Shown one piece after another: positions 1 to 64,000 of a stretch of DNA of 64,000 nt (positions within the stretch are counted from its first letter, which is position 1; every line of letters starts with the position of its first letter). The stretch is from Kribbella sindirgiensis. GTDB lineage: Bacteria; Actinomycetota; Actinomycetes; Propionibacteriales; Kribbellaceae. The stretch lies in assembly GCF_004331435.1 (NCBI RefSeq), contig NZ_SJKA01000022.1, forward strand, positions 1 through 64,000, written 5' to 3'. A model generated the notes under the pieces. The model searched no databases, was not told the DNA's origin, and saw only the letters and a program-made list of their open reading frames with translations. A program made the translations under genes and the position numbers.

Positions 1-89
1 GGCCCCGCGAACGACCACTCAGAACTCAGGAATCACCAAGGCGTTCCGGTCGGTGGTTCGGCCGCCCGCGGGGCACACACCTAACCTAA

Positions 90-1007
90 ATGTCGGTGGT
101 TGTGCCTAGGGTTTGGGACATGACCGCTGCAGTTTCCGTAGATCCGCAGGTGCATCCGCGCGGGGCGTTGTCGCCGTCCCGGGCCGCGGACTTCATGAGC
201 TGCCCGCTGAAGTACCGGTTCCGGGTGGTCGACCGGCTGCCGGAGAAGCCGTCGGCGGCCGCGGTGCGCGGGACCGTCGTGCACGCGGTGCTGGAGCGGC
301 TGTTCGACCTGCCGCGCGGCGAGCGGACGCTGGAGCAGGCGGCGCAGATGCTCGAGCCGCAGTGGCAGCGACTGCTGGAGGAAGAGCCGGAGGTCGCGGA
401 GCTGTTCGCGGAGGACGCGGACGGCGAGGAGCTCGCCAAGTGGCTCGCCGAGGCCCACCAGCTGCTCGGCAAGTACTTCGCGCTCGAAGACCCGAATGCA
501 CTGGAGCCGGCCGAGCGGGAGCTGTACGTCGAGACCGCGCTGGAGTCCGGTCTGGTGCTGCGGGGGTACGTCGACCGTCTCGACGTGGCGCCGACCGGAG
601 AGATCCGGGTCGTCGACTACAAGACCGGGCGCTCGCCGTCGGAGTTCTTCGAGGCCAAGGCGCTGTTCCAGATGAAGTTCTACGCGCTGGTGCTGTGGAA
701 GCTGCGCGGCGTGGTGCCGGCGATGCTGCAGCTGGTCTACCTCGGCAACGGCGAGATCGTCCGCTACGTCCCCGACGAGGCCGACCTGCGCGCTTGCGAA
801 CGCAAGGTCTCCGCGCTCTGGGTCGCGATCACCCGAGCCCTCGACTCCGGCGACTGGCGCCCCAGCCCGGGGCCGCTGTGCGACTGGTGCGACCACAAGC
901 CCATCTGCCCGGCCTGGGGCGGCACACCCCCGCCGCTCCCCGCCCGCTCCGTCGAGGAAGTCGCCGCCGAGTCGGCAGGCATAGACCTGATCACCGTCGA
1001 CGGTTAG
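90..1007 (+). CDS. RecB/Cas4-like PD-(D/E)XK nuclease with Fe-S cysteines
   Basis: Predicted DNA exonuclease of the RecB/AddB/Cas4 PD-(D/E)XK superfamily, 305 aa. The nuclease core is visible: an early histidine (H65 in GTVVHAVLE), an aspartate in the YVDRLD stretch, and the DYKTG motif (D176-x-K178). One cysteine near the N-terminus (C38, in FMSCPLKYRF) and three at the C-terminus (C264, C267, C273 in CDWCDHKPIC) reproduce the four-cysteine pattern that binds 4Fe-4S in AddB and Cas4. There are no cas genes or CRISPR repeats nearby, so it is probably a housekeeping actinobacterial RecB-family protein acting in DNA repair. An in-frame ATG at 120 is an alternative start. The gene stands alone, upstream of an ABC transporter. 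Confidence 0.85.
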   Translation: MSVVVPRVWDMTAAVSVDPQVHPRGALSPSRAADFMSCPLKYRFRVVDRLPEKPSAAAVRGTVVHAVLERLFDLPRGERTLEQAAQMLEPQWQRLLEEEPEVAELFAEDADGEELAKWLAEAHQLLGKYFALEDPNALEPAERELYVETALESGLVLRGYVDRLDVAPTGEIRVVDYKTGRSPSEFFEAKALFQMKFYALVLWKLRGVVPAMLQLVYLGNGEIVRYVPDEADLRACERKVSALWVAITRALDSGDWRPSPGPLCDWCDHKPICPAWGGTPPPLPARSVEEVAAESAGIDLITVDG

Positions 1008-1056
1008 CGCTGCCCTTGACCCGGTAGAGGAACCCTGGGTGTATACGGTTCATCGC

Positions 1057-1821
1057 ATGAGTGTGGGCGATGTGGCGGTGCGAGCGACCGACGTCTGGAA
1101 GCGGTACGGCGGTGGTCTCACGCAGGTGGACGCGCTGGCCGGGGTGAGCGCGGAGTTCGGGAAAGGCCGGTTCACCGCGATCATGGGGCCCTCGGGCTCC
1201 GGCAAGTCGACGCTGCTGCACTGTCTCGCGGGGCTGGACAAGCCGTCGGACGGCAAGGTGTTCCTCGGTGACGTCGACCTGACCACGCTGCCGGAGAAGC
1301 AGCTCACGCACCTGCGCCGCGACCGGATCGGCTTCGTGTTCCAGGCGTTCAACCTGGTCCCGACGCTGTCCGCGCTGGAGAACATCACGCTCCCCCTCGA
1401 CCTGGCGGGCCGCAAACCCGACCAGGACTGGCTGACCACGGTCGTCGACACGGTCGGCCTGATGGACCGCCTCCGCCACAAGCCGTCCGAGCTGTCCGGC
1501 GGCCAGCAGCAACGGGTCGCCTGCGCCCGCGCGCTGGTCTCCCGCCCGGACGTGGTGTTCGCCGACGAGCCGACCGGCAACCTCGACTCGCGGTCCTCCG
1601 GCGACGTCCTCGAGTTCCTGCATCGCTCGGTCCGGGAGTTCAACCAGACCGTCGTGATGGTCACCCACGACCCGACGGCCGCGTCGTACGCCGATCGCGT
1701 CCTGTTCCTGGCCGACGGGCAGCTGCGGTCCGAGCTGGTCGACCCGACCGCGGAGTCCGTCCTCGACGCCATGAAGCAACTGGAGAGCCGGCACGACACC
1801 GCGGACGAGCTGGCCGGCTGA
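1057..1821 (+). CDS. ABC transporter ATP-binding protein, MacB/LolD type
   Basis: ATPase subunit of a MacB/LolD-type ABC system, 254 aa from the ATG at 1057. It shows Walker A (GPSGSGKST, about residue 44), the signature LSGGQQQR (about residue 146), Walker B (VVFADEPTG) and the switch histidine (MVTHD). A GTG at 1039 would add six residues, but the ATG gives the usual N-terminus. A TATACG box about 10 nt before the ATG could support a near-leaderless transcript. Its stop codon shares one base with the start of the FtsX permease gene, so the two are coupled. Such pairs usually export peptides or lipids or act in cell-envelope mechanotransmission; the substrate cannot be told here. Confidence 0.9.
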   Translation: MSVGDVAVRATDVWKRYGGGLTQVDALAGVSAEFGKGRFTAIMGPSGSGKSTLLHCLAGLDKPSDGKVFLGDVDLTTLPEKQLTHLRRDRIGFVFQAFNLVPTLSALENITLPLDLAGRKPDQDWLTTVVDTVGLMDRLRHKPSELSGGQQQRVACARALVSRPDVVFADEPTGNLDSRSSGDVLEFLHRSVREFNQTVVMVTHDPTAASYADRVLFLADGQLRSELVDPTAESVLDAMKQLESRHDTADELAG

Positions 1822-4343
1822 TGTTCAAGCTCGGCCTCCGTTCGGTGCTCGCGCACCGGCTCCGCTTCGTGCTGTGCACGCTCGCCGTCACTCTCGGCGT
1901 CGCGTTCGCCGGCGGCGCGATGGTCTTCACCGACAGCTTGTCCTCGGCGCTGAAGAAGAACTTCGCGGTCAGTACGGCGGACGTCACGGTCACCCCGGCG
2001 TCCCCGATCCAGACCGGCACGGACCGTCCCGCGACCTTTCAGATCGACCTCGTCGACCGCATCGCCGCCGTACCTGGGGTCGCTGCCGCCGTGCCGCAGC
2101 TCATGGTCGGCAACGTGCAGATCCTCGGTCCGGACGGCAAGCCGCTGGAGAACTACGGTCTGACGTCCTTCGGCGCCGCCTGGCCGCGGGACCCCGGCGC
2201 GGCGCCGTTCAAGCTCGTCGACGGTACGGCGCCCTGGGGCGGCCGCCAGCTCGCACTCGACGAGTCGACCGCGAGCCGCGCGGGGTACCACGTCGGCGAC
2301 CAGGTCCGGATCGTCACGCCGACCCGAGCCGTCACCGCGACCCTCACCGCGACCACGACCCCCGCGCAGGCCGGCGCCGCCGCGGGCGCACCGCTGGTCA
2401 GCTTCGACGGGGCGACCGCACAGCTCCTGCTGCTCGGCAAACCCGGCTGGACCTCGATCACCGTCGCGCTCGAGCCGGACTCCGATCCGAACGTGGTCAG
2501 CAAGGCGATCGCGGACACCATCGGCGACGCGGTCAAGGTCCGCACCGCGCAGCAGGTCACCACCGACGGCGAACACGACCTCGACAACACCTTCGGCGGA
2601 TTCGGCACCGTGCTGCTGCTGTTCGCCGGCCTCGCGCTCTTCGTCGGCGGGTTCCTGATCGTCAACACGTTCGCGATGGTCGTCGCGCAACGGTCCCGGG
2701 AGCTCGCGATGCTCCGCGCGATCGGCGCGTCCCGCGGCCAGGTCACCGGCACAGTCCTCGCCGAGAGCGTCGTCATCGGCTTCGTCGGAGCGACGCTCGG
2801 CCTCCTGGTCGGGATCGCCGTGGCCTCCGCGATCCGGTTCGGCTACGAGCTGCTCGACCTGCGGATCCCGACCGCGTCACTGCAGGTCACACCGACCACG
2901 ATCATCGCGTGCTACGTGATCGGTATCGGCGTGACGGTCGCCGCCGCGGCCCCCGCCGCCCGCCGGGCCGGGAAGCTCCCACCGGTCGCGGCGATGCGCG
3001 ACGACGTTCACGTCCCGGAACGCTCACTGCTCGTCCGGGTGCTGATCGGCGCCTTCATGCTACTGATGGCCGTCCTCTTCTTCGGCATCGGCGTGGGCGC
3101 CGGCGGACTCCCCGGCACCGTCCTGATCACGCTCGGCACCGGCACCGCGGTGCTCGCGATCGTGATGCTCAACCCGGTCATCAGCCGGTACGTCGTCCGC
3201 GCGCTGATGTACCCGTTCGGCCGCAAGGCGCCGGTCACCCTCGGCCGCCGCAACGCCGAGCGGAACCCACGCCGTACGTCGGCGACCGCGTCCGCGCTGA
3301 TGATCTCCGTCGGACTGATCAGCGGCCTCCTGGTGATCGGCGCCTCGGTGAAGGCGTCGATCGACAAGAGCCTCGTCGATGCACTGGGCACGGCCGAGAT
3401 CCTCGTCACGAACGACGGAACGCCCAGCTTCGGCGCCGAGGTCGGCGACCGGACCGCGAAGGTCCCTGGCGTCCGGGCCGTGCAGCGGGTCCGGCAGCAG
3501 TCCGGTGAGGTCGGCCGGACGAACGTCCAGGTCACCGGCGTCAGCGACGGCACGCTGGCCGGGCCGGTGACGACCACCTTCGACGCGGGCTCCGCCGCGG
3601 CGCTGGACGCCGGCCAGGCGATCCTCCCCCGCAACCTCGCCAAGACCCTGAAGCTCACCGTCGGCAAGCCGTTCGACCTGAAGACCACGAACGGCACCCA
3701 CCGCCTGACCGTCGGCGCGATCCTCGCCCCGAACCGGCAGCTGAACGCGATCGTCGTGTCGCTCCCGACGTACGGGACGCTCGGCGGGTCGCCGAGCGAC
3801 AACCTGCTGTACGTCGAAGTTGCCGAGGGCAACCAGGTGGCCCAGGTCCGGACCGCGATCCTGGACCAGCTGCGCAAGGACTACCCGACGATCGAGGTCC
3901 GCGACCAGGAGGCGTACGCCGCGGTCGCGCGGGAGCCCGTGAACGGTGTCCTGATCGCGGTCGGGTTCCTGCTCGCGATGGCGATCCTGATCGCGCTGCT
4001 CGGCATCGTGAACACGCTCGCGCTCGGCGTGGTCGAGCGGACCCGGGAGATCGGGCTGCTGCGCGCGATCGGGATGGACCGGCCGCAACTCAGCCGGATG
4101 CTCCGGGTCGAGTCGATCGCGATCACCCTGCTCGGCGCGTTCCTCGGCCTGGCGATCGGCGTCACCTTCGCCGCCGCGGTGCAGTCGGCGATGGTGGACG
4201 ACGGTCTCGCGGTCCGCGACATCCCGGTGCTGCAGCTGGTGATCGCGGTCGTGCTCGCGATCGTGTTCGGCGTACTGGCCGCGGTCTGGCCGTCACGTCG
4301 CGCAGCGCGACTCGACGTACTGCAGGCCATCGCCTCCGAGTGA
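1821..4343 (+). CDS. FtsX-like ABC transporter permease (MacB family)
   Basis: Integral membrane permease of 840 aa partnering the ATPase directly upstream; TGA and ATG overlap by one base. An N-terminal membrane segment (about 10-32) is followed by a large extracytoplasmic domain, then an FtsX-type three-helix block around 250-390. Central helices follow at about 405-455 and 485-510, a second extracytoplasmic domain, and a second FtsX block near 705-835 containing the NTLALGVVERTREIGLLRAIG stretch. The duplicated FtsX domain layout is typical of actinobacterial MacB-like permeases. Substrate unknown. Confidence 0.9.
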   Translation: MFKLGLRSVLAHRLRFVLCTLAVTLGVAFAGGAMVFTDSLSSALKKNFAVSTADVTVTPASPIQTGTDRPATFQIDLVDRIAAVPGVAAAVPQLMVGNVQILGPDGKPLENYGLTSFGAAWPRDPGAAPFKLVDGTAPWGGRQLALDESTASRAGYHVGDQVRIVTPTRAVTATLTATTTPAQAGAAAGAPLVSFDGATAQLLLLGKPGWTSITVALEPDSDPNVVSKAIADTIGDAVKVRTAQQVTTDGEHDLDNTFGGFGTVLLLFAGLALFVGGFLIVNTFAMVVAQRSRELAMLRAIGASRGQVTGTVLAESVVIGFVGATLGLLVGIAVASAIRFGYELLDLRIPTASLQVTPTTIIACYVIGIGVTVAAAAPAARRAGKLPPVAAMRDDVHVPERSLLVRVLIGAFMLLMAVLFFGIGVGAGGLPGTVLITLGTGTAVLAIVMLNPVISRYVVRALMYPFGRKAPVTLGRRNAERNPRRTSATASALMISVGLISGLLVIGASVKASIDKSLVDALGTAEILVTNDGTPSFGAEVGDRTAKVPGVRAVQRVRQQSGEVGRTNVQVTGVSDGTLAGPVTTTFDAGSAAALDAGQAILPRNLAKTLKLTVGKPFDLKTTNGTHRLTVGAILAPNRQLNAIVVSLPTYGTLGGSPSDNLLYVEVAEGNQVAQVRTAILDQLRKDYPTIEVRDQEAYAAVAREPVNGVLIAVGFLLAMAILIALLGIVNTLALGVVERTREIGLLRAIGMDRPQLSRMLRVESIAITLLGAFLGLAIGVTFAAAVQSAMVDDGLAVRDIPVLQLVIAVVLAIVFGVLAAVWPSRRAARLDVLQAIASE

Positions 4344-4382
4344 GGTGGAGCCAGACCAGTGATTCACAGGTAGCCTGCCGGT

Positions 4383-5135
4383 GTGCCGGGGACCGTGCAG
4401 TCGATCGAGCGGGCCGCGGCGGTGCTGCGACTGCTCGCCGCCGCGCCTGACGGGCTGGGGGTCGCCGATCTCGGCAACGCGCTCGGCCTGGCGAAGACGA
4501 CCGTGCACGGGATCCTCCGGACGCTGCACCAGGTCGGCTTCGTCGAACAGGACCGCAGCGGCGCGCACTACCACCTGAGCGACGCGTTCGGGCGGCTCGG
4601 CGAGAGCTACCTCGACCCGAACGAGCTGCGCAGCCGCGCGATCAACTGGGCCGACTCACTCGCCTCCCGCAGCGGCGAGGTGGTCCGCGTCGGCCGCCTC
4701 GTCGAGGGCAAGGTCGAGGTCGTGCACCACGTCTTCCGGCCCGACGACAGCGACCAGGACCTCGACGTCGGTACGACGCTGCCGCCGCACGCGACCGCGC
4801 TCGGCAAGGCCGTCCTGGCCTACGACACCAGCGCCCGGCCGCGGACCCTGGAGGCGTACACGACCCGGACGATCACCGACCCGGTCAAGCTGGGAGAGGA
4901 GCTCGCTACGGTGCGATCCCGCGGGTGGGCCACCGAGTTCGAGGAGCACACGGTCGAGCTCGGGAGTATCGCGGCGCCGATTCGGGGCCTCGGCGGGCTG
5001 GTCGTCGGCGCGGTCGGGCTGACCGGCCGGATCGAGCGCATCTGCGACAGCCGCCTGCGGCACCGCGCCGACCTGGTCACCATGGTCCGCGCCACCGCCG
5101 ACGCCATCGCCCGCGACCTCCGGGACGACACATGA
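4383..5135 (+). CDS. gylR: IclR-family regulator, GylR-like
   Basis: Transcriptional regulator of 250 aa with an N-terminal winged helix-turn-helix (about 5-65, containing GLAKTTVHGILRTLHQ) and a C-terminal IclR effector domain. GTG start. A TAGCCT -10-like hexamer ends about 7 nt upstream of the start, suggesting a leaderless mRNA. In Streptomyces the IclR-type GylR represses the glycerol operon glpF-glpK-glpD. Here the gene sits directly upstream of one glpK and about 7 kb from a divergent glpFKD operon, so control of glycerol uptake and catabolism is the natural inference. The family call is firm; the gene symbol rests on context. Confidence 0.85.
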   Translation: MPGTVQSIERAAAVLRLLAAAPDGLGVADLGNALGLAKTTVHGILRTLHQVGFVEQDRSGAHYHLSDAFGRLGESYLDPNELRSRAINWADSLASRSGEVVRVGRLVEGKVEVVHHVFRPDDSDQDLDVGTTLPPHATALGKAVLAYDTSARPRTLEAYTTRTITDPVKLGEELATVRSRGWATEFEEHTVELGSIAAPIRGLGGLVVGAVGLTGRIERICDSRLRHRADLVTMVRATADAIARDLRDDT

Positions 5136-5150
5136 CCCGATCCGAGTGGC

Positions 5151-5198
5151 TTACGTCCGAAGAAGCGGCGACACCTCTCTCCAGTTCTTCGGACGTAA
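5151..5198 (+). promoter_or_regulatory. Perfect 14-bp inverted repeat between gylR and glpK
   Basis: TTACGTCCGAAGAA (5151-5164) is repeated perfectly in inverse orientation at 5185-5198, with a 20-nt spacer. It begins 16 bp after the gylR stop and ends 21 bp before the glpK start. It may be a terminator for gylR, an attenuator in the glpK leader, or a regulator binding site. No T-run follows, which weakens the simple terminator reading. Confidence 0.6.
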
Positions 5199-5219
5199 CC
5201 TGGTGGTGGGGGTGGGGGG

Positions 5220-6737
5220 ATGGCTGAGCAGTATGTGGCTGCGGTGGATCAGGGGACGAACTCGAGCCGGTGCATTCTGTTCGATCGGCGCGGGCGGCTG
5301 GTGTCGGTGGCGCAGCGCGAGCACCGGCAGTTGTTCCCGCGGCCGGGCTGGGTCGAGCACGACGCCGAGGAGATCTGGCGGAACGTGGCCCGGGTGGTGC
5401 CGGCCGCGATCCGGCAGATCGGCGCCGCGCCGTCGCAGGTCGTTGCCATCGGCATCACCAATCAGCGCGAGACGAGCCTGTTGTGGGACCGGCGGACCGG
5501 ACGACCGATCGGGCACGCGGTGGTCTGGCAGGACACCCGGACCGACCGCCTGGTCACGGAGCTGGCCGGTGACGATGGGGCGGACCGGTTCGCGGACCTG
5601 TGCGGTCTGCCGCTGACGACGTACTTCTCCGCGCCGCGGATCAAGTGGATGCTCGACCACACGCCCGGTCTGCGGCAGCGCGCCGAGCGCGGCGAGATCC
5701 TGTTCGGGACGATGGAGAGCTGGCTGATCTGGAACTTCACCGGCGGCGCGAACGGCGGGCTGCACGCCACCGACGTGACGAACGCCAGCCGGACGATGCT
5801 GATGAACATCGAGACCCTCGAATGGGACGACAGACTGCTCGAGGCGTTCGACGTACCGCGGGCGATCCTGCCGGAGATCCGTCCGTCGTCCGGGGTGTTC
5901 GCGACCGCGACCGAAGTACTCCCGGGAGTCCGGATCGGCGCGGCCCTCGGCGACCAGCAGGCGGCGCTGTTCGGGCAGACGTGCTTCAGCGCGGGCGAGG
6001 CGAAGTGCACGTACGGCACGGGTTCCTTCCTGCTGCTGCACACCGGGCAGGAGATCGTCCGGTCCAAGCACGGGATGCTCACGACCGTCGCGTACCAGAT
6101 CGGCGACCAGCCGGCGTCGTACGCGCTCGAAGGCTCGATGGCGGTCACCGGGTCGCTCGTGCAGTGGTTCCGCGACGGGCTCGGGATGATCCACACCGCG
6201 GCCGAGATCGAGACCCTGGCGCGGACGGTCGAGGACAACGGCGGTGCGTACATCGTGCCCGCGTTCTCCGGGCTGTTCGCGCCGCACTGGCGCAGCGAGG
6301 CGCGCGGCGTGATCGCGGGGCTGACCGGCTACATCACCAAGGGGCATCTGGCCCGCGCCGTCCTCGAGGCCACCGGGTTCCAGACCCTGGAGGTGGTCGA
6401 CGCGATGAACGCCGACTCCGGGATCGCGCTGACCGCTTTGAAGGTGGACGGCGGGATGACGGCCAACAACCTGCTGATGCAGTTCCTCGCCGACCTGCTC
6501 GACGTCCGCGTGGTCCGGCCGATGGTGACCGAGACGGTCTCGCTGGGAGCGGCGTACGCCGCTGGGCTGGCGGTCGGGTACTGGCCCGACCTGGAAGGCC
6601 TGCGCAGCAACTGGCACCGCGCCGGCCAGTGGATGCCGCACATGGACCCGGCCCGCCGCGCCACCGAGTACGCGAACTGGCAGGCCGCCGTCCAGCGCAC
6701 CTTCAACTGGATCCGCACCGAGGATCAAGAGCTGTAG
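5220..6737 (+). CDS. glpK: Glycerol kinase (first copy)
   Basis: FGGY-family kinase of 505 aa that phosphorylates glycerol to sn-glycerol 3-phosphate using ATP. The N-terminal actin-fold domain carries VDQGTNSSR and a [10 protein letters not shown] block. The middle contains the glycerol kinase stretches [18 protein letters not shown]-like and TNASRTM, and the C-terminal nucleotide domain carries [12 protein letters not shown]-rich ribosome-binding site lies 3-9 nt before the ATG. It follows the IclR regulator on the same strand and is a paralogue of the glpK inside the glpFKD operon 3 kb away, so the strain has two glycerol kinases. Length is normal. Confidence 0.93.
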
Positions 6738-6771
6738 CAACCCTTTCGGGCAGGGGCGAAGAGCGGCAGTC

Positions 6772-6803
6772 GTGATGTGGCTGTCAAACGCTTGATACAT
6801 CAC
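6772..6803 (+). promoter_or_regulatory. Inverted repeat upstream of small secreted protein gene
   Basis: GTGATGT (6772-6778) and ACATCAC (6797-6803) form a 7-bp inverted repeat with an 18-nt spacer. It lies between glpK and the secreted-protein gene, about 54 bp before the latter's start. A short operator is possible. No convincing -35/-10 pair with normal spacing was found here. Confidence 0.3.
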
Positions 6804-6856
6804 CTGCTTAGCGTCCTGACGACACCAGCACGATCGACTCGGGAGGAGAAAGTTTC

Positions 6857-7225
6857 ATGTCTTCAGCTCGCAAGGTTCTCGCCGCGGTAGCCCTTGGGGT
6901 GTCGGCGCTGGCGGTCGCGCCGCTCACCGCGAACGCGCAGACGCTGCACGTCACCCACATCACCTGCCACGAGCAGGAGGACAACACCGGCGCCGACGAC
7001 ATCTACCTGCAGGTCGACGGCGGCACCGTCATGGAGTCGATCCAGTTCGTCAAGGGGGACAGCAAGGACATCTCCGGCGTCGGCATCGAGCAGGGCAAGG
7101 TGCTCGTGATGCGCGAAGGCGACTTCCCGGACGAGGACGACAACCTCGGCCAGAAGGCGATCACCGGCCCCGGCACGTACGAGTTCACCGACGACGGCGC
7201 TCACTACACGGTGACGGTCGGCTGA
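6857..7225 (+). CDS. Small secreted protein of unknown function
   Basis: A 122-aa protein with a clear Sec signal peptide: a basic start (SSARK), a hydrophobic core (VLAAVALGVSALAVAPLTA) and a likely cleavage after NAQ, near residue 28. The mature part is about 94 residues, acidic, probably beta-rich, with a single cysteine (C37), so no disulfide can form within it. A strong ribosome-binding site (GGGAGGAGAAAG) precedes the ATG. I do not recognise the family. Context (between glpK and an unrelated membrane gene) gives no functional clue. Confidence 0.75.
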   Translation: MSSARKVLAAVALGVSALAVAPLTANAQTLHVTHITCHEQEDNTGADDIYLQVDGGTVMESIQFVKGDSKDISGVGIEQGKVLVMREGDFPDEDDNLGQKAITGPGTYEFTDDGAHYTVTVG

Positions 7226-7231
7226 CCATGA

Positions 7232-7264
7232 CCGGGGAGGGCCGTCTCAGCCGGCCCTTCCCGG
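7232..7264. terminator. Bidirectional hairpin between convergent genes
   Basis: A 13-bp stem with one G-T wobble (arms 7232-7244 and 7252-7264) and a 7-nt loop lies right after the secreted-protein gene and overlaps the last codons of the converging membrane-protein gene. The position fits a shared terminator. There is no U-tract, as is common in high-GC actinobacteria. Confidence 0.6.
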
Positions 7265-7927
7265 CACCCGGCCGCGGAACAGGTAGATGCTGAGGGCAAC
7301 GACCCAGATCCAGAAGACCGCGTACGGGACCAGCCAGACGGACGTGGTCCAGAACGCCCGTCCGAGCAGGAACCCGATCGCGGCCGCGATCGCGACCCAG
7401 CCCAGCCAGCTCGGGAGCGGCGGCGTACCGACGATGATCCACCCGGCCGCGGCCAGGAATCCCGCCAGCGCCACCCAGGCGTTGGCGAAGCCCAGGTTCC
7501 CCATGTCGAAGGCGTATCGGGCGATCTGCGGGTCGACGCCCTCGTCCGTCCGGTACCCGGCCAGTTCCCAGCCCGGACTCATCAGCAGTACCACGAACGC
7601 GATGGCCGACGTGAACGCGAACGCCGACCGCCACGCGGGCCGGCCTTCCGTCTCACGGAGGACCACGCACACCACCGAGACGAAACACGCCAGCGCCACC
7701 GCGGCGAGCAGTCCCAGGAACGTCCCGATCGCATACAGCGTGTCGTGTCGCGCCTCGAGGAACCGCAGGATCTCTTCCCCGGACGCGTCGAACGCCGGCT
7801 CGCCGCCGCCGACCTGCACCAGCGCCTGACTCACCGCGACCAGCAGCAGCCCCGCCACCCCGGCCGATCCGCCGGTGATGGACAGCGTTCGCCACTGTCC
7901 GCCCAGCTGTGTCGTCTCCCCCGCCAT
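7247..7927 (-). CDS. Six-helix-type integral membrane protein, unknown function
   Basis: A 226-aa membrane protein with about six hydrophobic segments (for example VAGLLLVAVSQALV, LGLLAAVALACFVSVVCVVL, and three to four near the C-terminus including WLVPYAVFWIWVVALSIYLF). The start is ATG at 7927, chosen because of the strong GGGAGGGACGA ribosome-binding site; a longer frame upstream lacks one. The ribosome-binding site lies in one arm of an 8-bp hairpin (7931-7968), so translation may be restrained. The gene sits after glpD on the same strand, but nothing links it to glycerol use. Function unknown. Confidence 0.75.
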   Translation of the reverse strand: MAGETTQLGGQWRTLSITGGSAGVAGLLLVAVSQALVQVGGGEPAFDASGEEILRFLEARHDTLYAIGTFLGLLAAVALACFVSVVCVVLRETEGRPAWRSAFAFTSAIAFVVLLMSPGWELAGYRTDEGVDPQIARYAFDMGNLGFANAWVALAGFLAAAGWIIVGTPPLPSWLGWVAIAAAIGFLLGRAFWTTSVWLVPYAVFWIWVVALSIYLFRGRVPGRAG

Positions 7928-7930
7928 GAT

Positions 7931-7968
7931 TCGTCCCTCCCGCATCGAGTAAGACACGGAAGGGACGA
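7931..7968 (-). promoter_or_regulatory. Hairpin after glpD that covers the next gene's ribosome-binding site
   Basis: TCGTCCCT (7931-7938) and AGGGACGA (7961-7968) are perfect inverted repeats separated by 22 nt. On the minus strand the hairpin starts 13 nt after the glpD stop, and its 3' arm is part of the ribosome-binding site of the downstream membrane-protein gene. It may act as a glpD terminator or reduce translation of the following gene. Confidence 0.45.
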
Positions 7969-7981
7969 CGGCGTCCAGATG

Positions 7982-9694
7982 TCAGGCCGGGGAGACGATG
8001 TCCGGTGCTTCCAGGCGGACCTTGTCGGCCGACTCGTCGTCGGGCTGGTCCTGCGAATCGCGTTCGGACTGCACTCGCCGGGTGTAGAACGAGACCTCGC
8101 GCTCGATGGTCGCCTCGTCCCAGCCGAGGATCGGCGCGACCAGCCGGGCAGCCGCCTCGGCGGCGCCGACGCCGCGGTCCCAGGCCTCGATCGAGATCCG
8201 GGTCCGCCGGGCCAGGATGTCGTCGAGGTGCCGGGCGCCCTCGGCCAGCGCGGCGTACACGATCTCGGCCTTCAGGTAGTCCTGCGTACCGGGCAGCTGC
8301 TCGCCCAGCGACGCGTCGTCGGCGACGAGCTCGAGGACCTCGTCGACCAGTGCGCCGTACCGGTTCAGCAGGTGCTCGATCCGGGCGACGTGCAGGCCGG
8401 AGCGCTGCGCGATCAGGTGCCGCTGGTTCCACAGCGCCTGGTAGCCGTCCGCGCCGACCAGCGGGATGTTCTTCGTGACACTGCGCGGCACCCGCCCGTC
8501 GAGCGCGTCCGCGGCCGCGTCGATCGCGTCCTTGGCCATCACCCGGTACGTCGTGTATTTGCCCCCGGCCACCACTACGAGACCTGGCGCCGCGTGCGCG
8601 ACCACATGTTCGCGGGACAGTTTCGACGTACTCTCCGACTCACCGGCGAGCAGCGGCCGCAGACCGGCGTACACGCCCTCGACGTCCTCTCGGGTGAGTG
8701 GGGTGGTGAGGACGGCGTTGACGTGGTCGAGCAGGTACTCGATGTCCTTGCTGGTCGCGGCCGGGTGCGCCTTGTCCAGATGCCAGTCGGTGTCGGTGGT
8801 GCCGATCAGCCAGTGCCGGCCCCACGGGATGATGAACAGCACGGACTTCTCGGTCCGCAGGATCATCCCGGTGCTGGACTGGATCCGGTCCTTCGGGACG
8901 ACGAGGTGGATACCCTTCGACGCGCGGACGTGGTACTGCCCGCGCTCGCCCACCATCGCCTGCGTGTCGTCGGTCCAGACACCGGTCGCGTTCACGACCT
9001 GCTTGGCGCGGACCTCGAACTCGCGCCCGCTCTCCAGGTCCTTCGCCTGGACGCCGGTGACCCGCTCGCCCTGGCGCAGGAACCCGGTCACCTTCACCCG
9101 GTTGGCGACGAGCGCGCCGTACGACGCCGCGGTCCGGGCGAGCTCCATCGTGTGCCGCGCGTCGTCGACCTGCGCGTCGTAGTACTGCAGCGCGCCGACC
9201 AGTGCGGACTTCTTCAGCGACGGTACGAGCCGCATCGCGCCGCGCCGGGTCAGGTGCCGGTGGATGGGCAGTCCGGCGCCGAGGCCGGAGCTGACCGCCA
9301 TACCGTCGTACAGCGCGACGCCGGCGCCGGCGTAGAACCGCTCCCACCAGCGGTGCTGCAGCGGGTACAGGAACGGCACCGGCTTCACCAGGTGCGGTGC
9401 CAGGCGTTGCAGGAGCAGACCGCGCTCCTGCAGCGCCTCGTGCACCAGCCGGAAGTCGAGCATCTCCAGGTAGCGCAGGCCACCGTGGATCAGCTTGCTG
9501 GACCTGCTGGAGGTGCCGCTCGCGAAGTCGCGGGCCTCCAGCAGTCCGGTGGTCAGGCCGCGGGTGGCGGCATCGAGCGCCGCGCCGGTGCCGACCACCC
9601 CGCCACCGATCACCAGGACGTCCAGTTCCCGTCCGTCGGCCAGCACGTCGATCGCGTCGGCCCTTGCTTGCGGTGACAGAGCCACTACAGCCAC
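7982..9694 (-). CDS. glpD: Glycerol-3-phosphate dehydrogenase, FAD-dependent (GlpD)
   Basis: Membrane-associated flavoenzyme of 570 aa that oxidises sn-glycerol 3-phosphate to dihydroxyacetone phosphate and passes electrons to the quinone pool. The N-terminal Rossmann motif is VLVIGGGVVGTG (about residues 26-37), followed by the family signature SGTSSRSSKLIHGGLRYLE. The C-terminal helical domain typical of GlpD is present (about 400-540). GTG start with GGAGGAAA eight nucleotides upstream. It is the last gene of glpF-glpK-glpD, 33 bp after glpK. Full length. Confidence 0.95.
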   Translation of the reverse strand: MAVVALSPQARADAIDVLADGRELDVLVIGGGVVGTGAALDAATRGLTTGLLEARDFASGTSSRSSKLIHGGLRYLEMLDFRLVHEALQERGLLLQRLAPHLVKPVPFLYPLQHRWWERFYAGAGVALYDGMAVSSGLGAGLPIHRHLTRRGAMRLVPSLKKSALVGALQYYDAQVDDARHTMELARTAASYGALVANRVKVTGFLRQGERVTGVQAKDLESGREFEVRAKQVVNATGVWTDDTQAMVGERGQYHVRASKGIHLVVPKDRIQSSTGMILRTEKSVLFIIPWGRHWLIGTTDTDWHLDKAHPAATSKDIEYLLDHVNAVLTTPLTREDVEGVYAGLRPLLAGESESTSKLSREHVVAHAAPGLVVVAGGKYTTYRVMAKDAIDAAADALDGRVPRSVTKNIPLVGADGYQALWNQRHLIAQRSGLHVARIEHLLNRYGALVDEVLELVADDASLGEQLPGTQDYLKAEIVYAALAEGARHLDDILARRTRISIEAWDRGVGAAEAAARLVAPILGWDEATIEREVSFYTRRVQSERDSQDQPDDESADKVRLEAPDIVSPA

Positions 9695-9727
9695 TGTGTT
9701 TCCTCCGAACTCGTTGTTACCTGAAAA

Positions 9728-11245
9728 TCAGTCGACGTCGACCCAGTCCAGGGTGCGCTGCACGGCCTTCTGCCAGCCGGCATACCCCTTCTCGCGCTGC
9801 TCGTCGTTCCACTGCGGCTCCCACCGCTTGTCCTCGTTCCAGTTCGCGACCAGTTCGTCCTTGGTCTTCCAGAACCCGACCGCGAGGCCGGCCGCGTACG
9901 CCGCACCGAGCGCGGTGGTCTCGGCGACGACCGGCTTGCTCACCGGTACCCCGAGGATGTCGGCCTGCATCTGCATGCAGAGTTCGTTCGCCGTCACGCC
10001 GCCGTCGACCTTCAGTACGTCGAGCCGCACGCCGGAGTCCTTCTCCATCGCGTCCGCGACGTCCTTGCTCTGGTAGCAGATCGCTTCCAGTGTCGCTCGC
10101 GCCAGGTGCGCGTTGGTGTTGAACCGGGACAGCCCCACGATCGCGCCGCGGGCGTCGGACCGCCAGTACGGCGCGAACAGGCCCGAGAACGCGGGGACGA
10201 AGTACACGCCGCCGTTGTCCTCGACCTGGCGGGCGAGTGTCTCGGTCTCGCTGGCGCCGGAGATGATGCCGAGCTGGTCCCGCAGCCACTGCACCGCGGA
10301 GCCGGTGACCGCGATCGAGCCCTCCAGCGCGTACACCGGGGCCTCGTCGCCGAACTTGTAGCACATCGTGCTGAGCAGGCCGGCCTTCGAACGGACCAGT
10401 TCGGTGCCGGTGTTCAGCAGCATGAAGTTGCCGGTGCCGTAGGTGTTCTTCGCTTCACCAGGGTTGAAGCACACCTGACCGACCGTCGCCGCCTGCTGGT
10501 CGCCCAGGTCGCCGGTCAGCGGGACGACGCCGCCCAGCGGGCCGTTCGCGAGCGTCTCGCCGTACATGTTCGGGTCCGACGACGGCCGGATCTCCGGCAG
10601 CATCGAGCGCGGGATGTTGAAGAAGCTGATCAGCTCGTCGTCCCAGTCGAGGGTCTCGAGGTTCATCAGCATCGTGCGGCTGGCGTTCGTGACGTCGGTG
10701 ATGTGTACGCCGCCGTTCACGCCGCCGGTCAGGTTCCACAGCAGCCAGGTGTCGGTGTTGCCGAACACGGCGTCACCGGCCTCGGCCGCCGCCCGGACGC
10801 CGTCGACGTTCTCGAGGATCCACTGGACCTTGCCGGCCGAGAAGTACGTCGCCGGCGGCAGGCCGGCCTTCTGCCGGATGACGTCGCCCTTGCCCTCGCG
10901 TTCGAGCGCGGAGGCGATCCGGTCGGTCCGGGTGTCCTGCCAGACGATCGCGTTGTAGTACGGCCGGCCGGTCTTGCGGTTCCAGACCACGGCCGTCTCG
11001 CGCTGGTTGGTGATCCCGAGCGCCGCCAGGTCGCTCGCCTGCAGGCCCTTCGCACCCAGCGCGGTCTGGACCACGGAGCTGGTCCGCTCCCAGATCTCGA
11101 CCGGGTTGTGCTCGACCCAGCCGGCCTGCGGCAGGATCTGTTCGTGCTCCAGCTGATGGATGCCCACCTCGTTGCCGGAGTGGTCGAAGATCATGAAGCG
11201 GGTGCTCGTGGTGCCCTGGTCGACGGCACCGACGAAGTCAGCCAT
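9728..11245 (-). CDS. glpK: Glycerol kinase (second copy, glpFKD operon)
   Basis: FGGY-family glycerol kinase, 505 aa, in the order glpF-glpK-glpD. Motifs include [42 protein letters not shown] and [10 protein letters not shown]. The ATG at 11245 is chosen over an upstream in-frame start at 11263 because GGAGAGG lies at the right distance and the protein then begins [11 protein letters not shown] as usual. It shares long blocks with the other glpK at 5220, so the two are paralogues. The operon position suggests this is the main catabolic kinase. Confidence 0.94.
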
Positions 11246-11272
11246 GGAAAGTCCTCTCCTCACACGTGTGTG

Positions 11273-12106
11273 TCATGCCGCCTTCTCCTCGGGGAGCCGG
11301 CCGGGTTCTTCTTCCTCGTCCGCGATCGGCAGGTTGCGGCCGACCAGGAGGTCGTACAGGAACGCGCCGACCAAAGCGCCGAGGATCGGTGCCACGATCG
11401 GCACCCAGAAATAGAGATCCCCGAACTGGTCTTTGAGTGCTCCTCCGTACCCCGTGATCAGCGAGGCCACCCGGGGCCCGAAGTCACGGGCCGGGTTGAT
11501 CGCGTACCCGGCGTTGGTGCCCCACGCCATCCCGATGCCGACCACCAGCAGGCCGACGAGCAGCGGCGCCATGTTGGCCGCGGGTGACGTGTTGCGCAGG
11601 TCGGTGATCGCCAGGATGACGAACATCAGGATCGCCGTACCGATGATCTGGTCCCGGAAACCGCCCCACATGCCCACGCCGAGATCCAGGCTGCCGTTGC
11701 CGGGCAGGGTGGAGAAGATGCCCTGGGTCTTGATGGTGTGGCCTGGGTCGACCTTGCCGATCGCCTCGGTGTAGTTCCAGCGAACCACGAGCGCCGCCAG
11801 GAACGCCCCGAGGAACTGCGCCACCGAGTACGGCAGCACCTTCCGCCAGCTGAACCCGCGGAACGCCGCCAGCGCGATCGTCACCGCCGGGTTCAGGTGC
11901 GCGCCGGTCATCCGGCCCGCCGTGTAGATGCCCAGGGTCACGCCGAGACCCCATGCCCACGAGATCGAGTCGTGGTTCCCGATCCCGCCCGCCACCACCT
12001 GCGCCACCACGCCGACGCCGAACAGGATCAGGATGAACGTGCCCGCCAGTTCCGCCGAACACTCCCCCAGAAGGGTCTTCGCTTTGACCGCTTCGGTCGT
12101 AGCCAT
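11273..12106 (-). CDS. glpF: Glycerol uptake facilitator (aquaglyceroporin GlpF)
   Basis: MIP-family channel of 277 aa for glycerol entry. Both half-helix motifs are present: HLNPAVTIALA (first NPA) and AINPARDFGPRV (second NPA), with the aspartate after NPAR that marks glycerol facilitators rather than pure water channels. Six transmembrane helices are evident; the C-terminal tail is charged. ATG start with AAGGGAGG upstream. First gene of glpF-glpK-glpD, with a good promoter and a palindromic operator candidate upstream. Confidence 0.95.
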   Translation of the reverse strand: MATTEAVKAKTLLGECSAELAGTFILILFGVGVVAQVVAGGIGNHDSISWAWGLGVTLGIYTAGRMTGAHLNPAVTIALAAFRGFSWRKVLPYSVAQFLGAFLAALVVRWNYTEAIGKVDPGHTIKTQGIFSTLPGNGSLDLGVGMWGGFRDQIIGTAILMFVILAITDLRNTSPAANMAPLLVGLLVVGIGMAWGTNAGYAINPARDFGPRVASLITGYGGALKDQFGDLYFWVPIVAPILGALVGAFLYDLLVGRNLPIADEEEEPGRLPEEKAA

Positions 12107-12148
12107 ACCGAACCTCCCTTCCCCGCCGTGACGACCACGGCTGGCTGG

Positions 12149-12177
12149 AATCTAGGAGCGATCGCGAGGCGGCACAA
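12149..12177 (-). promoter_or_regulatory. Predicted promoter of glpFKD
   Basis: On the minus strand TTGTGC (12172-12177) and TAGATT (12149-12154) are separated by exactly 17 bp. They would start transcription near 12142, about 36 nt before the glpF ATG. A sigma-70/HrdB-type promoter is inferred from hexamers and spacing only. Confidence 0.55.
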
Positions 12178-12184
12178 CGCCCAT

Positions 12185-12203
12185 CGTTCGACATTGTCGA
12201 ACG
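12185..12203. promoter_or_regulatory. 19-bp palindrome, candidate GylR/IclR operator
   Basis: CGTTCGACA-T-TGTCGAACG is a perfect palindrome with 9-bp arms and one central base. It lies 8 bp upstream of the predicted -35 of glpF. Size and symmetry match IclR-family operators, and a gylR-like gene lies nearby. Which protein binds it is inference. Confidence 0.55.
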
Positions 12204-12240
12204 CCGCCCACCCGACTTCCGGCTGCGACACCCAGTCGAG

Positions 12241-12852
12241 TCACCGCAGCGAGTACGTACCTCCCGGCCCGGCGACCGTCGCCAGCAATCCGGGCTCCCC
12301 CGCCGCCACCCGCAGATCGGCGTGCAGAGCCTCGAGTACGGCGTTGACCTCGCCGGGCCGTGGATGTGTCGCCCCGAAGTCGACCAGCTCCACGGACGGC
12401 AACCCCGACCCGGCCGGATGGCTGCTCGTGCCCCAGTCGATCAGGAACGGCACGATCCCGTCGTACGGCGCTGGGTACGTCCACGTCAGCCGCCAACTCA
12501 GCAACTCGCCCGTCGGCGTCCTCCGGCTCATCGCCTCGATCGCCCCGAGGTCCACCCCCGCTTCCCGGGCCGCAGCCACGCCGGCCTCGATGTCCACCGG
12601 CCGAACCGCCCAGGTCACCAGCCGCGACCCCTGAAGCCCGTCGATCCCGAACGGCATCGCCCTTTCGACCGGCCGCTCCAGATCCGGCCCGATGATCTCC
12701 AGGTACGACGTCGGCCCGAACGCGACGAGGTAGTTCCGGGTCCCGCGCCCCTCATGCCGACCGCCTTCAGCCGGCTCGACGCCGGTAGCGACGGCAAACT
12801 CCCGCACACTCCGCTCGAGGTCATCAGTGGCCAGGACCAGATGATCCAACAT
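12241..12852 (-). CDS. Glyoxalase-like (VOC-fold) domain protein
   Basis: A 203-aa protein of the glyoxalase-like/VOC superfamily. It begins MLDHLVLATDDLERSV, the usual first beta-alpha unit with a metal-ligand-type histidine (H4), followed by a YLEIIGPD strand carrying the second acidic ligand. A second VOC-like half follows. Substrate unknown. It is transcribed away from the NACHT gene; the start codons are 82 bp apart, so the two probably share a divergent promoter region. The family call is good; the function is not predicted. Confidence 0.75.
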   Translation of the reverse strand: MLDHLVLATDDLERSVREFAVATGVEPAEGGRHEGRGTRNYLVAFGPTSYLEIIGPDLERPVERAMPFGIDGLQGSRLVTWAVRPVDIEAGVAAAREAGVDLGAIEAMSRRTPTGELLSWRLTWTYPAPYDGIVPFLIDWGTSSHPAGSGLPSVELVDFGATHPRPGEVNAVLEALHADLRVAAGEPGLLATVAGPGGTYSLR

Positions 12853-12934
12853 GCCCCGACCCTACGACGCACTCAGATCCCGTGGACCCGGTAGTTTTGT
12901 GGTCCGTTTCGCATCGCCCCGAGGAGCGCCGCCT

Positions 12935-15900
12935 GTGGCCGTGTCGCCGTACACCTTTCGAGGTGCGATCGACCTGCTCCATCCGGACCGGCGTACCCGG
13001 TCCGTCCTCGACAAGCTGTTCGGTACGGCGCTGTTCGCCGGAGCCGGTGTCGCGGCGGCAACCGGCGGACCGGTCGCAGGACTGACGGCGGCCGCCTGGC
13101 TCGCGCTGGCCGACCCGAAGAACGAGGCGGTGAACCTCCTGACGCCCGTCGTCACCGAGGTCACGCAGCGGCTGCGGGGCTCGAAGGAGGCCGGGCAGCT
13201 CGAGCTGATCGCGGCCGCGCACACGGTCACGGTGCTGTCGTCGTTCTTCGACTCGCTCCCGGCGATCCTCGGCAAGCCCTTCCGCCGGCTCGAGCTCACC
13301 GACGCGGAGCGGGACCGGCTGATCGCGGAGGCGCCCGCGGAACCGGACGGCTTGCTCGACGTCGTCGTGCCGCTGCCGTCTCCGCGGCTCGGGCTCGACG
13401 AGAACATCGACCAGAACATCCGCCCGTACTACGAGCGGCTCGTGGCACGCTGCATCGACTTCTTCACCGGGCTCGACGCCTGGGACCGCGTGAACGCGCC
13501 GAGCGGGCTCGAGAGCGCGATCGTCAATCACTCGGTCGGCTTCTACCGCAGCCGGATGCTCGAACTCGCTCCGTCCGAACCCTTCGCCCTGTGGCTCACG
13601 TTGAACGAGATCGCCGCGACCCGGAACGAGGTCCGGGGACAGGCGACCGCATTCGAGGAACTCCGCGAACTGCTGGCCGTAGCCGCAGCCGGCAGCGCGC
13701 TCGGACCCGGCACCTACCGCGAGCAGCTGGCCCTGGCCGCGGAGGAGGTTCTGGACGAGCCCTTGCTGCGATCGCGGCTGCAGACGGTCGCGTCGCCGAC
13801 AGTGCGCGACGGATTCGTCGAACCGGCGTTCCACCATGCGATCGCGACCAAGGATTCGCGGCCGACCGACGAGGACTGGTGGTCCGAACAGCCGGAGTAC
13901 TCGTCGTTGGTCGAGTTCCTCGCCGGGTACCTCGCAAGTCCGGAGAGCTCCCGCCTGCCGCTGCTGCTGCTCGGCCATCCCGGCGCAGGCAAGTCGCTGC
14001 TGACCGAAGTGCTGGCAGCCCGGTTGCCGGTGCAGTCCTTCGCGGTCGTCCGGATCACGCTGCGCTCGGTGAATCCGGACGACGACCTGGCAACGCAGAT
14101 CACCAAGGAACTACAGCGGACCCTGCAGCGCCCGAACGCCGACCTCGACGTGCTCCGGCGCGAGTGCGGGCCGTGCGACGAGTGCCGCCTGGCCGGGCGT
14201 GTATGCCCGCATCAGTGCCACCTCGTCGTACTCCTGGACGGCTTCGACGAACTCGTCCAGGCGACCGGAGTGGCGCAGTCCGCGTACCTGACGAAGATCG
14301 AGGCATTCCAGAAACGCGAGCGGACGATGGACCGCCCGACCTCCGTCGTCGTCACCTCGCGCACGGTCGTCGCCGACCAGGCCGAGATCCCGCACGGAAC
14401 GCCGATGATCAAACTCCGTGAGTTCGACGACACCAGGATCCAGCACTGGCTGACCGCCTGGAACGCCGTACACGCGGATGCTCCCGACTTCGCGCCGATC
14501 GCACTCGAGGAGCTGACGGCGTCCAAGGACATCGCGGAGCTGGCCCGTCAGCCGCTGCTCCTGCTGATGCTCGCGGTCTACTTGGCGGAGCTCGGAACGA
14601 ACAGCCTGGGTGCGGCGGACCTGACCCAGAGCGGGCTGTACGAACGGATCCTGGACCGGTTCATCATCCGCCAGATCACCGAGAAGTCAGCGCAGTCGAC
14701 GGACGATCAACTGTTGCTGCGGCGTCAGCAACGCCGTCGGCTGCAGTACGCCGCCTTCGGGATGTTCAACCGGGGCCGCCAGCACCTCACCGACGCGGAG
14801 CTCAACGCGGATCTGTCCGCACTGGAGCCCCCGGTCGTCGCAACTCCCGGGATTCAATCGCTCAGCCCGGCCGATCGCGTCCTGGGCGATTTCATGTTCG
14901 TCCACAACGCGCGCGCGGACCGCGAACAGCGCAGCGCATACGAGTTCCTGCACGCGACCTTCGGCGAGTTCCTGGTCGCGGAACTCGTCATCGAACTGCT
15001 CGTCCAGCTGATGCGCCACCGCAAGCTGGAGGCCGGCCTCCCGCACGCGGGCGGTCTGGACGACGAACTCCTGCGCCGCCTTCTCAGCCACCAGCCGCTC
15101 AGCACCCGCCAGCCGATTCTGATCTTCGCCGCCGAGCTCGCCGAGCGCCTGACCGACGACGACCGGGACTCTTTCCAAGCCACCATCAGCCACCTCCTCC
15201 ACCGCGAACTCACCCGCCCGGACGCCGGCGACCAGCTCTACCTGCCACTCCCCTACGACCCGGTACGACGCCGCGCGTCGTACACCGCCAACCTGACGAT
15301 GCTCAGGGTTCTGCTCGCCGACGAACCGGTGCCCATCGAGACGGTCGTGGGTCCGGATCATGTCGACCGCTGGACCCGGATGGTCCGGCTGTGGCGCGCA
15401 GGACTCGACCTGTCGTCGTGGACCACGGTCATGGGTGTGATCGCCGTCGAGGCCGTTGACGACCTCATCAACTTGTCGGTTGCACATCTCACTCCACGGC
15501 TCGACACCGGTCTCGATCCCGCCCTGAACGAGGCCGAACTGCTCGGCGATCTCAGGCACAAGGCCGAGCTCATGATCGGTTCTGTCGATTCCCGGTCGGG
15601 TGACGACCTCTGGCGGCACACCGACGTGGCTGCCATGCAGCAGGTCGCGATCATCGACTTCCTGGGTACGGCCATCCCGCAGTTCGATCGGCTCCTGCCG
15701 TTGGACGACGTGTGGTTCGACGAACTGCTGGCGACGGTCTCGTCGGCGCCGGCGGTCAACTCGAACGTCAGGCGAGCGATCCTGATCCTGCTCTCCCGAA
15801 CCGCTCCGCGCTTGCCGTTCGACTATGTCCAGGAGTTGCTGACTGCCGTCCTGCCGGCTCCGTCGCCCGGGTGGGAGGTCGAACTCGCGGCCGTGGTCGG

Positions 15901-16363
15901 ATGCCACCCGGGGCTGCTGACCGCGTTGCCCGAACTCCGCGACTACCTGTACGCCGCCGACCCGGCGCGCTCGACGACCGTTGTCGCGGTTCTGTGGCGT
16001 GCCGAAGCGCACGCCACCGGAAACGACCGGAGCGAACTTGAGGTCCTCCGGCTCGAGATCGACCGCTACGTCGCCCAATCGATGCCGATCACCTGCGACC
16101 ACTACTTCGCTGCGGATTTCATCACCTATCTGCGGGCCCAGGAGCCGACCCACTGGCTCAGCCAGCACGACGTTCCGCAGATGTTCCGCGACCTGCAAGG
16201 CGAGTATCTGGAGCGGATCGCGCCGGAGGATGTGCTCTACGTCGCGGAGACCTGGCCTGACAGCTCCGGGGACTTCGTTCAGAAGTATCTGCTCAGCCGG
16301 GCGGTTCTCGTGCAGCCAGGCGAGGATCTCACTGGCGCCCTCCGGGAGCTGAGTAACCGCTGA
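12935..16363 (+). CDS. NACHT-type STAND NTPase, candidate anti-phage NLR-like protein
   Basis: A 1142-aa STAND NTPase. The GTG at 12935 is preferred because GAGGAG lies 8 nt upstream and the protein then begins VAVSPYTFRGAIDLL; a longer frame from 12851 has no ribosome-binding site. Residues 1-110 form a hydrophobic helical domain (ending near LIAAAHTVTVLSSFFDSL) resembling actinobacterial NACHT N-terminal helical domains (NNH7-like, from memory). The NTPase has Walker A GHPGAGKS (347-354) and a NACHT Walker B DGFDEL (435-440). Between them is a cysteine cluster C411-x2-C-x2-C-x6-C-x3-C428, possibly a zinc knuckle. The helical C-terminal half (about 700-1142) shows no WD40 or TPR repeats. It stands alone, which fits single-gene bNACHT defence systems; that role is inferred. 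Confidence 0.85.
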   Translation: MAVSPYTFRGAIDLLHPDRRTRSVLDKLFGTALFAGAGVAAATGGPVAGLTAAAWLALADPKNEAVNLLTPVVTEVTQRLRGSKEAGQLELIAAAHTVTVLSSFFDSLPAILGKPFRRLELTDAERDRLIAEAPAEPDGLLDVVVPLPSPRLGLDENIDQNIRPYYERLVARCIDFFTGLDAWDRVNAPSGLESAIVNHSVGFYRSRMLELAPSEPFALWLTLNEIAATRNEVRGQATAFEELRELLAVAAAGSALGPGTYREQLALAAEEVLDEPLLRSRLQTVASPTVRDGFVEPAFHHAIATKDSRPTDEDWWSEQPEYSSLVEFLAGYLASPESSRLPLLLLGHPGAGKSLLTEVLAARLPVQSFAVVRITLRSVNPDDDLATQITKELQRTLQRPNADLDVLRRECGPCDECRLAGRVCPHQCHLVVLLDGFDELVQATGVAQSAYLTKIEAFQKRERTMDRPTSVVVTSRTVVADQAEIPHGTPMIKLREFDDTRIQHWLTAWNAVHADAPDFAPIALEELTASKDIAELARQPLLLLMLAVYLAELGTNSLGAADLTQSGLYERILDRFIIRQITEKSAQSTDDQLLLRRQQRRRLQYAAFGMFNRGRQHLTDAELNADLSALEPPVVATPGIQSLSPADRVLGDFMFVHNARADREQRSAYEFLHATFGEFLVAELVIELLVQLMRHRKLEAGLPHAGGLDDELLRRLLSHQPLSTRQPILIFAAELAERLTDDDRDSFQATISHLLHRELTRPDAGDQLYLPLPYDPVRRRASYTANLTMLRVLLADEPVPIETVVGPDHVDRWTRMVRLWRAGLDLSSWTTVMGVIAVEAVDDLINLSVAHLTPRLDTGLDPALNEAELLGDLRHKAELMIGSVDSRSGDDLWRHTDVAAMQQVAIIDFLGTAIPQFDRLLPLDDVWFDELLATVSSAPAVNSNVRRAILILLSRTAPRLPFDYVQELLTAVLPAPSPGWEVELAAVVGCHPGLLTALPELRDYLYAADPARSTTVVAVLWRAEAHATGNDRSELEVLRLEIDRYVAQSMPITCDHYFAADFITYLRAQEPTHWLSQHDVPQMFRDLQGEYLERIAPEDVLYVAETWPDSSGDFVQKYLLSRAVLVQPGEDLTGALRELSNR

Positions 16364-16444
16364 GAGGCCCCAGGCGGGGTATGCCAACCGTTCGCTGGTG
16401 TATGGCGTCTGTGGGGTGGGTCTGCTCAGGGTTCGGAGGGTTCG

Positions 16445-17728
16445 ATGAGTGTGTCGCTGCTCGGGGGATGGTTTCCGGTGGTGCTGGATGTGGTGGCGGT
16501 GGGGGCGTTGGTGGCCGCGGTCGGGTGGCGGGATCGGCGGTGGCGGCAGCGGGTGCCTTGGCTGGCCGGCGTGGCCGCGCTGGTGACGCTGGTGGCCGCC
16601 TATCCGGGCGCCAAGGTGGTTGGGCTGACGGATCCGTTGCCGTTCGTCGTGTGGTTGTGGTTCGGGGTGGGTGTTGGAGCGTTGGTCGTGCTCGGGGTCG
16701 GGTGGCGGAGCGCTCGGTGGTGGCGGCGGGGGGCCGCGGTGGTGGCGGCTGGGTTGGCGGGGCTGGTGTGTGCCAACGGGATCAACCAGTTCGTGGGGTA
16801 CTACCCGACGATCGACTCCGCGGTGAACGACTGGACGAACGCTCCGTTGCCGGGGCAGGTGTCGATGTCGGGGCTCGCGCATGCTGCCGGTACGACGAAG
16901 ATGCCGGCCGTCGGGCGGCTGGTGGCGGTGAACATTCCCGCGACGTACAGCCACTTCAAGCACCGGCAGGAGTTGGTGTACCTGCCGCCGATCTGGTTCC
17001 ACGGTGCGCATCGGCCGGCTCTGCCGGTGGTCGAGTTGGTCGGTGGTGAGCGCGGCGGTCCGGGTGACTGGGTGCGGCTCGGCAACGCCGTACAGGTGTC
17101 GGACGCGTACGCGCACCGCCACCACGGGTACGCCCCGATCCTGGTCTTCGTCGACGCCACGGATCGCTTCGACAACGACACCGAATGCGTGAACGGGCCG
17201 CGGGGCAACTCCGCGGACCACCTCGACCAGGACATCCCGCGGTACGTCGAGAAGACGTTCGGGGCCTCCACCGACCCGAGGCAGTGGGCCGTCGCGGGCT
17301 TCTCGATGGGCGGCACCTGCTCCATCGACCTGGTCGTCGAGCACCCGGACGTGTTCGACCATTTCGTCGACATCTCCGGCGACCTCGCGCCGTACACGAC
17401 CACGCCGGCCGCCAGCCTGCACGACCTGTACGGTGGCGACGTGGCGCTCGAGAAGGCCAACGAAGCGCTGCTCGTGATGCGTGCCCATGGCAAGTACCAC
17501 GGAGTGAACGGCCTGTTCCTGACCAGCACGGCGGAACTGCGCCACCAGCACGAGGCGGAAGAGCTGTCCGAGGCCGGCGCCAAGGTGGGTATCTGGTCGC
17601 GGGTCGAGATCTCCCCCGGCACCCACGTGTGGCAGTTCGCCGCGCCCGCGTTCGCGTCGGCCTATCCTTGGCTCGCGAACCAGCTCGTCCTCCCGCAGCA
17701 CGAAGGGAGCCACACCAAACCGGCGTGA
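16445..17728 (+). CDS. Membrane-anchored esterase, Esterase D/antigen 85-like
   Basis: A 427-aa protein with three to four N-terminal transmembrane helices (about 5-120) and an extracytoplasmic alpha/beta-hydrolase domain of the putative esterase family (PF00756-like). The nucleophile elbow is GFSMGG with S287; the acid and histidine (GTHVWQF near the C-terminus) follow in order. A GGAGGG ribosome-binding site precedes the ATG. The stop overlaps the GTG start of an SGNH hydrolase gene, so both are probably made together and act on cell-envelope or extracellular esters. Substrate unknown. Confidence 0.8.
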   Translation: MSVSLLGGWFPVVLDVVAVGALVAAVGWRDRRWRQRVPWLAGVAALVTLVAAYPGAKVVGLTDPLPFVVWLWFGVGVGALVVLGVGWRSARWWRRGAAVVAAGLAGLVCANGINQFVGYYPTIDSAVNDWTNAPLPGQVSMSGLAHAAGTTKMPAVGRLVAVNIPATYSHFKHRQELVYLPPIWFHGAHRPALPVVELVGGERGGPGDWVRLGNAVQVSDAYAHRHHGYAPILVFVDATDRFDNDTECVNGPRGNSADHLDQDIPRYVEKTFGASTDPRQWAVAGFSMGGTCSIDLVVEHPDVFDHFVDISGDLAPYTTTPAASLHDLYGGDVALEKANEALLVMRAHGKYHGVNGLFLTSTAELRHQHEAEELSEAGAKVGIWSRVEISPGTHVWQFAAPAFASAYPWLANQLVLPQHEGSHTKPA

Positions 17729-18519
17729 TCCACACACTGCGGCGACTCGCTGCCGGCTTGCTCGTGCTCGCGTTCGTCAGCACAGTCACCGGCGCGGACA
17801 CGGTCGGCGAACTCCTCCCGTCGACGCCCGGCCAGGTCCGGGTAGTGGCGCTCGGCGACTCGGTCACCTCCGGCTCCAACTGCGACTGTGCCGCCTTCCC
17901 CCAGTTGTACGGCGACCTGCTCCACAACCGCTCCGCCGTACCCGTCACGGTCGACAACCAAGGCGTCGGCGGACTCGACTCGACCGGCCTGCTGCAGAAG
18001 CTGAGCCAGCGCGACGTCGAGCGGGCCACGAAGGCCGCGAACGTCGTACTGCTCACGATCGGCGCGAACGATTTCGGCGATCACCACGACGACGTCACGA
18101 GCGGTCAGTGCAGCGGTGACTGCGTGTCCGACGAGTACGAGCAGCTGACCGCCAACCTGGGCCGGATCCTGAGCCGGATCCACGCGCTCCGCGGCGACCG
18201 GCCGACGACGATCCTGATGACCGGCTACTGGAACGTCTTCAAGGACGGCGCCGTGGCCAAGCAGCAGTACACCCCGAGCGGGCGGGTCGCGAGTGACCAG
18301 CTCACCGTCCGCACGAACAACGCGATCGCCGCCGCGGCGCGGGCCGACGACGCGACGTACGTCGACATCTACACGCCGTTCGAGGACAGTGCCGACATCA
18401 CCGCGCTGCTCGCCGCCGACGGTGACCACCCGAACGCGGCAGGTCACGCGCTCATCGCGCGGTTGCTTCTCGCTGCAACGCCCAACCCTTTGCCTACGTC
18501 CCCACGTCAGGGAGGGTAG
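17725..18519 (+). CDS. Secreted SGNH/GDSL hydrolase
   Basis: A 264-aa lipase/esterase of the SGNH fold. The GTG overlaps the stop of the esterase gene as GTGA and has GAAGGGAG upstream. A signal peptide or membrane anchor covers about residues 1-24 (RRLAAGLLVLAFVSTVTG). Block I is GDSVTSG (nucleophile serine), block III IGANDF, and block V DGDHPNAAGH (catalytic Asp and His). Three or more cysteines in the mature domain suggest disulfides. With the preceding esterase it forms a two-gene secreted hydrolase unit. Confidence 0.82.
   Translation: MIHTLRRLAAGLLVLAFVSTVTGADTVGELLPSTPGQVRVVALGDSVTSGSNCDCAAFPQLYGDLLHNRSAVPVTVDNQGVGGLDSTGLLQKLSQRDVERATKAANVVLLTIGANDFGDHHDDVTSGQCSGDCVSDEYEQLTANLGRILSRIHALRGDRPTTILMTGYWNVFKDGAVAKQQYTPSGRVASDQLTVRTNNAIAAAARADDATYVDIYTPFEDSADITALLAADGDHPNAAGHALIARLLLAATPNPLPTSPRQGG
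18484..18508 (+). promoter_or_regulatory. Candidate ECF-type promoter for the sigma factor operon
   Basis: AACC (18484-18487) and CGTC (18505-18508) are 17 bp apart, the pattern of many ECF sigma promoters, and lie about 31 bp before the sigma gene. They fall within the 3' end of the SGNH hydrolase gene. Autoregulation is plausible but rests on short motifs. Confidence 0.3.
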
Positions 18520-18538
18520 ACGGACCCAAGGGGGACAA

Positions 18539-19045
18539 ATGGCCGAGGCGACCGGGTTCGCCGAGTTCGCGACCAGCAGGCACGGCGCGCTCTTCCGGTA
18601 CGCGTACCTGCTGACCAGCGACCGCGGCCTCGCCGAGGACCTCGTCCAGGAGGCGCTGGTCAAGACGTACGTCGGCTGGCACCGGCTGCGCGATCCGGCC
18701 AACGCCGAGGCGTACACCCGCCGCGCGATCACCACCACCGCGATCGGCTGGTGGCGCCGGAAGTCCTGGCGGGCGGAGCGGCCGTACGACGACGTACCCG
18801 ATCTGCCGGTCAGCTCCGACGACGCGACCGCCCGCGTCTGGCTGTGGCGTGAACTGCAGAAGCTCCCGCCGCGGCAACGGGCCGCGCTGGTGCTGCGGTA
18901 CTACGAAGACCTCACCGAACCGCAAACCGCCGAGGTCCTCGGCTGCAGCGTCGGGACCGTGAAGAGCCAGGTCTCCGACGCACTCAAGAAGCTCCGGGCC
19001 CGCCTGGGCTCCGATGTCGTGCTGAAGGCAGGGATGACGGAATGA
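18539..19045 (+). CDS. ECF RNA polymerase sigma factor, SigE family
   Basis: A 168-aa extracytoplasmic-function sigma factor. Region 2 includes LFRYAYLLTSDRGLAEDLVQEALVKTY, typical of the actinobacterial SigE family. Region 4 has LPPRQRAALVLRYYEDLT and the helix-turn-helix ETAEVLGCSVGTVKS-like stretch. ATG start with AAGGGGGAC upstream. Its stop overlaps the start of the next gene (ATGA), so that gene probably encodes its regulator. Target genes unknown. Confidence 0.9.
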   Translation: MAEATGFAEFATSRHGALFRYAYLLTSDRGLAEDLVQEALVKTYVGWHRLRDPANAEAYTRRAITTTAIGWWRRKSWRAERPYDDVPDLPVSSDDATARVWLWRELQKLPPRQRAALVLRYYEDLTEPQTAEVLGCSVGTVKSQVSDALKKLRARLGSDVVLKAGMTE

Positions 19046-20214
19046 ACGATCTCCTCAGGGACACCCTGACCGAACGCGCCGCCGCCACCGAGCCGCCACC
19101 GCTCGACCTCGACGGCATCATTGCGGCCGGCAACCACCGCGCCGCCCGCCGGCGCACGCTCGGCATCCTCGGCGGCGCCGCCGCGACCGCGGCCGTCGTT
19201 GCCGGTGGCGCGACCGTGCTGCGGCCACGTGACGAACAACCCCAGCCGGCCCGCCCCGGGCCGTTCTCCCAGCGCCGCGCGACCTTTGCGCTGGGCAACG
19301 AGATCCATTACGGGTCCGAGGTCGTCTCGGTAGCGCCGCACACGGTGACCGCGTTCGTCCAGACCGACGCAGGCTTCGTGTTCCTGAACGCCGAGAACGC
19401 GATCCACGTGGCCGACCGGTCGGGTGTGCGGAGCCTCGGAAAGAGCGCGTGGCGGCTCACCGCCGACCACCGCGGCAATCTGGTCGGCTGGGTCGAGAGC
19501 CTCAACGACCACGGCGAGTCGGTCGTGTACGACGTCGCCGCGCGCCGCGAACTCGTCCGCACCCCGATCGGCAACAAGATCCCGAAGTACGCCAGTCTCG
19601 CCCACGGCCCGGAGATCGTCGCCCTCGACGGCGGCACGGCGTACTTCGGCACGCTCGACGGCCTGTACCGCTGGGACATCCGCACCAACCGGGGTGAGTT
19701 CATGGCCAAGGTGTCACCGGTCGCGGTCCGCACCGTGACGGCCGGGCAGCTGGTGTACCAACAGCCGCTCGGGCAAGCAGGCACAGGCCTCTCACTGAAG
19801 GTCGGTCCCACCCTCACCACGGGAACCCGGACCACGTACAACGGCCAGCAGGCGTTCCTGTCGCCCCACGCGACCTACCTTGTGACGCAACCGGACGATG
19901 CCATGATGGGCATTCAGCCCAGCTGGGCCGGTCTCCAGTTGTTCGGCGTGACTGCGGATCGAGGAGGCCCGTTGCCACGCCCGTACTGGAACTTCTTCTT
20001 CGGTCAGTGGCTCGACGACACCAACTTCACCGCGGCGGGCCTCCGATCGGGAACCAACGCGGACGTGGTGGACCTGCTCACCTGCAACGCCTCCAGCAGC
20101 GCGTGCACCGTTGTCGCGAAGGAGTTCTCCAAGCTCACCTTCAGCAAGCAGCCGCCGCGGGTCGCGCCGTTCGCGTTGCCGACCGGCCGGCCGATCATCG
20201 ATCGGGGCGAATGA
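19042..20214 (+). CDS. Membrane-anchored protein coupled to the ECF sigma factor
   Basis: A 390-aa protein with a basic cytoplasmic N-terminus (about 1-38), one transmembrane helix (LGILGGAAATAAVVAGGATV, about 40-60) and a long extracytoplasmic part. The latter is rich in short beta-strand-like repeats (GNLVGWVES, GTAYFGTLDGLYRWDI), suggesting a beta-propeller-like domain. Start and stop overlap with the sigma gene (ATGA). There is no HxxxCxxC zinc anti-sigma motif, so if it controls the sigma factor it is a non-canonical anti-sigma. The membrane topology is clear; the role is inferred from coupling. Confidence 0.65.
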   Translation: MNDLLRDTLTERAAATEPPPLDLDGIIAAGNHRAARRRTLGILGGAAATAAVVAGGATVLRPRDEQPQPARPGPFSQRRATFALGNEIHYGSEVVSVAPHTVTAFVQTDAGFVFLNAENAIHVADRSGVRSLGKSAWRLTADHRGNLVGWVESLNDHGESVVYDVAARRELVRTPIGNKIPKYASLAHGPEIVALDGGTAYFGTLDGLYRWDIRTNRGEFMAKVSPVAVRTVTAGQLVYQQPLGQAGTGLSLKVGPTLTTGTRTTYNGQQAFLSPHATYLVTQPDDAMMGIQPSWAGLQLFGVTADRGGPLPRPYWNFFFGQWLDDTNFTAAGLRSGTNADVVDLLTCNASSSACTVVAKEFSKLTFSKQPPRVAPFALPTGRPIIDRGE

Positions 20215-21281
20215 TCAGCTCGCCGGCTCCGCCTTGGCGGCGGGTGCGTCCACGTTCTCCGGGAAGTGGCAGGCGGTCTGGTGGCCGGGCTTCAGTTCGA
20301 TCAGGGGTGGCTCCGTGGTCTTGCAGATCTCCTGCGCCTTCCAGCAGCGGGTGTGGAAGCGGCACGCGGGCGGCGGGTTGATCGGGCTGGGAACGTCGCC
20401 CTGCAGCCGGATCCGCTCCTGCTTGGCCTTCCGCTTGGTGTCCGGCACCGGAACCGCGGACAGCAGCGCGACCGTGTACGGGTGCATCGGCTTCTCGTAC
20501 AGGCTGACCCGGTCGGCCAGCTCGACGATCTTGCCGAGGTACATGACCGCGACCCGGTCCGACACGTGCCGCACCACGGACAGGTCGTGCGCGATCATCA
20601 CGTACGTCAGGTCGAACTCTTCCTGCAGGTCCTCCAGCAGGTTCACGACCTGGGCCTGGATCGACACGTCCAGCGCCGACACCGGCTCGTCGGCGACGAT
20701 CAGCTTCGGCCGGAGCGCGAGCGTGCGCGCGATCCCGATCCGCTGCCGCTGACCGCCGGAGAACTCGTGCGGGTACCGGTTGTAGTGTTCCGGCGAAAGA
20801 CCGACCAGCTCGAGCAGCTCCTGCACGGCCCGCTTCACGCCGTGCTCGGTCTTCACGTTCTGCAGCCGGAACGGCGCGCCGACGATCTTGCCGACCGTGT
20901 GCCGCGGGTTCAGCGAACCGTATGGGTCCTGGAAGATCATCTGTACGTCGCGGCGCAGCGGACGCATCCGCCCCTCGCTGAGGTGGCTGATGTCCCGCCC
21001 CTCGAACACGATCTTGCCCGCCGTCGGCTCCAGCAGCCGGGTCAGCAGCCGGCCGGTGGTGGTCTTGCCGCAGCCCGACTCCCCCACCAGCGACAGCGTC
21101 TCGCCGCGGGTCACGTTGAACGTCAGGCCGTCGACCGCCTGGACGGCGCCGACCTGGCGCTGCAGCAGCCCCTTGCGGATCGGGAAGTGCTTGACGAGGC
21201 CGTCGACCGACAGCAGTTCCTCGCCGATCTTGGGGACAACGGGAGTCTCTTCGGCGTCAGTAGTAGTCACAGTCGTCCCGT

Positions 21282-21285
<4 letters not shown>
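20215..21285 (-). CDS. Oligopeptide/dipeptide ABC transporter ATPase (OppF/DppF type)
   Basis: A 356-aa ATPase with Walker [10 protein letters not shown], signature [15 protein letters not shown], Walker [15 protein letters not shown] and the C-terminal oligopeptide-transporter extension ([16 protein letters not shown]). That extension carries conserved cysteines and is typical of OppF/DppF. The GTG at 21285 overlaps the oppD stop as GTGA and is preferred over a longer frame at 21312. Last gene of the oppC-A-B-D-F operon. Its stop abuts that of the converging gene with no intervening base. Confidence 0.9.
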
Positions 21286-22351
<1,066 letters not shown>

Positions 22352-22355
<4 letters not shown>

Positions 22356-23365
22356 GAGATTCGCACCCTCGGGTCGACGACGGCGTACAGGAGGTCAACG
22401 ACCAGGTTCGCCAGCACGATGAAGAACGCGGCGACCAGGGTCACCCCGAGCACCTTCGGCAGGTCGTTGGCGCGCAGCGCGATGACGGCGTACTGGCCGA
22501 TGCCCGGCAGCGAGAACGTGGTCTCGGTGAGGATCGCACCGCCCATCAGCAGACCGAGGTCGAGACCGAAGATCGTCAGGATCGGGGTCAGCGCCGACCG
22601 CAGGCCGTGCCGCAGCACCACGGTCCGCTCGGTGAGGCCCTTGGCGCGGGCGGTCCGGACGAAGTCCTCGTTCATCGTCTCGAGCATGCCGGCCCGGGTG
22701 AGTCGCGCGTACGCCGCGGCGTACAGGAAGGCCAGCGTCACCCACGGGAGGATCAGGTCGTACGCCCACCACAACGGGTTCGTCTCGTCGAGGGGGTTCA
22801 CGCCGCCCTGCTGGGTCCAGCCGAGGCTGTAACTGAAGATCGACAGCGACAGCAGGCCGGTGAAGAAGATCGGCAGCGACACACCGGCGAGCGCCACCGA
22901 CATGAGTGATCGGTCCAGCACCGACCCGCGTCTCAGCGCCGAGATGATGCCGGTGCCGACGCCGGTGATCAGCCAGATGAAGGCCGCACCGCCGGCGAGC
23001 GACGCGGTCACGGGTATTCGCGAGACCAGGTCCGGCCAGACCGGCTGCTGGGTCAGGAACGAGTACCCGAAGCACGGCGCCGGGCAGTGCTCGGTGCCGG
23101 TGCCGTAGTTGTACTCCTGGCCGACGACGAGGCCTTTCACGAAGCGGCCGTACTGCACGTAGAGAGGATCGGTGAAACCGAGCCGGACCGCCGTGTTGTG
23201 GATCTGCTCCTGGCCCGCGCTCTTGCCGACGTAGCGGCCGGCCAGGTCGTCGGCGGTGGCGCCGCCGAGTCTCGGGACGAGGAAGAAGATCGCGAACGTG
23301 ACGGCCGTGACGATGAAGAGCAGGAGCACTGCTCCGATGACCCGGCGGACTAGATATGCGAACAC
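22352..23365 (-). CDS. Oligopeptide ABC transporter permease (OppB/DppB type)
   Basis: A 337-aa inner-membrane permease with an N-terminal helix (FAYLVRRVIGAVLLLFIVTAVTF) and a five-helix binding-protein-dependent transport domain. The EAA-like loop reads RTARAKGLTERTVVLRHGLR. The GTG at 23365 lacks a strong ribosome-binding site. The gene lies 115 bp after the solute-binding protein gene, with a perfect hairpin in the gap that probably lowers its expression relative to the binding protein. Confidence 0.9.
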
Positions 23366-23378
23366 CGTGCTCGGCGTG

Positions 23379-23410
23379 GTGGCCGGTGATCATCGCTGAT
23401 CACCGGCCAC
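23379..23410 (-). terminator. Perfect 14-bp hairpin between binding-protein and permease genes
   Basis: GTGGCCGGTGATCA (23379-23392) pairs perfectly with 23397-23410 across a 4-nt loop (TCGC). It sits between the solute-binding protein gene and oppB. Such intercistronic hairpins commonly act as partial terminators or 3' stabilisers that raise binding-protein levels over permease levels. Confidence 0.7.
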
Positions 23411-23480
23411 CCTCAGCCTTCACCTACCTCTACTGGTGATTGTTGTTCAGGGCAACTCAACTGCCTCGGTCAGCCGACTG

Positions 23481-25259
23481 CTACTTCTGCGCGAGACCGA
23501 TGCTCGCGTAGTCGTACATGTTCTGACCGTCGTTGCTGAACACGTTCGCGAGCGTGTCCGGGCGGTACAGCAGGCCCTTGGCCCAGATACCCGGCAGCAC
23601 ACCGGCCTGCTCCATGACCTTCTTGTCGACGTCCACCCAGATCTTGTTGCGTTCTGCGTCGTCGGTGGTGGCCAGCGCCTTGTCGATCAGCGTGTCGACC
23701 TCCGGGATCCGGATACCGAGGTTGGTGTTACCACCGGCGGCCCGGATCACCCGGCTGTCGACGATCTGGCTCAGGAAGCCGAAGCCGTCCGGCCAGTCCG
23801 CACCCCAGCTGTAGACGATCATGCCCAGGCCGTTGGCCTTCGCGTAGTCCGGCTTACCGGCGTACAGCTTGGTGTAGTCACCGGTCGGGAAGCCCTTCGG
23901 CGTCAGCTTGATGCCGACCTTGGCCAGCGACTGCTGCAGCGACTCGGCGACGGCCTTCTCCTTCGGCCGGTCCGAACGGTAGGCGATGTTGGTGCTGAAG
24001 CCGTTCGGCATCCCGCACGCCGTCAGCGCTTCCTTCGCCTTCGTCGGGTTGCCGTTCTTGTCCGCCTCGAAGCCGTAGTCGTCGAACTTCTCCGCGCCGG
24101 CGACCGACGGCGGCATCAGGTTCGTCGCGATGTCGCCACCGAACGGACCGCCGTACGCCCGCTGGTAACCCTCGTGGTCGGCGGCGTACAGGACCGCCTT
24201 GCGGCAGTCGACGTTGTCGAACGGCTTGACCTCGCTGTTGAACACCGTGAAGTTCAGACGGGTCGACAGCACGCTGTCGGTGTGCGCCTTCAGCTTCGGG
24301 TCGGCGAGCACCTTGGCCTGGGTCTCGGCCTGGACACCGGTACCGGCGATGTCGACGTCGAGGTCACCCGCGATCAGCCGGTTGTCGATATCGGCGCCGT
24401 TCACGTTGTAGGCGACGTTGATCTTGTCCGGCAGCGCCTTGCGGCCCGTGTCCGGGTCGGTGGACGCGTCGTACTGGTCGTTGCGGATCAGCGTGAAGCC
24501 CTTGTTCGCGTCGTTGCTCTCGAACTTGTAGGGGCCGGTCGCGATCGGGTGCAGCTGGTACTTCGTGCCGGTGTCCTTGGCCTGCGGGACCGGCGCGGTG
24601 GACGGCAACTGCGCGAAGTAGTCGAAGCCGGCGAACGTCTTGTTCAGATGGAAGACGATCGTGTAGTCGTCCGGCGTCGTGATCGCCTTGGACAACTGCT
24701 TCATCTGCGGGTCCTTGGCGACGCTGTAGTCCTTCGGCACGTCGACCAGGAAGTCGTTGAAGTACGTCGGGCCGTTCGGCAGCGTGGTCTTGTCCAGCGA
24801 CCGGGCGACGCCGTACATGACGTCCTTGGCCTTGACCTCGGTGCCGTCCTCGAACTTGACGCCCTTGCGGATCTTGTAGGTCCAGGTCTTGGCGTCGTCG
24901 GTCGGCACACCCGGAGCCTCGGCGAGGTCCGGGACGACCTTCGCGCCTTCCTTGCCCGGAGCCGACTTGAAGGTCATCAGCGGCCGGACGTAGTTCCGCA
25001 CGAGGTTCCAGGACAGGCCGTAGTAGGTGTCACCGGGATCGGTGGAGTCCCACTTCTCGGTGATCGCCATCCGGAGCGTGCCGCCCTTTTTGTCGCTCGG
25101 ATTGAAGATCTTGTTGTTCGCCGCGTCGAACTCGGGCGTCGCCGCGCTGCTGCCGCCACCGGATCCTCCGGAGGAAGCCTTCGGTCCCCCGCAGGCCACC
25201 AGGCTCAAGGCGACGGCCGCACTGACGGCTGTGACCGTCGTGATGCGATTCCATCTCAT
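23481..25259 (-). CDS. ABC transporter solute-binding lipoprotein, family 5 (peptide/nickel type)
   Basis: A 592-aa extracytoplasmic binding protein. A lipoprotein signal peptide ends in the lipobox SLVACGG, followed by a Gly/Ser linker. The SBP_bac_5 fold is recognisable (KTWTYKIRKGVKFEDGTEVKAKDVMY). The ATG at 25259 is chosen; an upstream GTG at 25271 abuts the ribosome-binding site. It lies between oppC and oppB, an unusual but known order in actinobacteria. Specificity for peptides rather than other solutes is not certain. Confidence 0.9.
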   Translation of the reverse strand: MRWNRITTVTAVSAAVALSLVACGGPKASSGGSGGGSSAATPEFDAANNKIFNPSDKKGGTLRMAITEKWDSTDPGDTYYGLSWNLVRNYVRPLMTFKSAPGKEGAKVVPDLAEAPGVPTDDAKTWTYKIRKGVKFEDGTEVKAKDVMYGVARSLDKTTLPNGPTYFNDFLVDVPKDYSVAKDPQMKQLSKAITTPDDYTIVFHLNKTFAGFDYFAQLPSTAPVPQAKDTGTKYQLHPIATGPYKFESNDANKGFTLIRNDQYDASTDPDTGRKALPDKINVAYNVNGADIDNRLIAGDLDVDIAGTGVQAETQAKVLADPKLKAHTDSVLSTRLNFTVFNSEVKPFDNVDCRKAVLYAADHEGYQRAYGGPFGGDIATNLMPPSVAGAEKFDDYGFEADKNGNPTKAKEALTACGMPNGFSTNIAYRSDRPKEKAVAESLQQSLAKVGIKLTPKGFPTGDYTKLYAGKPDYAKANGLGMIVYSWGADWPDGFGFLSQIVDSRVIRAAGGNTNLGIRIPEVDTLIDKALATTDDAERNKIWVDVDKKVMEQAGVLPGIWAKGLLYRPDTLANVFSNDGQNMYDYASIGLAQK

Positions 25260-25316
25260 CTCTTGTTGCACCCCTTCAATCGTTGAGAGCCAGGCTCCCT
25301 GGTTGATGCGAAACGC

Positions 25317-26309
25317 CTACCGGGATCGCGGGTCGAGCGCGTCGCGCAATCCGTCACCGAACAGGTTGAACGCCAGCACGGTGACGAAGATCGCCAAACC
25401 GGGCGGAATCATGTACATCGGGTCGACCTGGTACCAGTTCGCCGCGCCGGAGAGCATGTCGCCCCAGCTCGCCGTCGGCGGGCGGACACCGACACCCAGG
25501 TAGGAGAGGCCGGCCTCGAAGAGGACGTTGGTCGGAATCAGCAGCGTCGCGTAGACCAGGATCGGCGCGATCAGGTTCGGCAGCAGCTCGGTGAACAGGA
25601 TGTACGGACGGCGCGCGCCGAGGCTCCGGGCCGCGTCCACGAACTCCCGTTCCCGCAGCGACAGCGTCTGGCCGCGGATGATCCGGCCGATGTAGGGCCA
25701 GCTGAAGAAACCGATGATGAAGACGATCAGCGCGACCCGCAGCGCGTCGCCCTGCAGCCCGAACATCTTGTCCGGGATCGCGCCGACCAGCGCCAGCGCG
25801 AACAGCACCAGCGGGAAGGCGAGGAAGATGTCCATCAAGCGGCTGATCAGCGTGTCCACCCAGCCGCCGAAGTAGCCGGCGACGATCCCCATCACGACGC
25901 CGATCACCACCGACAGCAGCGTCGCCAGGAAGGCGATCAGCAACGAGATGCGGGCGCCGTACACGATCCGCGCGAAGATGTCGCGGCCGTTCACCGGCTC
26001 GACACCGAACGGGTGGTCCCAGCTGATCCCGCCGAGCTTGCCGATCGGGGTCTGCAGGGACGGGTCCACCAGGTCCTGATGGAAATCGTTCGGGGTGACA
26101 CCGACCAGTTTGCAGATCAGCGGCGCGAAGATCCCGACCAGGATCAGCAGCAGCACGAAGGCGCCGCCGGCCAGCGCGACCTTGTCACGCTTCAGCCGCA
26201 TCCACGAGATCTGCCACAGCGACCGGCCCTCGATCTTGCCGACGCCTTCGAGGATCGCCTCGGGCTGCGCTGAGGATGATCCCGGCTCGACCTCGAGTGG
26301 CGTGCTCAC
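25317..26309 (-). CDS. Oligopeptide ABC transporter permease (OppC/DppC type)
   Basis: A 330-aa permease with an N-terminal OppC helix (LAGGAFVLLLILVGIFAPLI), an extracytoplasmic loop, and a C-terminal permease domain with the REREFVDAARSLGA EAA loop. GTG start with an AGGGGA ribosome-binding site. First gene of the importer operon. The 227-bp upstream gap holds a 9-bp inverted repeat that may be an operator. Confidence 0.9.
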   Translation of the reverse strand: MSTPLEVEPGSSSAQPEAILEGVGKIEGRSLWQISWMRLKRDKVALAGGAFVLLLILVGIFAPLICKLVGVTPNDFHQDLVDPSLQTPIGKLGGISWDHPFGVEPVNGRDIFARIVYGARISLLIAFLATLLSVVIGVVMGIVAGYFGGWVDTLISRLMDIFLAFPLVLFALALVGAIPDKMFGLQGDALRVALIVFIIGFFSWPYIGRIIRGQTLSLREREFVDAARSLGARRPYILFTELLPNLIAPILVYATLLIPTNVLFEAGLSYLGVGVRPPTASWGDMLSGAANWYQVDPMYMIPPGLAIFVTVLAFNLFGDGLRDALDPRSR

Positions 26310-26402
26310 GCGATGAGTTCCCCTGCCTGGTTCGGATGAACCGGAACGAAATCCGGAATGGCTGCCGCCTTAACCTGCCGCCATTACAGCCCGGAGTCAA
26401 AC

Positions 26403-26467
26403 GCGGAAAGTGCTGCGTTGCCCGATCGTGATCGTCAGGAAATCGTCCCGTATCGTGGACTTTCCGC
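26403..26467. promoter_or_regulatory. Spaced 9-bp inverted repeat upstream of the opp operon
   Basis: GCGGAAAGT (26403-26411) and ACTTTCCGC (26459-26467) are perfect inverted copies 47 bp apart in the only long gap (26310-26536) before oppC. Another short palindrome, GGTTC-n4-GAACC, lies at about 26330-26343. These are candidate regulator sites or a looped operator. No clear -35/-10 pair with standard spacing was found. Confidence 0.35.
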
Positions 26468-26536
26468 AGTAAACCACGGCGTCGCACCCACGGTCGCCGG
26501 GGCCTCGCGAACCGTTACTGCCATGGCATTTTTGTG

Positions 26537-28102
26537 TCACCGTCGAAGGCCGGACAGATAAAGGAACGACAACGGATCGAGCGCCGTCCTGAGGTTCTCC
26601 AGATCCTTCGTGGCGACCACCGCGACCCGCGCCTGCCAGCTCGGAATCACCGGCGCCTCCCGCGCGATCACTCCCTGTAGCTGCCCGATCAGGTCGTCCC
26701 GCTTCAGCCCGTTCTGCTCGGTCCGTTCCTGCTGCAGCAGCTTCGTCGCCGCCGCTGAGCGGTAGCCGTTCTGGAACGGGGAGTCGGTCACGAACGGCGT
26801 CAGGTAGTCGTCAGCATCGGGGTACGACGGCGTCCAGCCGGCCTGGTACATGTCGTACGCCCCGGCCTTCGTCAGCTCCTGGTACTGCGGCCACTCCGCA
26901 CCCCGCAACGTCACCCGGAACAACCCGGACGCCTCCAGTTGCCGCTTCAGCTCCAGCACCTCGGCCTTGGCGCCGACGCCGTACTGCGAAGGCGTCCACC
27001 CGACCGTCAGCGGTACGGGGACGGCGATGTTCGCCTCCTTGAGGATCGCCGCGGCCGCGGCCTTGTTCGGCTGCTTGTACTCCGTCTTGAACGCGTCGGC
27101 CTGTCCGCCGTACCCGGGCGGCACGACCGAGTACAGCGGCGACACGTGGTCGCCGTACGCCTTCTTCGCGATCGCCGGACGGTCGATCAGCTGCGCCACG
27201 GCCCGCCGGACGGCCGGCTTGCGGGCCAGCAGCGACTTCATCTGGAAGGCGAACAGCCGGATCTCCGCCGACCCCGTCTCGACGACCTGGACCTGGTCGG
27301 ACTTGCGCAGCTTGTCCAGCAGACTCGGCCCGAAGCCGTGGAACGCGAGATCCGCCTTGCCGGTCGTCACCGCCTGGTAGAGCGCGTTCGAGTCCTTCAG
27401 CAGGCTGATCGTGACACCGTCGTTCTGCGCCGCCCGCGGCCCGCGGTACCCGGAGAACTTCGTCAGCGTGACCTCGGTGCCCGGCTTGTACGCCGCCAAC
27501 TGGTACGGCCCACTGCCCATCGCTTTCGTGTCGAGCAGCTTGTTCGCCGGGTACGACTCCTCGTCGACGATCGAGGACGCGGTCGTGGTCAGCAGGTACG
27601 GCAGGCGCGCGTCCGGGCTGGTCAGGTTGAACACCGCGGTCAGCTCGTCCGGCGTACTCACGGACTTCACAGAAGAGAACAGTGCGGCCGCTCCCCCGGT
27701 CGTCTTCAGCCGGACCAGCCGGTCGAAGCTGAACTTCACGTCCGACGAGGTCAGTTCGTGCCCGTTCGGGAAGGTCAGGTGCTCCTTCAGGCTGCACGTG
27801 TACGTCGTCGGCGAGTCGAACTGACAGTCCGCGGCGTCCGGCACCGGGGTCGGCTTGTCCGGCAGGATCGTCAGCAGCGTCTGGTAGAGGTTCGCCTGGA
27901 CGGTCCGCGAGCCCACGTCGTACTTGCCGGCCGGGTCCAGCGAGGAGATCGCGTCCGTGGTGGCCAGCCGCAGCAGCATCAGCTTCGGCGTCTGCTCCCC
28001 GGGGTGCGGGGCGTTGTCGTCCGGCTCGCCGCAGGCCGCCAAGGACACGCCCAGCGCACCTGCCGCCACGGCCGCCGACACCCGGCGCACCCACTCGCTC
28101 AC
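26537..28102 (-). CDS. ABC transporter solute-binding lipoprotein, family 5
   Basis: A 521-aa SBP_bac_5 lipoprotein. The GTG at 28102 gives a proper signal peptide (basic SEWVRR, hydrophobic core, lipobox SLAACGE) and has GGGGCGAG upstream; a longer frame to 28144 is not credible. Family stretches include CSLKEHLTFPNGHELTSSDVKFSFDRL. It points the same way as the opp operon but is separated from it by 227 bp. It may be an orphan binding protein serving the same permease or a distant one. Confidence 0.88.
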   Translation of the reverse strand: MSEWVRRVSAAVAAGALGVSLAACGEPDDNAPHPGEQTPKLMLLRLATTDAISSLDPAGKYDVGSRTVQANLYQTLLTILPDKPTPVPDAADCQFDSPTTYTCSLKEHLTFPNGHELTSSDVKFSFDRLVRLKTTGGAAALFSSVKSVSTPDELTAVFNLTSPDARLPYLLTTTASSIVDEESYPANKLLDTKAMGSGPYQLAAYKPGTEVTLTKFSGYRGPRAAQNDGVTISLLKDSNALYQAVTTGKADLAFHGFGPSLLDKLRKSDQVQVVETGSAEIRLFAFQMKSLLARKPAVRRAVAQLIDRPAIAKKAYGDHVSPLYSVVPPGYGGQADAFKTEYKQPNKAAAAAILKEANIAVPVPLTVGWTPSQYGVGAKAEVLELKRQLEASGLFRVTLRGAEWPQYQELTKAGAYDMYQAGWTPSYPDADDYLTPFVTDSPFQNGYRSAAATKLLQQERTEQNGLKRDDLIGQLQGVIAREAPVIPSWQARVAVVATKDLENLRTALDPLSFLYLSGLRR

Positions 28103-28187
28103 CGTCTCGCCCCTTCCCCAGCCGACGTACCAGCCCCAGCCCACTTACCAGACAACGCCCCCGAGGGCTCCAAGTGACGGTACTTCG

Positions 28188-28841
28188 TCAACGGAGCAGT
28201 GACCGCAGGGACTCCGGGGTGAGCGGCTCGAGCGACTTCACCACGAGCCGCCGCGGCGCCTCCGGGATCGTCACCCATTGCGGCACCGCGACGACGTACA
28301 TGCCGGCCGCCGTCCCGGCCTGGGTGCCGGTCGCCGAGTCCTCGATCACGATGCAGTTCGCCGGATCCACCCCGAGCTTGGCGGCACCGGTCAGGTACGG
28401 CTCCGGGTGCGGCTTGCCCAGCGTCACCTCGTCACCGGCCACGATCACGGCGAACGGATCCGGCGGCAGGTGCCCGAGCACCGCGTCGATCATCGTCCGG
28501 TACGACGCCGACACCAGCGCGCACGGGATGTCTTCCTTGCGCAGCGCCTGCAGCAGCTCGAGTGCACCCGGCTGGAAGGTCACCTCCTTGCGGAGCGCCT
28601 CCACCACCTCCGAGAACATCCGGTCGGCCAGCTCGTCGGCGGTGATCACGCCTTCCGGGATCCGCGCCATCCAGACCTGTACGGCGTCACGCAGGTCGCT
28701 CCCGATCAGGGTCAGACAGTCCTCGACCGTCCAGGTCGCGCCCAGCTCGGCGAGCAGCTCCAGCTGCACCTCCGCCCAGACCTTCTCGGAGTCGACCAAC
28801 GTCCCGTCCATGTCCCACAACACCGCCTGCAGCGACGCCAC
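28188..28841 (-). CDS. HAD-superfamily phosphatase, beta-phosphoglucomutase-like
   Basis: A 217-aa HAD hydrolase. Motif I is LWDMDGTLVDSE, motif II SASYRTM (Ser/Thr), motif III a lysine in the VTLGKPHPEPYLTGA stretch, and motif IV VIEDSATG. The helical cap between about 15 and 85 marks subfamily IA. The GTG at 28841 with GAGGAG upstream fixes the start next to motif I; a longer frame reaching 28961 would cross a long inverted repeat and is rejected. Substrate probably a sugar phosphate or other small phosphate ester. Confidence 0.87.
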   Translation of the reverse strand: MASLQAVLWDMDGTLVDSEKVWAEVQLELLAELGATWTVEDCLTLIGSDLRDAVQVWMARIPEGVITADELADRMFSEVVEALRKEVTFQPGALELLQALRKEDIPCALVSASYRTMIDAVLGHLPPDPFAVIVAGDEVTLGKPHPEPYLTGAAKLGVDPANCIVIEDSATGTQAGTAAGMYVVAVPQWVTIPEAPRRLVVKSLEPLTPESLRSLLR

Positions 28842-28876
28842 CCGCACTCCTCTATGTCTTCTCCACCCGATCAGCC

Positions 28877-28937
28877 CACTTTGAGAACCCACCAACCATT
28901 TTCGGGCGCGCCGAATGGTTGGTGGGTTCTCAAAGTG
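28877..28937. repeat. Long perfect inverted repeat (24-bp arms) between divergent genes
   Basis: Arms 28877-28900 and 28914-28937 are perfect reverse complements of 24 nt around a 13-nt GC-rich spacer, part of which can also pair (CGG with CCG). It lies between the divergent HAD and PAC2 genes, so it terminates neither. It resembles a mobile palindromic repeat (REP/MITE-like) or a very strong cruciform/operator. Only one copy is present in this window. Confidence 0.85.
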
Positions 28938-29089
28938 AGTCCATTGTCCCTGGTCGGGCACGACACGTTCCGCCTGGGGTGAAACCTGGCACAGGCGGAC
29001 AGCTGAGCACGTAGGCTGGGCAGTCCGGTTTCCGGTGACCCCACCGGATGGCTACAGAGCCGACTACAGAGACGACAGGGGGCCTGCGA

Positions 29090-29935
29090 GTGGTTGACCT
29101 CGCGAACCTGAGGGACCCGGTCGTGATCGCCGCGTTCGAGGGCTGGAACGACGCGGCCGAGGCGGCCACCGGTGCGGTCGACCACCTGATCGACGAGTGG
29201 GACGCCGAGCTCGTCACGGCGATCGACCCCGAGGACTACTACGACTACCAGGTGAACCGTCCCCGGGTCGGCCTCGACGAGGACGGCGGACGGCACCTGA
29301 CCTGGCCGACCACCCGGATCTACCTGGCCCGCCCGGACGACACCGGCCGTGACGTGCTCCTGATCCGTGGCGTCGAGCCGAACATGCGCTGGCGGGCCTT
29401 CTCCCGGGAGCTGCTGGAGATCGTCGACGAGTCGAACGCGCAGCTCGTCGTCGTCCTCGGCGCCCTGCTCGCGGACTCGCCGCACACCCGTCCGATCCCC
29501 GTCTCCGCGACCTCGTCGGACGAGGAGCTGACCGCGGCGTGGAGCCTGGAGCCGTCGACGTACGAAGGTCCCACCGGCATCACCGGCGTGTTCGCCGACC
29601 TGTGCACCACCCTCGGCGTGCCGGCGGTGTCGATCTGGTCCGCGATCCCGCACTACATCGCGGGGACGCCGTGCCCGAAGGCGTCGCTGGCGCTGCTCAG
29701 CAAGATCGAGGCGCTCCTCGACCTGGCCATGCCCGAAGGCGACCTCCCGGAGCTCGCACGGGCCTGGCAGCGCGGAGCGGACGAGCTCAGCGAGGAGGAC
29801 CCCGAGGTCGCGGAGTACGTGCACTCGCTCGAGGAGCAGCGCGACACCGCCGACCTCCCGGAGGCCACCGGCGAGGCGATCGCCGCCGAGTTCGAGCGCT
29901 ACCTCAAACGCCGCAACAAGAACCACGGCGACTAG
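29090..29935 (+). CDS. PAC2-family protein
   Basis: A 281-aa protein of the PAC2 family (proteasome assembly chaperone-like fold) conserved in actinobacteria. Recognisable stretches are DPVVIAAFEGWNDA and the GALLADSPHTRPI region; the C-terminus is charged and helical. The GTG at 29090 has AGGGGG at good distance; an ATG at 29048 would add 14 residues without a clear ribosome-binding site. Actinobacteria carry proteasomes, but the role of bacterial PAC2 proteins is not established. It stands alone, divergent from the HAD gene. Confidence 0.82.
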   Translation: MVDLANLRDPVVIAAFEGWNDAAEAATGAVDHLIDEWDAELVTAIDPEDYYDYQVNRPRVGLDEDGGRHLTWPTTRIYLARPDDTGRDVLLIRGVEPNMRWRAFSRELLEIVDESNAQLVVVLGALLADSPHTRPIPVSATSSDEELTAAWSLEPSTYEGPTGITGVFADLCTTLGVPAVSIWSAIPHYIAGTPCPKASLALLSKIEALLDLAMPEGDLPELARAWQRGADELSEEDPEVAEYVHSLEEQRDTADLPEATGEAIAAEFERYLKRRNKNHGD

Positions 29936-29961
29936 CTCCTCCCCGTAACCGCCGCAAGGTG

Positions 29962-29990
29962 TGGACCGTTGTTACCAGTGGGTTTATATT
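29962..29990 (+). promoter_or_regulatory. Predicted promoter of the L,D-transpeptidase gene
   Basis: TGGACC (29962-29967) and TATATT (29985-29990) are 17 bp apart, 58 bp upstream of the L,D-transpeptidase GTG. The -10 matches consensus at five of six positions. Sequence-based prediction only. Confidence 0.5.
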
Positions 29991-30007
29991 CGACCGGACT
30001 ACTGGGG

Positions 30008-30027
30008 GGTGACGGCGTGCCGTCACC
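30008..30027 (+). promoter_or_regulatory. Perfect palindrome in the leader of the L,D-transpeptidase gene
   Basis: GGTGACGGC-GT-GCCGTCACC has 9-bp arms with two central bases. It sits downstream of the predicted -10 and 21 bp before the start codon. It could be an operator for a dimeric regulator or a leader hairpin. Confidence 0.5.
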
Positions 30028-30048
30028 GGGACCACGGGGAGCAACCAA

Positions 30049-30825
30049 GTGCGCAAGCGGCGCGACGAGCGAGGCGGCACGTCGATGCCTGCGCTGGCCG
30101 TGCTCGTACTGCTCGGCGTGGTCGCGGTGGTCGGGATCCTCGGTAACAAGAAGCACGAGACGGTCGACCTCACCACGCTGACGGCATCGACGACCTCCAC
30201 AACGATCACCACCGCACCGCTCGACGCCGAGCCGTTCGCCGGCACCACCGGGCTCGTCGTGCACCCGCGCGCCGAGGCCGCGCTCTACAGCTCCCCGGAC
30301 GCGGACGCGTTCGGCAAGATCGGCCCGACCCAGTTCGGGCCGACCTGGCTGCCGGTGGTGGAGCAGACCGACGGCTGGGTCCGGGTCCTGCTCCCCTCCA
30401 AGCCCAACCGGTCCACCGGCTGGCTCCAGGACGATGGGCTCGACCGGGCCACCTCGCCGTACCTGATCCGCGTGCACACCAGTTCGCGGACGCTCGAGCT
30501 GTTCGAGAACAACAAGAGCCTCGGCACCTGGAAGGCCGGGGTCGGCGCGACCAAGACGCCGACGCCGCCCGGGCGGACGTTCCTGCTCGGCTCGATCATC
30601 GACCACAAGCGCTCGGCGTCGCCGATCGTACTGCCGCTGGGTGCGCACAGTCCCACCTTGGACACGTTCGGTGGCGGACCTGGTACGGTCGCGATCCACG
30701 GCTGGCCGAATCCGCGCGTGTTCGGCGCCGCGATCAGCGCGGGCTGCGTCCGGGTACCGAAGACCGCACTGGCCCACCTGCAGAAGGTTCCGCTCGGGAC
30801 GCTCGTCCTGATCGACAGCAAATAA
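30049..30825 (+). CDS. L,D-transpeptidase with SH3-like domain
   Basis: A 258-aa membrane-anchored envelope enzyme. One N-terminal transmembrane helix (about 13-33) and a Ser/Thr linker precede an SH3-like region (about 65-125). A YkuD catalytic domain follows, with the motif HGWPNPRVFG...SAGCVRVP carrying the nucleophile C233. It forms 3-3 cross-links in peptidoglycan or attaches proteins to it. GTG start with GGGGAGCAA upstream. The secreted protein gene 10 bp downstream is likely co-transcribed. Confidence 0.9.
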   Translation: MRKRRDERGGTSMPALAVLVLLGVVAVVGILGNKKHETVDLTTLTASTTSTTITTAPLDAEPFAGTTGLVVHPRAEAALYSSPDADAFGKIGPTQFGPTWLPVVEQTDGWVRVLLPSKPNRSTGWLQDDGLDRATSPYLIRVHTSSRTLELFENNKSLGTWKAGVGATKTPTPPGRTFLLGSIIDHKRSASPIVLPLGAHSPTLDTFGGGPGTVAIHGWPNPRVFGAAISAGCVRVPKTALAHLQKVPLGTLVLIDSK

Positions 30826-30835
30826 GGAGAATCCG

Positions 30836-31729
30836 ATGCGACGACAGTTGACTCCGACCGTGCTGACGGCTGCGGCCGTGGCGGGCGTCGTGACGTTCAG
30901 CCTGGTCGCCAGCGCTCCGGTCGGTAATGCGGCGGCCCGCCCGTCCTCGGCGTACGCCGTGAGCGCCGAAGGCCAGGTGCCGATCCCGAAGACGCCGTAC
31001 GCCGAATCGCTGGACGGCAAGCGGCAGACGACGTCCGCGCTCGAACTCCCGAAGAACCCGCTGATCTCGGTCCGGGCCGGTACGGCGACCGCGGGCAACG
31101 ACTCGGCCTCCGTCGAGCTGTTCGACGTCGTCGTCGGGCCGGACATCCTGAGCCAGGTGACGATCCCGCCGGAGCTGAAGCAGCAGTGCTCCGCGCTGCC
31201 GAAGACCGGTGCCGACAACCTGCCGCTGCCCGACATCGCACTGCCCGACCTCGGCCTGCCGCTGCCGAAGCTGAGCACCAAGGACCTGCCGGTGAAGAAC
31301 CTGCCGGACCTCTGCAACCTGCTGCTCAACCCGCCGAAGTCGCTGCTCGGCATCGACTCGCTGAACGTCTGGTGCTCCGGCGACACCGGCGGCGTCGACA
31401 TCGGCTCGCTGACGCTGCTCGGCCAGACGATCAAGCTGCCGAGCACGAAGCAAAGCGCTTCGTTGCCGTCCAACCCGCTCGCCAGCATCACGGTCAACAG
31501 TCAGGGCAAGCACTCGGACGGCGCCTTCACCATCACCGGCCTGAGCATCAACCTGGGCGGCGGGACCGAGGTCATCAACCTGGCGTCCGCGACCTGCGCC
31601 AAGCCGGCCGCCAAGCCGAAGCCCAAGCCGCAACCGCAGCCGCCGGCTGAGGCACCAGCCCAGGTGAACACCCCGCCCGCAGCCCCCGTGCCGACCCCGG
31701 TGAAAACCCACCACCCAGTCACCGGCTGA
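30836..31729 (+). CDS. Secreted protein with proline-rich C-terminus (choice-of-anchor P-like)
   Basis: A 297-aa secreted protein. A Sec signal peptide spans about residues 1-33 (VLTAAAVAGVVTFSLVASAPVGNAAA). The middle is beta-rich with SASVELFDVVVGPDIL and four to five cysteines, in the style of actinobacterial choice-of-anchor P family proteins. The C-terminal 45 residues are Pro/Lys/Ala-rich (KPKPKPQPQPPAEAP) and probably cross the peptidoglycan. No LPXTG sorting signal is visible. AAGGAG precedes the ATG. It may be a substrate or partner of the L,D-transpeptidase just upstream; that is inference. Confidence 0.65.
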   Translation: MRRQLTPTVLTAAAVAGVVTFSLVASAPVGNAAARPSSAYAVSAEGQVPIPKTPYAESLDGKRQTTSALELPKNPLISVRAGTATAGNDSASVELFDVVVGPDILSQVTIPPELKQQCSALPKTGADNLPLPDIALPDLGLPLPKLSTKDLPVKNLPDLCNLLLNPPKSLLGIDSLNVWCSGDTGGVDIGSLTLLGQTIKLPSTKQSASLPSNPLASITVNSQGKHSDGAFTITGLSINLGGGTEVINLASATCAKPAAKPKPKPQPQPPAEAPAQVNTPPAAPVPTPVKTHHPVTG

Positions 31730-31751
31730 CCCTCCCTCTCCCCCGCCCCCA

Positions 31752-31810
31752 AACCGGTTCGGGGAGCCTGACCCTCCCGAATCGGGCGGTAAGGCTCCCC
31801 GGTCGGTTGG
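31752..31810. terminator. Hairpin between secreted-protein gene and mshC
   Basis: CGGGGAGCCT (31760-31769) pairs perfectly with AGGCTCCCCG (31792-31801), with further partial pairing outside (AACCG with CGGTT) and a small inner stem. It lies between two convergent genes and fits a bidirectional terminator. Confidence 0.65.
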
Positions 31811-33031
31811 TTAGAGGGTTATGCCCAGTAGTGCATCGCAGGCCTGGGCGATCAGGGCGGGGGCCTCGGAGTCATCACCTGTGCCCGCCGCCCATGCGTC
31901 GACAGCAGCAAGTGCACCTACGCTGTCCAGGTCGTTGGTGAGTGCCGCCCGTACGGCGTCGATCGCGGCCGCACCGTCCGGGCCGGCGTTCCGCGCCACT
32001 GCCGTACGCCAACGCTCGAGCCGCGCCTGCGCATCGGTCAGATCGGACTCTTCCCAGAACCAGTCGGTCCGGTAGTGGTGGTTGAGCAGCGCGAGCCGGA
32101 TCGCCATCGGGTCCGCGCCCGCGAGCCGCTCCTTGGACACCAGCACCAGGTTGCCCTTGGACTTCGACATCTTCTCTCCGTCGAGACCGACCATCGCCTG
32201 ATGCACGTAGGCGCGCGCGAACGGGTGCTCCCCGGTCGCGACCTGCGCGCCGCTCGCGGACATCTCGTGGTGCGGGAAGATCAGGTCCGACCCACCGCCC
32301 TGGACGTCGAACGACATCCCGAGGTACTTCAGCGCGATCGCCGAGCACTCGACATGCCAGCCCGGCCGGCCGCGACCCAGCGCCGAGTCCCAGGCCGGCT
32401 CTCCCGGCCGCTCGTGCCGCCACAGCAGACTGTCCAGCGGGTCCTGCTTGCCCTCACGGTCCGGGTCGCCGCCGCGCTCCGCGAACAGCTCCCGCATCGT
32501 GTCGCGGTCGTAGTTGGACACGCCGCCGAACGCCGGGTCGGCCTTCACGGCGAAGTACAGGTCGCCGTCGACCGAGTACACGGCGCCGGCGCGGCGCAGG
32601 TCCTCGACCGCGCTCGCGACCAGGTCGATCGACTCGACGACGCCGATGTAGTGCTGCGGCGGGATCACCCGGAGCGCGGTCATGTCGTCGCGGAACAGCT
32701 GGATCTCCTGCGCCGCGAGGTCGGTCCACTCGACGCCGGTCGCGGTCGCGCGCTCCAGCAGCGGGTCGTCGACGTCGGTGATGTTCTGCGTGTACGAGAC
32801 GTCGTACCCGGCGTCCCGCCACAGCCGGTTGATCAGGTCGAACGTGACGTACGTCGCGGCGTGGCCCATGTGCGTCGCGTCGTACGGCGTGATGCCGCAG
32901 ACGTACATGCGGGCGGGCCCGCCGTCGGCCGGCGGTACCTCGACCAGGCCGCGCGAGGCGGTGTCGTAGAGGCGTAGCCGCCGGGCGGGCCCGGGTACGA
33001 CCGGGATGTCTGGTTGAGTCCACGCCTGCAT
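31811..33031 (-). CDS. mshC: Mycothiol ligase MshC (cysteine:GlcN-Ins ligase)
   Basis: A 406-aa class I aminoacyl-tRNA-synthetase-like enzyme. It joins cysteine to 1-D-myo-inosityl 2-amino-2-deoxy-alpha-D-glucopyranoside in mycothiol biosynthesis. The N-terminus ([10 protein letters not shown] then [11 protein letters not shown]) and the short C-terminus mark MshC rather than CysS. The zinc-site cysteine is in [16 protein letters not shown], the HIGH-type motif is THMGH, and the KMSKS motif is [11 protein letters not shown] start preceded at leaderless distance by TAAGCT. Directs the cytosolic thiol redox system typical of actinobacteria. Confidence 0.95.
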
Positions 33032-33133
33032 GTGTCGGAGCTTATGCCAGTCCGATTTTCAATGACGCGACACGGTTCCACTTGGTGGTCCTGCGCCGGG
33101 CGTGCACCCCGGCAGCCGATAGCCTCGCGAACG

Positions 33134-33832
33134 ATGAGCACAGACTTCAGCCCGGAGCTCCAGTCGTACGGCGGCTGGATCGCCGCGGCCGCCATTCAGC
33201 AGCAGGACCTGTTCAACGAGGTGGTCGGTCCGGACTCGCTGCAGGCGGATCTCGACGCACGGACGCTCGGCGGCGAACGCGGCGTACTGCGCGGGATCTC
33301 GCTGCTCGGCAGCTTCTCCGAACTGGACCGGACCTGGCTGTGGGGCTGGGCGAACCCAGGCTTCGGCCCGGACGCCCCCGCGGTCGCGTCCACGCTCGCG
33401 ATCCGCGAGTTCGGCGAGCGGCACGGGATCGGCGAGTTCACCGCCGAGAGTCCGGACCTGAGCGGGTTCGAGCAGCCGGCGCAGGCGGCGATCACGCTCG
33501 CGATCACCGCCGGCTCCGTTCTCGGCGGCCGCGGTGTGTGGTCGACGGCGATCAACGAGGGCCGCGGGCACGTGTACCTGCACGTCGCCGACGAGCAACT
33601 CCCGCAGGCCGGGTTCGACGCGATCGCCACGCCGCGGCTGCTGATGACCGCGATCAGCGTCTTCCCCGCCGACCACCGGCAGGTCGTCCGCGGCTACTTC
33701 CACCACTTCGGCCTGCAGTACGACGAGGGTCAGGACGCGATCCGCGGTACGGCGCCGAACGGCAACCCGGTCGTCGTCCAGTTCGACGAGCTCGGCCGGG
33801 TCGGCAACATCAGCGTGCAGGGCAAACCTTAG
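33134..33832 (+). CDS. DUF6882-like protein of unknown function
   Basis: A 232-aa protein, soluble, with no signal peptide. Conserved-looking stretches are YGGWIAAAAIQQQDLFNEVVG at the N-terminus and LDRTWLWGWANPGFG near residue 70. These resemble actinobacterial DUF6882 proteins (recognised from memory). ATG at 33134. Divergent from mshC. The last four bases overlap the end of the converging SCO1664-family gene. Confidence 0.65.
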   Translation: MSTDFSPELQSYGGWIAAAAIQQQDLFNEVVGPDSLQADLDARTLGGERGVLRGISLLGSFSELDRTWLWGWANPGFGPDAPAVASTLAIREFGERHGIGEFTAESPDLSGFEQPAQAAITLAITAGSVLGGRGVWSTAINEGRGHVYLHVADEQLPQAGFDAIATPRLLMTAISVFPADHRQVVRGYFHHFGLQYDEGQDAIRGTAPNGNPVVVQFDELGRVGNISVQGKP

Positions 33833-34623
33833 AAGGCCGGCCAGGGGATCGCGGGCCAGTCCTCGCTCGGGTACGGGAAGGTGCCGGTCTTCAGCAGCGT
33901 CGAGCAGCGTTCCCGGGTCGCGGTCAGCTCGACGGCGGTGACCAGTTCGCACAGTTGTTGCCCGAGGCCCCCGGCCAGCTGATCCGCGAGCCGCCGTACG
34001 TCGTCCAGCAGGCCGGCGGGAATCGGTTCGCCGGCCCAGCCCCACAGGACCGTGCGGAGCTTGTCGTCGGCGTTGAACGTCACGCCGTGGTCCACGCCGT
34101 ACACCCGGCCGTCGCCCGGGTTCAGCACGTGGCCGCCCTTGCGGTCGGCATTGTTGACCACGGCATCGAACACGGCCATCCGCCGCAACGCGTCGTTGTC
34201 GGCGTGCACGAGGGTGACCGGGTTGTGGCGGCCGTCGAGCGCGTCCAGGACACCGACCCAGCCGTTCGGAACCCGGCCCTGCGGGACGATGTCGACCAGT
34301 TCGGTCTCCCCCGGTCCGAGCTCGGCCTCGTCGATCCACAGCTGGACCATGCCTTCGCCGAGCGGCCCGCCGCGGAGCAGCGTCGGCGGCACGACCGACC
34401 AGCCGAGCGCCTCGGACACGACGTACGCCGCGAACTCGCGCTGCGCCAGCGTGCCGTCCGGGAAGTCCCAGAGCGGCCGCTCCCCCTCGATCGGCTTGTA
34501 GACGACCGTGGCGGTCTCCCCGGCCAGGCTGACCGACCCCTGGTAGGTGCCGTTCGAGGCGGCGACCAGGCGTCCGTGCAGTGACAGCTCCCCCAGGGCC
34601 AGGAGCTCGGGGTTGGTCGTCAT
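33829..34623 (-). CDS. SCO1664-family protein, phosphoinositide-kinase-like fold
   Basis: A 264-aa actinobacterial family distantly similar to PI3/PI4-type kinases. An early lysine strand (TATVVYKPIEGERPLWDFP) resembles the ATP-binding lysine. FDAVVNNADRKGGHVL resembles the catalytic loop, and YGVDHGVTF the DFG-like metal site. ATG at 34623 overlaps the DUF3090 stop (ATGA). Together with DUF3090 and a histidine phosphatase it forms a trio kept together across actinobacteria near mshC. Substrate unknown; a kinase activity is predicted, not shown. Confidence 0.85.
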   Translation of the reverse strand: MTTNPELLALGELSLHGRLVAASNGTYQGSVSLAGETATVVYKPIEGERPLWDFPDGTLAQREFAAYVVSEALGWSVVPPTLLRGGPLGEGMVQLWIDEAELGPGETELVDIVPQGRVPNGWVGVLDALDGRHNPVTLVHADNDALRRMAVFDAVVNNADRKGGHVLNPGDGRVYGVDHGVTFNADDKLRTVLWGWAGEPIPAGLLDDVRRLADQLAGGLGQQLCELVTAVELTATRERCSTLLKTGTFPYPSEDWPAIPWPAF

Positions 34624-35195
34624 TCCGGCAGGTGCCGACGGTAGCCGTTGGCGCGCGGGCAGATGTGGCCGTCGGCGTCGATCGGGCGGCCGCAGAACGG
34701 GCAGCTCGGGCGTCCGGACGCGACCAGCGCGACCGCCCGCCGGGCGAACGCACGGGCCTGCTCCTCGGTGATCCGCACGATGAACACCTCGGCGTCGTCG
34801 GACTCCATCGCCGCGGTGACCGGGTCCTCCTCCTCGAGCTCGGCCTGCTCGCCGGTGACGACCGCGAACACCTCGATCACCACCCGCTCGGCGTCGGCCT
34901 CCCACGCCAGCGTCATGGTGCCGGCCCGGAACTCCTCCTCGATCGGCTGCTCGAGCGGCGCGGTGTCGTCCCCGGCGGTCTGCGTGACCGGGTCGCGGTC
35001 GAAGCGCCGGGCGACCTCGTCCAGCATCACGTCGAGCCGCTCCGCGAGCGCCATCACCTGTTCCTTCTCACACGCCACCGACGTCAGCCGGTGCCCGGCC
35101 CGCGCCTGCAGGAAGAACGTCCTCGCACCGGGTTCCCCCACGGTGCCGGCGACGAACCGCTCGGGGTCGTCGAAGGAGTGCACAACTCGCGCCAT
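34620..35195 (-). CDS. DUF3090 family protein with C-terminal zinc-ribbon-like motif
   Basis: A 191-aa actinobacterial DUF3090 protein. The N-terminal two thirds are acidic and mixed alpha/beta (RVVHSFDDPERFVAGTVG at the start). The C-terminus ends in a CPFCGRPID-x4-HICPRANG cluster (C-x2-C...H-x-C) that could bind zinc. It is coupled to the SCO1664-family gene by a 4-bp overlap and follows the phosphatase gene by 13 bp. Function unknown; it may be an adaptor in the same pathway. Confidence 0.88.
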   Translation of the reverse strand: MARVVHSFDDPERFVAGTVGEPGARTFFLQARAGHRLTSVACEKEQVMALAERLDVMLDEVARRFDRDPVTQTAGDDTAPLEQPIEEEFRAGTMTLAWEADAERVVIEVFAVVTGEQAELEEEDPVTAAMESDDAEVFIVRITEEQARAFARRAVALVASGRPSCPFCGRPIDADGHICPRANGYRRHLPE

Positions 35196-35208
35196 ACCTA
35201 TGACCCTA

Positions 35209-35904
35209 TTACCGTCCGCCGACGACCGCGTCCGAGGACTGCTTCTTGGGCTTGCCTTTCGCTGACGGCTTAGGGATCAGGGACGCCAGTTCGCTGCCGG
35301 AGTCGTTCAGCCGGACCAGGAACGGGCGGGTCGCGGTGTAGGTGATGATCGTCGTCGAGGCGGTGTCCACGACGATCCGCTGGAACGTGTCCAGGTGCTG
35401 ACCGAGAGCGTCCGCGACGATCGCCTTGATCACGTCGCCGTGCGACACCGCGACCCAGATCGCGTTCGGCCCGTGGCTGTCGGCGAGCGCCGCGTCGTAC
35501 GACCGGACGGCATCGACCGCGCGCTGCTGCATCCCCCGCATCGACTCGCCGCCCGGGAACGTGACGGCCGACGGGTGCTGCTGCACGACGGCCCACAGCG
35601 GGTCCTTCGCGAGCGTCGCGATCTTCTGTCCGGTCCAGTCGCCGTACCCGCACTCGGTCAGCCGGCGATCCGTTGCCGGACGCAACCCGGGCTGCTGCTT
35701 CGCGATCGCGGCGGCGGTCTGCTTGCAGCGCTCGAGCGGAGACGTGACGATCGCGGCCAGCGGCAGCTCGGCGAGCCGCTGCGCGACCGCGGCGGCCTGC
35801 TGTACGCCGGTGTCGTCCAGCTTCACCCCCGGCGTACGACCCGCGAGCGTGCCGGACGTGTTCGCGGAACTACGACCGTGGCGAACAAGGATCACGGTGG
35901 GCAT
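35209..35904 (-). CDS. Histidine phosphatase, MSMEG_4193 family
   Basis: A 231-aa protein of the phosphoglycerate-mutase-like histidine phosphatase superfamily. The catalytic motif is LVRHGRSSANTSG, with the phospho-acceptor His at about residue 9. The second His lies in AVSHGDVIKA. ATG at 35904. First gene of the phosphatase-DUF3090-SCO1664 unit, whose kinase-like last gene suggests opposing reactions. Substrate unknown. Confidence 0.88.
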   Translation of the reverse strand: MPTVILVRHGRSSANTSGTLAGRTPGVKLDDTGVQQAAAVAQRLAELPLAAIVTSPLERCKQTAAAIAKQQPGLRPATDRRLTECGYGDWTGQKIATLAKDPLWAVVQQHPSAVTFPGGESMRGMQQRAVDAVRSYDAALADSHGPNAIWVAVSHGDVIKAIVADALGQHLDTFQRIVVDTASTTIITYTATRPFLVRLNDSGSELASLIPKPSAKGKPKKQSSDAVVGGR

Positions 35905-35947
35905 GCAGTGCACGTTATCCCACCACCCCTAATGCCATGATGGGGAT

Positions 35948-36919
35948 GTGATCGTGGACTGCGGGGTGTACGCCCAGGGGGAACGGCGAGACCTGCCCAA
36001 GGATCCCGAGACCGTTGCCCACGCCATCGAGGACACCGCCGACAGCTTCGGGTGGATCGGTCTGCACGAGCCGTCGGACGCCGAGATGGAGCGCGTGCAG
36101 CAGCTGTTCGACCTGCACGATCTGGCGATCGAGGACGCGCTGCAGATCCACCAGCGGCCCAAGGTCGAGCGGTTCGGCGACACGCTCCTCGTCGTCCTGC
36201 GCACCCTCTGGTACGTCGACGAGGGCGACGCCGTCGAGACGGGCCAGGTGACGGCCTTCGTCGGCCCGCGGTACGTCGTGACCGTGCGGCACGGGGAAGG
36301 CGGCGAGCTCGCCACCACGCGGCACGAACTGGAGGAGCGGGCCTCGATGCTCGGCCACGGCCCGGCCGCCGTGCTGTGGGCGATCTGCGACGCGATCGTG
36401 GACCAGTACGAGAACGTCGCCGAACAGGTCGAGGTCGACGTCGACGAGATCGAGACGTCGGTGTTCTCGCCGGAGCGGACCAGCGACGCGGAGCGGATCT
36501 ACCGGCTGAAGCGCGAGGTGCTGGAGATGCGCCGCGCCATCGACCCGTTGCGGGAGCCGATGGAGCAGTTCGCGCACGGGGTGGCCGGGCTGGGCCAGAA
36601 GGCGAGCCCGTTCTTCCGCGACGTCGCCGACCACCTCAGCCGGGTCTCCGACCAGGCCGAGGCGATCGACACCCTGCTCACGTCCGCCCTGAACGCGCAC
36701 CTCGCCCGCGTCTCGGTCCAGCAGAACGACGACATGCGCAAGATCAGTGCCTGGGTCGCGATCGCCGCCGTCCCGACGATGCTGGCCGGGATCTACGGCA
36801 TGAACTTCGACAACATGCCCGAACTCCGCTGGCACTTCGGCTACTACGCCGTACTGCTCCTGATGGTGCTGGTCTGCTTCACCATGTACCGCTTCTTCCG
36901 CAAGGTCGGCTGGCTCTAG
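35948..36919 (+). CDS. corA: CorA-like magnesium/cobalt channel
   Basis: A 323-aa CorA-family divalent cation channel. A large cytosolic N-terminal domain with long helices is followed by two C-terminal transmembrane helices. The signature GMN is in IYGMNFDNMPEL at the end of the first helix. GTG start. The last four bases overlap the end of the converging uppP gene. Length is normal. Mg2+ is the usual substrate. Confidence 0.92.
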   Translation: MIVDCGVYAQGERRDLPKDPETVAHAIEDTADSFGWIGLHEPSDAEMERVQQLFDLHDLAIEDALQIHQRPKVERFGDTLLVVLRTLWYVDEGDAVETGQVTAFVGPRYVVTVRHGEGGELATTRHELEERASMLGHGPAAVLWAICDAIVDQYENVAEQVEVDVDEIETSVFSPERTSDAERIYRLKREVLEMRRAIDPLREPMEQFAHGVAGLGQKASPFFRDVADHLSRVSDQAEAIDTLLTSALNAHLARVSVQQNDDMRKISAWVAIAAVPTMLAGIYGMNFDNMPELRWHFGYYAVLLLMVLVCFTMYRFFRKVGWL

Positions 36920-37743
36920 GTCGCGGTGATCGTGCTGGTGGCCAGCAGGATGACCAGGACGAGGCCGAGCAGGACGCGGTAGAACGCGAAGATCTCGGTC
37001 GAGTGCTTGGCGACGAAACGCAGCAGCCAGGCGACGGACGCGTACGCGACCACGAAGCTGACGACCGTGCCGACGAGCAGCGGTACGGCGCCGACGTCGC
37101 CGGTGAGCGCATCCTTCAACTCGTAGATGCCCGCGCCGACCAGAGCAGGGATGCCCAGCAGGAAGGCGATCCGGGTCGCGGCGACCCGGTCGAGGCCGCA
37201 GAACAGGCCGGCCGAGATCGTCGCGCCGGACCGGGACACACCGGGAATCAGCGCGAGGCACTGCACGAGACCCATCACGACCGCGTCGATCAGGGTGATC
37301 CGGGTGAGCGGGCGCGACTTCGGGCCCAGCCGCTCGGCCGCGACCATCACCACCGACCATCCGATCAGCGCGCCGGCCACCCACCAGAGGCTGCGCAGCG
37401 GTCCCGAGATCAGGTCCCGGGCCAGGAAGCCGACGATCACGATCGGCATCGAGCCGACGATCACGTACCAGCCCATCCGGTGGTCGAACTCGCCGCGGTG
37501 CTCCGGCTTCGCGAGCCCGCGGACCCAGGCGATCGCGATCCGCTTGATGTCCTTCCAGAAGTACAGCACCACCGCCGCGATCGCCCCGATCTGGATCACC
37601 GCGGTGAACCCGGTGATCGACGGGTCGTCGATCTTCAGGCCGAGCATCTTCGACACGATCGTCAGGTGCCCGGTACTGGAGACCGGCAGGAATTCGGTCA
37701 GGCCCTCGACGATGCCGAGGATGATGGAGTCCCAGATCGTCAT
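36916..37743 (-). CDS. uppP: Undecaprenyl-diphosphatase UppP (BacA)
   Basis: A 275-aa integral membrane phosphatase that recycles undecaprenyl pyrophosphate to the monophosphate for cell-wall synthesis and confers basal bacitracin resistance. Family motifs are EGLTEFLPVSSTGHL (residues about 13-27) and PGVSRSGATI. About eight helices. ATG start overlaps the stop of the LLM oxidoreductase gene (ATGA), so it is translated from a common transcript. Confidence 0.94.
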   Translation of the reverse strand: MTIWDSIILGIVEGLTEFLPVSSTGHLTIVSKMLGLKIDDPSITGFTAVIQIGAIAAVVLYFWKDIKRIAIAWVRGLAKPEHRGEFDHRMGWYVIVGSMPIVIVGFLARDLISGPLRSLWWVAGALIGWSVVMVAAERLGPKSRPLTRITLIDAVVMGLVQCLALIPGVSRSGATISAGLFCGLDRVAATRIAFLLGIPALVGAGIYELKDALTGDVGAVPLLVGTVVSFVVAYASVAWLLRFVAKHSTEIFAFYRVLLGLVLVILLATSTITAT

Positions 37744-38804
37744 CAGTTGCCGACTCCGGACAGCTCCAAAGCCTCGGCGGCGGTGCGCAGGTCCGCGATC
37801 CGCTGCTCGACGGTCGCCGCGAACGGCGTCAGCGCGACGGTCGTCGCCCCGGCCTCGGCGTACGCCGTGAGCTTGTCCGCCATCCGGGCCTTGTCACCGA
37901 GCAGCGAGATCGAGTCCAGGAACCCGAACGGTACGGCGGCCATCGCCTCGCGGTGCTTCTTGTCCAGGTACAGGTCCTGGATCTCCTTGGCCTCCTCGGC
38001 GTACCCCATCCGGACCGCGAGCGCGTTGTAGAAGTTCTTCTCCCGGCTGCCCATGCCGCCGATGTACAGCGCGGCGTACCCACGGACCGGGTCGGCCGCC
38101 GCCTGGATGTCGTCGCCGGTCATCAGCGGGGTGGTGACCACGACGTCGAAACCGTCGAGGTCCTGCTGACGATTCTGACGGGCGGCACGGCCCGTCCTGA
38201 TGTGGTTCAACTGCTCTCCAAGGAAGCCTGGGTCGTTGAGGATCCCGAGCCAGCCGTCGGCGATCTCACCGGCCAGCTCGAGGTTCTTCGGGCCGACCGC
38301 GGCCAGGTACACCGGCACGTGGTCGCGGATCGGCCGCACGGTCAGTTTCAGCGCCTTGCCCGGTCCGTCGGGCAGCGGGAGGGTGAAGTACTTGCCCTCG
38401 TACGCCACCGTCTCGCGCCGCAGGGCCGCGTTCACGATGTCAACGTACTCACGGGTCCTGAGCAGAGGCTGAGAAAACCGCACCCCGTGCCAGCCCTCCG
38501 AGACCTGCGGCCCGGACACGCCGAGACCGAGCCGGAACCGGCCGTTCGACAGCCGGTCCAGGGTGGCGGCCGTCATCGCGGTCATCGCCGGCGTCCGGGC
38601 CGGGATCTGGAAGACCGCGGCGCCGACGTCGATCGTGGTGGTCTGCGCGGCGATCCAGCTGAGCAGCGTCGCGGCGTCCGAGCCGTACGCCTCCGCGGCC
38701 CAGGTGACCGAGAATCCGAGTGCCTCGGCCTCCTTCACCAGCCTCAGGTGGTCGAGATGGTCGTCGCCGCCGTAGACGAAGCCGATGTTGAGTCCGAGTC
38801 GCAT
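37743..38804 (-). CDS. LLM-class F420-dependent oxidoreductase
   Basis: A 353-aa luciferase-like (TIM-barrel) flavin/F420 oxidoreductase. It begins MRLGLNIGFVYGGDDHLDHLRLVKEAEALGF and contains GSDAATLLSWIAAQT and NGRFRLGLGVSGPQVSEGWHG-type blocks, which place it with actinobacterial F420-dependent LLM enzymes. The ATG at 38804 is chosen; the open frame upstream is non-coding. Its stop is coupled to the uppP start. Substrate unknown. Confidence 0.88.
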   Translation of the reverse strand: MRLGLNIGFVYGGDDHLDHLRLVKEAEALGFSVTWAAEAYGSDAATLLSWIAAQTTTIDVGAAVFQIPARTPAMTAMTAATLDRLSNGRFRLGLGVSGPQVSEGWHGVRFSQPLLRTREYVDIVNAALRRETVAYEGKYFTLPLPDGPGKALKLTVRPIRDHVPVYLAAVGPKNLELAGEIADGWLGILNDPGFLGEQLNHIRTGRAARQNRQQDLDGFDVVVTTPLMTGDDIQAAADPVRGYAALYIGGMGSREKNFYNALAVRMGYAEEAKEIQDLYLDKKHREAMAAVPFGFLDSISLLGDKARMADKLTAYAEAGATTVALTPFAATVEQRIADLRTAAEALELSGVGN

Positions 38805-38855
38805 GACTGGCGAGCCTAGCGAGCCGTTGTCGGTGGGCCGCAATAGGCTCGGTGC

Positions 38856-39797
38856 ATGCAGCAGCGCTATCTCGGTCACAGTGGACTGGCGGTGAGCCGA
38901 CTCGGGCTGGGCACGATGTCGTGGGGGCGGGACACCGACGAGCACGAGGCCCGCGAGCAGCTCGCCGCGTTCGTGTCCGCCGGCGGCACGCTCATCGACA
39001 CCGCCGCGGCGTACGGCGACGGTGACAGCGAGCAGCTGATCGGGTCGCTGATCGGCGACGTGGTGGACCGTGACGACCTGGTGATCGCGACCAAGGCCGG
39101 GTTCAGCGTCCGCCGCGGCGAACGGATCACCGACACATCCCGCGGCGCGCTGCTCCGCGATCTCGAGGGCTCGCTGCGCCGGATGAACGTCGACCACATC
39201 GACCTCTGGCAGCTGCACACCTGGTCCGACGACGTGCCGCTGGAGGAGACGCTGTCCGCGCTCGACCACGCCGTCAGCTCCGGCAAGGTGCGGTACGTCG
39301 GCGTCTCGAACTACGCCGGCTGGAAGGCGGCCCGCGCGGTCACCTGGCAGCAGGCGTGGCCGGGCCGCGCGGTCCCGGTCGCCAACCAGGTCGAGTACTC
39401 ACTGCTCGCCCGGGACGCCGAGCTGGACGCGCTGCGGGCGGCCGCCGGCCTCGGGATCGGGGTCCTGGCGTGGTCCCCGCTGGGCCGTGGCGTGCTGACC
39501 GGGAAGTACCGCACAGGGATCCCGGCGGACTCCCGCGCGGCGTCTCAGCATCTGTCGAGATTCGTCGACCCCTACCTCGACGCGCGGGCTTCGGGCATCG
39601 TGGAAGCGGTCGCACGAGCCGCCGACGGGCTCGGCTGGACCCCGCTCGAGGTCGCGCTGACCTGGGTGCGGGACCGGCCGGGAGTGTCGGCGGCCATCGT
39701 CGGGGCCAGGACGGCACTGCAACTGAAGTCGGTACTGGGTGTGGAGGAGCTCACATTGCCGCCCGCCATCGCGGCGGCACTGGAGGATGTTTCCTGA
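38856..39797 (+). CDS. Aldo/keto reductase
   Basis: A 313-aa NADPH-dependent aldo/keto reductase of the YajO/Tas-like group. Features include LIDTAAAYGDGDSEQLIG (catalytic Asp and Tyr), a catalytic Lys in VIATKAGFSV, and His in LWQLHTWSDDVP. The cofactor site is near the C-terminus (AAIVGARTALQLKS). A TAGGCT -10-like box six bases before the ATG suggests a leaderless transcript. Divergent from the LLM gene; DUF5703 follows. Confidence 0.9.
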   Translation: MQQRYLGHSGLAVSRLGLGTMSWGRDTDEHEAREQLAAFVSAGGTLIDTAAAYGDGDSEQLIGSLIGDVVDRDDLVIATKAGFSVRRGERITDTSRGALLRDLEGSLRRMNVDHIDLWQLHTWSDDVPLEETLSALDHAVSSGKVRYVGVSNYAGWKAARAVTWQQAWPGRAVPVANQVEYSLLARDAELDALRAAAGLGIGVLAWSPLGRGVLTGKYRTGIPADSRAASQHLSRFVDPYLDARASGIVEAVARAADGLGWTPLEVALTWVRDRPGVSAAIVGARTALQLKSVLGVEELTLPPAIAAALEDVS

Positions 39798-39824
39798 GGG
39801 TTGTAGCTGTAGTTGGAGGTGTGG

Positions 39825-40010
39825 ATGGCCGAGTACGAACTGCAGCAGTTCGAGGTGTCCAGGACGGAGTCCCGCGGTGCGGTGCGCAAACTGCTCACCG
39901 AACACGCGGAGTACGGCGGGTGGGAACTGGCCCGTCTGCGTCGCTATCCCGACGGATCCCGCCGCGTGTGGTTGCGGCGCCGCATCATCCGCGTGATGCG
40001 GACCCTCTGA
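39825..40010 (+). CDS. DUF5703 small basic protein
   Basis: A 61-aa basic protein (MAEYELQQFEV...WELARLRRYPDGSRRVWLRRRIIR) matching the actinobacterial DUF5703 family as I recall it. ATG at 39825 with GGAGGT upstream. The high Arg content at the C-terminus suggests nucleic-acid or membrane-surface binding. Function unknown. Confidence 0.75.
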   Translation: MAEYELQQFEVSRTESRGAVRKLLTEHAEYGGWELARLRRYPDGSRRVWLRRRIIRVMRTL

Positions 40011-40028
40011 TCCTGGCCTGACATCAGC

Positions 40029-40047
40029 GGCCCAGAAGTTCTGGGCC
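40029..40047. terminator. Perfect 19-bp palindrome after DUF5703 gene
   Basis: GGCCCAGAA-G-TTCTGGGCC has 9-bp arms. It lies 18 bp past the DUF5703 stop and 40 bp before the MarR gene, followed by a CT-rich stretch. It could be the DUF5703 terminator or a regulator site. Confidence 0.45.
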
Positions 40048-40061
40048 TCTCTCCCGGCGCA

Positions 40062-40082
40062 ATATCTCTGCAACAGAGGTAT
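40062..40082. promoter_or_regulatory. Candidate MarR operator
   Basis: ATATCTCTG-CAA-CAGAGGTAT is a near-perfect palindrome (8 of 9 pairs) ending 5 bp before the MarR-family start codon. Size, symmetry and position fit autorepression by the MarR protein. Confidence 0.55.
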
Positions 40083-40086
40083 TCTG

Positions 40087-40554
40087 ATGGCTGTGACCGA
40101 GGTTCTCGCCGAGGAGCTGCTGGCGGCCATCGGACTGGTGCGGCGGCACCTGCGCCGATCCGTCGGGCGGCCGTTCCCGCTCTCCGCCCTTACCGACTCC
40201 CAGGCCGAGCTGGTCCGGACGGTCCGCCGCAACCCGGGCATCTCGGTCGCCGAGGCCGCGGCTGAGCTCGGCCTGGTCGCGAACACCGTGTCGACCCTCG
40301 TCGGCCAGCTCACCGAGCGCGGTCTGCTCCAGCGCACTCCCGACGCGTCCGATCGCCGGGTCGCCCGGCTGACCCTCACGGAGCCGGCCCGCGAACAGGT
40401 CGAGGCCTGGCGCGATCGCCGTACGGCCCTGGTCACCCGGGCGCTCGACGACCTGACGGCGGACGACCGTGCGGCGCTGCGAGCGGCGCTGCCCGTTCTC
40501 GCCGGCCTGACCGAACGCTTGCACCCCTTCGAGCAAGAACGGGAGCGCGTATGA
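40087..40554 (+). CDS. MarR-family transcriptional regulator
   Basis: A 155-aa winged-helix regulator. The recognition region is GISVAEAAAELGLVANTVSTLVGQLTERGLLQRTPDASDRRVARL, with the basic wing DRR that contacts DNA. ATG start. The stop overlaps the ABC ATPase start (ATGA), so it likely regulates the exporter it is co-transcribed with, through the palindrome just upstream. Confidence 0.9.
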   Translation: MAVTEVLAEELLAAIGLVRRHLRRSVGRPFPLSALTDSQAELVRTVRRNPGISVAEAAAELGLVANTVSTLVGQLTERGLLQRTPDASDRRVARLTLTEPAREQVEAWRDRRTALVTRALDDLTADDRAALRAALPVLAGLTERLHPFEQERERV

Positions 40555-41360
40555 CTGTGGAACCTGCGGTGGAGGTCACGGGGCTGAGTCACCGGTTCGG
40601 CGATCATCTCGCCGTCGACGATCTCGACCTGACCGTGTCCCCCGGCGAGTGCTTCGGTCTCCTCGGCCCCAATGGCGCCGGCAAGACGACGACGCTGCGC
40701 GTGCTGAACACGCTCTACCCACCCCAGTCCGGCTCGGTCCGCGTCTTCGGCCTCGACGTCCGCACCGCGGCGATGTCGGTACGGCGCCTGCTCGGGTACG
40801 TCCCGCAACAGCTGTCCATCGAGGGAGCGCTCTCGGGACGAGAGAACGTGTCCTGGTTCGCGCGGCTCTTCGACGTACCGCGCCGCGAACGGGCCGCGCG
40901 AGTCGCCGAGGTACTGGAGATCGTCGACCTCACCGACGCCGCCGACCGGCTCGCGTCGACGTACTCCGGCGGCATGGTACGGCGGCTCGAACTCGCGCAG
41001 GCACTGGTCAACCGGCCCGCGCTACTCGTACTCGACGAGCCGACCGTCGGCCTCGACCCGGTGGCGCGGGACTCGGTGTGGGCGCGGGTGCAGGACATGC
41101 AGGAGCGGTACGGGATGACCGTGCTGCTGACCACGCACTACATGGAAGAGGCCGACCTGCTCTGCGACCGGGTGGCGCTGATGCACCTGGGCCGGCTGCG
41201 CGCGATCGGTACGCCGAACTCGTTGAAGGCCGAGCTCGCGCCCGACGCGAGCCTCGAGGACGTGTTCCGGCACCACACGGGCGAGAGCCTCGAAGGTCAG
41301 GCGAAGGGAGGCCTGCGCGATGTCCGTGGCACCCGCCGCACCGCCCAGCGCATGGGTTGA
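40551..41360 (+). CDS. ABC exporter ATPase, DrrA-like
   Basis: A 269-aa ATPase of the drug-exporter type. Walker A GPNGAGKTTT, signature YSGGMVRRLELAQ, Walker B LLVLDEPTVGLDP and TTHYMEEAD. The family is DrrA/NatA-like. The C-terminus extends 41 nt into the permease gene in another frame. With the MarR regulator and permease it forms a three-gene efflux operon, perhaps for an antibiotic or lipid. Confidence 0.9.
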   Translation: MTVEPAVEVTGLSHRFGDHLAVDDLDLTVSPGECFGLLGPNGAGKTTTLRVLNTLYPPQSGSVRVFGLDVRTAAMSVRRLLGYVPQQLSIEGALSGRENVSWFARLFDVPRRERAARVAEVLEIVDLTDAADRLASTYSGGMVRRLELAQALVNRPALLVLDEPTVGLDPVARDSVWARVQDMQERYGMTVLLTTHYMEEADLLCDRVALMHLGRLRAIGTPNSLKAELAPDASLEDVFRHHTGESLEGQAKGGLRDVRGTRRTAQRMG

Positions 41361-42138
41361 TTCGCGACCGCGCGCCGTACTGCGGCTGTTCTCCCGGATC
41401 GGGACGTTCTGCCTCATCGAGCTCCAGAAGCTCCGGCACGACCGGACCGAGCTGATCACGCGGGCGATCCAGCCGGTGCTCTGGCTGGTGATCTTCGGCC
41501 AGACGTTCAGCCGGATCCGGGCGATCCCGACCGGCGACGTACCGTACCTCGACTATCTCGCGCCTGGGATCATCGCGCAGTCGGCGCTGTTCGTGGCGAT
41601 CTTCTACGGCATCCAGATCATCTGGGAACGTGATGCCGGGATCCTCACGAAGCTGCTGGTGACGCCGTCCCCGCGTTCCGCTCTGGTCGCCGGGAAGGCG
41701 TTCGCGGCCGGCGTCCGGACGATCTCCCAGGCGATCGTCGTACTCATCGTCGCGGCGCTGCTCGGCGTCAGCCTCACGTGGAATCCGCTCAAGCTGCTCG
41801 CCGTACTCGCGGTCGTCGTCCTCGGAGCCGCCTTCTTCTCCTGCCTCTCGATGACCATCGCCGGCCTGGTCCTCCGCCGCGACCGCCTGATGGGCATCGG
41901 CCAAGCGATCACTATGCCGCTCTTCTTCGCGTCGAACGCCCTCTACCCAGTCGACATCATGCCCACCTGGCTCCGAGCCCTCTCCCACGCCAATCCCCTC
42001 ACCTACGAGGTCAGCGCCCTCCGAGGCCTCCTCATCGGCCACCCCACCAACTACCTACTCGACTTCACGGTCCTCATCGTCGCCGCCATCGCCGGCATCT
42101 GCGCAGCCGCCGCCCTAATGGGCCGCCTCGCCCGCTAG
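41320..42138 (+). CDS. ABC-2 type exporter permease, DrrB-like
   Basis: A 272-aa permease with six hydrophobic helices. The ABC-2 signature region includes the YLDYLAPGIIAQSALFVAIFYG segment. FFASNALYPVDIMPTWLRALSHANPLTYEVSALRGLL is the classic DrrB C-terminal region. The start at 41320 lies inside the end of the ATPase gene (41-nt overlap). Partner of the ATPase. Confidence 0.9.
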   Translation: MSVAPAAPPSAWVDSRPRAVLRLFSRIGTFCLIELQKLRHDRTELITRAIQPVLWLVIFGQTFSRIRAIPTGDVPYLDYLAPGIIAQSALFVAIFYGIQIIWERDAGILTKLLVTPSPRSALVAGKAFAAGVRTISQAIVVLIVAALLGVSLTWNPLKLLAVLAVVVLGAAFFSCLSMTIAGLVLRRDRLMGIGQAITMPLFFASNALYPVDIMPTWLRALSHANPLTYEVSALRGLLIGHPTNYLLDFTVLIVAAIAGICAAAALMGRLAR

Positions 42139-42188
42139 ACCGCCCCAGCCGACCCCAGAGCCGCGAGCACTTACTTCGCCCCCCCGCC

Positions 42189-42358
42189 GGCTCCAACAAA
42201 CGCAGGTGCACGACGCGGGCTCCAACGGGCCCAGGCAGAAGAGGCGCGCTCCGGCCAGCGCGGGTACATGAGACTGGCTCCGGCGGGCGCGTGCGGCTAA
42301 CGCACTTGGTGCAGCGGTGGCACGCTGCCGGCTCCAGCGGGCGTACGCCTGCTAGACG
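42189..42358. repeat. Degenerate 29-bp tandem repeat
   Basis: A GGCTCC-led unit starts at 42189, 42218, 42247 (as CGCTCC) and 42276, exactly 29 bp apart. A decayed 25-bp unit follows at 42305 and another good unit at 42330-42358. Units share GGCTCC(A/G)(A/G)CGGGCGC-like cores and diverge in their second half. The array fills the gap between two convergent genes and its last unit runs over the stop of the HNH gene. It lacks the conserved-repeat/unique-spacer alternation of CRISPR. Confidence 0.7.
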
Positions 42359-43986
42359 ACGAGTGGCGTGGTGCGGGCTTCAGGATCTTCGGAAGCTCCC
42401 CAGACGGCGAACCGGGCCGCTTCCTCGAGCGCGCGCGTGTCAGCGCGCCACCGCGAGGCCGCATCCGCTGAAGCCACCGCATCATCGGCACCCGGTGGTG
42501 GCAGCGCGTCAACCCCGTCCGGTGGAGGCCGGACGTCCGCACCCGGTGGAGGCCCGGGATCCGCGTCCGGACGGGGCGGTGCCTCGTTCGGTGGCGGGCA
42601 CCCGGGTGGTGTGGCAGGCGACATCGGCGCGGGGGTTGGTGGGCTGGGGGGTAGAGGGCTCGTGGCTGGGGTTGCCTGAGCGGTGTTGAGGGGTGGTGGG
42701 TCGGCCCATGTGGGGCGGGAGACGTGGACCTTGCCGTTTGTGATGGTGATGGTCCAGTGGCCGTCGTGCAGGGCGCGGTGGTGGCGGCGGCAGAGCAGGG
42801 CGAGGTTGTGGATCGCTGTGGCGCCGCCGTCGATCCAGGACTGGAGGTGGTGCGCGTCGCACATGACCGGTGGAGCTCCGCAGACGACGCAGCCCTTGTC
42901 GCGGGCGTTCAGAGCACGGCGCATCGCGCGGGTGACCAGTCGCACGGATCGGCCGACGTCCAAGGGCGCCGAGTTCGATCCGAGCACCAGCGGGATGACC
43001 TTCGCGTCACAGGCGAGCCGCCGGATCGCGGCCGCTGACAGCGCGTCGCCATACACCAGGTCACCGGTCACGCGAGCAGACACCAAGTCATCGGTCGCGT
43101 CCGCGGTGGCGCGCTTCAGGTCTTCCAGGTCGATGGTGACGGTGATGTTCGCCTTCGCCCCGAACCCAGGCACCCATCCCCCCGCAGCCTCAACCACAGG
43201 ATCACCAGCCGCGGACTCACGCTCCACAGACTCACCGGACCGTGCCGAGGAGGTGAAGCCCGCGTCGGTGGCGGCGGCTGCGATGGTCAGTGCGGTGGTG
43301 AGTGCGTCGGCCTGGCGCTTGTCGCGCGGGCGGGGGTCTAGTTCACCGTCCACTGTCTTGTGGGGACGGGCACCCTCGAACGTCAGGGAACGCAGGAGTT
43401 CCGCGTTCTCGTTGGCCAGATAGCCGATGAACTTCACGCCGTTCTCAGCGTTCATCAGGGTCAACGACTCGCGTTCATAGGCCTGCTTCTCGTCCGGCTC
43501 GGGGCCGTCGGCGTCCAGCAGGTCACTGATCTCCTTCGCCGCTTTGCGCAAGTCAGCCGGCGGCAAGTGATCCGCCAAGGACACCAACTGCTCCTCGGCC
43601 ACATCGAGATCCTCCACCGGGACCCGGGCCCGAACCCGCTCCAGCGCGGCCACGATCGCCGCAGCCTGCGCCACTCGCAGCACCCGGACCTCACCGGCGG
43701 AGGCCCCACCCACCAGACCATCCGACACCGCGCCGTACTTCGGCAGCGCTCGAGCCAGCCGCACCTCGCGCGATACGTCCGCACGATCGCGACGGTGGCG
43801 CACCGCCAGCAACTCGACCGCGTCGCGGGCACCGAGCTCCTGGGCATAACCGGTCTCGTCAATGCGCCCGACGACGTGCAGACGACGGGTCTCCAGCTGG
43901 GCGATCTCAGCGTCCAGTACGTCGAGCTCGGACAGCAACTCGCCGCCGCTCATCGACCACACCGGACGCTCACCCAGAAGTTCCAT
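42352..43986 (-). CDS. DUF222/HNH endonuclease-like protein (13E12 type)
   Basis: A 544-aa protein of the actinobacterial DUF222 plus HNH family. The N-terminal helical DUF222 domain covers about 1-330. The C-terminal HNH nuclease is CVVCGAPPVMCDAHHLQSW...NLALLCRRHHRALHDGHW, with zinc Cys pairs and the catalytic His-His. A long Pro-rich, low-complexity tail (about 440-520, PPPGAD-like repeats) follows. The ATG at 43986 fits a leaderless promoter (TACAGT 7 nt upstream). These genes are often multicopy in actinobacteria; the biological role is unclear. Confidence 0.87.
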   Translation of the reverse strand: MELLGERPVWSMSGGELLSELDVLDAEIAQLETRRLHVVGRIDETGYAQELGARDAVELLAVRHRRDRADVSREVRLARALPKYGAVSDGLVGGASAGEVRVLRVAQAAAIVAALERVRARVPVEDLDVAEEQLVSLADHLPPADLRKAAKEISDLLDADGPEPDEKQAYERESLTLMNAENGVKFIGYLANENAELLRSLTFEGARPHKTVDGELDPRPRDKRQADALTTALTIAAAATDAGFTSSARSGESVERESAAGDPVVEAAGGWVPGFGAKANITVTIDLEDLKRATADATDDLVSARVTGDLVYGDALSAAAIRRLACDAKVIPLVLGSNSAPLDVGRSVRLVTRAMRRALNARDKGCVVCGAPPVMCDAHHLQSWIDGGATAIHNLALLCRRHHRALHDGHWTITITNGKVHVSRPTWADPPPLNTAQATPATSPLPPSPPTPAPMSPATPPGCPPPNEAPPRPDADPGPPPGADVRPPPDGVDALPPPGADDAVASADAASRWRADTRALEEAARFAVWGASEDPEARTTPLVV

Positions 43987-43993
43987 ACCCACA

Positions 43994-44023
43994 ACTGTAG
44001 ACACCCCCACCGACAGTTCTCAA
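43994..44023 (-). promoter_or_regulatory. Predicted leaderless promoter of the DUF222/HNH gene
   Basis: On the minus strand TTGAGA (44018-44023) and TACAGT (43994-43999) are 18 bp apart. The -10 ends 7 bases before the ATG, so transcription would start at or next to the start codon. Confidence 0.5.
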
Positions 44024-44084
44024 ACCCAGACGCCCTTATTTTCAAGGGAATTCAGTTATCCACAGATTTGACAGTTGCCGTTAG

Positions 44085-44483
44085 CAACCGCTGGTACGCC
44101 GTGGGTACGACGCGCTGTCGATCCGGTACGACGAGGTGACCGGCGTCGACGCGATGAGCCTGGGCTTCGCATCCGAGTCCTTCGACGCCGCGGTCTCCCT
44201 CTACACGCTGATCCACCTGCCCTTGGACGAGCAGCAGCGACTGCTCCACAACATCGCGACCTGGCTCCGCTCGGCCGGATGGTTCCTCTGTACGACGGGC
44301 CACAGCGAATGGACCGGCACCGACGACAACTGGCTCGACGGCGGCACGCCCATGTGGTGGAGTCACGCCGACGCGGCTACCAACCGCACGTGGATCACCC
44401 AGGCCGGCTTCACCATCGAGTCCGAACACTTCGTCCCCGAAGGCTCCGGCGGCCACACCCTGTTCTGGGCCCGCCGCCGCTGA
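44085..44483 (+). pseudogene. Internally deleted SAM-dependent methyltransferase remnant
   Basis: The frame opens after a stop at 44082 with LVRRGYDALSIRYDE, like the N-terminus of class I methyltransferases. It jumps straight to VTGVD, the end of motif I, then to DAMSLGFASESFDAAVSLYTLIHLPLDEQ and an intact C-terminal half ending GGHTLFWARRR. The glycine-rich SAM-binding motif and about 80-100 residues are missing, and no initiating Met remains near the true N-terminus. A GTG at 44136 could start a 115-aa fragment. I read this as a decayed gene without SAM binding. Confidence 0.65.
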
Positions 44484-44492
44484 CCCCGGCGT

Positions 44493-45302
44493 TCAACCAA
44501 CGCCGAACAGATGCCGCTGGAAGAAGCGGACGGCCTCGTTCGCGACCCGGTGCCAGACCTGACCCTCGTACGGCGCCTGCGGGTCCCGGCGGAGGTTGTG
44601 ATGGCCGCCGACGATCGGAAGCAGGCGACTGTCGGACCCTGCCACGCAGAGCGCACGATGGAGGCGTTCAGCCTGCTCGTACGGGACGGTCTCGTCGCGG
44701 GTGCCATGCACGATCAGGAAGGGCGGTGCATCGGCCCTCACGTGGGCGACCGGACTCGCCGCGCCCAACCGCTCCAGGTGCCCGCCGACCAGCGCCGTCA
44801 CCGGCGACGGCCGATCGATCGACATCGCACCACCACCTCGCACGAGATCCGACGGACCGCTGATCGTCACCACAGCCCGAACCGCCGAGCCCTCAGCGAG
44901 ACCAGCCAACGCGGCCAAGTGCCCACCAGCGGACTGCCCCCAAATCCCAACACAGGAAGGATCAATCGGTAGACCGAGCGGGTTCCGACGTAACCACCTC
45001 AAGGCTGCCTCAACGTCATCCAACTGCGCAGGAAACACCGCCTGCCCACTGTCCCGAACAGAGATCGCCACTGTCAGAAAGCCGGCCCGAGCAAGCGCCG
45101 GGTTCGCAAACGGCGCCAACGCCGCCGACCGATCACCGGGCCCCCAACCAGGACACCCGTCGATCCGCACAACAGTCGCCACCGGGCCAGCGGGCAACGG
45201 CGACGGCCCAACCGCATCCAGGCAGAGCTCAACCCCACCAGGCCTCGCATAACAGATATCGAGGATCTGGGTGAGATCCGGCGTCCGTCGTACTGCGCCC
45301 AC
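44493..45302 (-). CDS. Alpha/beta-hydrolase, esterase/lipase-like
   Basis: A 269-aa hydrolase of the BD-FAE/carboxylesterase type. The nucleophile elbow is GIWGQSAGGHLAAL, the acid Asp is in HGTRDETVPYEQ and the His in VGGHHNL. The GTG at 45302 is chosen because GGAGG lies 9 nt upstream; the frame extends to 45350 without a ribosome-binding site. No signal peptide. Substrate unknown. Convergent with the methyltransferase remnant. Confidence 0.83.
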   Translation of the reverse strand: MGAVRRTPDLTQILDICYARPGGVELCLDAVGPSPLPAGPVATVVRIDGCPGWGPGDRSAALAPFANPALARAGFLTVAISVRDSGQAVFPAQLDDVEAALRWLRRNPLGLPIDPSCVGIWGQSAGGHLAALAGLAEGSAVRAVVTISGPSDLVRGGGAMSIDRPSPVTALVGGHLERLGAASPVAHVRADAPPFLIVHGTRDETVPYEQAERLHRALCVAGSDSRLLPIVGGHHNLRRDPQAPYEGQVWHRVANEAVRFFQRHLFGVG

Positions 45303-45381
45303 CGCCCGCAACCTCCTCGCCCACCGAAGACGAGTCGAACACTCCCCCACGACGACAGGCAGATCCAGAGCAACAAGCGCG

Positions 45382-46122
45382 TCAGAGGTCGTGGCGGACC
45401 CAGACGTTAGGTTCTACGTAGACAGCGTGGTTGTGTGCGACGTCCACGTGGACGGGGACCAGTGCCTTGGGTACGACGACATCGCCACTCGTGTCGAACG
45501 GGAGACCCGTCCACTCGCGCCACTCGTCCAGCGTCCCCGCGATCACCATCGACCGCGGCGCGACCTCGACGATCTTGCCGCCTGCTTTGACATGGACACG
45601 CAACCACGGATCCTCCGGCAGACCGTCCGCCCGTAGAAGCTCGATGTACTCGGTCATCGGCTGGTGGACGTCGGTCTTGCCGTTCGGGCGGACCGGAGCG
45701 TAGAGGACCGAGTGGCCCTTCGCCTTCACGGCCTGACGCATCGCGGCGAGCATGTCGTGGGAGAGGCCGCGGCCGAGGTGCGACGGCCGGATCAGGATCT
45801 CCAGGGCGCTCGAGACGTTCGGCGTACGGTCGTTGCGGAGATCGTGGAAACCCCAGTGCAGCACGCGATCCCAGCCGCCGGACGGCAGCGCGGTGCGGTG
45901 CTCGTCCGGGAACACGAACGGGATGCTCCGGCCGTGCGCGACCAGTTCGCCGTGCTCGGTCGCGACCACGCACTGGTCCGGGAAGTGCACCGGGACCTGA
46001 CCCATGAACGCGTTCCCGATCGGGTCGTTGTGCATGAACGCCGGCCACGCGTCGGCGAACTCGTACATCCGCTCCAGGTACTCAGGCCGCTCGGCCAACG
46101 TCGTGATCACGATCTCGTCCAT
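45382..46122 (-). CDS. GNAT-family N-acetyltransferase-like protein
   Basis: A 246-aa GCN5-related acetyltransferase-fold protein. The acetyl-CoA loop is RPSHLGRGLSHDMLAAMRQ (R-x2-G-x-G/S-type). The preceding strand is ALEILI. The N-terminal part (ERMYEFADAWPAFMHNDPIG) and C-terminal beta region are longer than in minimal GNATs. Its ATG lies 41 bp inside the end of the MFS gene, so the two are co-transcribed. Substrate unknown. Confidence 0.78.
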   Translation of the reverse strand: MDEIVITTLAERPEYLERMYEFADAWPAFMHNDPIGNAFMGQVPVHFPDQCVVATEHGELVAHGRSIPFVFPDEHRTALPSGGWDRVLHWGFHDLRNDRTPNVSSALEILIRPSHLGRGLSHDMLAAMRQAVKAKGHSVLYAPVRPNGKTDVHQPMTEYIELLRADGLPEDPWLRVHVKAGGKIVEVAPRSMVIAGTLDEWREWTGLPFDTSGDVVVPKALVPVHVDVAHNHAVYVEPNVWVRHDL

Positions 46123-47287
46123 GAACCGCAGTCTGGCACCGAATCAGGACCAGTACGGCGACGCTCGCGGTGAGCAGGCCCGAACCGATCAGCGCGCTCT
46201 CGGCTCCGAGCGCGCCGATGATCGGTCCGCCGGCGAGCATCCCGGCCGCGCTCCCGGCGTTCACGACGACGCTCTGTCCGGAGAGCAGCGCGCGCCGCTC
46301 GGCCCCGGCCGACGACCGGGTGATGAGAACGGAGATCGCCGCGATCCCGATCACCACGGTCACCCCCGACAACGCACCCATCACGGCGACCACGGGCGGT
46401 GTCGTCCAAACCCCCATTCCGACCCAGCACAGCCCACTCCAGGCCCACGCCATCGAAGCGGTCACCACCGGCCGAGTACGCCGTACCACTGCCAACGACA
46501 CCGCAGTCCCCACGAGCGACCCCACGCCGTACCCGGTCATGCCCGCGGCGAGATAGACACCCGGATGACCACGCTCCTCGCCCAGGACCGACAGCCCCAG
46601 CGTGAACGCGAACCAGGTAACGCATCCCGTTCCCCGGACCACCCACCCATACGCAACCTCGGGCCGCCCGCGCAGACTCGCGCGGATCGACGGCGTCACC
46701 ACTCCGTCGGGGGCGCGCTCGGCCCGCACGCTGCAGGCCAGCAACCCGGCGCCGGCCACTGTCGCGGCCTCGACCCACAGCAGACCGTTCGTCAACCCTG
46801 TCGACACCGCGATCGCACCCACGGTCGGGCCGAGCAGCATCCCGACCCGTCGTAGTCCGTCCTGCCAGGTCAGCAGCTGTACCGCCCGACCGTCACCCCA
46901 TCGGTCGCCGGTGTCGGCAAGCAACGCCGACCGTCCCGGATTCGACAGTGCGTCGCCGCACCCGAGCAGGAGGCCGCTCATGATCAGCAGCTCCGGAGAC
47001 AAGATCCCCAGCCCGGCCGCCGCCGGTACCGACGCCAGCGCGATCGCGGACACCAGCGCGACGATCGCGAGTCGCGGTCCCGAATCCACCCACTGTCGCG
47101 CCCTTCGAGCCCACCACGGCGACAGCAGTACGGGCACGCCGGCCGCACCGGCAACGAGTCCGGTGGCCGCGACCGATCCCGTTTCCCGGAGGATCACCAG
47201 CGGCAGCGCGACCTGCGAGATCCGGAACGCGAAGTCCGCCGTACCGCTTCCCGCCAGCAGCGCCAACGCTTCGGATCTCGCCTTCAC
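46082..47287 (-). CDS. MFS transporter
   Basis: A 401-aa major facilitator with about 12 transmembrane helices. It starts with an FAFRISQVALPLVILRETGSV helix pair and has a GDALSNPGRSALLADTG loop typical of drug-type actinobacterial MFS exporters. GTG start at 47287. Divergent from a LysR-type regulator 73 bp away, which probably controls it. Overlaps the downstream GNAT gene. Substrate unknown. Confidence 0.87.
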   Translation of the reverse strand: MKARSEALALLAGSGTADFAFRISQVALPLVILRETGSVAATGLVAGAAGVPVLLSPWWARRARQWVDSGPRLAIVALVSAIALASVPAAAGLGILSPELLIMSGLLLGCGDALSNPGRSALLADTGDRWGDGRAVQLLTWQDGLRRVGMLLGPTVGAIAVSTGLTNGLLWVEAATVAGAGLLACSVRAERAPDGVVTPSIRASLRGRPEVAYGWVVRGTGCVTWFAFTLGLSVLGEERGHPGVYLAAGMTGYGVGSLVGTAVSLAVVRRTRPVVTASMAWAWSGLCWVGMGVWTTPPVVAVMGALSGVTVVIGIAAISVLITRSSAGAERRALLSGQSVVVNAGSAAGMLAGGPIIGALGAESALIGSGLLTASVAVLVLIRCQTAVHGRDRDHDVGRAA

Positions 47288-47346
47288 ACCTTGAATTCTT
47301 GGCGTTTACCACGGGCCCAGGTAGGCAGTACGGTTTGTGCGCTTGC

Positions 47347-47363
47347 CATAGGCTCAACCTATG
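47347..47363. promoter_or_regulatory. LysR-type box overlapping the lysR start codon
   Basis: CATAGG-n5-CCTATG is a perfect palindrome that includes the ATG of the LysR gene and contains a T-n11-A motif (T47349, A47361). It lies in the 73-bp divergent region with the MFS gene. This fits an autoregulatory LysR-type binding site. Confidence 0.55.
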
Positions 47364-48221
47364 AGTTCATTACCATCGGTCGAGGACCTGCGGCTGGTCC
47401 AGGCCGTCACCCGGACCGGCGCCGTCGGCACCGCGGCCCGCGAACTCCGCATCTCCCAGCCCTCGGCGTCCCAACGCCTCGCCCGGCTCGAACGCCTCTG
47501 CGGGACCAAGCTGTTCGAGCGCGACACCCGCGGCGCCCGCCCCACCCCGGCCGGTGCCGAGCTCAGCCGCCGCGCCGACCACATCCTCGGCCACCTCGAG
47601 GAGGTGTACGACGCCACGCGCGCGGCCGCTGTCACGCAGCGGCTCGTGATCGGTACGTTCGCCAGCCTCGCACCGATCCTGTTCCCGGTCCTCGACGCCG
47701 ACCTTGCCGACCTGGAGGTCGAGCAGCAGGTCGACCACGGCCACTTCCTGGTCGAACGCGTCGCCGAGGGCACCATGGACGCCGCCTTCATCGCGATCGC
47801 CGACCAGATGACCCTCCCCCGCGGCACCGTCGCCCGCCGCGTCGGCCGCGACGAACTCGTCCTGTTCGTGCCGCCCGGCGCCCGCCCACCCGGCCGCGGC
47901 CGTCGACCCCTCAAAGATCGCCAGATCGCGTTCTCCACCTACGACCGCGGCGCCGAAGAGATCCACTCCCGGCTCGCCGCCCAAGGCGCCGTACCCCGCC
48001 GCGGCATCACCCTCAGCACGACAGTCGCGATGGCCCGCCGCAGCTCCCACCTGGCCCTCGTTCCCCGCAGCGCACTGGCCACCGAACTCCGCCCGGGCGA
48101 ACACCTCACCCCCGCGCCCTTCCACTACCGGCTGACCCTCTCGGTCGTCACCACGCCCACCCCGCCCAAGCCCCTCATCGCCCACCTCCCCAGCCTCCGC
48201 GCCACCCTCAACCTCTCCTGA
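47361..48221 (+). CDS. LysR-family transcriptional regulator
   Basis: A 286-aa regulator with the N-terminal winged HTH (GAVGTAARELRISQPSASQRLARLERLCGTKLFERDT, about 15-55) and a C-terminal substrate-binding domain. ATG at 47361, embedded in a palindromic LysR box. Divergent from the MFS gene, its likely target. Effector unknown. Confidence 0.9.
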   Translation: MSSLPSVEDLRLVQAVTRTGAVGTAARELRISQPSASQRLARLERLCGTKLFERDTRGARPTPAGAELSRRADHILGHLEEVYDATRAAAVTQRLVIGTFASLAPILFPVLDADLADLEVEQQVDHGHFLVERVAEGTMDAAFIAIADQMTLPRGTVARRVGRDELVLFVPPGARPPGRGRRPLKDRQIAFSTYDRGAEEIHSRLAAQGAVPRRGITLSTTVAMARRSSHLALVPRSALATELRPGEHLTPAPFHYRLTLSVVTTPTPPKPLIAHLPSLRATLNLS

Positions 48222-48279
48222 CCCACCGGGCAGAGGCCCCGCCGCCACACGTACAATCGCGCCCGGAGGGGATCGACAC

Positions 48280-48774
48280 ATGGTGATGGGGAATCAGGAC
48301 ATCGGCGCCTGGGACGCGGAGTTGCACCGTTCCGGCCGGGTGATCTTCGCGGTCCGGCGCGCGCTGGCCTTCGGCGGACTGGTCGTCGTAGTCACGCTGG
48401 CCGGCATCCCGATCCTCTCGGTGGTCCGGGACCTCGACGACCGTGGTACCTGGTTCACGGTCCGGGTGGCGCTGCTCGGCGTACTGTTCGCCGCCTGTGT
48501 CGCGCTCGCGGTTCTGTTCCTCCTCGGCCATCCGCGAGTCACCGTCAACGCCACCGGCATCCGCTCCGCCTGGTGGCGGCCGATCCCGTGGTCGGAGTTC
48601 GAGGGCACCACACTCGTCACACCCGGCGGCCTCGCGGCCCCCTACCTGACCATCACCTCGACCCGCGGCCGCAAACTCCACATCCCCCAGACCAACGTCG
48701 AAGACCTTCCCGCCTTCGCCGCCTGGCTCACCAAACTCAGCACCCAGCACCGCCTGAAGACCACCAGCACCTGA
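48280..48774 (+). CDS. Two-helix membrane protein with PH-like domain
   Basis: A 164-aa protein with two transmembrane helices (about 28-48 and 62-84) followed by a small beta-rich domain (VTVNATGIRSAWWRPIPWSEFEG...YLTITSTRGRKLHIP) of the bacterial PH-like type. The ATG at 48280 has GGAGGGGATC upstream. Function unknown. Confidence 0.72.
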   Translation: MVMGNQDIGAWDAELHRSGRVIFAVRRALAFGGLVVVVTLAGIPILSVVRDLDDRGTWFTVRVALLGVLFAACVALAVLFLLGHPRVTVNATGIRSAWWRPIPWSEFEGTTLVTPGGLAAPYLTITSTRGRKLHIPQTNVEDLPAFAAWLTKLSTQHRLKTTST

Positions 48775-48833
48775 CGTTGAACATGTCGTGAACAGCGGCG
48801 AGTCGCGCCGTCGGATGGTGCAGACTCGGGCGC

Positions 48834-49475
48834 ATGAGGCTGGGACAGCTGGCGCGCGGGCGGCGGGTACTGGCGGCGTACTGGGGCGCGACCGTCGTCC
48901 AGGTCGCGGCGATCGTCATCGACGCCAAGATCCTCAAGCAGGCCAGCAAGGTGACGTTGATGCCCCTGCTCTGGCAGTGGACGCGAACGCAGGACGCGCC
49001 ACCGCTTCTCCAAGCCGCAGTGCTCGCGTCAGCCGCCGGTGACCTCCTTCTCGAGACCGATCTCCAGCTCGCCGGCATCGCGGCGTTCGCAGCCGCGCAC
49101 GCCTGCTATCTCGCCGTGTTCCTGAGCCGTCCGGCGCAGCGATCCTGGCGGGTGCTCGCGGCGTACGCCGCCTTGTGGGCCGCCCTCATCGCCGTCCTCT
49201 CCCCCGGACTCGGCAGCCAACGTGTCCCCGTCGCCGCCTACGCACTGTTGCTCACAGCAACCGCAGTCGCCTCCCGCTGGCACAACCCGCGCAGCGGCCT
49301 CGGTGGAGCGCTCTTCCTCGTGTCCGACGCGCTCATCGCGCTCCGCCTCGCCGGCCGCGACTTTCCCGGCCGGGGAGCACTCACGATGTCGACGTACGCC
49401 GTCGGTCAGTACCTGCTGACGTCGGGTGTCACCACTCCGCAGGACGATCTGACCGGTAGCGGCCATCGCCGTTGA
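48834..49475 (+). CDS. YhhN/TMEM86 family membrane protein (lysoplasmalogenase-like)
   Basis: A 213-aa integral membrane protein with seven to eight helices. The SKVTLMPLLWQWTR and ASAAGDLLLE (conserved Asp) stretches, and a later FLVSDALIAL (second conserved Asp), identify the YhhN family. Eukaryotic members hydrolyse the vinyl-ether bond of lysoplasmalogens; actinobacterial substrates are unproven. Confidence 0.85.
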   Translation: MRLGQLARGRRVLAAYWGATVVQVAAIVIDAKILKQASKVTLMPLLWQWTRTQDAPPLLQAAVLASAAGDLLLETDLQLAGIAAFAAAHACYLAVFLSRPAQRSWRVLAAYAALWAALIAVLSPGLGSQRVPVAAYALLLTATAVASRWHNPRSGLGGALFLVSDALIALRLAGRDFPGRGALTMSTYAVGQYLLTSGVTTPQDDLTGSGHRR

Positions 49476-49499
49476 CCGCGGGTCGCCGGTCGCTGTGGG

Positions 49500-51947
49500 G
49501 TGAGGAGTATGGCGACCGTCGACGACGTCCGACGACAGTTCCGGAACCCGCCGCCCGAGGGGCGGCCGATGATGCGCTGGTGGTGGTTCGGACCGTCCAT
49601 CGACCGAGACGAAATCGACCGCGAGCTGGAAGCCATGGCCGCGGCCGGGCTCGGCGGCGCGGAGGTCGCGTTCGTGTACCCGATGGGACCGGTGACGGCG
49701 CCGTTCGGATCACCCGAGTTCCTCGAACTGGTCGGGCACGCGGCGCAGACGGCGCGACGGCTCGGGCTGCGGTTCGACGTGACGCTCGGGAGCGGCTGGT
49801 CGTACGGCGGCCCGCACGTCGGGCCCGAGTACGCGGCACGGCAGCTGCACTGGGACCGTCGCGAGATCGGCGCCGCGGCGTACGACGTACCGATCGTGAC
49901 CGCCTGGCCCGGTGACGAGTTCGTCGCGGCGTACGTCGGCGACGGGTGGGGCGGCGCGCCGTCGTCGTACGTCGAGGTGCCAGCGCGCGACGGGATCGTC
50001 CACGTACCGGCCGGTGGCCAGCCGCGCGAGGTACTGATCGCGACGTCCCGCGTGACCGGCCAGCAGGTGAAGCGGACCGCAGCGGGAGCCGAGGGACTGA
50101 CGCTCGACCACTACTCGGCGGCCGCCGCGAACGAGCACATCAAGCAGGTCGCCGAGCCGCTGCTGCTCGCGGCCACGCCCGAGCTTCTCGGGTCCGTGTT
50201 CTGCGACAGCCTCGAGGTGTACGGCGGGGACTGGACGCCGACGATCTTCGACGAGTTCGTGAAACGCCGCGGGTACGAGCTGCGGCCCCGGCTCTACGAA
50301 CTGGTCGTGGACACCGAAGGATCGCAGCAGTTGCGGATCGACTTCGGGCGGACGCTGTCGGAGCTGTACGAGGACAACTTCCTGAAGGTGTTCCGGCAGT
50401 GGGCGGCCGGGTACGGCGTACCGTTCCGGATCCAGAGCTACGGCGAGCCGCCGGCGACGATGAGCAGCTACCGGCACGCCGACATCTTCGAAGGCGAAGG
50501 CTGGGGATGGACGCGCATCCCGGAGACGCGCTGGGCGTCGTCGGCGGCGAACATCTACGGCCGGTCGGTCGTCTCGGCCGAGGTGTGGACGTGGGTGCAC
50601 TCCCCCTCGTTCCGGGCCACGCCCCTGGACCTCCAGGGCGAGGCCCACGAGCACTTCCTCTCCGGCGTCAACCAGCTCATCGGCCACGGCTGGCCCTATT
50701 CACCCTCCGACGGGCCCGGGCTCGGGTGGGTCTTCTACGCCGCGGGCGCACTCGACGACCGGAACCCTTGGTGGCCGTCGGCAACCGCCCTCTTACGCTC
50801 TCTCCACCGCCTCTCCTGGTTGCTCCAGCAGGGCACGCCGGTTCGGCCCGTGAAGATCTACATCCCGGCCTCCGACGCGTACGCCGCCGTACGCGCGGGA
50901 CACGCCGAGCCGCTGAACCTGTACCGCGTCGCCCGCCGGCTGATCCCGGAGAGCGTTCCGCGGACGATCCGCGAGGCCGGACTCGACTTCGACCTGATCG
51001 ACGACGACGCGCTCGATGTACTCGATCCCGCTGACGCGCCACTGGTCGTCGTACCCGAAGGAACTATCACGCCGCCGGAGACGCAGCGCTGGCTGGATGC
51101 GGTCGTCGCGGCCGGCGGGAAGGTGATCGCCGACGTCAGCACCCTTGCCGACCACCTCCCGCCACCGCCGCTGTCTCCCCAACAGGACGTGGGTGTGGTC
51201 CACCGGCGCCTGGACGACGGCGACTTCTACTTCGTCGCCAACACCGGCGCCGAGGTCCGCACGCTCACCTTCGACGAGCCGCTGGAACGCTGGAGCGCGC
51301 TCGCCGACGACGCCGAACTCACGGACACGATCACGCTGCACCCGTACGAGTCAGCAGTCTTGGTCCCAGGCACCACGCTCGAAGCTGGAGCGGCTGCTTC
51401 GGCGGACCAACTGATCATTACGCTCGACATTGGCTGGTCGGTTGCCTTTGGCAAGGACAGTCACCCGGTCACCGTCCCGCATCGTTGGGAGGATGAGCTG
51501 ACGACGTACTCCGGCTCGGCGACGTACCGCGTCGAGGTCGAACTCCCCGACACCACCGGCCGCTTGATCCTGGACTTCGGCCCCGGTGAACCGGTCGCAC
51601 CCGACAGCGAGCCCTACCTCCCGGACAACTCCTACCGTGCGCTCGTCACCCCACCGGTGGGCGTCGCCGCCGACATCTGGCTCAACGACACCCACTGCGG
51701 TTCGCTCTGGGCGCCGCCGTACCAGGTCGACCTCACATCCGCCGCACGACCGGGCGTGAACGAGCTGCGGATCGTCGTCCACAACACCGCCGCGAACGCG
51801 CTCTCCGCCGATCAGCACCTGCTCGACGCGGCCGCGGAGGCCACCGCACTCCACGGGCGGCGGTTCGACCTGCAGCACATCGAACACGCCGCCGACTACC
51901 TCAACTCCGGCCTACTGACCGTGCCGAGAATCGTCCGCCGGACCTGA
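49500..51947 (+). CDS. GH106-like glycoside hydrolase (alpha-L-rhamnosidase family)
   Basis: An 815-aa protein with the GH106 N-terminal signature MMRWWWFGPSIDRDEIDRELEAMAAAGLGGAEVAF, a TIM-barrel-like catalytic part to about residue 500, and a C-terminal beta-sandwich (galactose-binding/jelly-roll type, about 660-800). No signal peptide, so it is probably cytosolic and acts on imported rhamnosides. The start may be GTG 49500 or ATG 49509; AGGAG is only one base before the ATG, so the choice is open. No sugar transporter adjoins. The stop codon lies in a 13-bp tandem repeat. Confidence 0.8.
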   Translation: MRSMATVDDVRRQFRNPPPEGRPMMRWWWFGPSIDRDEIDRELEAMAAAGLGGAEVAFVYPMGPVTAPFGSPEFLELVGHAAQTARRLGLRFDVTLGSGWSYGGPHVGPEYAARQLHWDRREIGAAAYDVPIVTAWPGDEFVAAYVGDGWGGAPSSYVEVPARDGIVHVPAGGQPREVLIATSRVTGQQVKRTAAGAEGLTLDHYSAAAANEHIKQVAEPLLLAATPELLGSVFCDSLEVYGGDWTPTIFDEFVKRRGYELRPRLYELVVDTEGSQQLRIDFGRTLSELYEDNFLKVFRQWAAGYGVPFRIQSYGEPPATMSSYRHADIFEGEGWGWTRIPETRWASSAANIYGRSVVSAEVWTWVHSPSFRATPLDLQGEAHEHFLSGVNQLIGHGWPYSPSDGPGLGWVFYAAGALDDRNPWWPSATALLRSLHRLSWLLQQGTPVRPVKIYIPASDAYAAVRAGHAEPLNLYRVARRLIPESVPRTIREAGLDFDLIDDDALDVLDPADAPLVVVPEGTITPPETQRWLDAVVAAGGKVIADVSTLADHLPPPPLSPQQDVGVVHRRLDDGDFYFVANTGAEVRTLTFDEPLERWSALADDAELTDTITLHPYESAVLVPGTTLEAGAAASADQLIITLDIGWSVAFGKDSHPVTVPHRWEDELTTYSGSATYRVEVELPDTTGRLILDFGPGEPVAPDSEPYLPDNSYRALVTPPVGVAADIWLNDTHCGSLWAPPYQVDLTSAARPGVNELRIVVHNTAANALSADQHLLDAAAEATALHGRRFDLQHIEHAADYLNSGLLTVPRIVRRT

Positions 51948-51987
51948 CCGCCGGACCTGACCGCCGGACCTGACCGTCGGACCTGAC
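51936..51987. repeat. Four tandem 13-bp repeats between convergent genes
   Basis: CGCCGGACCTGAC occurs three times in a row (51936, 51949, 51962) and a fourth time with one change (51975, CGTC...), followed by a partial copy. The first unit carries the glycosidase stop codon, and the array reaches 2 bp from the peptidase stop. It looks like a simple minisatellite. Confidence 0.85.
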
Positions 51988-51989
51988 CG

Positions 51990-53315
51990 TCAGGCCTCGT
52001 CGAGGAACCGGTCCAGGACTCGCGAACCGAACTCCAGCGCGGACGTCGGCACCCGCTCGTCGATGCCGTGGAACATGCCCATGAAGTCCAGGTCCGGCGG
52101 CAGCTGCAGCGGGACGAACCCGAAGCACCGCACCCCCAGCCGGCTCCACGACTTGGCGTCCGTACCGCCCGACATCAGCAGCGGCGCGGTCCGGCTCTGC
52201 GGGTCCTCGGCCGCCAGGCACGCCTTCATCGCCTCGACCAGCCCACCGCTGAACTCGGTCTCCAGCGCGATGTCCTGAACGACGGTCTCGCGCTGCACCT
52301 TGTCACCGAGCAGCTCGTCGATGGTCGCGAAGAACTCGTCCTCGTGCCCGGGCAGGAACCGCCCGTCGACATGCGCCTCGGCGTCGCCCGGGATCACGTT
52401 CACCTTGTACCCGGCGTTCAGCATCGTCGGGTTCGCGGTGTTGCGGATCGTGGCGCCGAACATCCGGCTGAAGCTGCCCAGCTTCGACAGCGTCGTGGTC
52501 ATGTCGTCCGGGTCGAGCTCGACCTCGAGCACGTCCTCCAGCGTCTTCAGGAACTCCCGCACGGTCGGCGTGACCCGCAGCGGCCACTCGTGCGACCCGA
52601 TCCGCGTGACCGCCTCGACCAGGTTCGTGACGGCGTTGTCGGTGTTCACCATCGACCCGTGTCCCGCCGTACCGCGGGCCTTGAGCCGCATCCAGTTCAT
52701 GCCCTTCTCGGCGGTCTCGATCAGGTACAGCCGCAGGTCGTCCTTGACCGTGATCGAGAACCCGCCGACCTCGCCGATCCCTTCGGTGCAGTCGGCAACG
52801 GTGTCCGGGTGGTTGTTGATCAGCCACTGGGCGCCGTACACGCCGCCGGCTTCCTCGTCGGCGGTGAACACCAGCCGGACCGGACGCCGCGGCTTCACGC
52901 CGGCCCGCTGCCGCGCCCGGACGACCGACAGCACCATCGCGTCGAAGTCCTTCATGTCGACCGCGCCGCGGCCCCACACGCACCCGTCGAAGATCTCACC
53001 CGCGAACGGGTCGACCTTCCAGTCCTTCGGGTCCGCCGGGACGACGTCCAGGTGCCCGTGCACGAGCAGCGGGTCCGCATTCTGGTCCTCGCCGTCCCAG
53101 TGGGCGACCAGGGTCGCCCGCCCCGGCTCCGACTCGTAGATCGTCGACTCGATCCCGACCTCGTCCAGCTTCGCCGCGACGTACTCGGCCGCGACCCGCT
53201 CCCCGTTGCTCTTGCCGTTCCCGTAGTTCGTGGTGTCGATCCGGATCAGCTCGCTGCAGAGCTCCACTACTTCGGCATCGGGCGTGTACGCCGTACGGTC
53301 GCTGGAGGTCGTCAT
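51990..53315 (-). CDS. M20-family metallopeptidase/deacylase
   Basis: A 441-aa zinc hydrolase of the M20/M25/M40 family. The metal ligands are visible: HGHLDVVPAD, GRGAVDMKD, and the catalytic/ligand pair in TADEEAGG, with a final His in the C-terminal FMGMFHGIDERV. The dimerisation (lid) domain covers about 200-330. ATG at 53315 with GGGGAGGATGGGG upstream. Substrate (dipeptide or acyl-amino acid) unknown. Length is usual for the family. Confidence 0.9.
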   Translation of the reverse strand: MTTSSDRTAYTPDAEVVELCSELIRIDTTNYGNGKSNGERVAAEYVAAKLDEVGIESTIYESEPGRATLVAHWDGEDQNADPLLVHGHLDVVPADPKDWKVDPFAGEIFDGCVWGRGAVDMKDFDAMVLSVVRARQRAGVKPRRPVRLVFTADEEAGGVYGAQWLINNHPDTVADCTEGIGEVGGFSITVKDDLRLYLIETAEKGMNWMRLKARGTAGHGSMVNTDNAVTNLVEAVTRIGSHEWPLRVTPTVREFLKTLEDVLEVELDPDDMTTTLSKLGSFSRMFGATIRNTANPTMLNAGYKVNVIPGDAEAHVDGRFLPGHEDEFFATIDELLGDKVQRETVVQDIALETEFSGGLVEAMKACLAAEDPQSRTAPLLMSGGTDAKSWSRLGVRCFGFVPLQLPPDLDFMGMFHGIDERVPTSALEFGSRVLDRFLDEA

Positions 53316-53352
53316 GGCCCCATCCTCCCCCACCACGACTGTGGAAGGGGAC

Positions 53353-53754
53353 TCAGGTCAGGGTGATCGAGCCGCCGGAGACACTGATCTGCTTCGGCGC
53401 CAGTGGGCGTGGCGCCGGGCCGCCCTGCACGGAGCCGTCCTCGAGCGCGTACTTGCTGCCGTGGCAGTCGCAGTTGATCGTCCCGTCGGCAACGCTGGCG
53501 ACGGGACAGCTCTGGTGGGTGCAGATCGAGGTGAACGCCTTGAACGTGCCCTGGACCGGTTGGGTGACCACGACCTGCTGCGGGGCGAAGATCTTCCCGC
53601 CGCCGACCGGGATGTCCGCGGTCGGGCCGAGGACGGTGTCCGCCGGCGCCGGAGCAGGCGTGGCCTGCGGCTCGCCGTACTTCGTGCAGCCGGCGACAGC
53701 CGCCAGTCCGGCAGCAGCTCCGGTGAGGATGGTACGGCGGCTGGGTGCGTCCAC
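53353..53754 (-). CDS. Rieske 2Fe-2S lipoprotein with Tat-type signal
   Basis: A 133-aa protein. The N-terminus SRRTILTGAAAGLAAVAGC combines a twin-arginine motif with a lipobox, so it is likely exported folded and anchored to the outer face of the membrane. The Rieske cluster ligands are C-T-H-x2-C (CTHQSCPV) and C-D-C-H (CDCHGSKY). GTG at 53754 with AAAGGA six bases upstream. It follows the DUF6529 membrane protein gene by 11 bp, suggesting an electron-transfer pair. Confidence 0.87.
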   Translation of the reverse strand: MDAPSRRTILTGAAAGLAAVAGCTKYGEPQATPAPAPADTVLGPTADIPVGGGKIFAPQQVVVTQPVQGTFKAFTSICTHQSCPVASVADGTINCDCHGSKYALEDGSVQGGPAPRPLAPKQISVSGGSITLT

Positions 53755-53765
53755 AGCTGGTCCTT

Positions 53766-54287
53766 TCAACGGATGACACCGAACGTGGTGAAGAACCACA
53801 GCGCGGAGGTGAGCCACAGCCCGGCCAGGCCGGTGAAGACGGCCCCACCGGCGACCGGGAGCAGCCACGACGGCGCGCCTGCCCGGGTCAGCGCGAGCAT
53901 CTTCACAACGAATGCGCCGTAGAAGAAGCAGCCGAGCAGGGAGTGGACGAGTACGCGCGTTTCGCCGTACTGGAAGCCCAACGCGTAAAGGCAATGCGCG
54001 ACGACGGGGAGTGTGACGAGGACGGCGGCTCTGCCGGACCAGCGGTGCACCGGGGCTAGCTGCGGACGGCCTCGGTAGAGCGCGACTGCGCTGGCCAGTT
54101 GTAGCAGGGCGAGTACGGCGGCCAGCGTGGTCAGCCAGCTCTTGACCGCTTGGAAACTGGAGAAGCCCGCGATGTCGATCGCCACGCCGGTGGGGTCGTG
54201 CAAACGCCCGTACACGCCCAGTGCGACAGCCGCTGCGGCGCCGGCGATCACTGGGACCCCGACGACACCGCGCTTACGTAGCTCCAT
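53766..54287 (-). CDS. DUF6529-like multi-helix membrane protein
   Basis: A 173-aa protein with about five transmembrane helices. Histidines sit at helix ends (HRWSG, VVAHCLYALGF, VHSLLGCFFYG), a layout like b-type haem or ferric-reductase-like membrane proteins. I recognise it as DUF6529-like. ATG at 54287 with GAGGTG upstream is preferred over GTG 54296. Encoded just before the Rieske lipoprotein, so a role in passing electrons to or from it is plausible but inferred. Confidence 0.75.
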   Translation of the reverse strand: MELRKRGVVGVPVIAGAAAAVALGVYGRLHDPTGVAIDIAGFSSFQAVKSWLTTLAAVLALLQLASAVALYRGRPQLAPVHRWSGRAAVLVTLPVVAHCLYALGFQYGETRVLVHSLLGCFFYGAFVVKMLALTRAGAPSWLLPVAGGAVFTGLAGLWLTSALWFFTTFGVIR

Positions 54288-54297
54288 CTGCTTCACC

Positions 54298-54987
54298 TCA
54301 GAAGGTCTCGTCGCCGTCGATGGATTGAGCGCTCACGGCGACGCCGTTGACGGTGGCAGAACGGGTGGCCGGGTCCAGCGGTGGCGCGGCGGCGGGAGTG
54401 CCGTCGTTGTCGATGCCTACCTGTGAGCCGTCGGGGAGGACGATCCAGCCGATCGTCGACGTCGAGTTGCGGGCGCGGTAGAGGCCGGCTGGTGGTCCTG
54501 TCACGATCGCGGTGAACCGCAGTGTGCGACCGCGCAGGGTCAGTTCGCCTGACGCGTCTTTCGCGGTGGCTACGCCGGTCAGGCGTTCGCCTGTGCGTGA
54601 ACGCAGTACCAGCTGACCTGAGGTGAAGGTCCCGGTGAGCCAGGCCTCTACTCTGCGGCCGTCGCAGATGTAGGCGACGGCCTTGGCGCCGTTGACTGCG
54701 ATGGCGAGGGTGGCCTCGCGGCCGGCGGTGCGGCCGATGTACACCGCTGGGTCTGCCGCCGCCGGCGGCGTCGCGGTCGTCTGCTCCGGCGCCGGCGTTG
54801 GTGCGGTTGTTGCCGGTGTTGTGGCGGGTGTTGTGGCGGGTGTTGTGGCGGGTGTCGTTGTGGGCGCGGTCGTCGCGCCTGTTTCAGTGGCCGCCGGGGC
54901 GTCGGTCTGCGTGCTGTTGACCACCAGCAAGCCGACCAGCCCGACGGCCGTCGCCGCCAGCGTCACCCATGGACTCCGCTGTCCCAT
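54298..54987 (-). CDS. Single-helix secreted/anchored protein with Thr-Pro repeat linker
   Basis: A 229-aa protein. One N-terminal transmembrane helix (WVTLAATAVGLVGLLVV) and a Thr/Ala/Pro linker with TTPA repeats are followed by an extracytoplasmic beta-rich domain (AVYIGRTAGREATLAIAVNGAKAVAYICDG...). The linker is encoded by a 12-bp tandem repeat (54806-54853). The ATG at 54987 places the helix at the usual distance from the N-terminus. The gene ends 10 bp before the DUF6529 start and probably belongs to the same operon. Function unknown. Confidence 0.7.
   Translation of the reverse strand: MGQRSPWVTLAATAVGLVGLLVVNSTQTDAPAATETGATTAPTTTPATTPATTPATTPATTAPTPAPEQTTATPPAAADPAVYIGRTAGREATLAIAVNGAKAVAYICDGRRVEAWLTGTFTSGQLVLRSRTGERLTGVATAKDASGELTLRGRTLRFTAIVTGPPAGLYRARNSTSTIGWIVLPDGSQVGIDNDGTPAAAPPLDPATRSATVNGVAVSAQSIDGDETF
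54806..54853. repeat. 12-bp tandem repeat encoding the TTPA linker
   Basis: GTTGTGGCGGGT occurs three times in a row (54818, 54830, 54842), with a one-change-plus copy at 54806. It encodes TTPA units on the minus strand. Slippage could vary the linker length between strains. Confidence 0.85.
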
Positions 54988-55072
54988 TGCCCCACCCCGA
55001 GACTGGTCTCTCACCCGAGACGAGGATCCCGCTCGGTTCGTACCTGGTCAACGGCTGGGGAGCTCCAGCGGT

Positions 55073-55561
55073 TCAGAGCACTTTGAGTCCGTACATCTCG
55101 CCCAGCGGATCGGAGATCAGCTCGATCCGGGCGCCGTCGAGGTCGCGGAAGTAGATCGACGTACCGCTCTCCTCCTGATACTCGACCCCCGCCTCGTCGA
55201 GGTTGCGCTTCAGTCGCTCCCACTCGGACGGCTCCACCGAGATCGCCAGATGGTGCAGTCCGCCGAGCACTTCGGCGTACGGCCCGAGGTCGAGGCCCGG
55301 GAAGTCGAAGAACGCCAGCAGGTTCCCGTTCCCGATGTCGAAGAAGAAGTGCGTCGAGCCCTCGTAGTCCCGGTTCCCGACCATCTCGGTCAGCGGGAAT
55401 CCCAGCACCCCCTGGTAGAACCGCACCGTCCGCTCGACGTCGGCGCACAGCAAGGCGGTGTGATGCAGGCCGCGCGCCGACGAGCTGCCACCGGGCTTCA
55501 GGTACGCCGCCCTGATCCGCTCACGCTCCGCCTCGATCGTGGACAGGTCGATATCGGTCAT
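55073..55561 (-). CDS. VOC-family (glyoxalase/dioxygenase-fold) protein
   Basis: A 162-aa VOC protein with two paired beta-alpha-beta3 modules. Likely metal ligands are H34 or H33 (GLHHTALLCADVERTVRFY), a His in LHHLAISVEP, and the Glu in ARIELISDP. Enzymatic role unknown. It follows the MDMPI-like gene by 10 bp on the same strand. Confidence 0.82.
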   Translation of the reverse strand: MTDIDLSTIEAERERIRAAYLKPGGSSSARGLHHTALLCADVERTVRFYQGVLGFPLTEMVGNRDYEGSTHFFFDIGNGNLLAFFDFPGLDLGPYAEVLGGLHHLAISVEPSEWERLKRNLDEAGVEYQEESGTSIYFRDLDGARIELISDPLGEMYGLKVL

Positions 55562-55571
55562 GCGATCCCCC

Positions 55572-56381
55572 TCAGATGCGGAAAAACAGGTTCAGGTACC
55601 GGTCGGCGACCGCGCGGTCGCCCCGGATCGTACCGGCGTTGCTCCGGCCGAACGCCGTCAGCACGAAACTGCCCGGATCGAACTCGATCACCGCCCGCAG
55701 ATCGCTCACGTCGCCGGCCGCGTAGTCCATACCGTCCGGACCGACGCTCACCCTGGTGTCGCCGGCGTTCGGGCCGCTGGTGATCCGGATCCCGAGCTCA
55801 CACGGATCCTTGGCCCCGGTCGTGTACTTCCACAGCACGAACATGAACGGAACGAGCAGGTCAGCGGCCTCGCCCGACAACCCGTGCGCCCGCCCGGTCC
55901 CCTGCCGGATGTCCCACGAATGGACGCCGTAGTCCATCAACTGGAACGCCGGATAGAAGAACGCCGGCAGCGGGCCCATGTAGAAATGCGGCACGGTGAA
56001 CCCGGCCCAGTCGTCCGGCCCGAGCGCCTCGAACATCCCCATCATCTTGTCGAAGTCGGTCCGGAGCCGGTCGATCAACTCGGCCTGCGGCACCTCGCGG
56101 AGCGCGAGCGCCTGCCGGTCGACCCGCTCGGCCATCCCCGGCAGCCCGTACGCCGGGGGTACCTCCGCGTCCGACCGCGCCGCGTCGAACGCCACGAAGT
56201 ACGACTCGGTGGTGTCGGTGAGATGCGCCACCACATCCCGCACCTCCCAGTGCCCGGCCCCGGTCGGCGCCTCCCACACACCGTCGGCCTCGACCATCCC
56301 GAAGAACAGCTCCGCCTCCTGCCGGACAACCCGGAGCATCGTCTCCTTGCCCTCGAACGACATCCCGTTCCAAGCGCCCAC
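55572..56381 (-). CDS. Mycothiol-dependent maleylpyruvate isomerase-like (DinB-fold) protein
   Basis: A 269-aa protein with an N-terminal MDMPI/DinB-type four-helix bundle. Metal-ligand histidines appear in VRDVVAHLTD and LMDYGVHSWDIRQ. A C-terminal SCP2-like beta domain follows (IRITSGPNAGDTRVSVG...AVIEFDPGSFVLTAFGR). GTG 56381 has GGAGGTGGG upstream; ATG 56363 is an alternative. Such proteins may use mycothiol, whose ligase gene mshC lies in this window. Substrate unknown. Confidence 0.8.
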   Translation of the reverse strand: MGAWNGMSFEGKETMLRVVRQEAELFFGMVEADGVWEAPTGAGHWEVRDVVAHLTDTTESYFVAFDAARSDAEVPPAYGLPGMAERVDRQALALREVPQAELIDRLRTDFDKMMGMFEALGPDDWAGFTVPHFYMGPLPAFFYPAFQLMDYGVHSWDIRQGTGRAHGLSGEAADLLVPFMFVLWKYTTGAKDPCELGIRITSGPNAGDTRVSVGPDGMDYAAGDVSDLRAVIEFDPGSFVLTAFGRSNAGTIRGDRAVADRYLNLFFRI

Positions 56382-56534
56382 GGCGTACCCACCTCCACCT
56401 CAGAGGCCACTCCTTGAATTTCAAACTACGCCGCCGACACCCCCTCGTCACCACCCCGGCGGCCCGATGTGAATTCCACCCCTGGAGTTTGCTACTGTTC
56501 TCCGGTCGGCACCGCGCAGGCGGTCAGACCACTC

Positions 56535-56620
56535 GTCCGGGTGGCGGAATAGGCAGACGCGCTAGCTTGAGGTGCTAGTGCCCTTCGCGGGGCGTGGGGG
56601 TTCAAGTCCCCCCTCGGACA
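56535..56620 (+). tRNA. tRNA-Leu (anticodon GAG)
   Basis: An 86-nt class II tRNA. The acceptor GTCCGGG pairs with CTCGGAC (one G-U). The anticodon stem CTAGC/GCTAG encloses loop TTGAGGT, giving anticodon GAG. The long variable arm is GCCC-TTCG-CGGGGC, and the T-arm GGGGG-TTCAAGT-CCCCC. CCA is not encoded. The 3' end overlaps the last codons of a serine integrase gene on the other strand, marking the element's attachment site. Confidence 0.95.
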
Positions 56621-58353
56621 CGAGCGCTATTCACACGCAGTGTGGGCCGAGCAGTGACTTCGATGAGATCCTGCTCGGCGTCGTACTTCAGGTCGAGCCG
56701 CAGGGCCTCGTAGAGATCGGCGAGGTCTTGCGGCTCAGCTGCATTCAGAGCAGCGGCCATGGCCCCGAGTTGATCCACCATCGTGGCGATCGCCTCGGCG
56801 TCGAGCGTGACCACCTGGGGGAGATTGGCCAGCTCAGCTCGAGCGGCCGACAGCTCAGCCTGTGCCGCATTCAGTGCGTCGACCAGAATCGTCGGATCCA
56901 CGCCAGCCTCGATCGATGCCGTGTAGCGGCGGATCTTTGTCTGGGCCTCGCTCGCTCTCGCCTCGGCCTGTTGTGTCCGGACCGATGCGCTGGTGTCCTC
57001 GCCCGCATCGAGCAGTTGGGCGATCGTCTCCTGCCGATACTCGGGCGAGAAGACCTGGGCGATCCACTCGTTCAGCGGCTCCATGACCGCCGACTCGGGT
57101 AGATAGACCGTCGGGGGATGTGAGGCGAGCGCGGGCGATCCCGGAGCGAGGGTTCGAGACGGGCAGCGGTAGTACATCGCATGCTTGCGTGGCGCCGACT
57201 CGAACTTCCGTCCGCAGATGGTGCACCGGAGGTGACCCTTCATCGGGTAGACCTTGGTCGTCGGCCTGCCGGAACGCTCCAGCTTGGACTGTCCCCGGCG
57301 CCCACCAGCCGCGCGAGAGCGCCGACGTAGCGCTGCCTGAGTGAAGGTCTCCACGCTGACGATCGCGGGGTGAGCCGGGCGTCGGGATCTCACGATCCGG
57401 CTCTGATCCGCTCGCCTGAAGCGGGTGACGACGCCGGCTGCCACGTCCTCCGGATCGAGGAGCATCTCCGTACGCTCCCAGCGCCCGAAGAAGGCGTAGC
57501 CGGTGTAACGGGGATTGTCGAGAATCGCCTTCACTGTGCTCGACTGCCAGCCATCAGCGAGGCGATGCCGGTTCTGTCTCGGGGTGTGTGCACTCGGGCA
57601 GGGCACGCCGTCTGCATTCAGCCGACGAGCGATGGCACGATCGCCCAGCCCGGCTAGATACAGCTCGAAGATGCGCTCGACGATCGCAGCCGCGAAGTCG
57701 TCGAGCACCATGATGCGCAGGCGGTAACCCTCCTGTGCCTTGCGAGGGTTAGGGTGCTCGCCGCCGTCGACCACCTTGTAGCCGTACGGTGCGCGCCCTC
57801 CCTGGAACCGCCCCTCGCTGAGCACCTGAGCATCCATCGCCGCACGCACCCGAGCCTGAACATGCTGACGCTCAGACTCGCTCATCCCGCCGAGGACGGA
57901 CATCAGCATCTTGTGTGAGGCATTGAGCGGGTCGTACACACCGCCGAGCTCGGGCACCCAGAGCTGGACCTTCGCGTGCGCCAGCTTTGGAGCGGTCAGG
58001 GAGAACTGATTGCCGAAGAAGCAACGTGTTCCCTCGCCGAGCACGATGCCGGACCAACCGCGGTTCGGGTTCCGCAGATCGCGGAGGAGCTGACTAGCTT
58101 GCTCCCTGCGCTCCCACGGCACGGACCGCGACTGGCCAACGTCGAAGTAGTTCGCGACGATGCGTCCGCCGAGCGGCTCGACGAGCTTGCTGGCGTTGCC
58201 GGATTGCCAGCCGAGCGAGGTCTCCGGATCTTGGTTGTCCTCGGTGCTGCATCGCCCGTAGAAGGCAAGGTCTCCGACGCCAGTCACGATGTCCGGCTCA
58301 GCCTCGACCCCGAGCAGATCGTCGAGGACACTCCAGTCGTCTGTCACTGTCAT
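56602..58353 (-). CDS. int: Large serine integrase
   Basis: A 583-aa large serine recombinase for site-specific integration. The N-terminal resolvase domain carries the catalytic Ser in FYGRCSTEDNQDP and arginines in SRSVPWERR and GEGTRCFFGN. A recombinase domain with YGYKVV and a zinc-ribbon-type segment (CTICGRKFESAPRKHAMYYRC) follow, then a coiled-coil region (about 455-520). ATG with GGGAGGAGA upstream. The last five codons and stop are the complement of the tRNA-Leu T-arm and acceptor stem. ATG overlaps the stop of a 55-aa gene (ATGA). Confidence 0.93.
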   Translation of the reverse strand: MTVTDDWSVLDDLLGVEAEPDIVTGVGDLAFYGRCSTEDNQDPETSLGWQSGNASKLVEPLGGRIVANYFDVGQSRSVPWERREQASQLLRDLRNPNRGWSGIVLGEGTRCFFGNQFSLTAPKLAHAKVQLWVPELGGVYDPLNASHKMLMSVLGGMSESERQHVQARVRAAMDAQVLSEGRFQGGRAPYGYKVVDGGEHPNPRKAQEGYRLRIMVLDDFAAAIVERIFELYLAGLGDRAIARRLNADGVPCPSAHTPRQNRHRLADGWQSSTVKAILDNPRYTGYAFFGRWERTEMLLDPEDVAAGVVTRFRRADQSRIVRSRRPAHPAIVSVETFTQAALRRRSRAAGGRRGQSKLERSGRPTTKVYPMKGHLRCTICGRKFESAPRKHAMYYRCPSRTLAPGSPALASHPPTVYLPESAVMEPLNEWIAQVFSPEYRQETIAQLLDAGEDTSASVRTQQAEARASEAQTKIRRYTASIEAGVDPTILVDALNAAQAELSAARAELANLPQVVTLDAEAIATMVDQLGAMAAALNAAEPQDLADLYEALRLDLKYDAEQDLIEVTARPTLRVNSARVRGGT

Positions 58354-58517
58354 GCTGCAATCTCCTCCCCCATGGCCGCAGCCTTCTGAATGATACGTAG
58401 CAAGACCCGCGAGGCGGAGGGGTTTAGCTCAGGCGGCGCACTCTCTGCGCTCGGTCGCCGAGCCTCCTCTCCGTCCTCGCGGGTCAACACGACGAGCTTG
58501 GGCAACTCAGCCGCCAT
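58350..58517 (-). CDS. Small 55-aa phage protein coupled to integrase
   Basis: An ATG frame of 55 codons (MAAELPKLVVLTREDGEEA...) ending in a TGA that overlaps the integrase ATG as ATGA, the same junction used throughout this gene block. AGGGG precedes the ATG. The protein is acidic at the N-terminus, Ser/Pro-rich in the middle and helical at the end (RVLLRIIQKAAAMGEEIAA). No family recognised. Being joined to int, it might be a recombination directionality factor, but nothing in the sequence shows this. Confidence 0.6.
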   Translation of the reverse strand: MAAELPKLVVLTREDGEEARRPSAESAPPELNPSASRVLLRIIQKAAAMGEEIAA

Positions 58518-58526
58518 CCCCTGGTC

Positions 58527-59060
58527 TCACCCGAGGGCCGCCTGCTTCCAGGACTCGGGTACGACCTTGCGCTGCTCGGCGTCGTAGCGCCAGAGCGGGG
58601 TCTCGTGGAGCCTCATCGCCTCTTGCAGCGGGAGCTGCTTGCGGGCCAGTTTCACGAGCGCCTCGAGGTCGTCGATCGTCAGGTGCGTCGGCACGTGATC
58701 GATGATCATGCCCTCGATGATCGGCGAGTTCGGACGCCGGTCACGCCACACCTTGGCGAACTGCTCCAGGCGTTTGATGTTGTCTGCATTCAGGTCAGTC
58801 ACTGATTCTCCCCCCGTCAGGATTCTATCGTTAAAAGGTGACGCGGCGTTACGCCTATCGGCCTCCAGGCGCAGGGCTTCGCATGCGTGGTAGTGCTCCC
58901 GCATCGCGTCCTCGACGGCTTCGACCATCCAGATCTGCATCGGCTCGTCGTGCTCGAGTGTCCAGTTGCCGCATGGGCATGGCCCGTAGACCCTGGACAC
59001 CGCAGGCGGGTCGATCGGATCCTCCTGGTAGCCGATGCCGCGCACGTAGTTCACGGTCAT
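58527..59060 (-). CDS. Phage protein of unknown function (CPCG motif)
   Basis: A 177-aa protein starting at ATG 59060 (MTVNYVRGIGYQ), which overlaps the preceding stop as ATGA. An N-terminal GPCPCGNW motif could bind metal. Helical segments follow, and the C-terminal half (DLNADNIKRLEQFAKVWRDRR...) could also be read from a GTG at 58800 as a separate 90-aa product. No family recognised. Confidence 0.65.
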   Translation of the reverse strand: MTVNYVRGIGYQEDPIDPPAVSRVYGPCPCGNWTLEHDEPMQIWMVEAVEDAMREHYHACEALRLEADRRNAASPFNDRILTGGESVTDLNADNIKRLEQFAKVWRDRRPNSPIIEGMIIDHVPTHLTIDDLEALVKLARKQLPLQEAMRLHETPLWRYDAEQRKVVPESWKQAALG

Positions 59061-59272
59061 GGCGTCGCCCCGCACTCCGGGCACCGTGGCATCGCGTCGT
59101 GCCTGAATCCGTGGTAGCTGTCGCACCGCTCCTCGATCACGCCGAGGTGGCCAGCCGAGCCAACCTCCGGAATCTCGACGATGCAGTAGATCCGGTGAGG
59201 CACCGCGCCTCGATCGTCGTAGGTAATCCACGAGTGGTCGTATCGATGCTCGGTCTGTTCCGGGACGATCAC
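59057..59272 (-). CDS. Small phage protein with C-terminal CPEC zinc-ribbon-like end
   Basis: A 71-aa protein from GTG 59272 (VIVPEQTEHRYDHSW). The start overlaps the HNH stop as GTGA and its own stop overlaps the next ATG. It ends ERCDSYHGFRHDAMPRCPECGATP, with Cys/His spacing that could coordinate zinc. Function unknown. Confidence 0.6.
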   Translation of the reverse strand: MIVPEQTEHRYDHSWITYDDRGAVPHRIYCIVEIPEVGSAGHLGVIEERCDSYHGFRHDAMPRCPECGATP

Positions 59273-59649
59273 GCCGCCGCCTTCAGTGCCCGCTGCTCGG
59301 CCCCGAGCTTGCCGCCCGTCGAGCTGTTGCACGTCGAACACGCCGGCCGGATGTTCGACCTGGCGTAGGTCCCGCCCTTGCAGCCCGGCTTGATCCGGTC
59401 GACGGTCACGAGACTGACGGTCAGGAGCTTGCCGCATCGGTAGCACCGACAGGCTGGAGCACCTTCTCCGCGCGGAACGCCGTCCATCACCCACGAGCGC
59501 AGCGGGTTGACGATCGAGCCTTCGGCCAGGCACTCCGCGACGAGAGCGTGCATGTCGCGGTCGGCCCGGTACGTCTCGACGAGCCATGCCTTGCGGGCTC
59601 GCCGCGAGTACGACGAGCCCCGCTCGTTGGTGTTCGAGGTGCCCCTCAC
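59269..59649 (-). CDS. Phage HNH endonuclease
   Basis: A 126-aa HNH nuclease. The GTG at 59649 overlaps the upstream stop (GTGA). The nuclease core is CYRCGKLLT...VDRIKPGCKGGTYARSNIRPACSTCNSSTGG, with a Cys pair on each side and the D-x-I-x-P core in place of the first His. In phages such proteins act in DNA packaging or as homing-type nucleases; here the location in an early-gene block does not decide. Confidence 0.82.
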   Translation of the reverse strand: MRGTSNTNERGSSYSRRARKAWLVETYRADRDMHALVAECLAEGSIVNPLRSWVMDGVPRGEGAPACRCYRCGKLLTVSLVTVDRIKPGCKGGTYARSNIRPACSTCNSSTGGKLGAEQRALKAAA

Positions 59650-59948
59650 TCCGCACGCTCCACGGATGCGGTCTTGGCCTTGTCGTTCAGCAGGGCGTCG
59701 GCGAGGAGGCGGTCCAGCTCCTTCGACCCCGGCTCCACCTTCTCGTCGAGCATGACGGTGACGAGTCGACCGAAGAACCAATACCGCGTGCGGAAGTAGA
59801 TGCCAGGGGTGTGGTCGATGTCCAGGGTGGTCCGACCGAAGAAGCCCCGCCTCCACACTGGCGTCGGCTCGAGGTACCGCACGGTCCAGTCCACCTCATC
59901 CAGCTCGCCATGCCTCGGCCCGCCGACGAACACTGCCGAGCGCTTCAC
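59646..59948 (-). CDS. Small phage protein of unknown function
   Basis: A 100-aa protein from GTG 59948 with GGGAGGAAGAA upstream. It starts VKRSAVFVGGPRHGELDEVD and has aromatic-rich strands (YFRTRYWFFGRL). The N-terminal GGP-x-H/D-GE pattern recurs in actinophage hypothetical proteins. Both ends are joined to neighbours by 4-bp overlaps. Function unknown. Confidence 0.6.
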   Translation of the reverse strand: MKRSAVFVGGPRHGELDEVDWTVRYLEPTPVWRRGFFGRTTLDIDHTPGIYFRTRYWFFGRLVTVMLDEKVEPGSKELDRLLADALLNDKAKTASVERAE

Positions 59949-60088
59949 TTCTTCCTCCCGTGCGCACCACGGTCGAGCGCCTTCAGCCGCTTGTCGGCGT
60001 CGCTGTTGAGGCGCTTGCCGGCGAGCTGGTCGCCCGTCACCTTCTTGAGGATCGCCTGGTTGGCGGGATCCTTGGGGTCGAAGGCCAT
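59945..60088 (-). CDS. Very small basic phage protein
   Basis: A 47-aa lysine-rich protein (MAFDPKDPANQAILKKVTG...GAHGRKK). The ATG at 60088 overlaps the upstream stop (ATGA) and the stop overlaps the next GTG. Its net positive charge suggests nucleic-acid binding. It is kept as a gene because it fills an otherwise empty slot with both coupled junctions intact. Confidence 0.6.
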   Translation of the reverse strand: MAFDPKDPANQAILKKVTGDQLAGKRLNSDADKRLKALDRGAHGRKK

Positions 60089-60711
60089 CAGGCGGCCCCC
60101 TCCGGGTCGTCCTCGACTCCCGCAACCAGCTCGCCGGCCTGGTTGTAGACCGGTGTGGTCTTCTTGATCCACGGCAGCCGCAGGTCCGTGTGGCCGCGGG
60201 CGATGCTCGCCTGGGCGTAGCCGTCCTGGATGAGCCCGACCTCGGCCAGCACCTCGATGACCTTGACGTAGTCCTCCCACACCAGCGGGAGATCGATGTA
60301 GAGGTGGTAGTTGCCCGGCGTGCTCGAGGCGATGGCGCGAACAGGGTGGTCGATGTCGAGGGCGACGGTGTGGTAGCCGGTCGGCTCTCCGCTTGTGCCG
60401 AGGAGCGTGCTCGCGATCACGTTGGCCTCGCAGAGGTCGGTGACCGGGCGCTCATCCGGCTCGGTGTCGAACTCACCCGAGTCTCGGTCCAGGTTCGCCT
60501 TGTGGTACTGGTGCTGGTACGCCGACAAGCGGGCGACCTGATTCAGCTCCTCCATGTGGTCGCTGTCGCCGATCACCCTCGTGCCGATCTCCGTGGTGAC
60601 GGCGTCGCCGGACGCTGCGATCTGCGCGATGCCCGTCACGAGATCCCTGCCGTCGAGCCCCGCGCCGTCGATCCACGAGTCGCCCGTGGTGAAGAAATCC
60701 AGAGTGCTCAC
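60088..60711 (-). CDS. Phage protein of unknown function
   Basis: A 207-aa acidic protein from GTG 60711 (GTGA overlap). Segments such as STPGNYHLYIDLPLVWEDYVKVIEVLAEVGLI resemble actinophage hypothetical proteins, but no function is known to me. No signal peptide or transmembrane helix. Confidence 0.65.
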   Translation of the reverse strand: MSTLDFFTTGDSWIDGAGLDGRDLVTGIAQIAASGDAVTTEIGTRVIGDSDHMEELNQVARLSAYQHQYHKANLDRDSGEFDTEPDERPVTDLCEANVIASTLLGTSGEPTGYHTVALDIDHPVRAIASSTPGNYHLYIDLPLVWEDYVKVIEVLAEVGLIQDGYAQASIARGHTDLRLPWIKKTTPVYNQAGELVAGVEDDPEGAA

Positions 60712-61289
60712 GCCGCTACCTTCCTCTCATACTCACGGTCAACGACGTCGGCGAAGCCGATCATGCTCATGACGAACCGCCGTCCGTGGCGTTCGTTCTC
60801 GTTGTGCGGAGCGTGGAGCAGCCAGACGTTGACTCCGGCCACGTCGAGCTCGTCGTAGTTCTTCACCCGGTCATCGATGAACATCTCGAGACCGAGCTTC
60901 AGCGCCACAGGCGCCTTGTCCTGTGCGAAGGTGAGCGAGGCGTGCGGGATCTGCCACTCCTTCACCCACCGCTCGGTCAGGTAGCGCACGAGTCGGCCAT
61001 GGTTCCAGCCGAAGCCTCGGGCGGTCACCAAGTGGATCTCGTGGCCGGCGTCGGCCAAGTCCTTCAGCGCCCACTGCGCACTCTCGATCGGCAGCGCGTC
61101 GTACAACTCGCCGGTCAGCGTGGCCGCGTCCATAACGGCCATGAACTCCTTGCGGGTGCAGCCGTAGCTCTCCCACATGTGCCAGGCGTCGACCTGTCGG
61201 CCGTTGGTGATGCCGGCCTCCTCGCACAGCTTGTGTGCGGTGTCCATGAATGGATAGATCACGTCGTCGATGTCGACACCGATCTTCAC
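60708..61289 (-). CDS. HAD-type 5'-nucleotidase-like phage protein
   Basis: A 193-aa HAD-fold protein from GTG 61289. Motif I is IGVDIDDVIYPFMD (D-x-D), motif II VTARGF (Thr), a Lys lies in FAQDKAPVAL, and the acidic motif IV is MFIDDRVKN. This pattern matches the 5'(3')-deoxyribonucleotidase (NT5C)-like group found in phages. It would trim deoxynucleotide monophosphates during infection. Coupled to both neighbours. Confidence 0.82.
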   Translation of the reverse strand: MKIGVDIDDVIYPFMDTAHKLCEEAGITNGRQVDAWHMWESYGCTRKEFMAVMDAATLTGELYDALPIESAQWALKDLADAGHEIHLVTARGFGWNHGRLVRYLTERWVKEWQIPHASLTFAQDKAPVALKLGLEMFIDDRVKNYDELDVAGVNVWLLHAPHNENERHGRRFVMSMIGFADVVDREYERKVAA

Positions 61290-61582
61290 GCGGCCACCTT
61301 CCCCTCGTTGATCTGCCACTGCTCCCACGTCAGCGTCGGCACGACGACGCGATCGTTGTACTCGCGCCGGCTCTCGCTGGTCAGGTGAAGCAAGTCGCCC
61401 ACCTCGCAGGGGTAGACGCGGCTCTCGACCTTCACGACTCCGCGGCGGGAGCCAATGGAGTCCATCTGGCGCCGGCGCTTGGACTGCGCCCGGCCCAACG
61501 CCTTGTCGGCGTCGCGCTCGTCGGCCCAGCCACGCTTCCCGCAGGCACATCTCTCGAACGCCACCACCTTCTTGCCCGCCAT
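61286..61582 (-). CDS. Small phage zinc-ribbon-like protein
   Basis: A 98-aa protein from ATG 61582. It starts with a CACGKRGW Cys pair, then a basic helix (ADKALGRAQSKRRRQ), then VYPCEVGDLLHLTSESRREY with Cys and His. The order Cys pair, basic helix, Y-x-C, H-L-T-S recurs in many small actinophage proteins. Likely zinc binding; function unknown. Three bases separate it from the preceding gene. Confidence 0.6.
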   Translation of the reverse strand: MAGKKVVAFERCACGKRGWADERDADKALGRAQSKRRRQMDSIGSRRGVVKVESRVYPCEVGDLLHLTSESRREYNDRVVVPTLTWEQWQINEGKVAA

Positions 61583-61585
61583 CGC

Positions 61586-62071
61586 CTAGTCCTCCTTCGT
61601 CTTCCAGATCGGACCCCAGTTCGGGGGCTCCTGACCGGGGTTGTCTCTGAACCACTGGATGCGTCGCTCGAGTTCGGCGTTCTTGCCGCCCTTCAAGGCG
61701 ATCTCCGCGGCCTCGCGCGCCTTCTTGCGCGTGATGTAGTACGCGGCCGGCGTGCCGTTGAAGATCGGCAAGGTCCAGCTCTTGAACGTCTCGTGCGTCG
61801 CGGTCGAGTAGACGAGCTGCAACGCAGCGTCCGTGGCCTGCTTCTCGGTGGCGTACCAACCGAGCGCAACCTGATTCGACCGCGCCTCGTTCGGACTCAG
61901 ATGCCCGGTGGGGTGGTACAGCTGGCCGACCACCGTGAACTTCGCCCGCTCCATCACGATCTCGAGCGCCGTATCCAGCGCCGCCTTCGCGGCCTCGGTC
62001 ATGTCCTCGTGATCCTGGTCCAACGTCTCGACCATCCGCTCCACTTGCTTCTTCGTGAAGGTGATCGCCAA
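61586..62071 (-). CDS. Phage protein of unknown function with TTG start
   Basis: A 161-aa protein. The start is TTG at 62071 with AGGAG six to seven bases upstream; a nearby ATG at 62075 is out of frame. Helical N-terminus (TKKQVERMVETLDQDHEDMTEAAKAALD) and a basic C-terminal half (YYITRKKAREAAEIALKGG). No family recognised. Confidence 0.6.
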   Translation of the reverse strand: MAITFTKKQVERMVETLDQDHEDMTEAAKAALDTALEIVMERAKFTVVGQLYHPTGHLSPNEARSNQVALGWYATEKQATDAALQLVYSTATHETFKSWTLPIFNGTPAAYYITRKKAREAAEIALKGGKNAELERRIQWFRDNPGQEPPNWGPIWKTKED

Positions 62072-62089
62072 ACATCTCTCCTCTCACAA

Positions 62090-62119
62090 GGGAGGGAGCC
62101 AGTCGCCTGACTCCCTCCC
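62090..62119 (-). terminator. Hairpin between phage genes
   Basis: GGGAGGGAG (62090-62098) and CTCCCTCCC (62111-62119) are perfect inverted repeats with a 12-nt loop, in the only sizeable gap (62072-62134) of the block. On the minus strand it follows the 217-aa gene and precedes the TTG-start gene. A partial terminator or RNA-processing site is likely. Confidence 0.5.
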
Positions 62120-62134
62120 ACACTCACAGTCGGA

Positions 62135-62788
62135 TCACCAGAAGCGCGGCTGCTCCGGCAGGAACTCCTCCGCGCCGACCGACACGACCAGCGCGCCGTG
62201 CTCGGCGACCAGCCCCTTCGTCTCGCTCGTGTAGTCGTCCTCCAGGGGCGGGAGACGCCACGCGCCATGGATGTTCGAGCGCGGATAGAAGCCGGCGTGC
62301 AGCACCGTAACCACCGACCCGTGGGGTAGCTCGTCGAGCACCTTGGCGTCCTTGACGTAGAACGGAAGCAGCTCGGCCAGGCTCTCGGTCAGCGGCTCCG
62401 GCGTCTGCTCGATCGCGGCGATCTCCTTGACGGTGATGTGATAGCCCGTCTGGCCGACCGCGACCGTGTACGGCTGCCCGTGTCCTCGGTTGATGCGGAC
62501 CAGCTTGGCGGTCGTGCCGTTGTAGCTGCTCGCCCTCCCGTCGAAGAACCGCTGCATGATCTGCACCGTGTCGCCCACGGCGACGAACGGGCCGAGGATC
62601 TCGGGGTTCAGCACTGTCATCGGCCGGCCTTTGCTGGCGATGTAGTTCACGGTGAACTCTGGCGTCGAGTAGGCGGCCTGGAATCCATTCTCGGTGCGCA
62701 CGTAGGTGCGTCCCCCCGCCTGCACCTGAGCGCCAGCCGGCAGCGCCTCCAGTCCTTCACGATCCATGACGATGATCGGGTCGTTCAC
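62135..62788 (-). CDS. Phage protein of unknown function
   Basis: A 217-aa acidic protein from GTG 62788, overlapping the upstream stop (GTGA). It has a beta-rich N-terminal region (GGRTYVRTENGFQAAYSTPEF) and GQTGYHITVKEIAAIEQTP. No recognised domain, signal peptide or helix. Confidence 0.6.
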   Translation of the reverse strand: MNDPIIVMDREGLEALPAGAQVQAGGRTYVRTENGFQAAYSTPEFTVNYIASKGRPMTVLNPEILGPFVAVGDTVQIMQRFFDGRASSYNGTTAKLVRINRGHGQPYTVAVGQTGYHITVKEIAAIEQTPEPLTESLAELLPFYVKDAKVLDELPHGSVVTVLHAGFYPRSNIHGAWRLPPLEDDYTSETKGLVAEHGALVVSVGAEEFLPEQPRFW

Positions 62789-63582
62789 GCTGCGTCTCCT
62801 CTCACGATGGTCAGCGGGCCGAAGTGCTCCTTGACCCCTTCGTAGGTGTTGTGCAGGATCCCCTCGGCGAGTCGCCGCTCCGCGCGCTCGACGGCGGCCA
62901 GTCGATCACCTGGACTGTTGTCGCCTGCGATTGCGTACGAGTCGCCGGCAGGCGCACGTAGCCACGTGTCGCCGTCTTCGTCCACGACCTCCAGCGGCAG
63001 CCCCTGCTTGAAAATCACCGGCTCGCCCGTCACAGCCGCATGCTCTCGCGCCTCTCTGACCTCCTCGGCCCCGCCCGCGAACTCGTTCGGCTCAGCCGTG
63101 GCCTCGACCACCGCAGTCAGGTCAGCCTCGGCGTTGCGCTTCAGCACCGTGCTCGGTCGGTCGTCGAGCTGCGGGTTGTGTTCGAGGTGGTGCATCAGGA
63201 AGAAGCAGTGCCACGCCACCGCGGCGAGGTGGCTCACGCCCGGCCGGAGGTTCCAGTCCTCGTCGTAGATCGGGTTGTCGTCCTCGCCGATCAGCCCGGC
63301 TTCGCGGTAGATCGTGCCGTCGTAGTCCTCGCCGTTCTTGAAGGCGTAGTAGTGCCGCTCCAGCGCGGCCATCGACAGCGAGAACCGGTAACCATTCCGC
63401 CAGTTGTCGAGGCCGTTCTTCTGCTCGTACTTGGTCGAGCCAAGGCCGTATCGGTAGGCCAACTCCAGCATGGGGCCGGCCGGGATCTGGTCGAAGCGGG
63501 CGAGCTTGTCGCCCTTCGCTCCTCCGGTCTCGGATGTCACCCGAACCTCGCCGGCCTGCATCGCCCGCACTGCCTCCGTCAC
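62785..63582 (-). CDS. dATP/dGTP diphosphohydrolase-like protein (DUF5664 domain)
   Basis: A 265-aa phage protein from GTG 63582. The N-terminal half carries the DUF5664 pattern: GGAKGDKLARFDQIPAGPMLELAYRYG, then KYEQKNGLDNWRNGYRFSLSMAALERHYYAFKNGED, and SHLAAVAWHCFFLMHHL. The domain is annotated in Pfam as the N-terminal part of a phage dATP/dGTP diphosphohydrolase. The acidic C-terminal half (about 150-265) is unrecognised and may be a fused accessory part. Likely acts on the deoxynucleotide pool. Confidence 0.75.
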   Translation of the reverse strand: MTEAVRAMQAGEVRVTSETGGAKGDKLARFDQIPAGPMLELAYRYGLGSTKYEQKNGLDNWRNGYRFSLSMAALERHYYAFKNGEDYDGTIYREAGLIGEDDNPIYDEDWNLRPGVSHLAAVAWHCFFLMHHLEHNPQLDDRPSTVLKRNAEADLTAVVEATAEPNEFAGGAEEVREAREHAAVTGEPVIFKQGLPLEVVDEDGDTWLRAPAGDSYAIAGDNSPGDRLAAVERAERRLAEGILHNTYEGVKEHFGPLTIVRGDAA

Positions 63583-63827
63583 GCCGCAGCCCTCCTTACC
63601 TCGTACCGACCCTTGCCGGTCAGCTCGATCACGTGCGCCTTCGCGCCGTGGCTGGTCGCCTCCTGCTTGCCGGTGCGCTGCACCAGTCCCGCCTTGCGGA
63701 GCGCGGTGAACGTCGGCGCCCACGAGTTCACGTACGCCTGGCGGCGAGTCACGAACTTGTCGACCGTCTGCGGTCCCTCGTCAGCCAGCGCCTTCAGTAC
63801 GACGCCGGCCTTCTCGGTCAGGGTCAC
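63579..63827 (-). CDS. Small winged-helix protein
   Basis: An 82-aa protein from GTG 63827. The helix-turn-helix core is TVDKFVTRRQAYVNSWAPTFTALRKAGLVQRTG, followed by a wing (KAHVIELTGKGRYEV). The fold resembles MarR-like or phage winged-helix regulators. Coupled to both neighbours. It could regulate this operon. Confidence 0.65.
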   Translation of the reverse strand: MTLTEKAGVVLKALADEGPQTVDKFVTRRQAYVNSWAPTFTALRKAGLVQRTGKQEATSHGAKAHVIELTGKGRYEVRRAAA

Positions 63828-64000
63828 GCAGCCACCTGGTCGGCCAGGTAGATCCGCCCGTCGAAGTCCGCCCGTCGCCGATCCGTGTCGGACGCGATGC
63901 TCTCGCGGTCCAGTGCTCCCTTGATCGAGTCAGCGTGCCTGCGCCGGGAACTCTTGGTGCAGCCGCCGACGTACATCAGCAGGTCCGCCAAGAACAGCGC
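63824..64000 (-). CDS. Partial phage gene cut by the window edge
   Basis: An open frame enters from the right edge and ends at TGA 63824-63826, overlapping the next GTG (GTGA). The visible 58 residues (ALFLADLLMYVGGCTKSSRRRHADSIKG-type, then an Asp/Arg-rich tail) show no recognised domain. The start lies outside the window. Confidence 0.55.
   Translation of the reverse strand, partial: ALFLADLLMYVGGCTKSSRRRHADSIKGALDRESIASDTDRRRADFDGRIYLADQVAA

What the first reader, a model, noticed from the sequence alone, without database searches (positions are those of the whole stretch)
12935..16363. Solo NACHT STAND NTPase with an inserted cysteine cluster
Seen: Walker A at 347-354 and a DGFDEL Walker B at 435-440, separated by a five-cysteine cluster (C-x2-C-x2-C-x6-C-x3-C). 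A hydrophobic helical N-terminal domain and a repeat-free helical C-terminal half complete the protein. Known: bacterial NACHT proteins (bNACHT) act as single-gene anti-phage systems with varied N-terminal effectors. Inference: this is a defence NLR whose cysteine cluster could be a zinc knuckle or redox sensor, and whose N-terminal domain may insert in membranes. The placement next to a VOC gene rather than in a defence island is notable.
Basis: partly seen in the sequence, partly recalled or inferred. Interest (0 to 1): 0.65.

Follow-up and report, generated by a model that had tools for sequence, protein, structure and literature searches.

The report
NLR-like bacterial protein with metal-site-like insert
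A soil actinomycete carries a single-gene relative of animal and plant immune receptors, probably a guard against phages, whose ATPase core holds a small cysteine-and-histidine loop that looks like a metal-binding site and was not seen in the relatives examined outside its genus.

Summary
In detail: ORF 12935-16363 (1142 aa) has Walker A at 347, DGFDEL at 435 and C-x2-C-x2-C-x6-C-x3-C at 411-428. The N-terminus is Pfam NNH7 (E 2.2e-41), a named NACHT-linked helical domain, so this is an NLR-like (bNACHT-type) protein, here of Kribbella. It is an insert just before the Walker B strand; one gain and one loss fit the tree. A 31-34 residue uncharged stretch (28-59 here) is present in 11 of 11 genus members and fits a membrane-acting effector, though hydropathy in this copy is borderline. 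The last ~300 residues evolve fastest and matched none of 393 other class genomes. The gene is a solo presence/absence gene between housekeeping genes. Best reading: a single-gene anti-phage NLR whose insert is a structural zinc knuckle. Defence, metal and membrane action are inferred, not shown. New variant of a known kind.

The parts
12921..12926 (+). Shine-Dalgarno-like GAGGAG
   Evidence: sequence; GGAG upstream of most genus homologues
12935..16363 (+). NNH7-NACHT NLR-like protein, 1142 aa
12944..13609 (+). NNH7 domain (residues 4-225)
   Evidence: Pfam PF22738, E 2.2e-41; same DNA span
13016..13111 (+). 32-residue uncharged Gly/Ala-rich stretch (residues 28-59), candidate membrane hairpin
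13973..13996 (+). Walker A GHPGAGKS (347-354)
   Evidence: all but H348 invariant in the 17 sequences of A1
14165..14218 (+). C5H insert C-GP-C-DE-C-RLAGRV-C-P-H-Q-C (411-428)
14237..14254 (+). Walker B DGFDEL (435-440), NACHT-type DGhDE
   Evidence: D435, G436, D438, E439, L440 invariant in A1
14351..14365 (+). VTSRT (473-477), sensor-1-like (label recalled)
   Evidence: T474, R476, T477 invariant and S475 nearly so in A1
14549..14566 (+). QPLLLL (539-544), NACHT helical-domain proline motif (label recalled)
   Evidence: P540-L543 invariant in A1
15455..16360 (+). fast-evolving C-terminal part (841-1142), candidate sensor
   Evidence: mean pairwise identity 36-47% per 60-residue block against 73-80% at residues 301-480, ten genus proteins; residues 850-1142 match none of 393 other class genomes

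Best explanation
A single-gene bacterial NLR of the bNACHT kind. At rest the NACHT module holds ADP and keeps the N-terminal NNH7 domain inactive. A phage cue read by the fast-evolving C-terminal helical part opens the module; ATP binding lets it assemble into a ring that brings NNH7 domains together. In this lineage the clustered NNH7 domains carry a Gly/Ala-rich hydrophobic hairpin and most likely damage the cell membrane, so that the infected cell stops or dies. The C5H loop before the Walker B strand most likely binds one zinc ion (CxxC plus CxHxC) and stiffens that loop, on the side of the domain away from the nucleotide (position by general P-loop anatomy, recalled). Shown here: domains, motifs, conservation, distribution. 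Inferred: every step of activity, defence, membrane action and zinc. The confidence given is for the core claim, a single-gene defence NLR with a metal-binding structural loop; every step exactly as written is nearer 0.2.
For: NNH7 142.9 bits; core NACHT motifs invariant across the 17 sequences of A1, own included; NOD2, NLRP3, NAIP5 and Avs3 or Avs4 among the structure rows, NLR rows spanning residues 259 to about 691 (weak model, no Foldseek match at E <= 0.001); C-terminal 300 residues the fastest part and without a match in 393 other class genomes, as expected of a sensor in an arms race; the protein is 61-68% identical to the G029 and G023 orthologues while esterase, SGNH, sigma and glpK proteins of the same loci are 90-98%; full relatives in 11 of 38 genus genomes and NACHT-free versions of the locus in G017 and G025. 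Zinc: five Cys and one His kept in 10 of 11 while the spacer between CxxC and CxHxC varies from 4 to 8 residues, with both TGC and TGT Cys codons in use. Membrane: a 31-34 residue uncharged stretch in 11 of 11 genus members, 38 and 23 in the two sister proteins L070 and L087, 8-22 in 35 other NNH7 proteins.
Against: No defence genes found beside it: ten window neighbours scanned against PADLOC gave one generic permease match. The protein has no specific PADLOC match. Pfam NACHT is below its cut-off (21.2 of 26.7 bits). Hydropathy of the N-terminal stretch is borderline in this copy (1.43), and NNH7 proteins outside the clade lack the long stretch, so membrane action cannot be a general NNH7 property by this argument. 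Two neighbours also vary a good deal: VOC 77-84% and the 390-aa protein 73-91% in the same two genomes, so fast divergence is not unique to this gene. G030 keeps a full-length protein without the inner part of the loop, so the loop is dispensable at least there. AF2 gave no usable model of the loop (pLDDT under 50 at 410-427) or of the N-terminus.
Confidence: 0.5

Rival explanations
1. Same NLR-like protein, but the cysteine loop is a redox or metal sensor: oxidation, or loss or gain of zinc or an Fe-S cluster, changes the loop and gates nucleotide hydrolysis or assembly.
For: C-x2-C-x2-C-x6-C-P in this protein resembles a ferredoxin-type ligand pattern (recalled); six potential ligands exceed the four that a structural zinc needs; the site lies just before Walker B.
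Against: The CX2CX2C spacing is not kept (G022 has C-x-C-x2-C) and the Pro after the fourth Cys is Thr in G022 and G027, while the His is kept in 10 of 10 loop-bearing proteins: this favours zinc over [4Fe-4S]. No coordinates or spectra.
Confidence: 0.2
2. A STAND regulator with a housekeeping role (for example envelope or glycerol stress linked to its neighbours), not phage defence.
For: Conserved position near glpFK in 9 of 11 carriers; no defence genes found near.
Against: The neighbours persist without it: G017 and G025 keep glpF-VOC-esterase with no NACHT match; no full relative in 27 of 38 genus genomes; faster divergence than most neighbours. STAND regulators usually carry a DNA-binding or enzymatic output (recalled); Pfam shows no output domain but NNH7.
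Confidence: 0.2
3. The cysteines are a neutral lineage quirk of a surface loop, with no metal and no function.
For: Seen only in this genus; reduced in G030 with the rest of the protein intact.
Against: Cys and His kept in 10 of 10 loop-bearing proteins in a loop whose other residues and length vary.
Confidence: 0.1

Closest known systems
Pfam NNH7 (PF22738) NACHT proteins of actinomycetes
   Same: NNH7 at residues 4-225 followed by a NACHT-type NTPase; 28-35% identity to the six aligned relatives from outside the genus
   Different: C5H insert (10 of 11 in the genus, 0 of 44 examined outside); long uncharged N-terminal stretch, otherwise only in L070 and, shorter, L087; C-terminal part without a match outside the genus in the class sample
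bNACHT antiphage proteins (bNACHT25, 32, 02, 12; PMC12169576, passages seen)
   Same: tripartite plan: N-terminal effector, NACHT, C-terminal sensor
   Different: bNACHT25/32 have an N-terminal PD-(D/E)XK nuclease and NCH1, bNACHT02/12 a SNaCT domain; Pfam showed none of the first two kinds here, and SNaCT was not tested; no phage data here
NLRP3 / NOD2 NACHT modules (PDB rows)
   Same: layout over residues 259 to about 691 suggested by a weak model
   Different: no sequence match in the PDB at E <= 0.05, best a Lon P-loop at 0.084; C5H loop; no LRR found by Pfam

Membership tests
NNH7 (Pfam PF22738) | profile match over cut-off across the domain | tested here: met
   142.9 bits, cut-off 27, profile 2-225 of 225
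NACHT / bNACHT | Walker A and Walker B of D-[GAS]-h-D-E type with sensor-1 and helical-domain proline motifs (definition recalled) | tested here: met
   GHPGAGKS, DGFDEL, VTSRT, QPLLLL; key positions invariant in the 17 sequences of A1
NACHT / bNACHT | Pfam NACHT PF05729 over its gathering score | tested here: inconclusive
   21.2 bits of 26.7 in hmmscan, 25.1 in the genome scan; 15 of 17 sequences of A1, own included, match at E <= 0.01
NACHT / bNACHT | NACHT fold | tested here: inconclusive
   NLRP3, NAIP5, NOD2 rows at Z 8.7-10.1, tied with ORC and other AAA+ rows up to 10.4; model mean pLDDT 53.7
NACHT / bNACHT | protects against phage, needs Walker A | not testable with these tools
   needs plaque assays
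zinc knuckle | four or more conserved Cys/His ligands in two close pairs | tested here: met
   CxxC and CxHxC in 10 of 11 genus homologues
zinc knuckle | binds zinc | not testable with these tools
   no usable model of the loop (pLDDT under 50), no metal assay
ferredoxin-type [4Fe-4S] site | CX2CX2C plus CP (pattern recalled) | tested here: not met
   present in this protein, but G022 has CXCX2C and Pro is Thr in G022 and G027
known PADLOC defence system | specific model match | tested here: not met
   only IetA, E 0.013, 13 bits, P-loop region

The most novel reading that the evidence does not exclude
A membrane-acting bacterial NLR whose NTPase switch is gated by a metal or thiol site placed in the nucleotide-binding domain by a lineage-specific insertion: the cell reads zinc or redox state together with the phage cue, a two-input immune receptor.
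Probability: 0.15. Interest if true: 0.65.

Novelty: new variant of a known kind. Interest (0 to 1): 0.37.

Why it matters
NNH7 is a named domain for which the one full-text search here found no relevant paper (two unrelated hits). A clade with a candidate membrane hairpin and a C5H insert, plus a natural relative (G030) without the inner loop and many relatives without either, gives a ready-made comparison for testing what an insert in the NTPase core of an NLR does. If the site is only structural zinc, it is a modest footnote to bNACHT diversity.

Tried and rejected
A ferredoxin-like reading of the loop was weakened by spacing changes. A relic reading of the empty sites was dropped: the last 15-24 bases of the ORF seemed to persist in G017 and G025, but in G029 and G034 similar bases lie after the stop codon, so they say nothing about gain or loss. 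Viral contigs: 56 stretches matched a pattern, no relative; phages: none; plasmid collection: four distant records, 32-36% identity, one of them chromosome-sized. Papers: 'NNH7', Kribbella with NACHT, NACHT with zinc or cysteine cluster, membrane effectors, bacterial NACHT with Streptomyces: the listings showed no report of such an insert. Listings only were seen, except passages of PMC12169576, PMC7159879, PMC8195603 and PMC13092281. The 2023 Cell paper on bNACHT proteins is not held and is recalled.

Limits: the class sample is 394 genomes drawn from a larger group. Of the 36 other class genomes with an NNH7 match, 35 are over the cut-off; loci of all 35 were read for the loop (29, six), with eight second copies and G128 of the order: 44 proteins. 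The three matches below the cut-off (G613, G098, G287) gave no readable Walker A-B span and are not in the count. The tree and the N-terminal comparison use only the first 37 outside proteins. NACHT proteins outside NNH7 were hardly sampled: Walker A to B spans of three (L109, L012, L014), one with three scattered Cys; L111 and L112 gave no span by my expression. The ten-protein identity profile leaves out the split G015 copy.

Full report
What is there. The ORF at 12935-16363 codes for 1142 residues and occurs once in its genome. Pfam places residues 4-225 in NNH7, NACHT N-terminal Helical domain 7, at 142.9 bits. The P-loop NTPase carries GHPGAGKS at 347, DGFDEL at 435, VTSRT at 473 and QPLLLL at 539; Pfam NACHT itself scores 21.2 bits, under the cut-off of 26.7, but 15 of the 17 sequences of alignment A1, own included, match that model at E up to 0.01. 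Beyond the NTPase core Pfam shows nothing. PADLOC gives only a 13-bit P-loop match to IetA.

Who carries it. Of 38 genus genomes, 12 match the protein at E up to 0.001; 11, own included, are full relatives (46-71% identity; G015's copy is split by a frame change near residue 213). The match in G013 and a second one in G030 are short and near 28-29%. NNH7 was found in 14 of 293 order genomes, 11 of them this genus, and in 37 of 394 class genomes, own included.

The cysteine loop. The motif is C411-x2-C414-x2-C417-x6-C424-x-H426-x-C428. Five Cys in 18 residues were reached in 0 of 20000 shuffles. In 10 of the 11 genus proteins all five Cys and the His are kept, although the spacer between CxxC and CxHxC varies from 4 to 8 residues; G022 has one residue fewer between the first two Cys, and G030 has only ECGEDC. 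In 44 of 44 NNH7 proteins examined outside the genus the Walker A to Walker B span is 72-81 residues with 0-2 Cys (37, 7 more); in the genus it is 91-96 with 5-6 Cys, except G030 with 81 and 2. On the tree of 48 proteins the genus proteins form one clade (SH-aLRT 100) and G030 sits inside it beside G027 (99), so one gain and one loss is the simplest history. Columns filled in under 30% of rows were dropped from that tree, which should take out the insert's own columns (10 of 48 rows), but I did not drop them by hand. In the AF2 model the loop lies between a helix (404-409) and the Walker B strand (429-435), with pLDDT under 50. Conserved ligands across a variable spacer are what a metal site looks like; zinc is preferred to Fe-S because the His is kept and the CX2CX2C and CP features are not.

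The N-terminus. Residues 28-59 hold no D, E, K, R, H, N or Q (20 of 20000 shuffles reach such a run). Over the aligned first 110 residues the longest such run is 31-34 in 11 of 11 genus proteins, 38 and 23 in the sister proteins L070 and L087, and 8-22 in 35 other NNH7 proteins (17 or more in three: L071, L092, L099) (which replaces the cruder count, where long upstream extensions hid some N-termini). AF2 draws two helices here (32-44, 46-59) at low confidence. This fits a hairpin that could enter membranes. The 19-residue hydropathy maximum at the stretch is 1.43 in this copy and 1.57-2.03 in nine other genus proteins (G033's was hidden by its long extension); NNH7 proteins outside the clade also reach up to 1.70 in their first 150 residues, at other places. 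So it is a suggestion, not a demonstration.

The C-terminus. Mean pairwise identity over ten genus proteins falls from 73-80% at residues 301-480 to 36-47% per block after residue 840. Residues 850-1142 match nothing in 393 other class genomes, a sample that holds no other member of the genus. AF2 gives its best confidence from about residue 950 on, all helical. A fast, lineage-specific C-terminal part is what a sensor of changing phage proteins would look like.

The locus. Adjacent genes are glpD, glpK, glpF, a glyoxalase-like VOC protein, an esterase, a GDSL lipase and a sigma factor (Pfam domains; gene names are mine). In 7 of 11 carriers the gene is next to glpF or VOC; in G027 and G030 it lies beyond the sigma-factor pair in the same segment; in G020 it is about 5 kb from the SGNH gene with no glp genes in the 20 kb seen; in G015 it is at a contig start with no such neighbours in 12 kb. 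Nine regions around VOC homologues (eight genomes without a full relative, and a VOC homologue of G022 that lies elsewhere) hold no NACHT match; G017 and G025 keep the p390-sigma-SGNH-esterase-VOC-glpF order. DNA similarity between these two and the window stops at 12868-12872 and resumes at 16339-16348, so the difference is one gene with its short upstream region. The gene is more divergent than most neighbours: for G029 68% against 92-98% for esterase, SGNH, sigma and glpK; for G023 61% against 90-98%; but VOC (77%, 84%) and the 390-aa protein (91%, 73%) vary too. Of ten window neighbours none has a specific defence model; one permease matches a CARF-LolE fusion model over part of its length.

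Mechanism. By analogy with bNACHT proteins, whose N-terminal effector, NACHT and C-terminal sensor plan is described in PMC12169576 (passages), I take this as a single-gene antiphage NLR with a membrane-acting NNH7 effector and a structural zinc loop. My odds: defence about 0.7, membrane action about 0.4, zinc about 0.65. The 0.5 given is for the core claim; all steps together are nearer 0.2.

Novelty. The kind is known; the variant, a C5H insert and a long hydrophobic NNH7 stretch in one genus, was not met in the paper searches listed, which cover open-licence papers only.

Noticed in passing
L080, L084, L085, L089 (class genomes G459, G483, G396, G451); also L083, L091, L095: Two NNH7-NACHT genes side by side or close together in 7 of 37 NNH7-bearing class genomes; in four of them the second gene belongs to a very divergent clade with an intact Walker A but Walker B DG(L/V)EE and a shorter Walker A-B span, reminiscent of paired sensor/helper NLRs of plants (comparison recalled).
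   Followed up: partly
L015 183-3588 (G015, Kribbella sp. VKM Ac-2568): The homologue is split by a frame change near residue 213, close to a contig start: decayed gene or assembly error.
   Followed up: no
L068 (G030) 8120-11482: Natural version of the protein without the inner loop, with only ECGEDC left at the insert site.
   Followed up: partly
L066 and L068, just after the NACHT stop codon: Both carry the same inverted repeat (cccgggatccgttggatcccggg) after the stop, perhaps a terminator.
   Followed up: no
window 19042-20214: 390-aa protein after the sigma factor with no Pfam match at 1e-4, 43-91% identical between genus members, possibly an anti-sigma partner.
   Followed up: no
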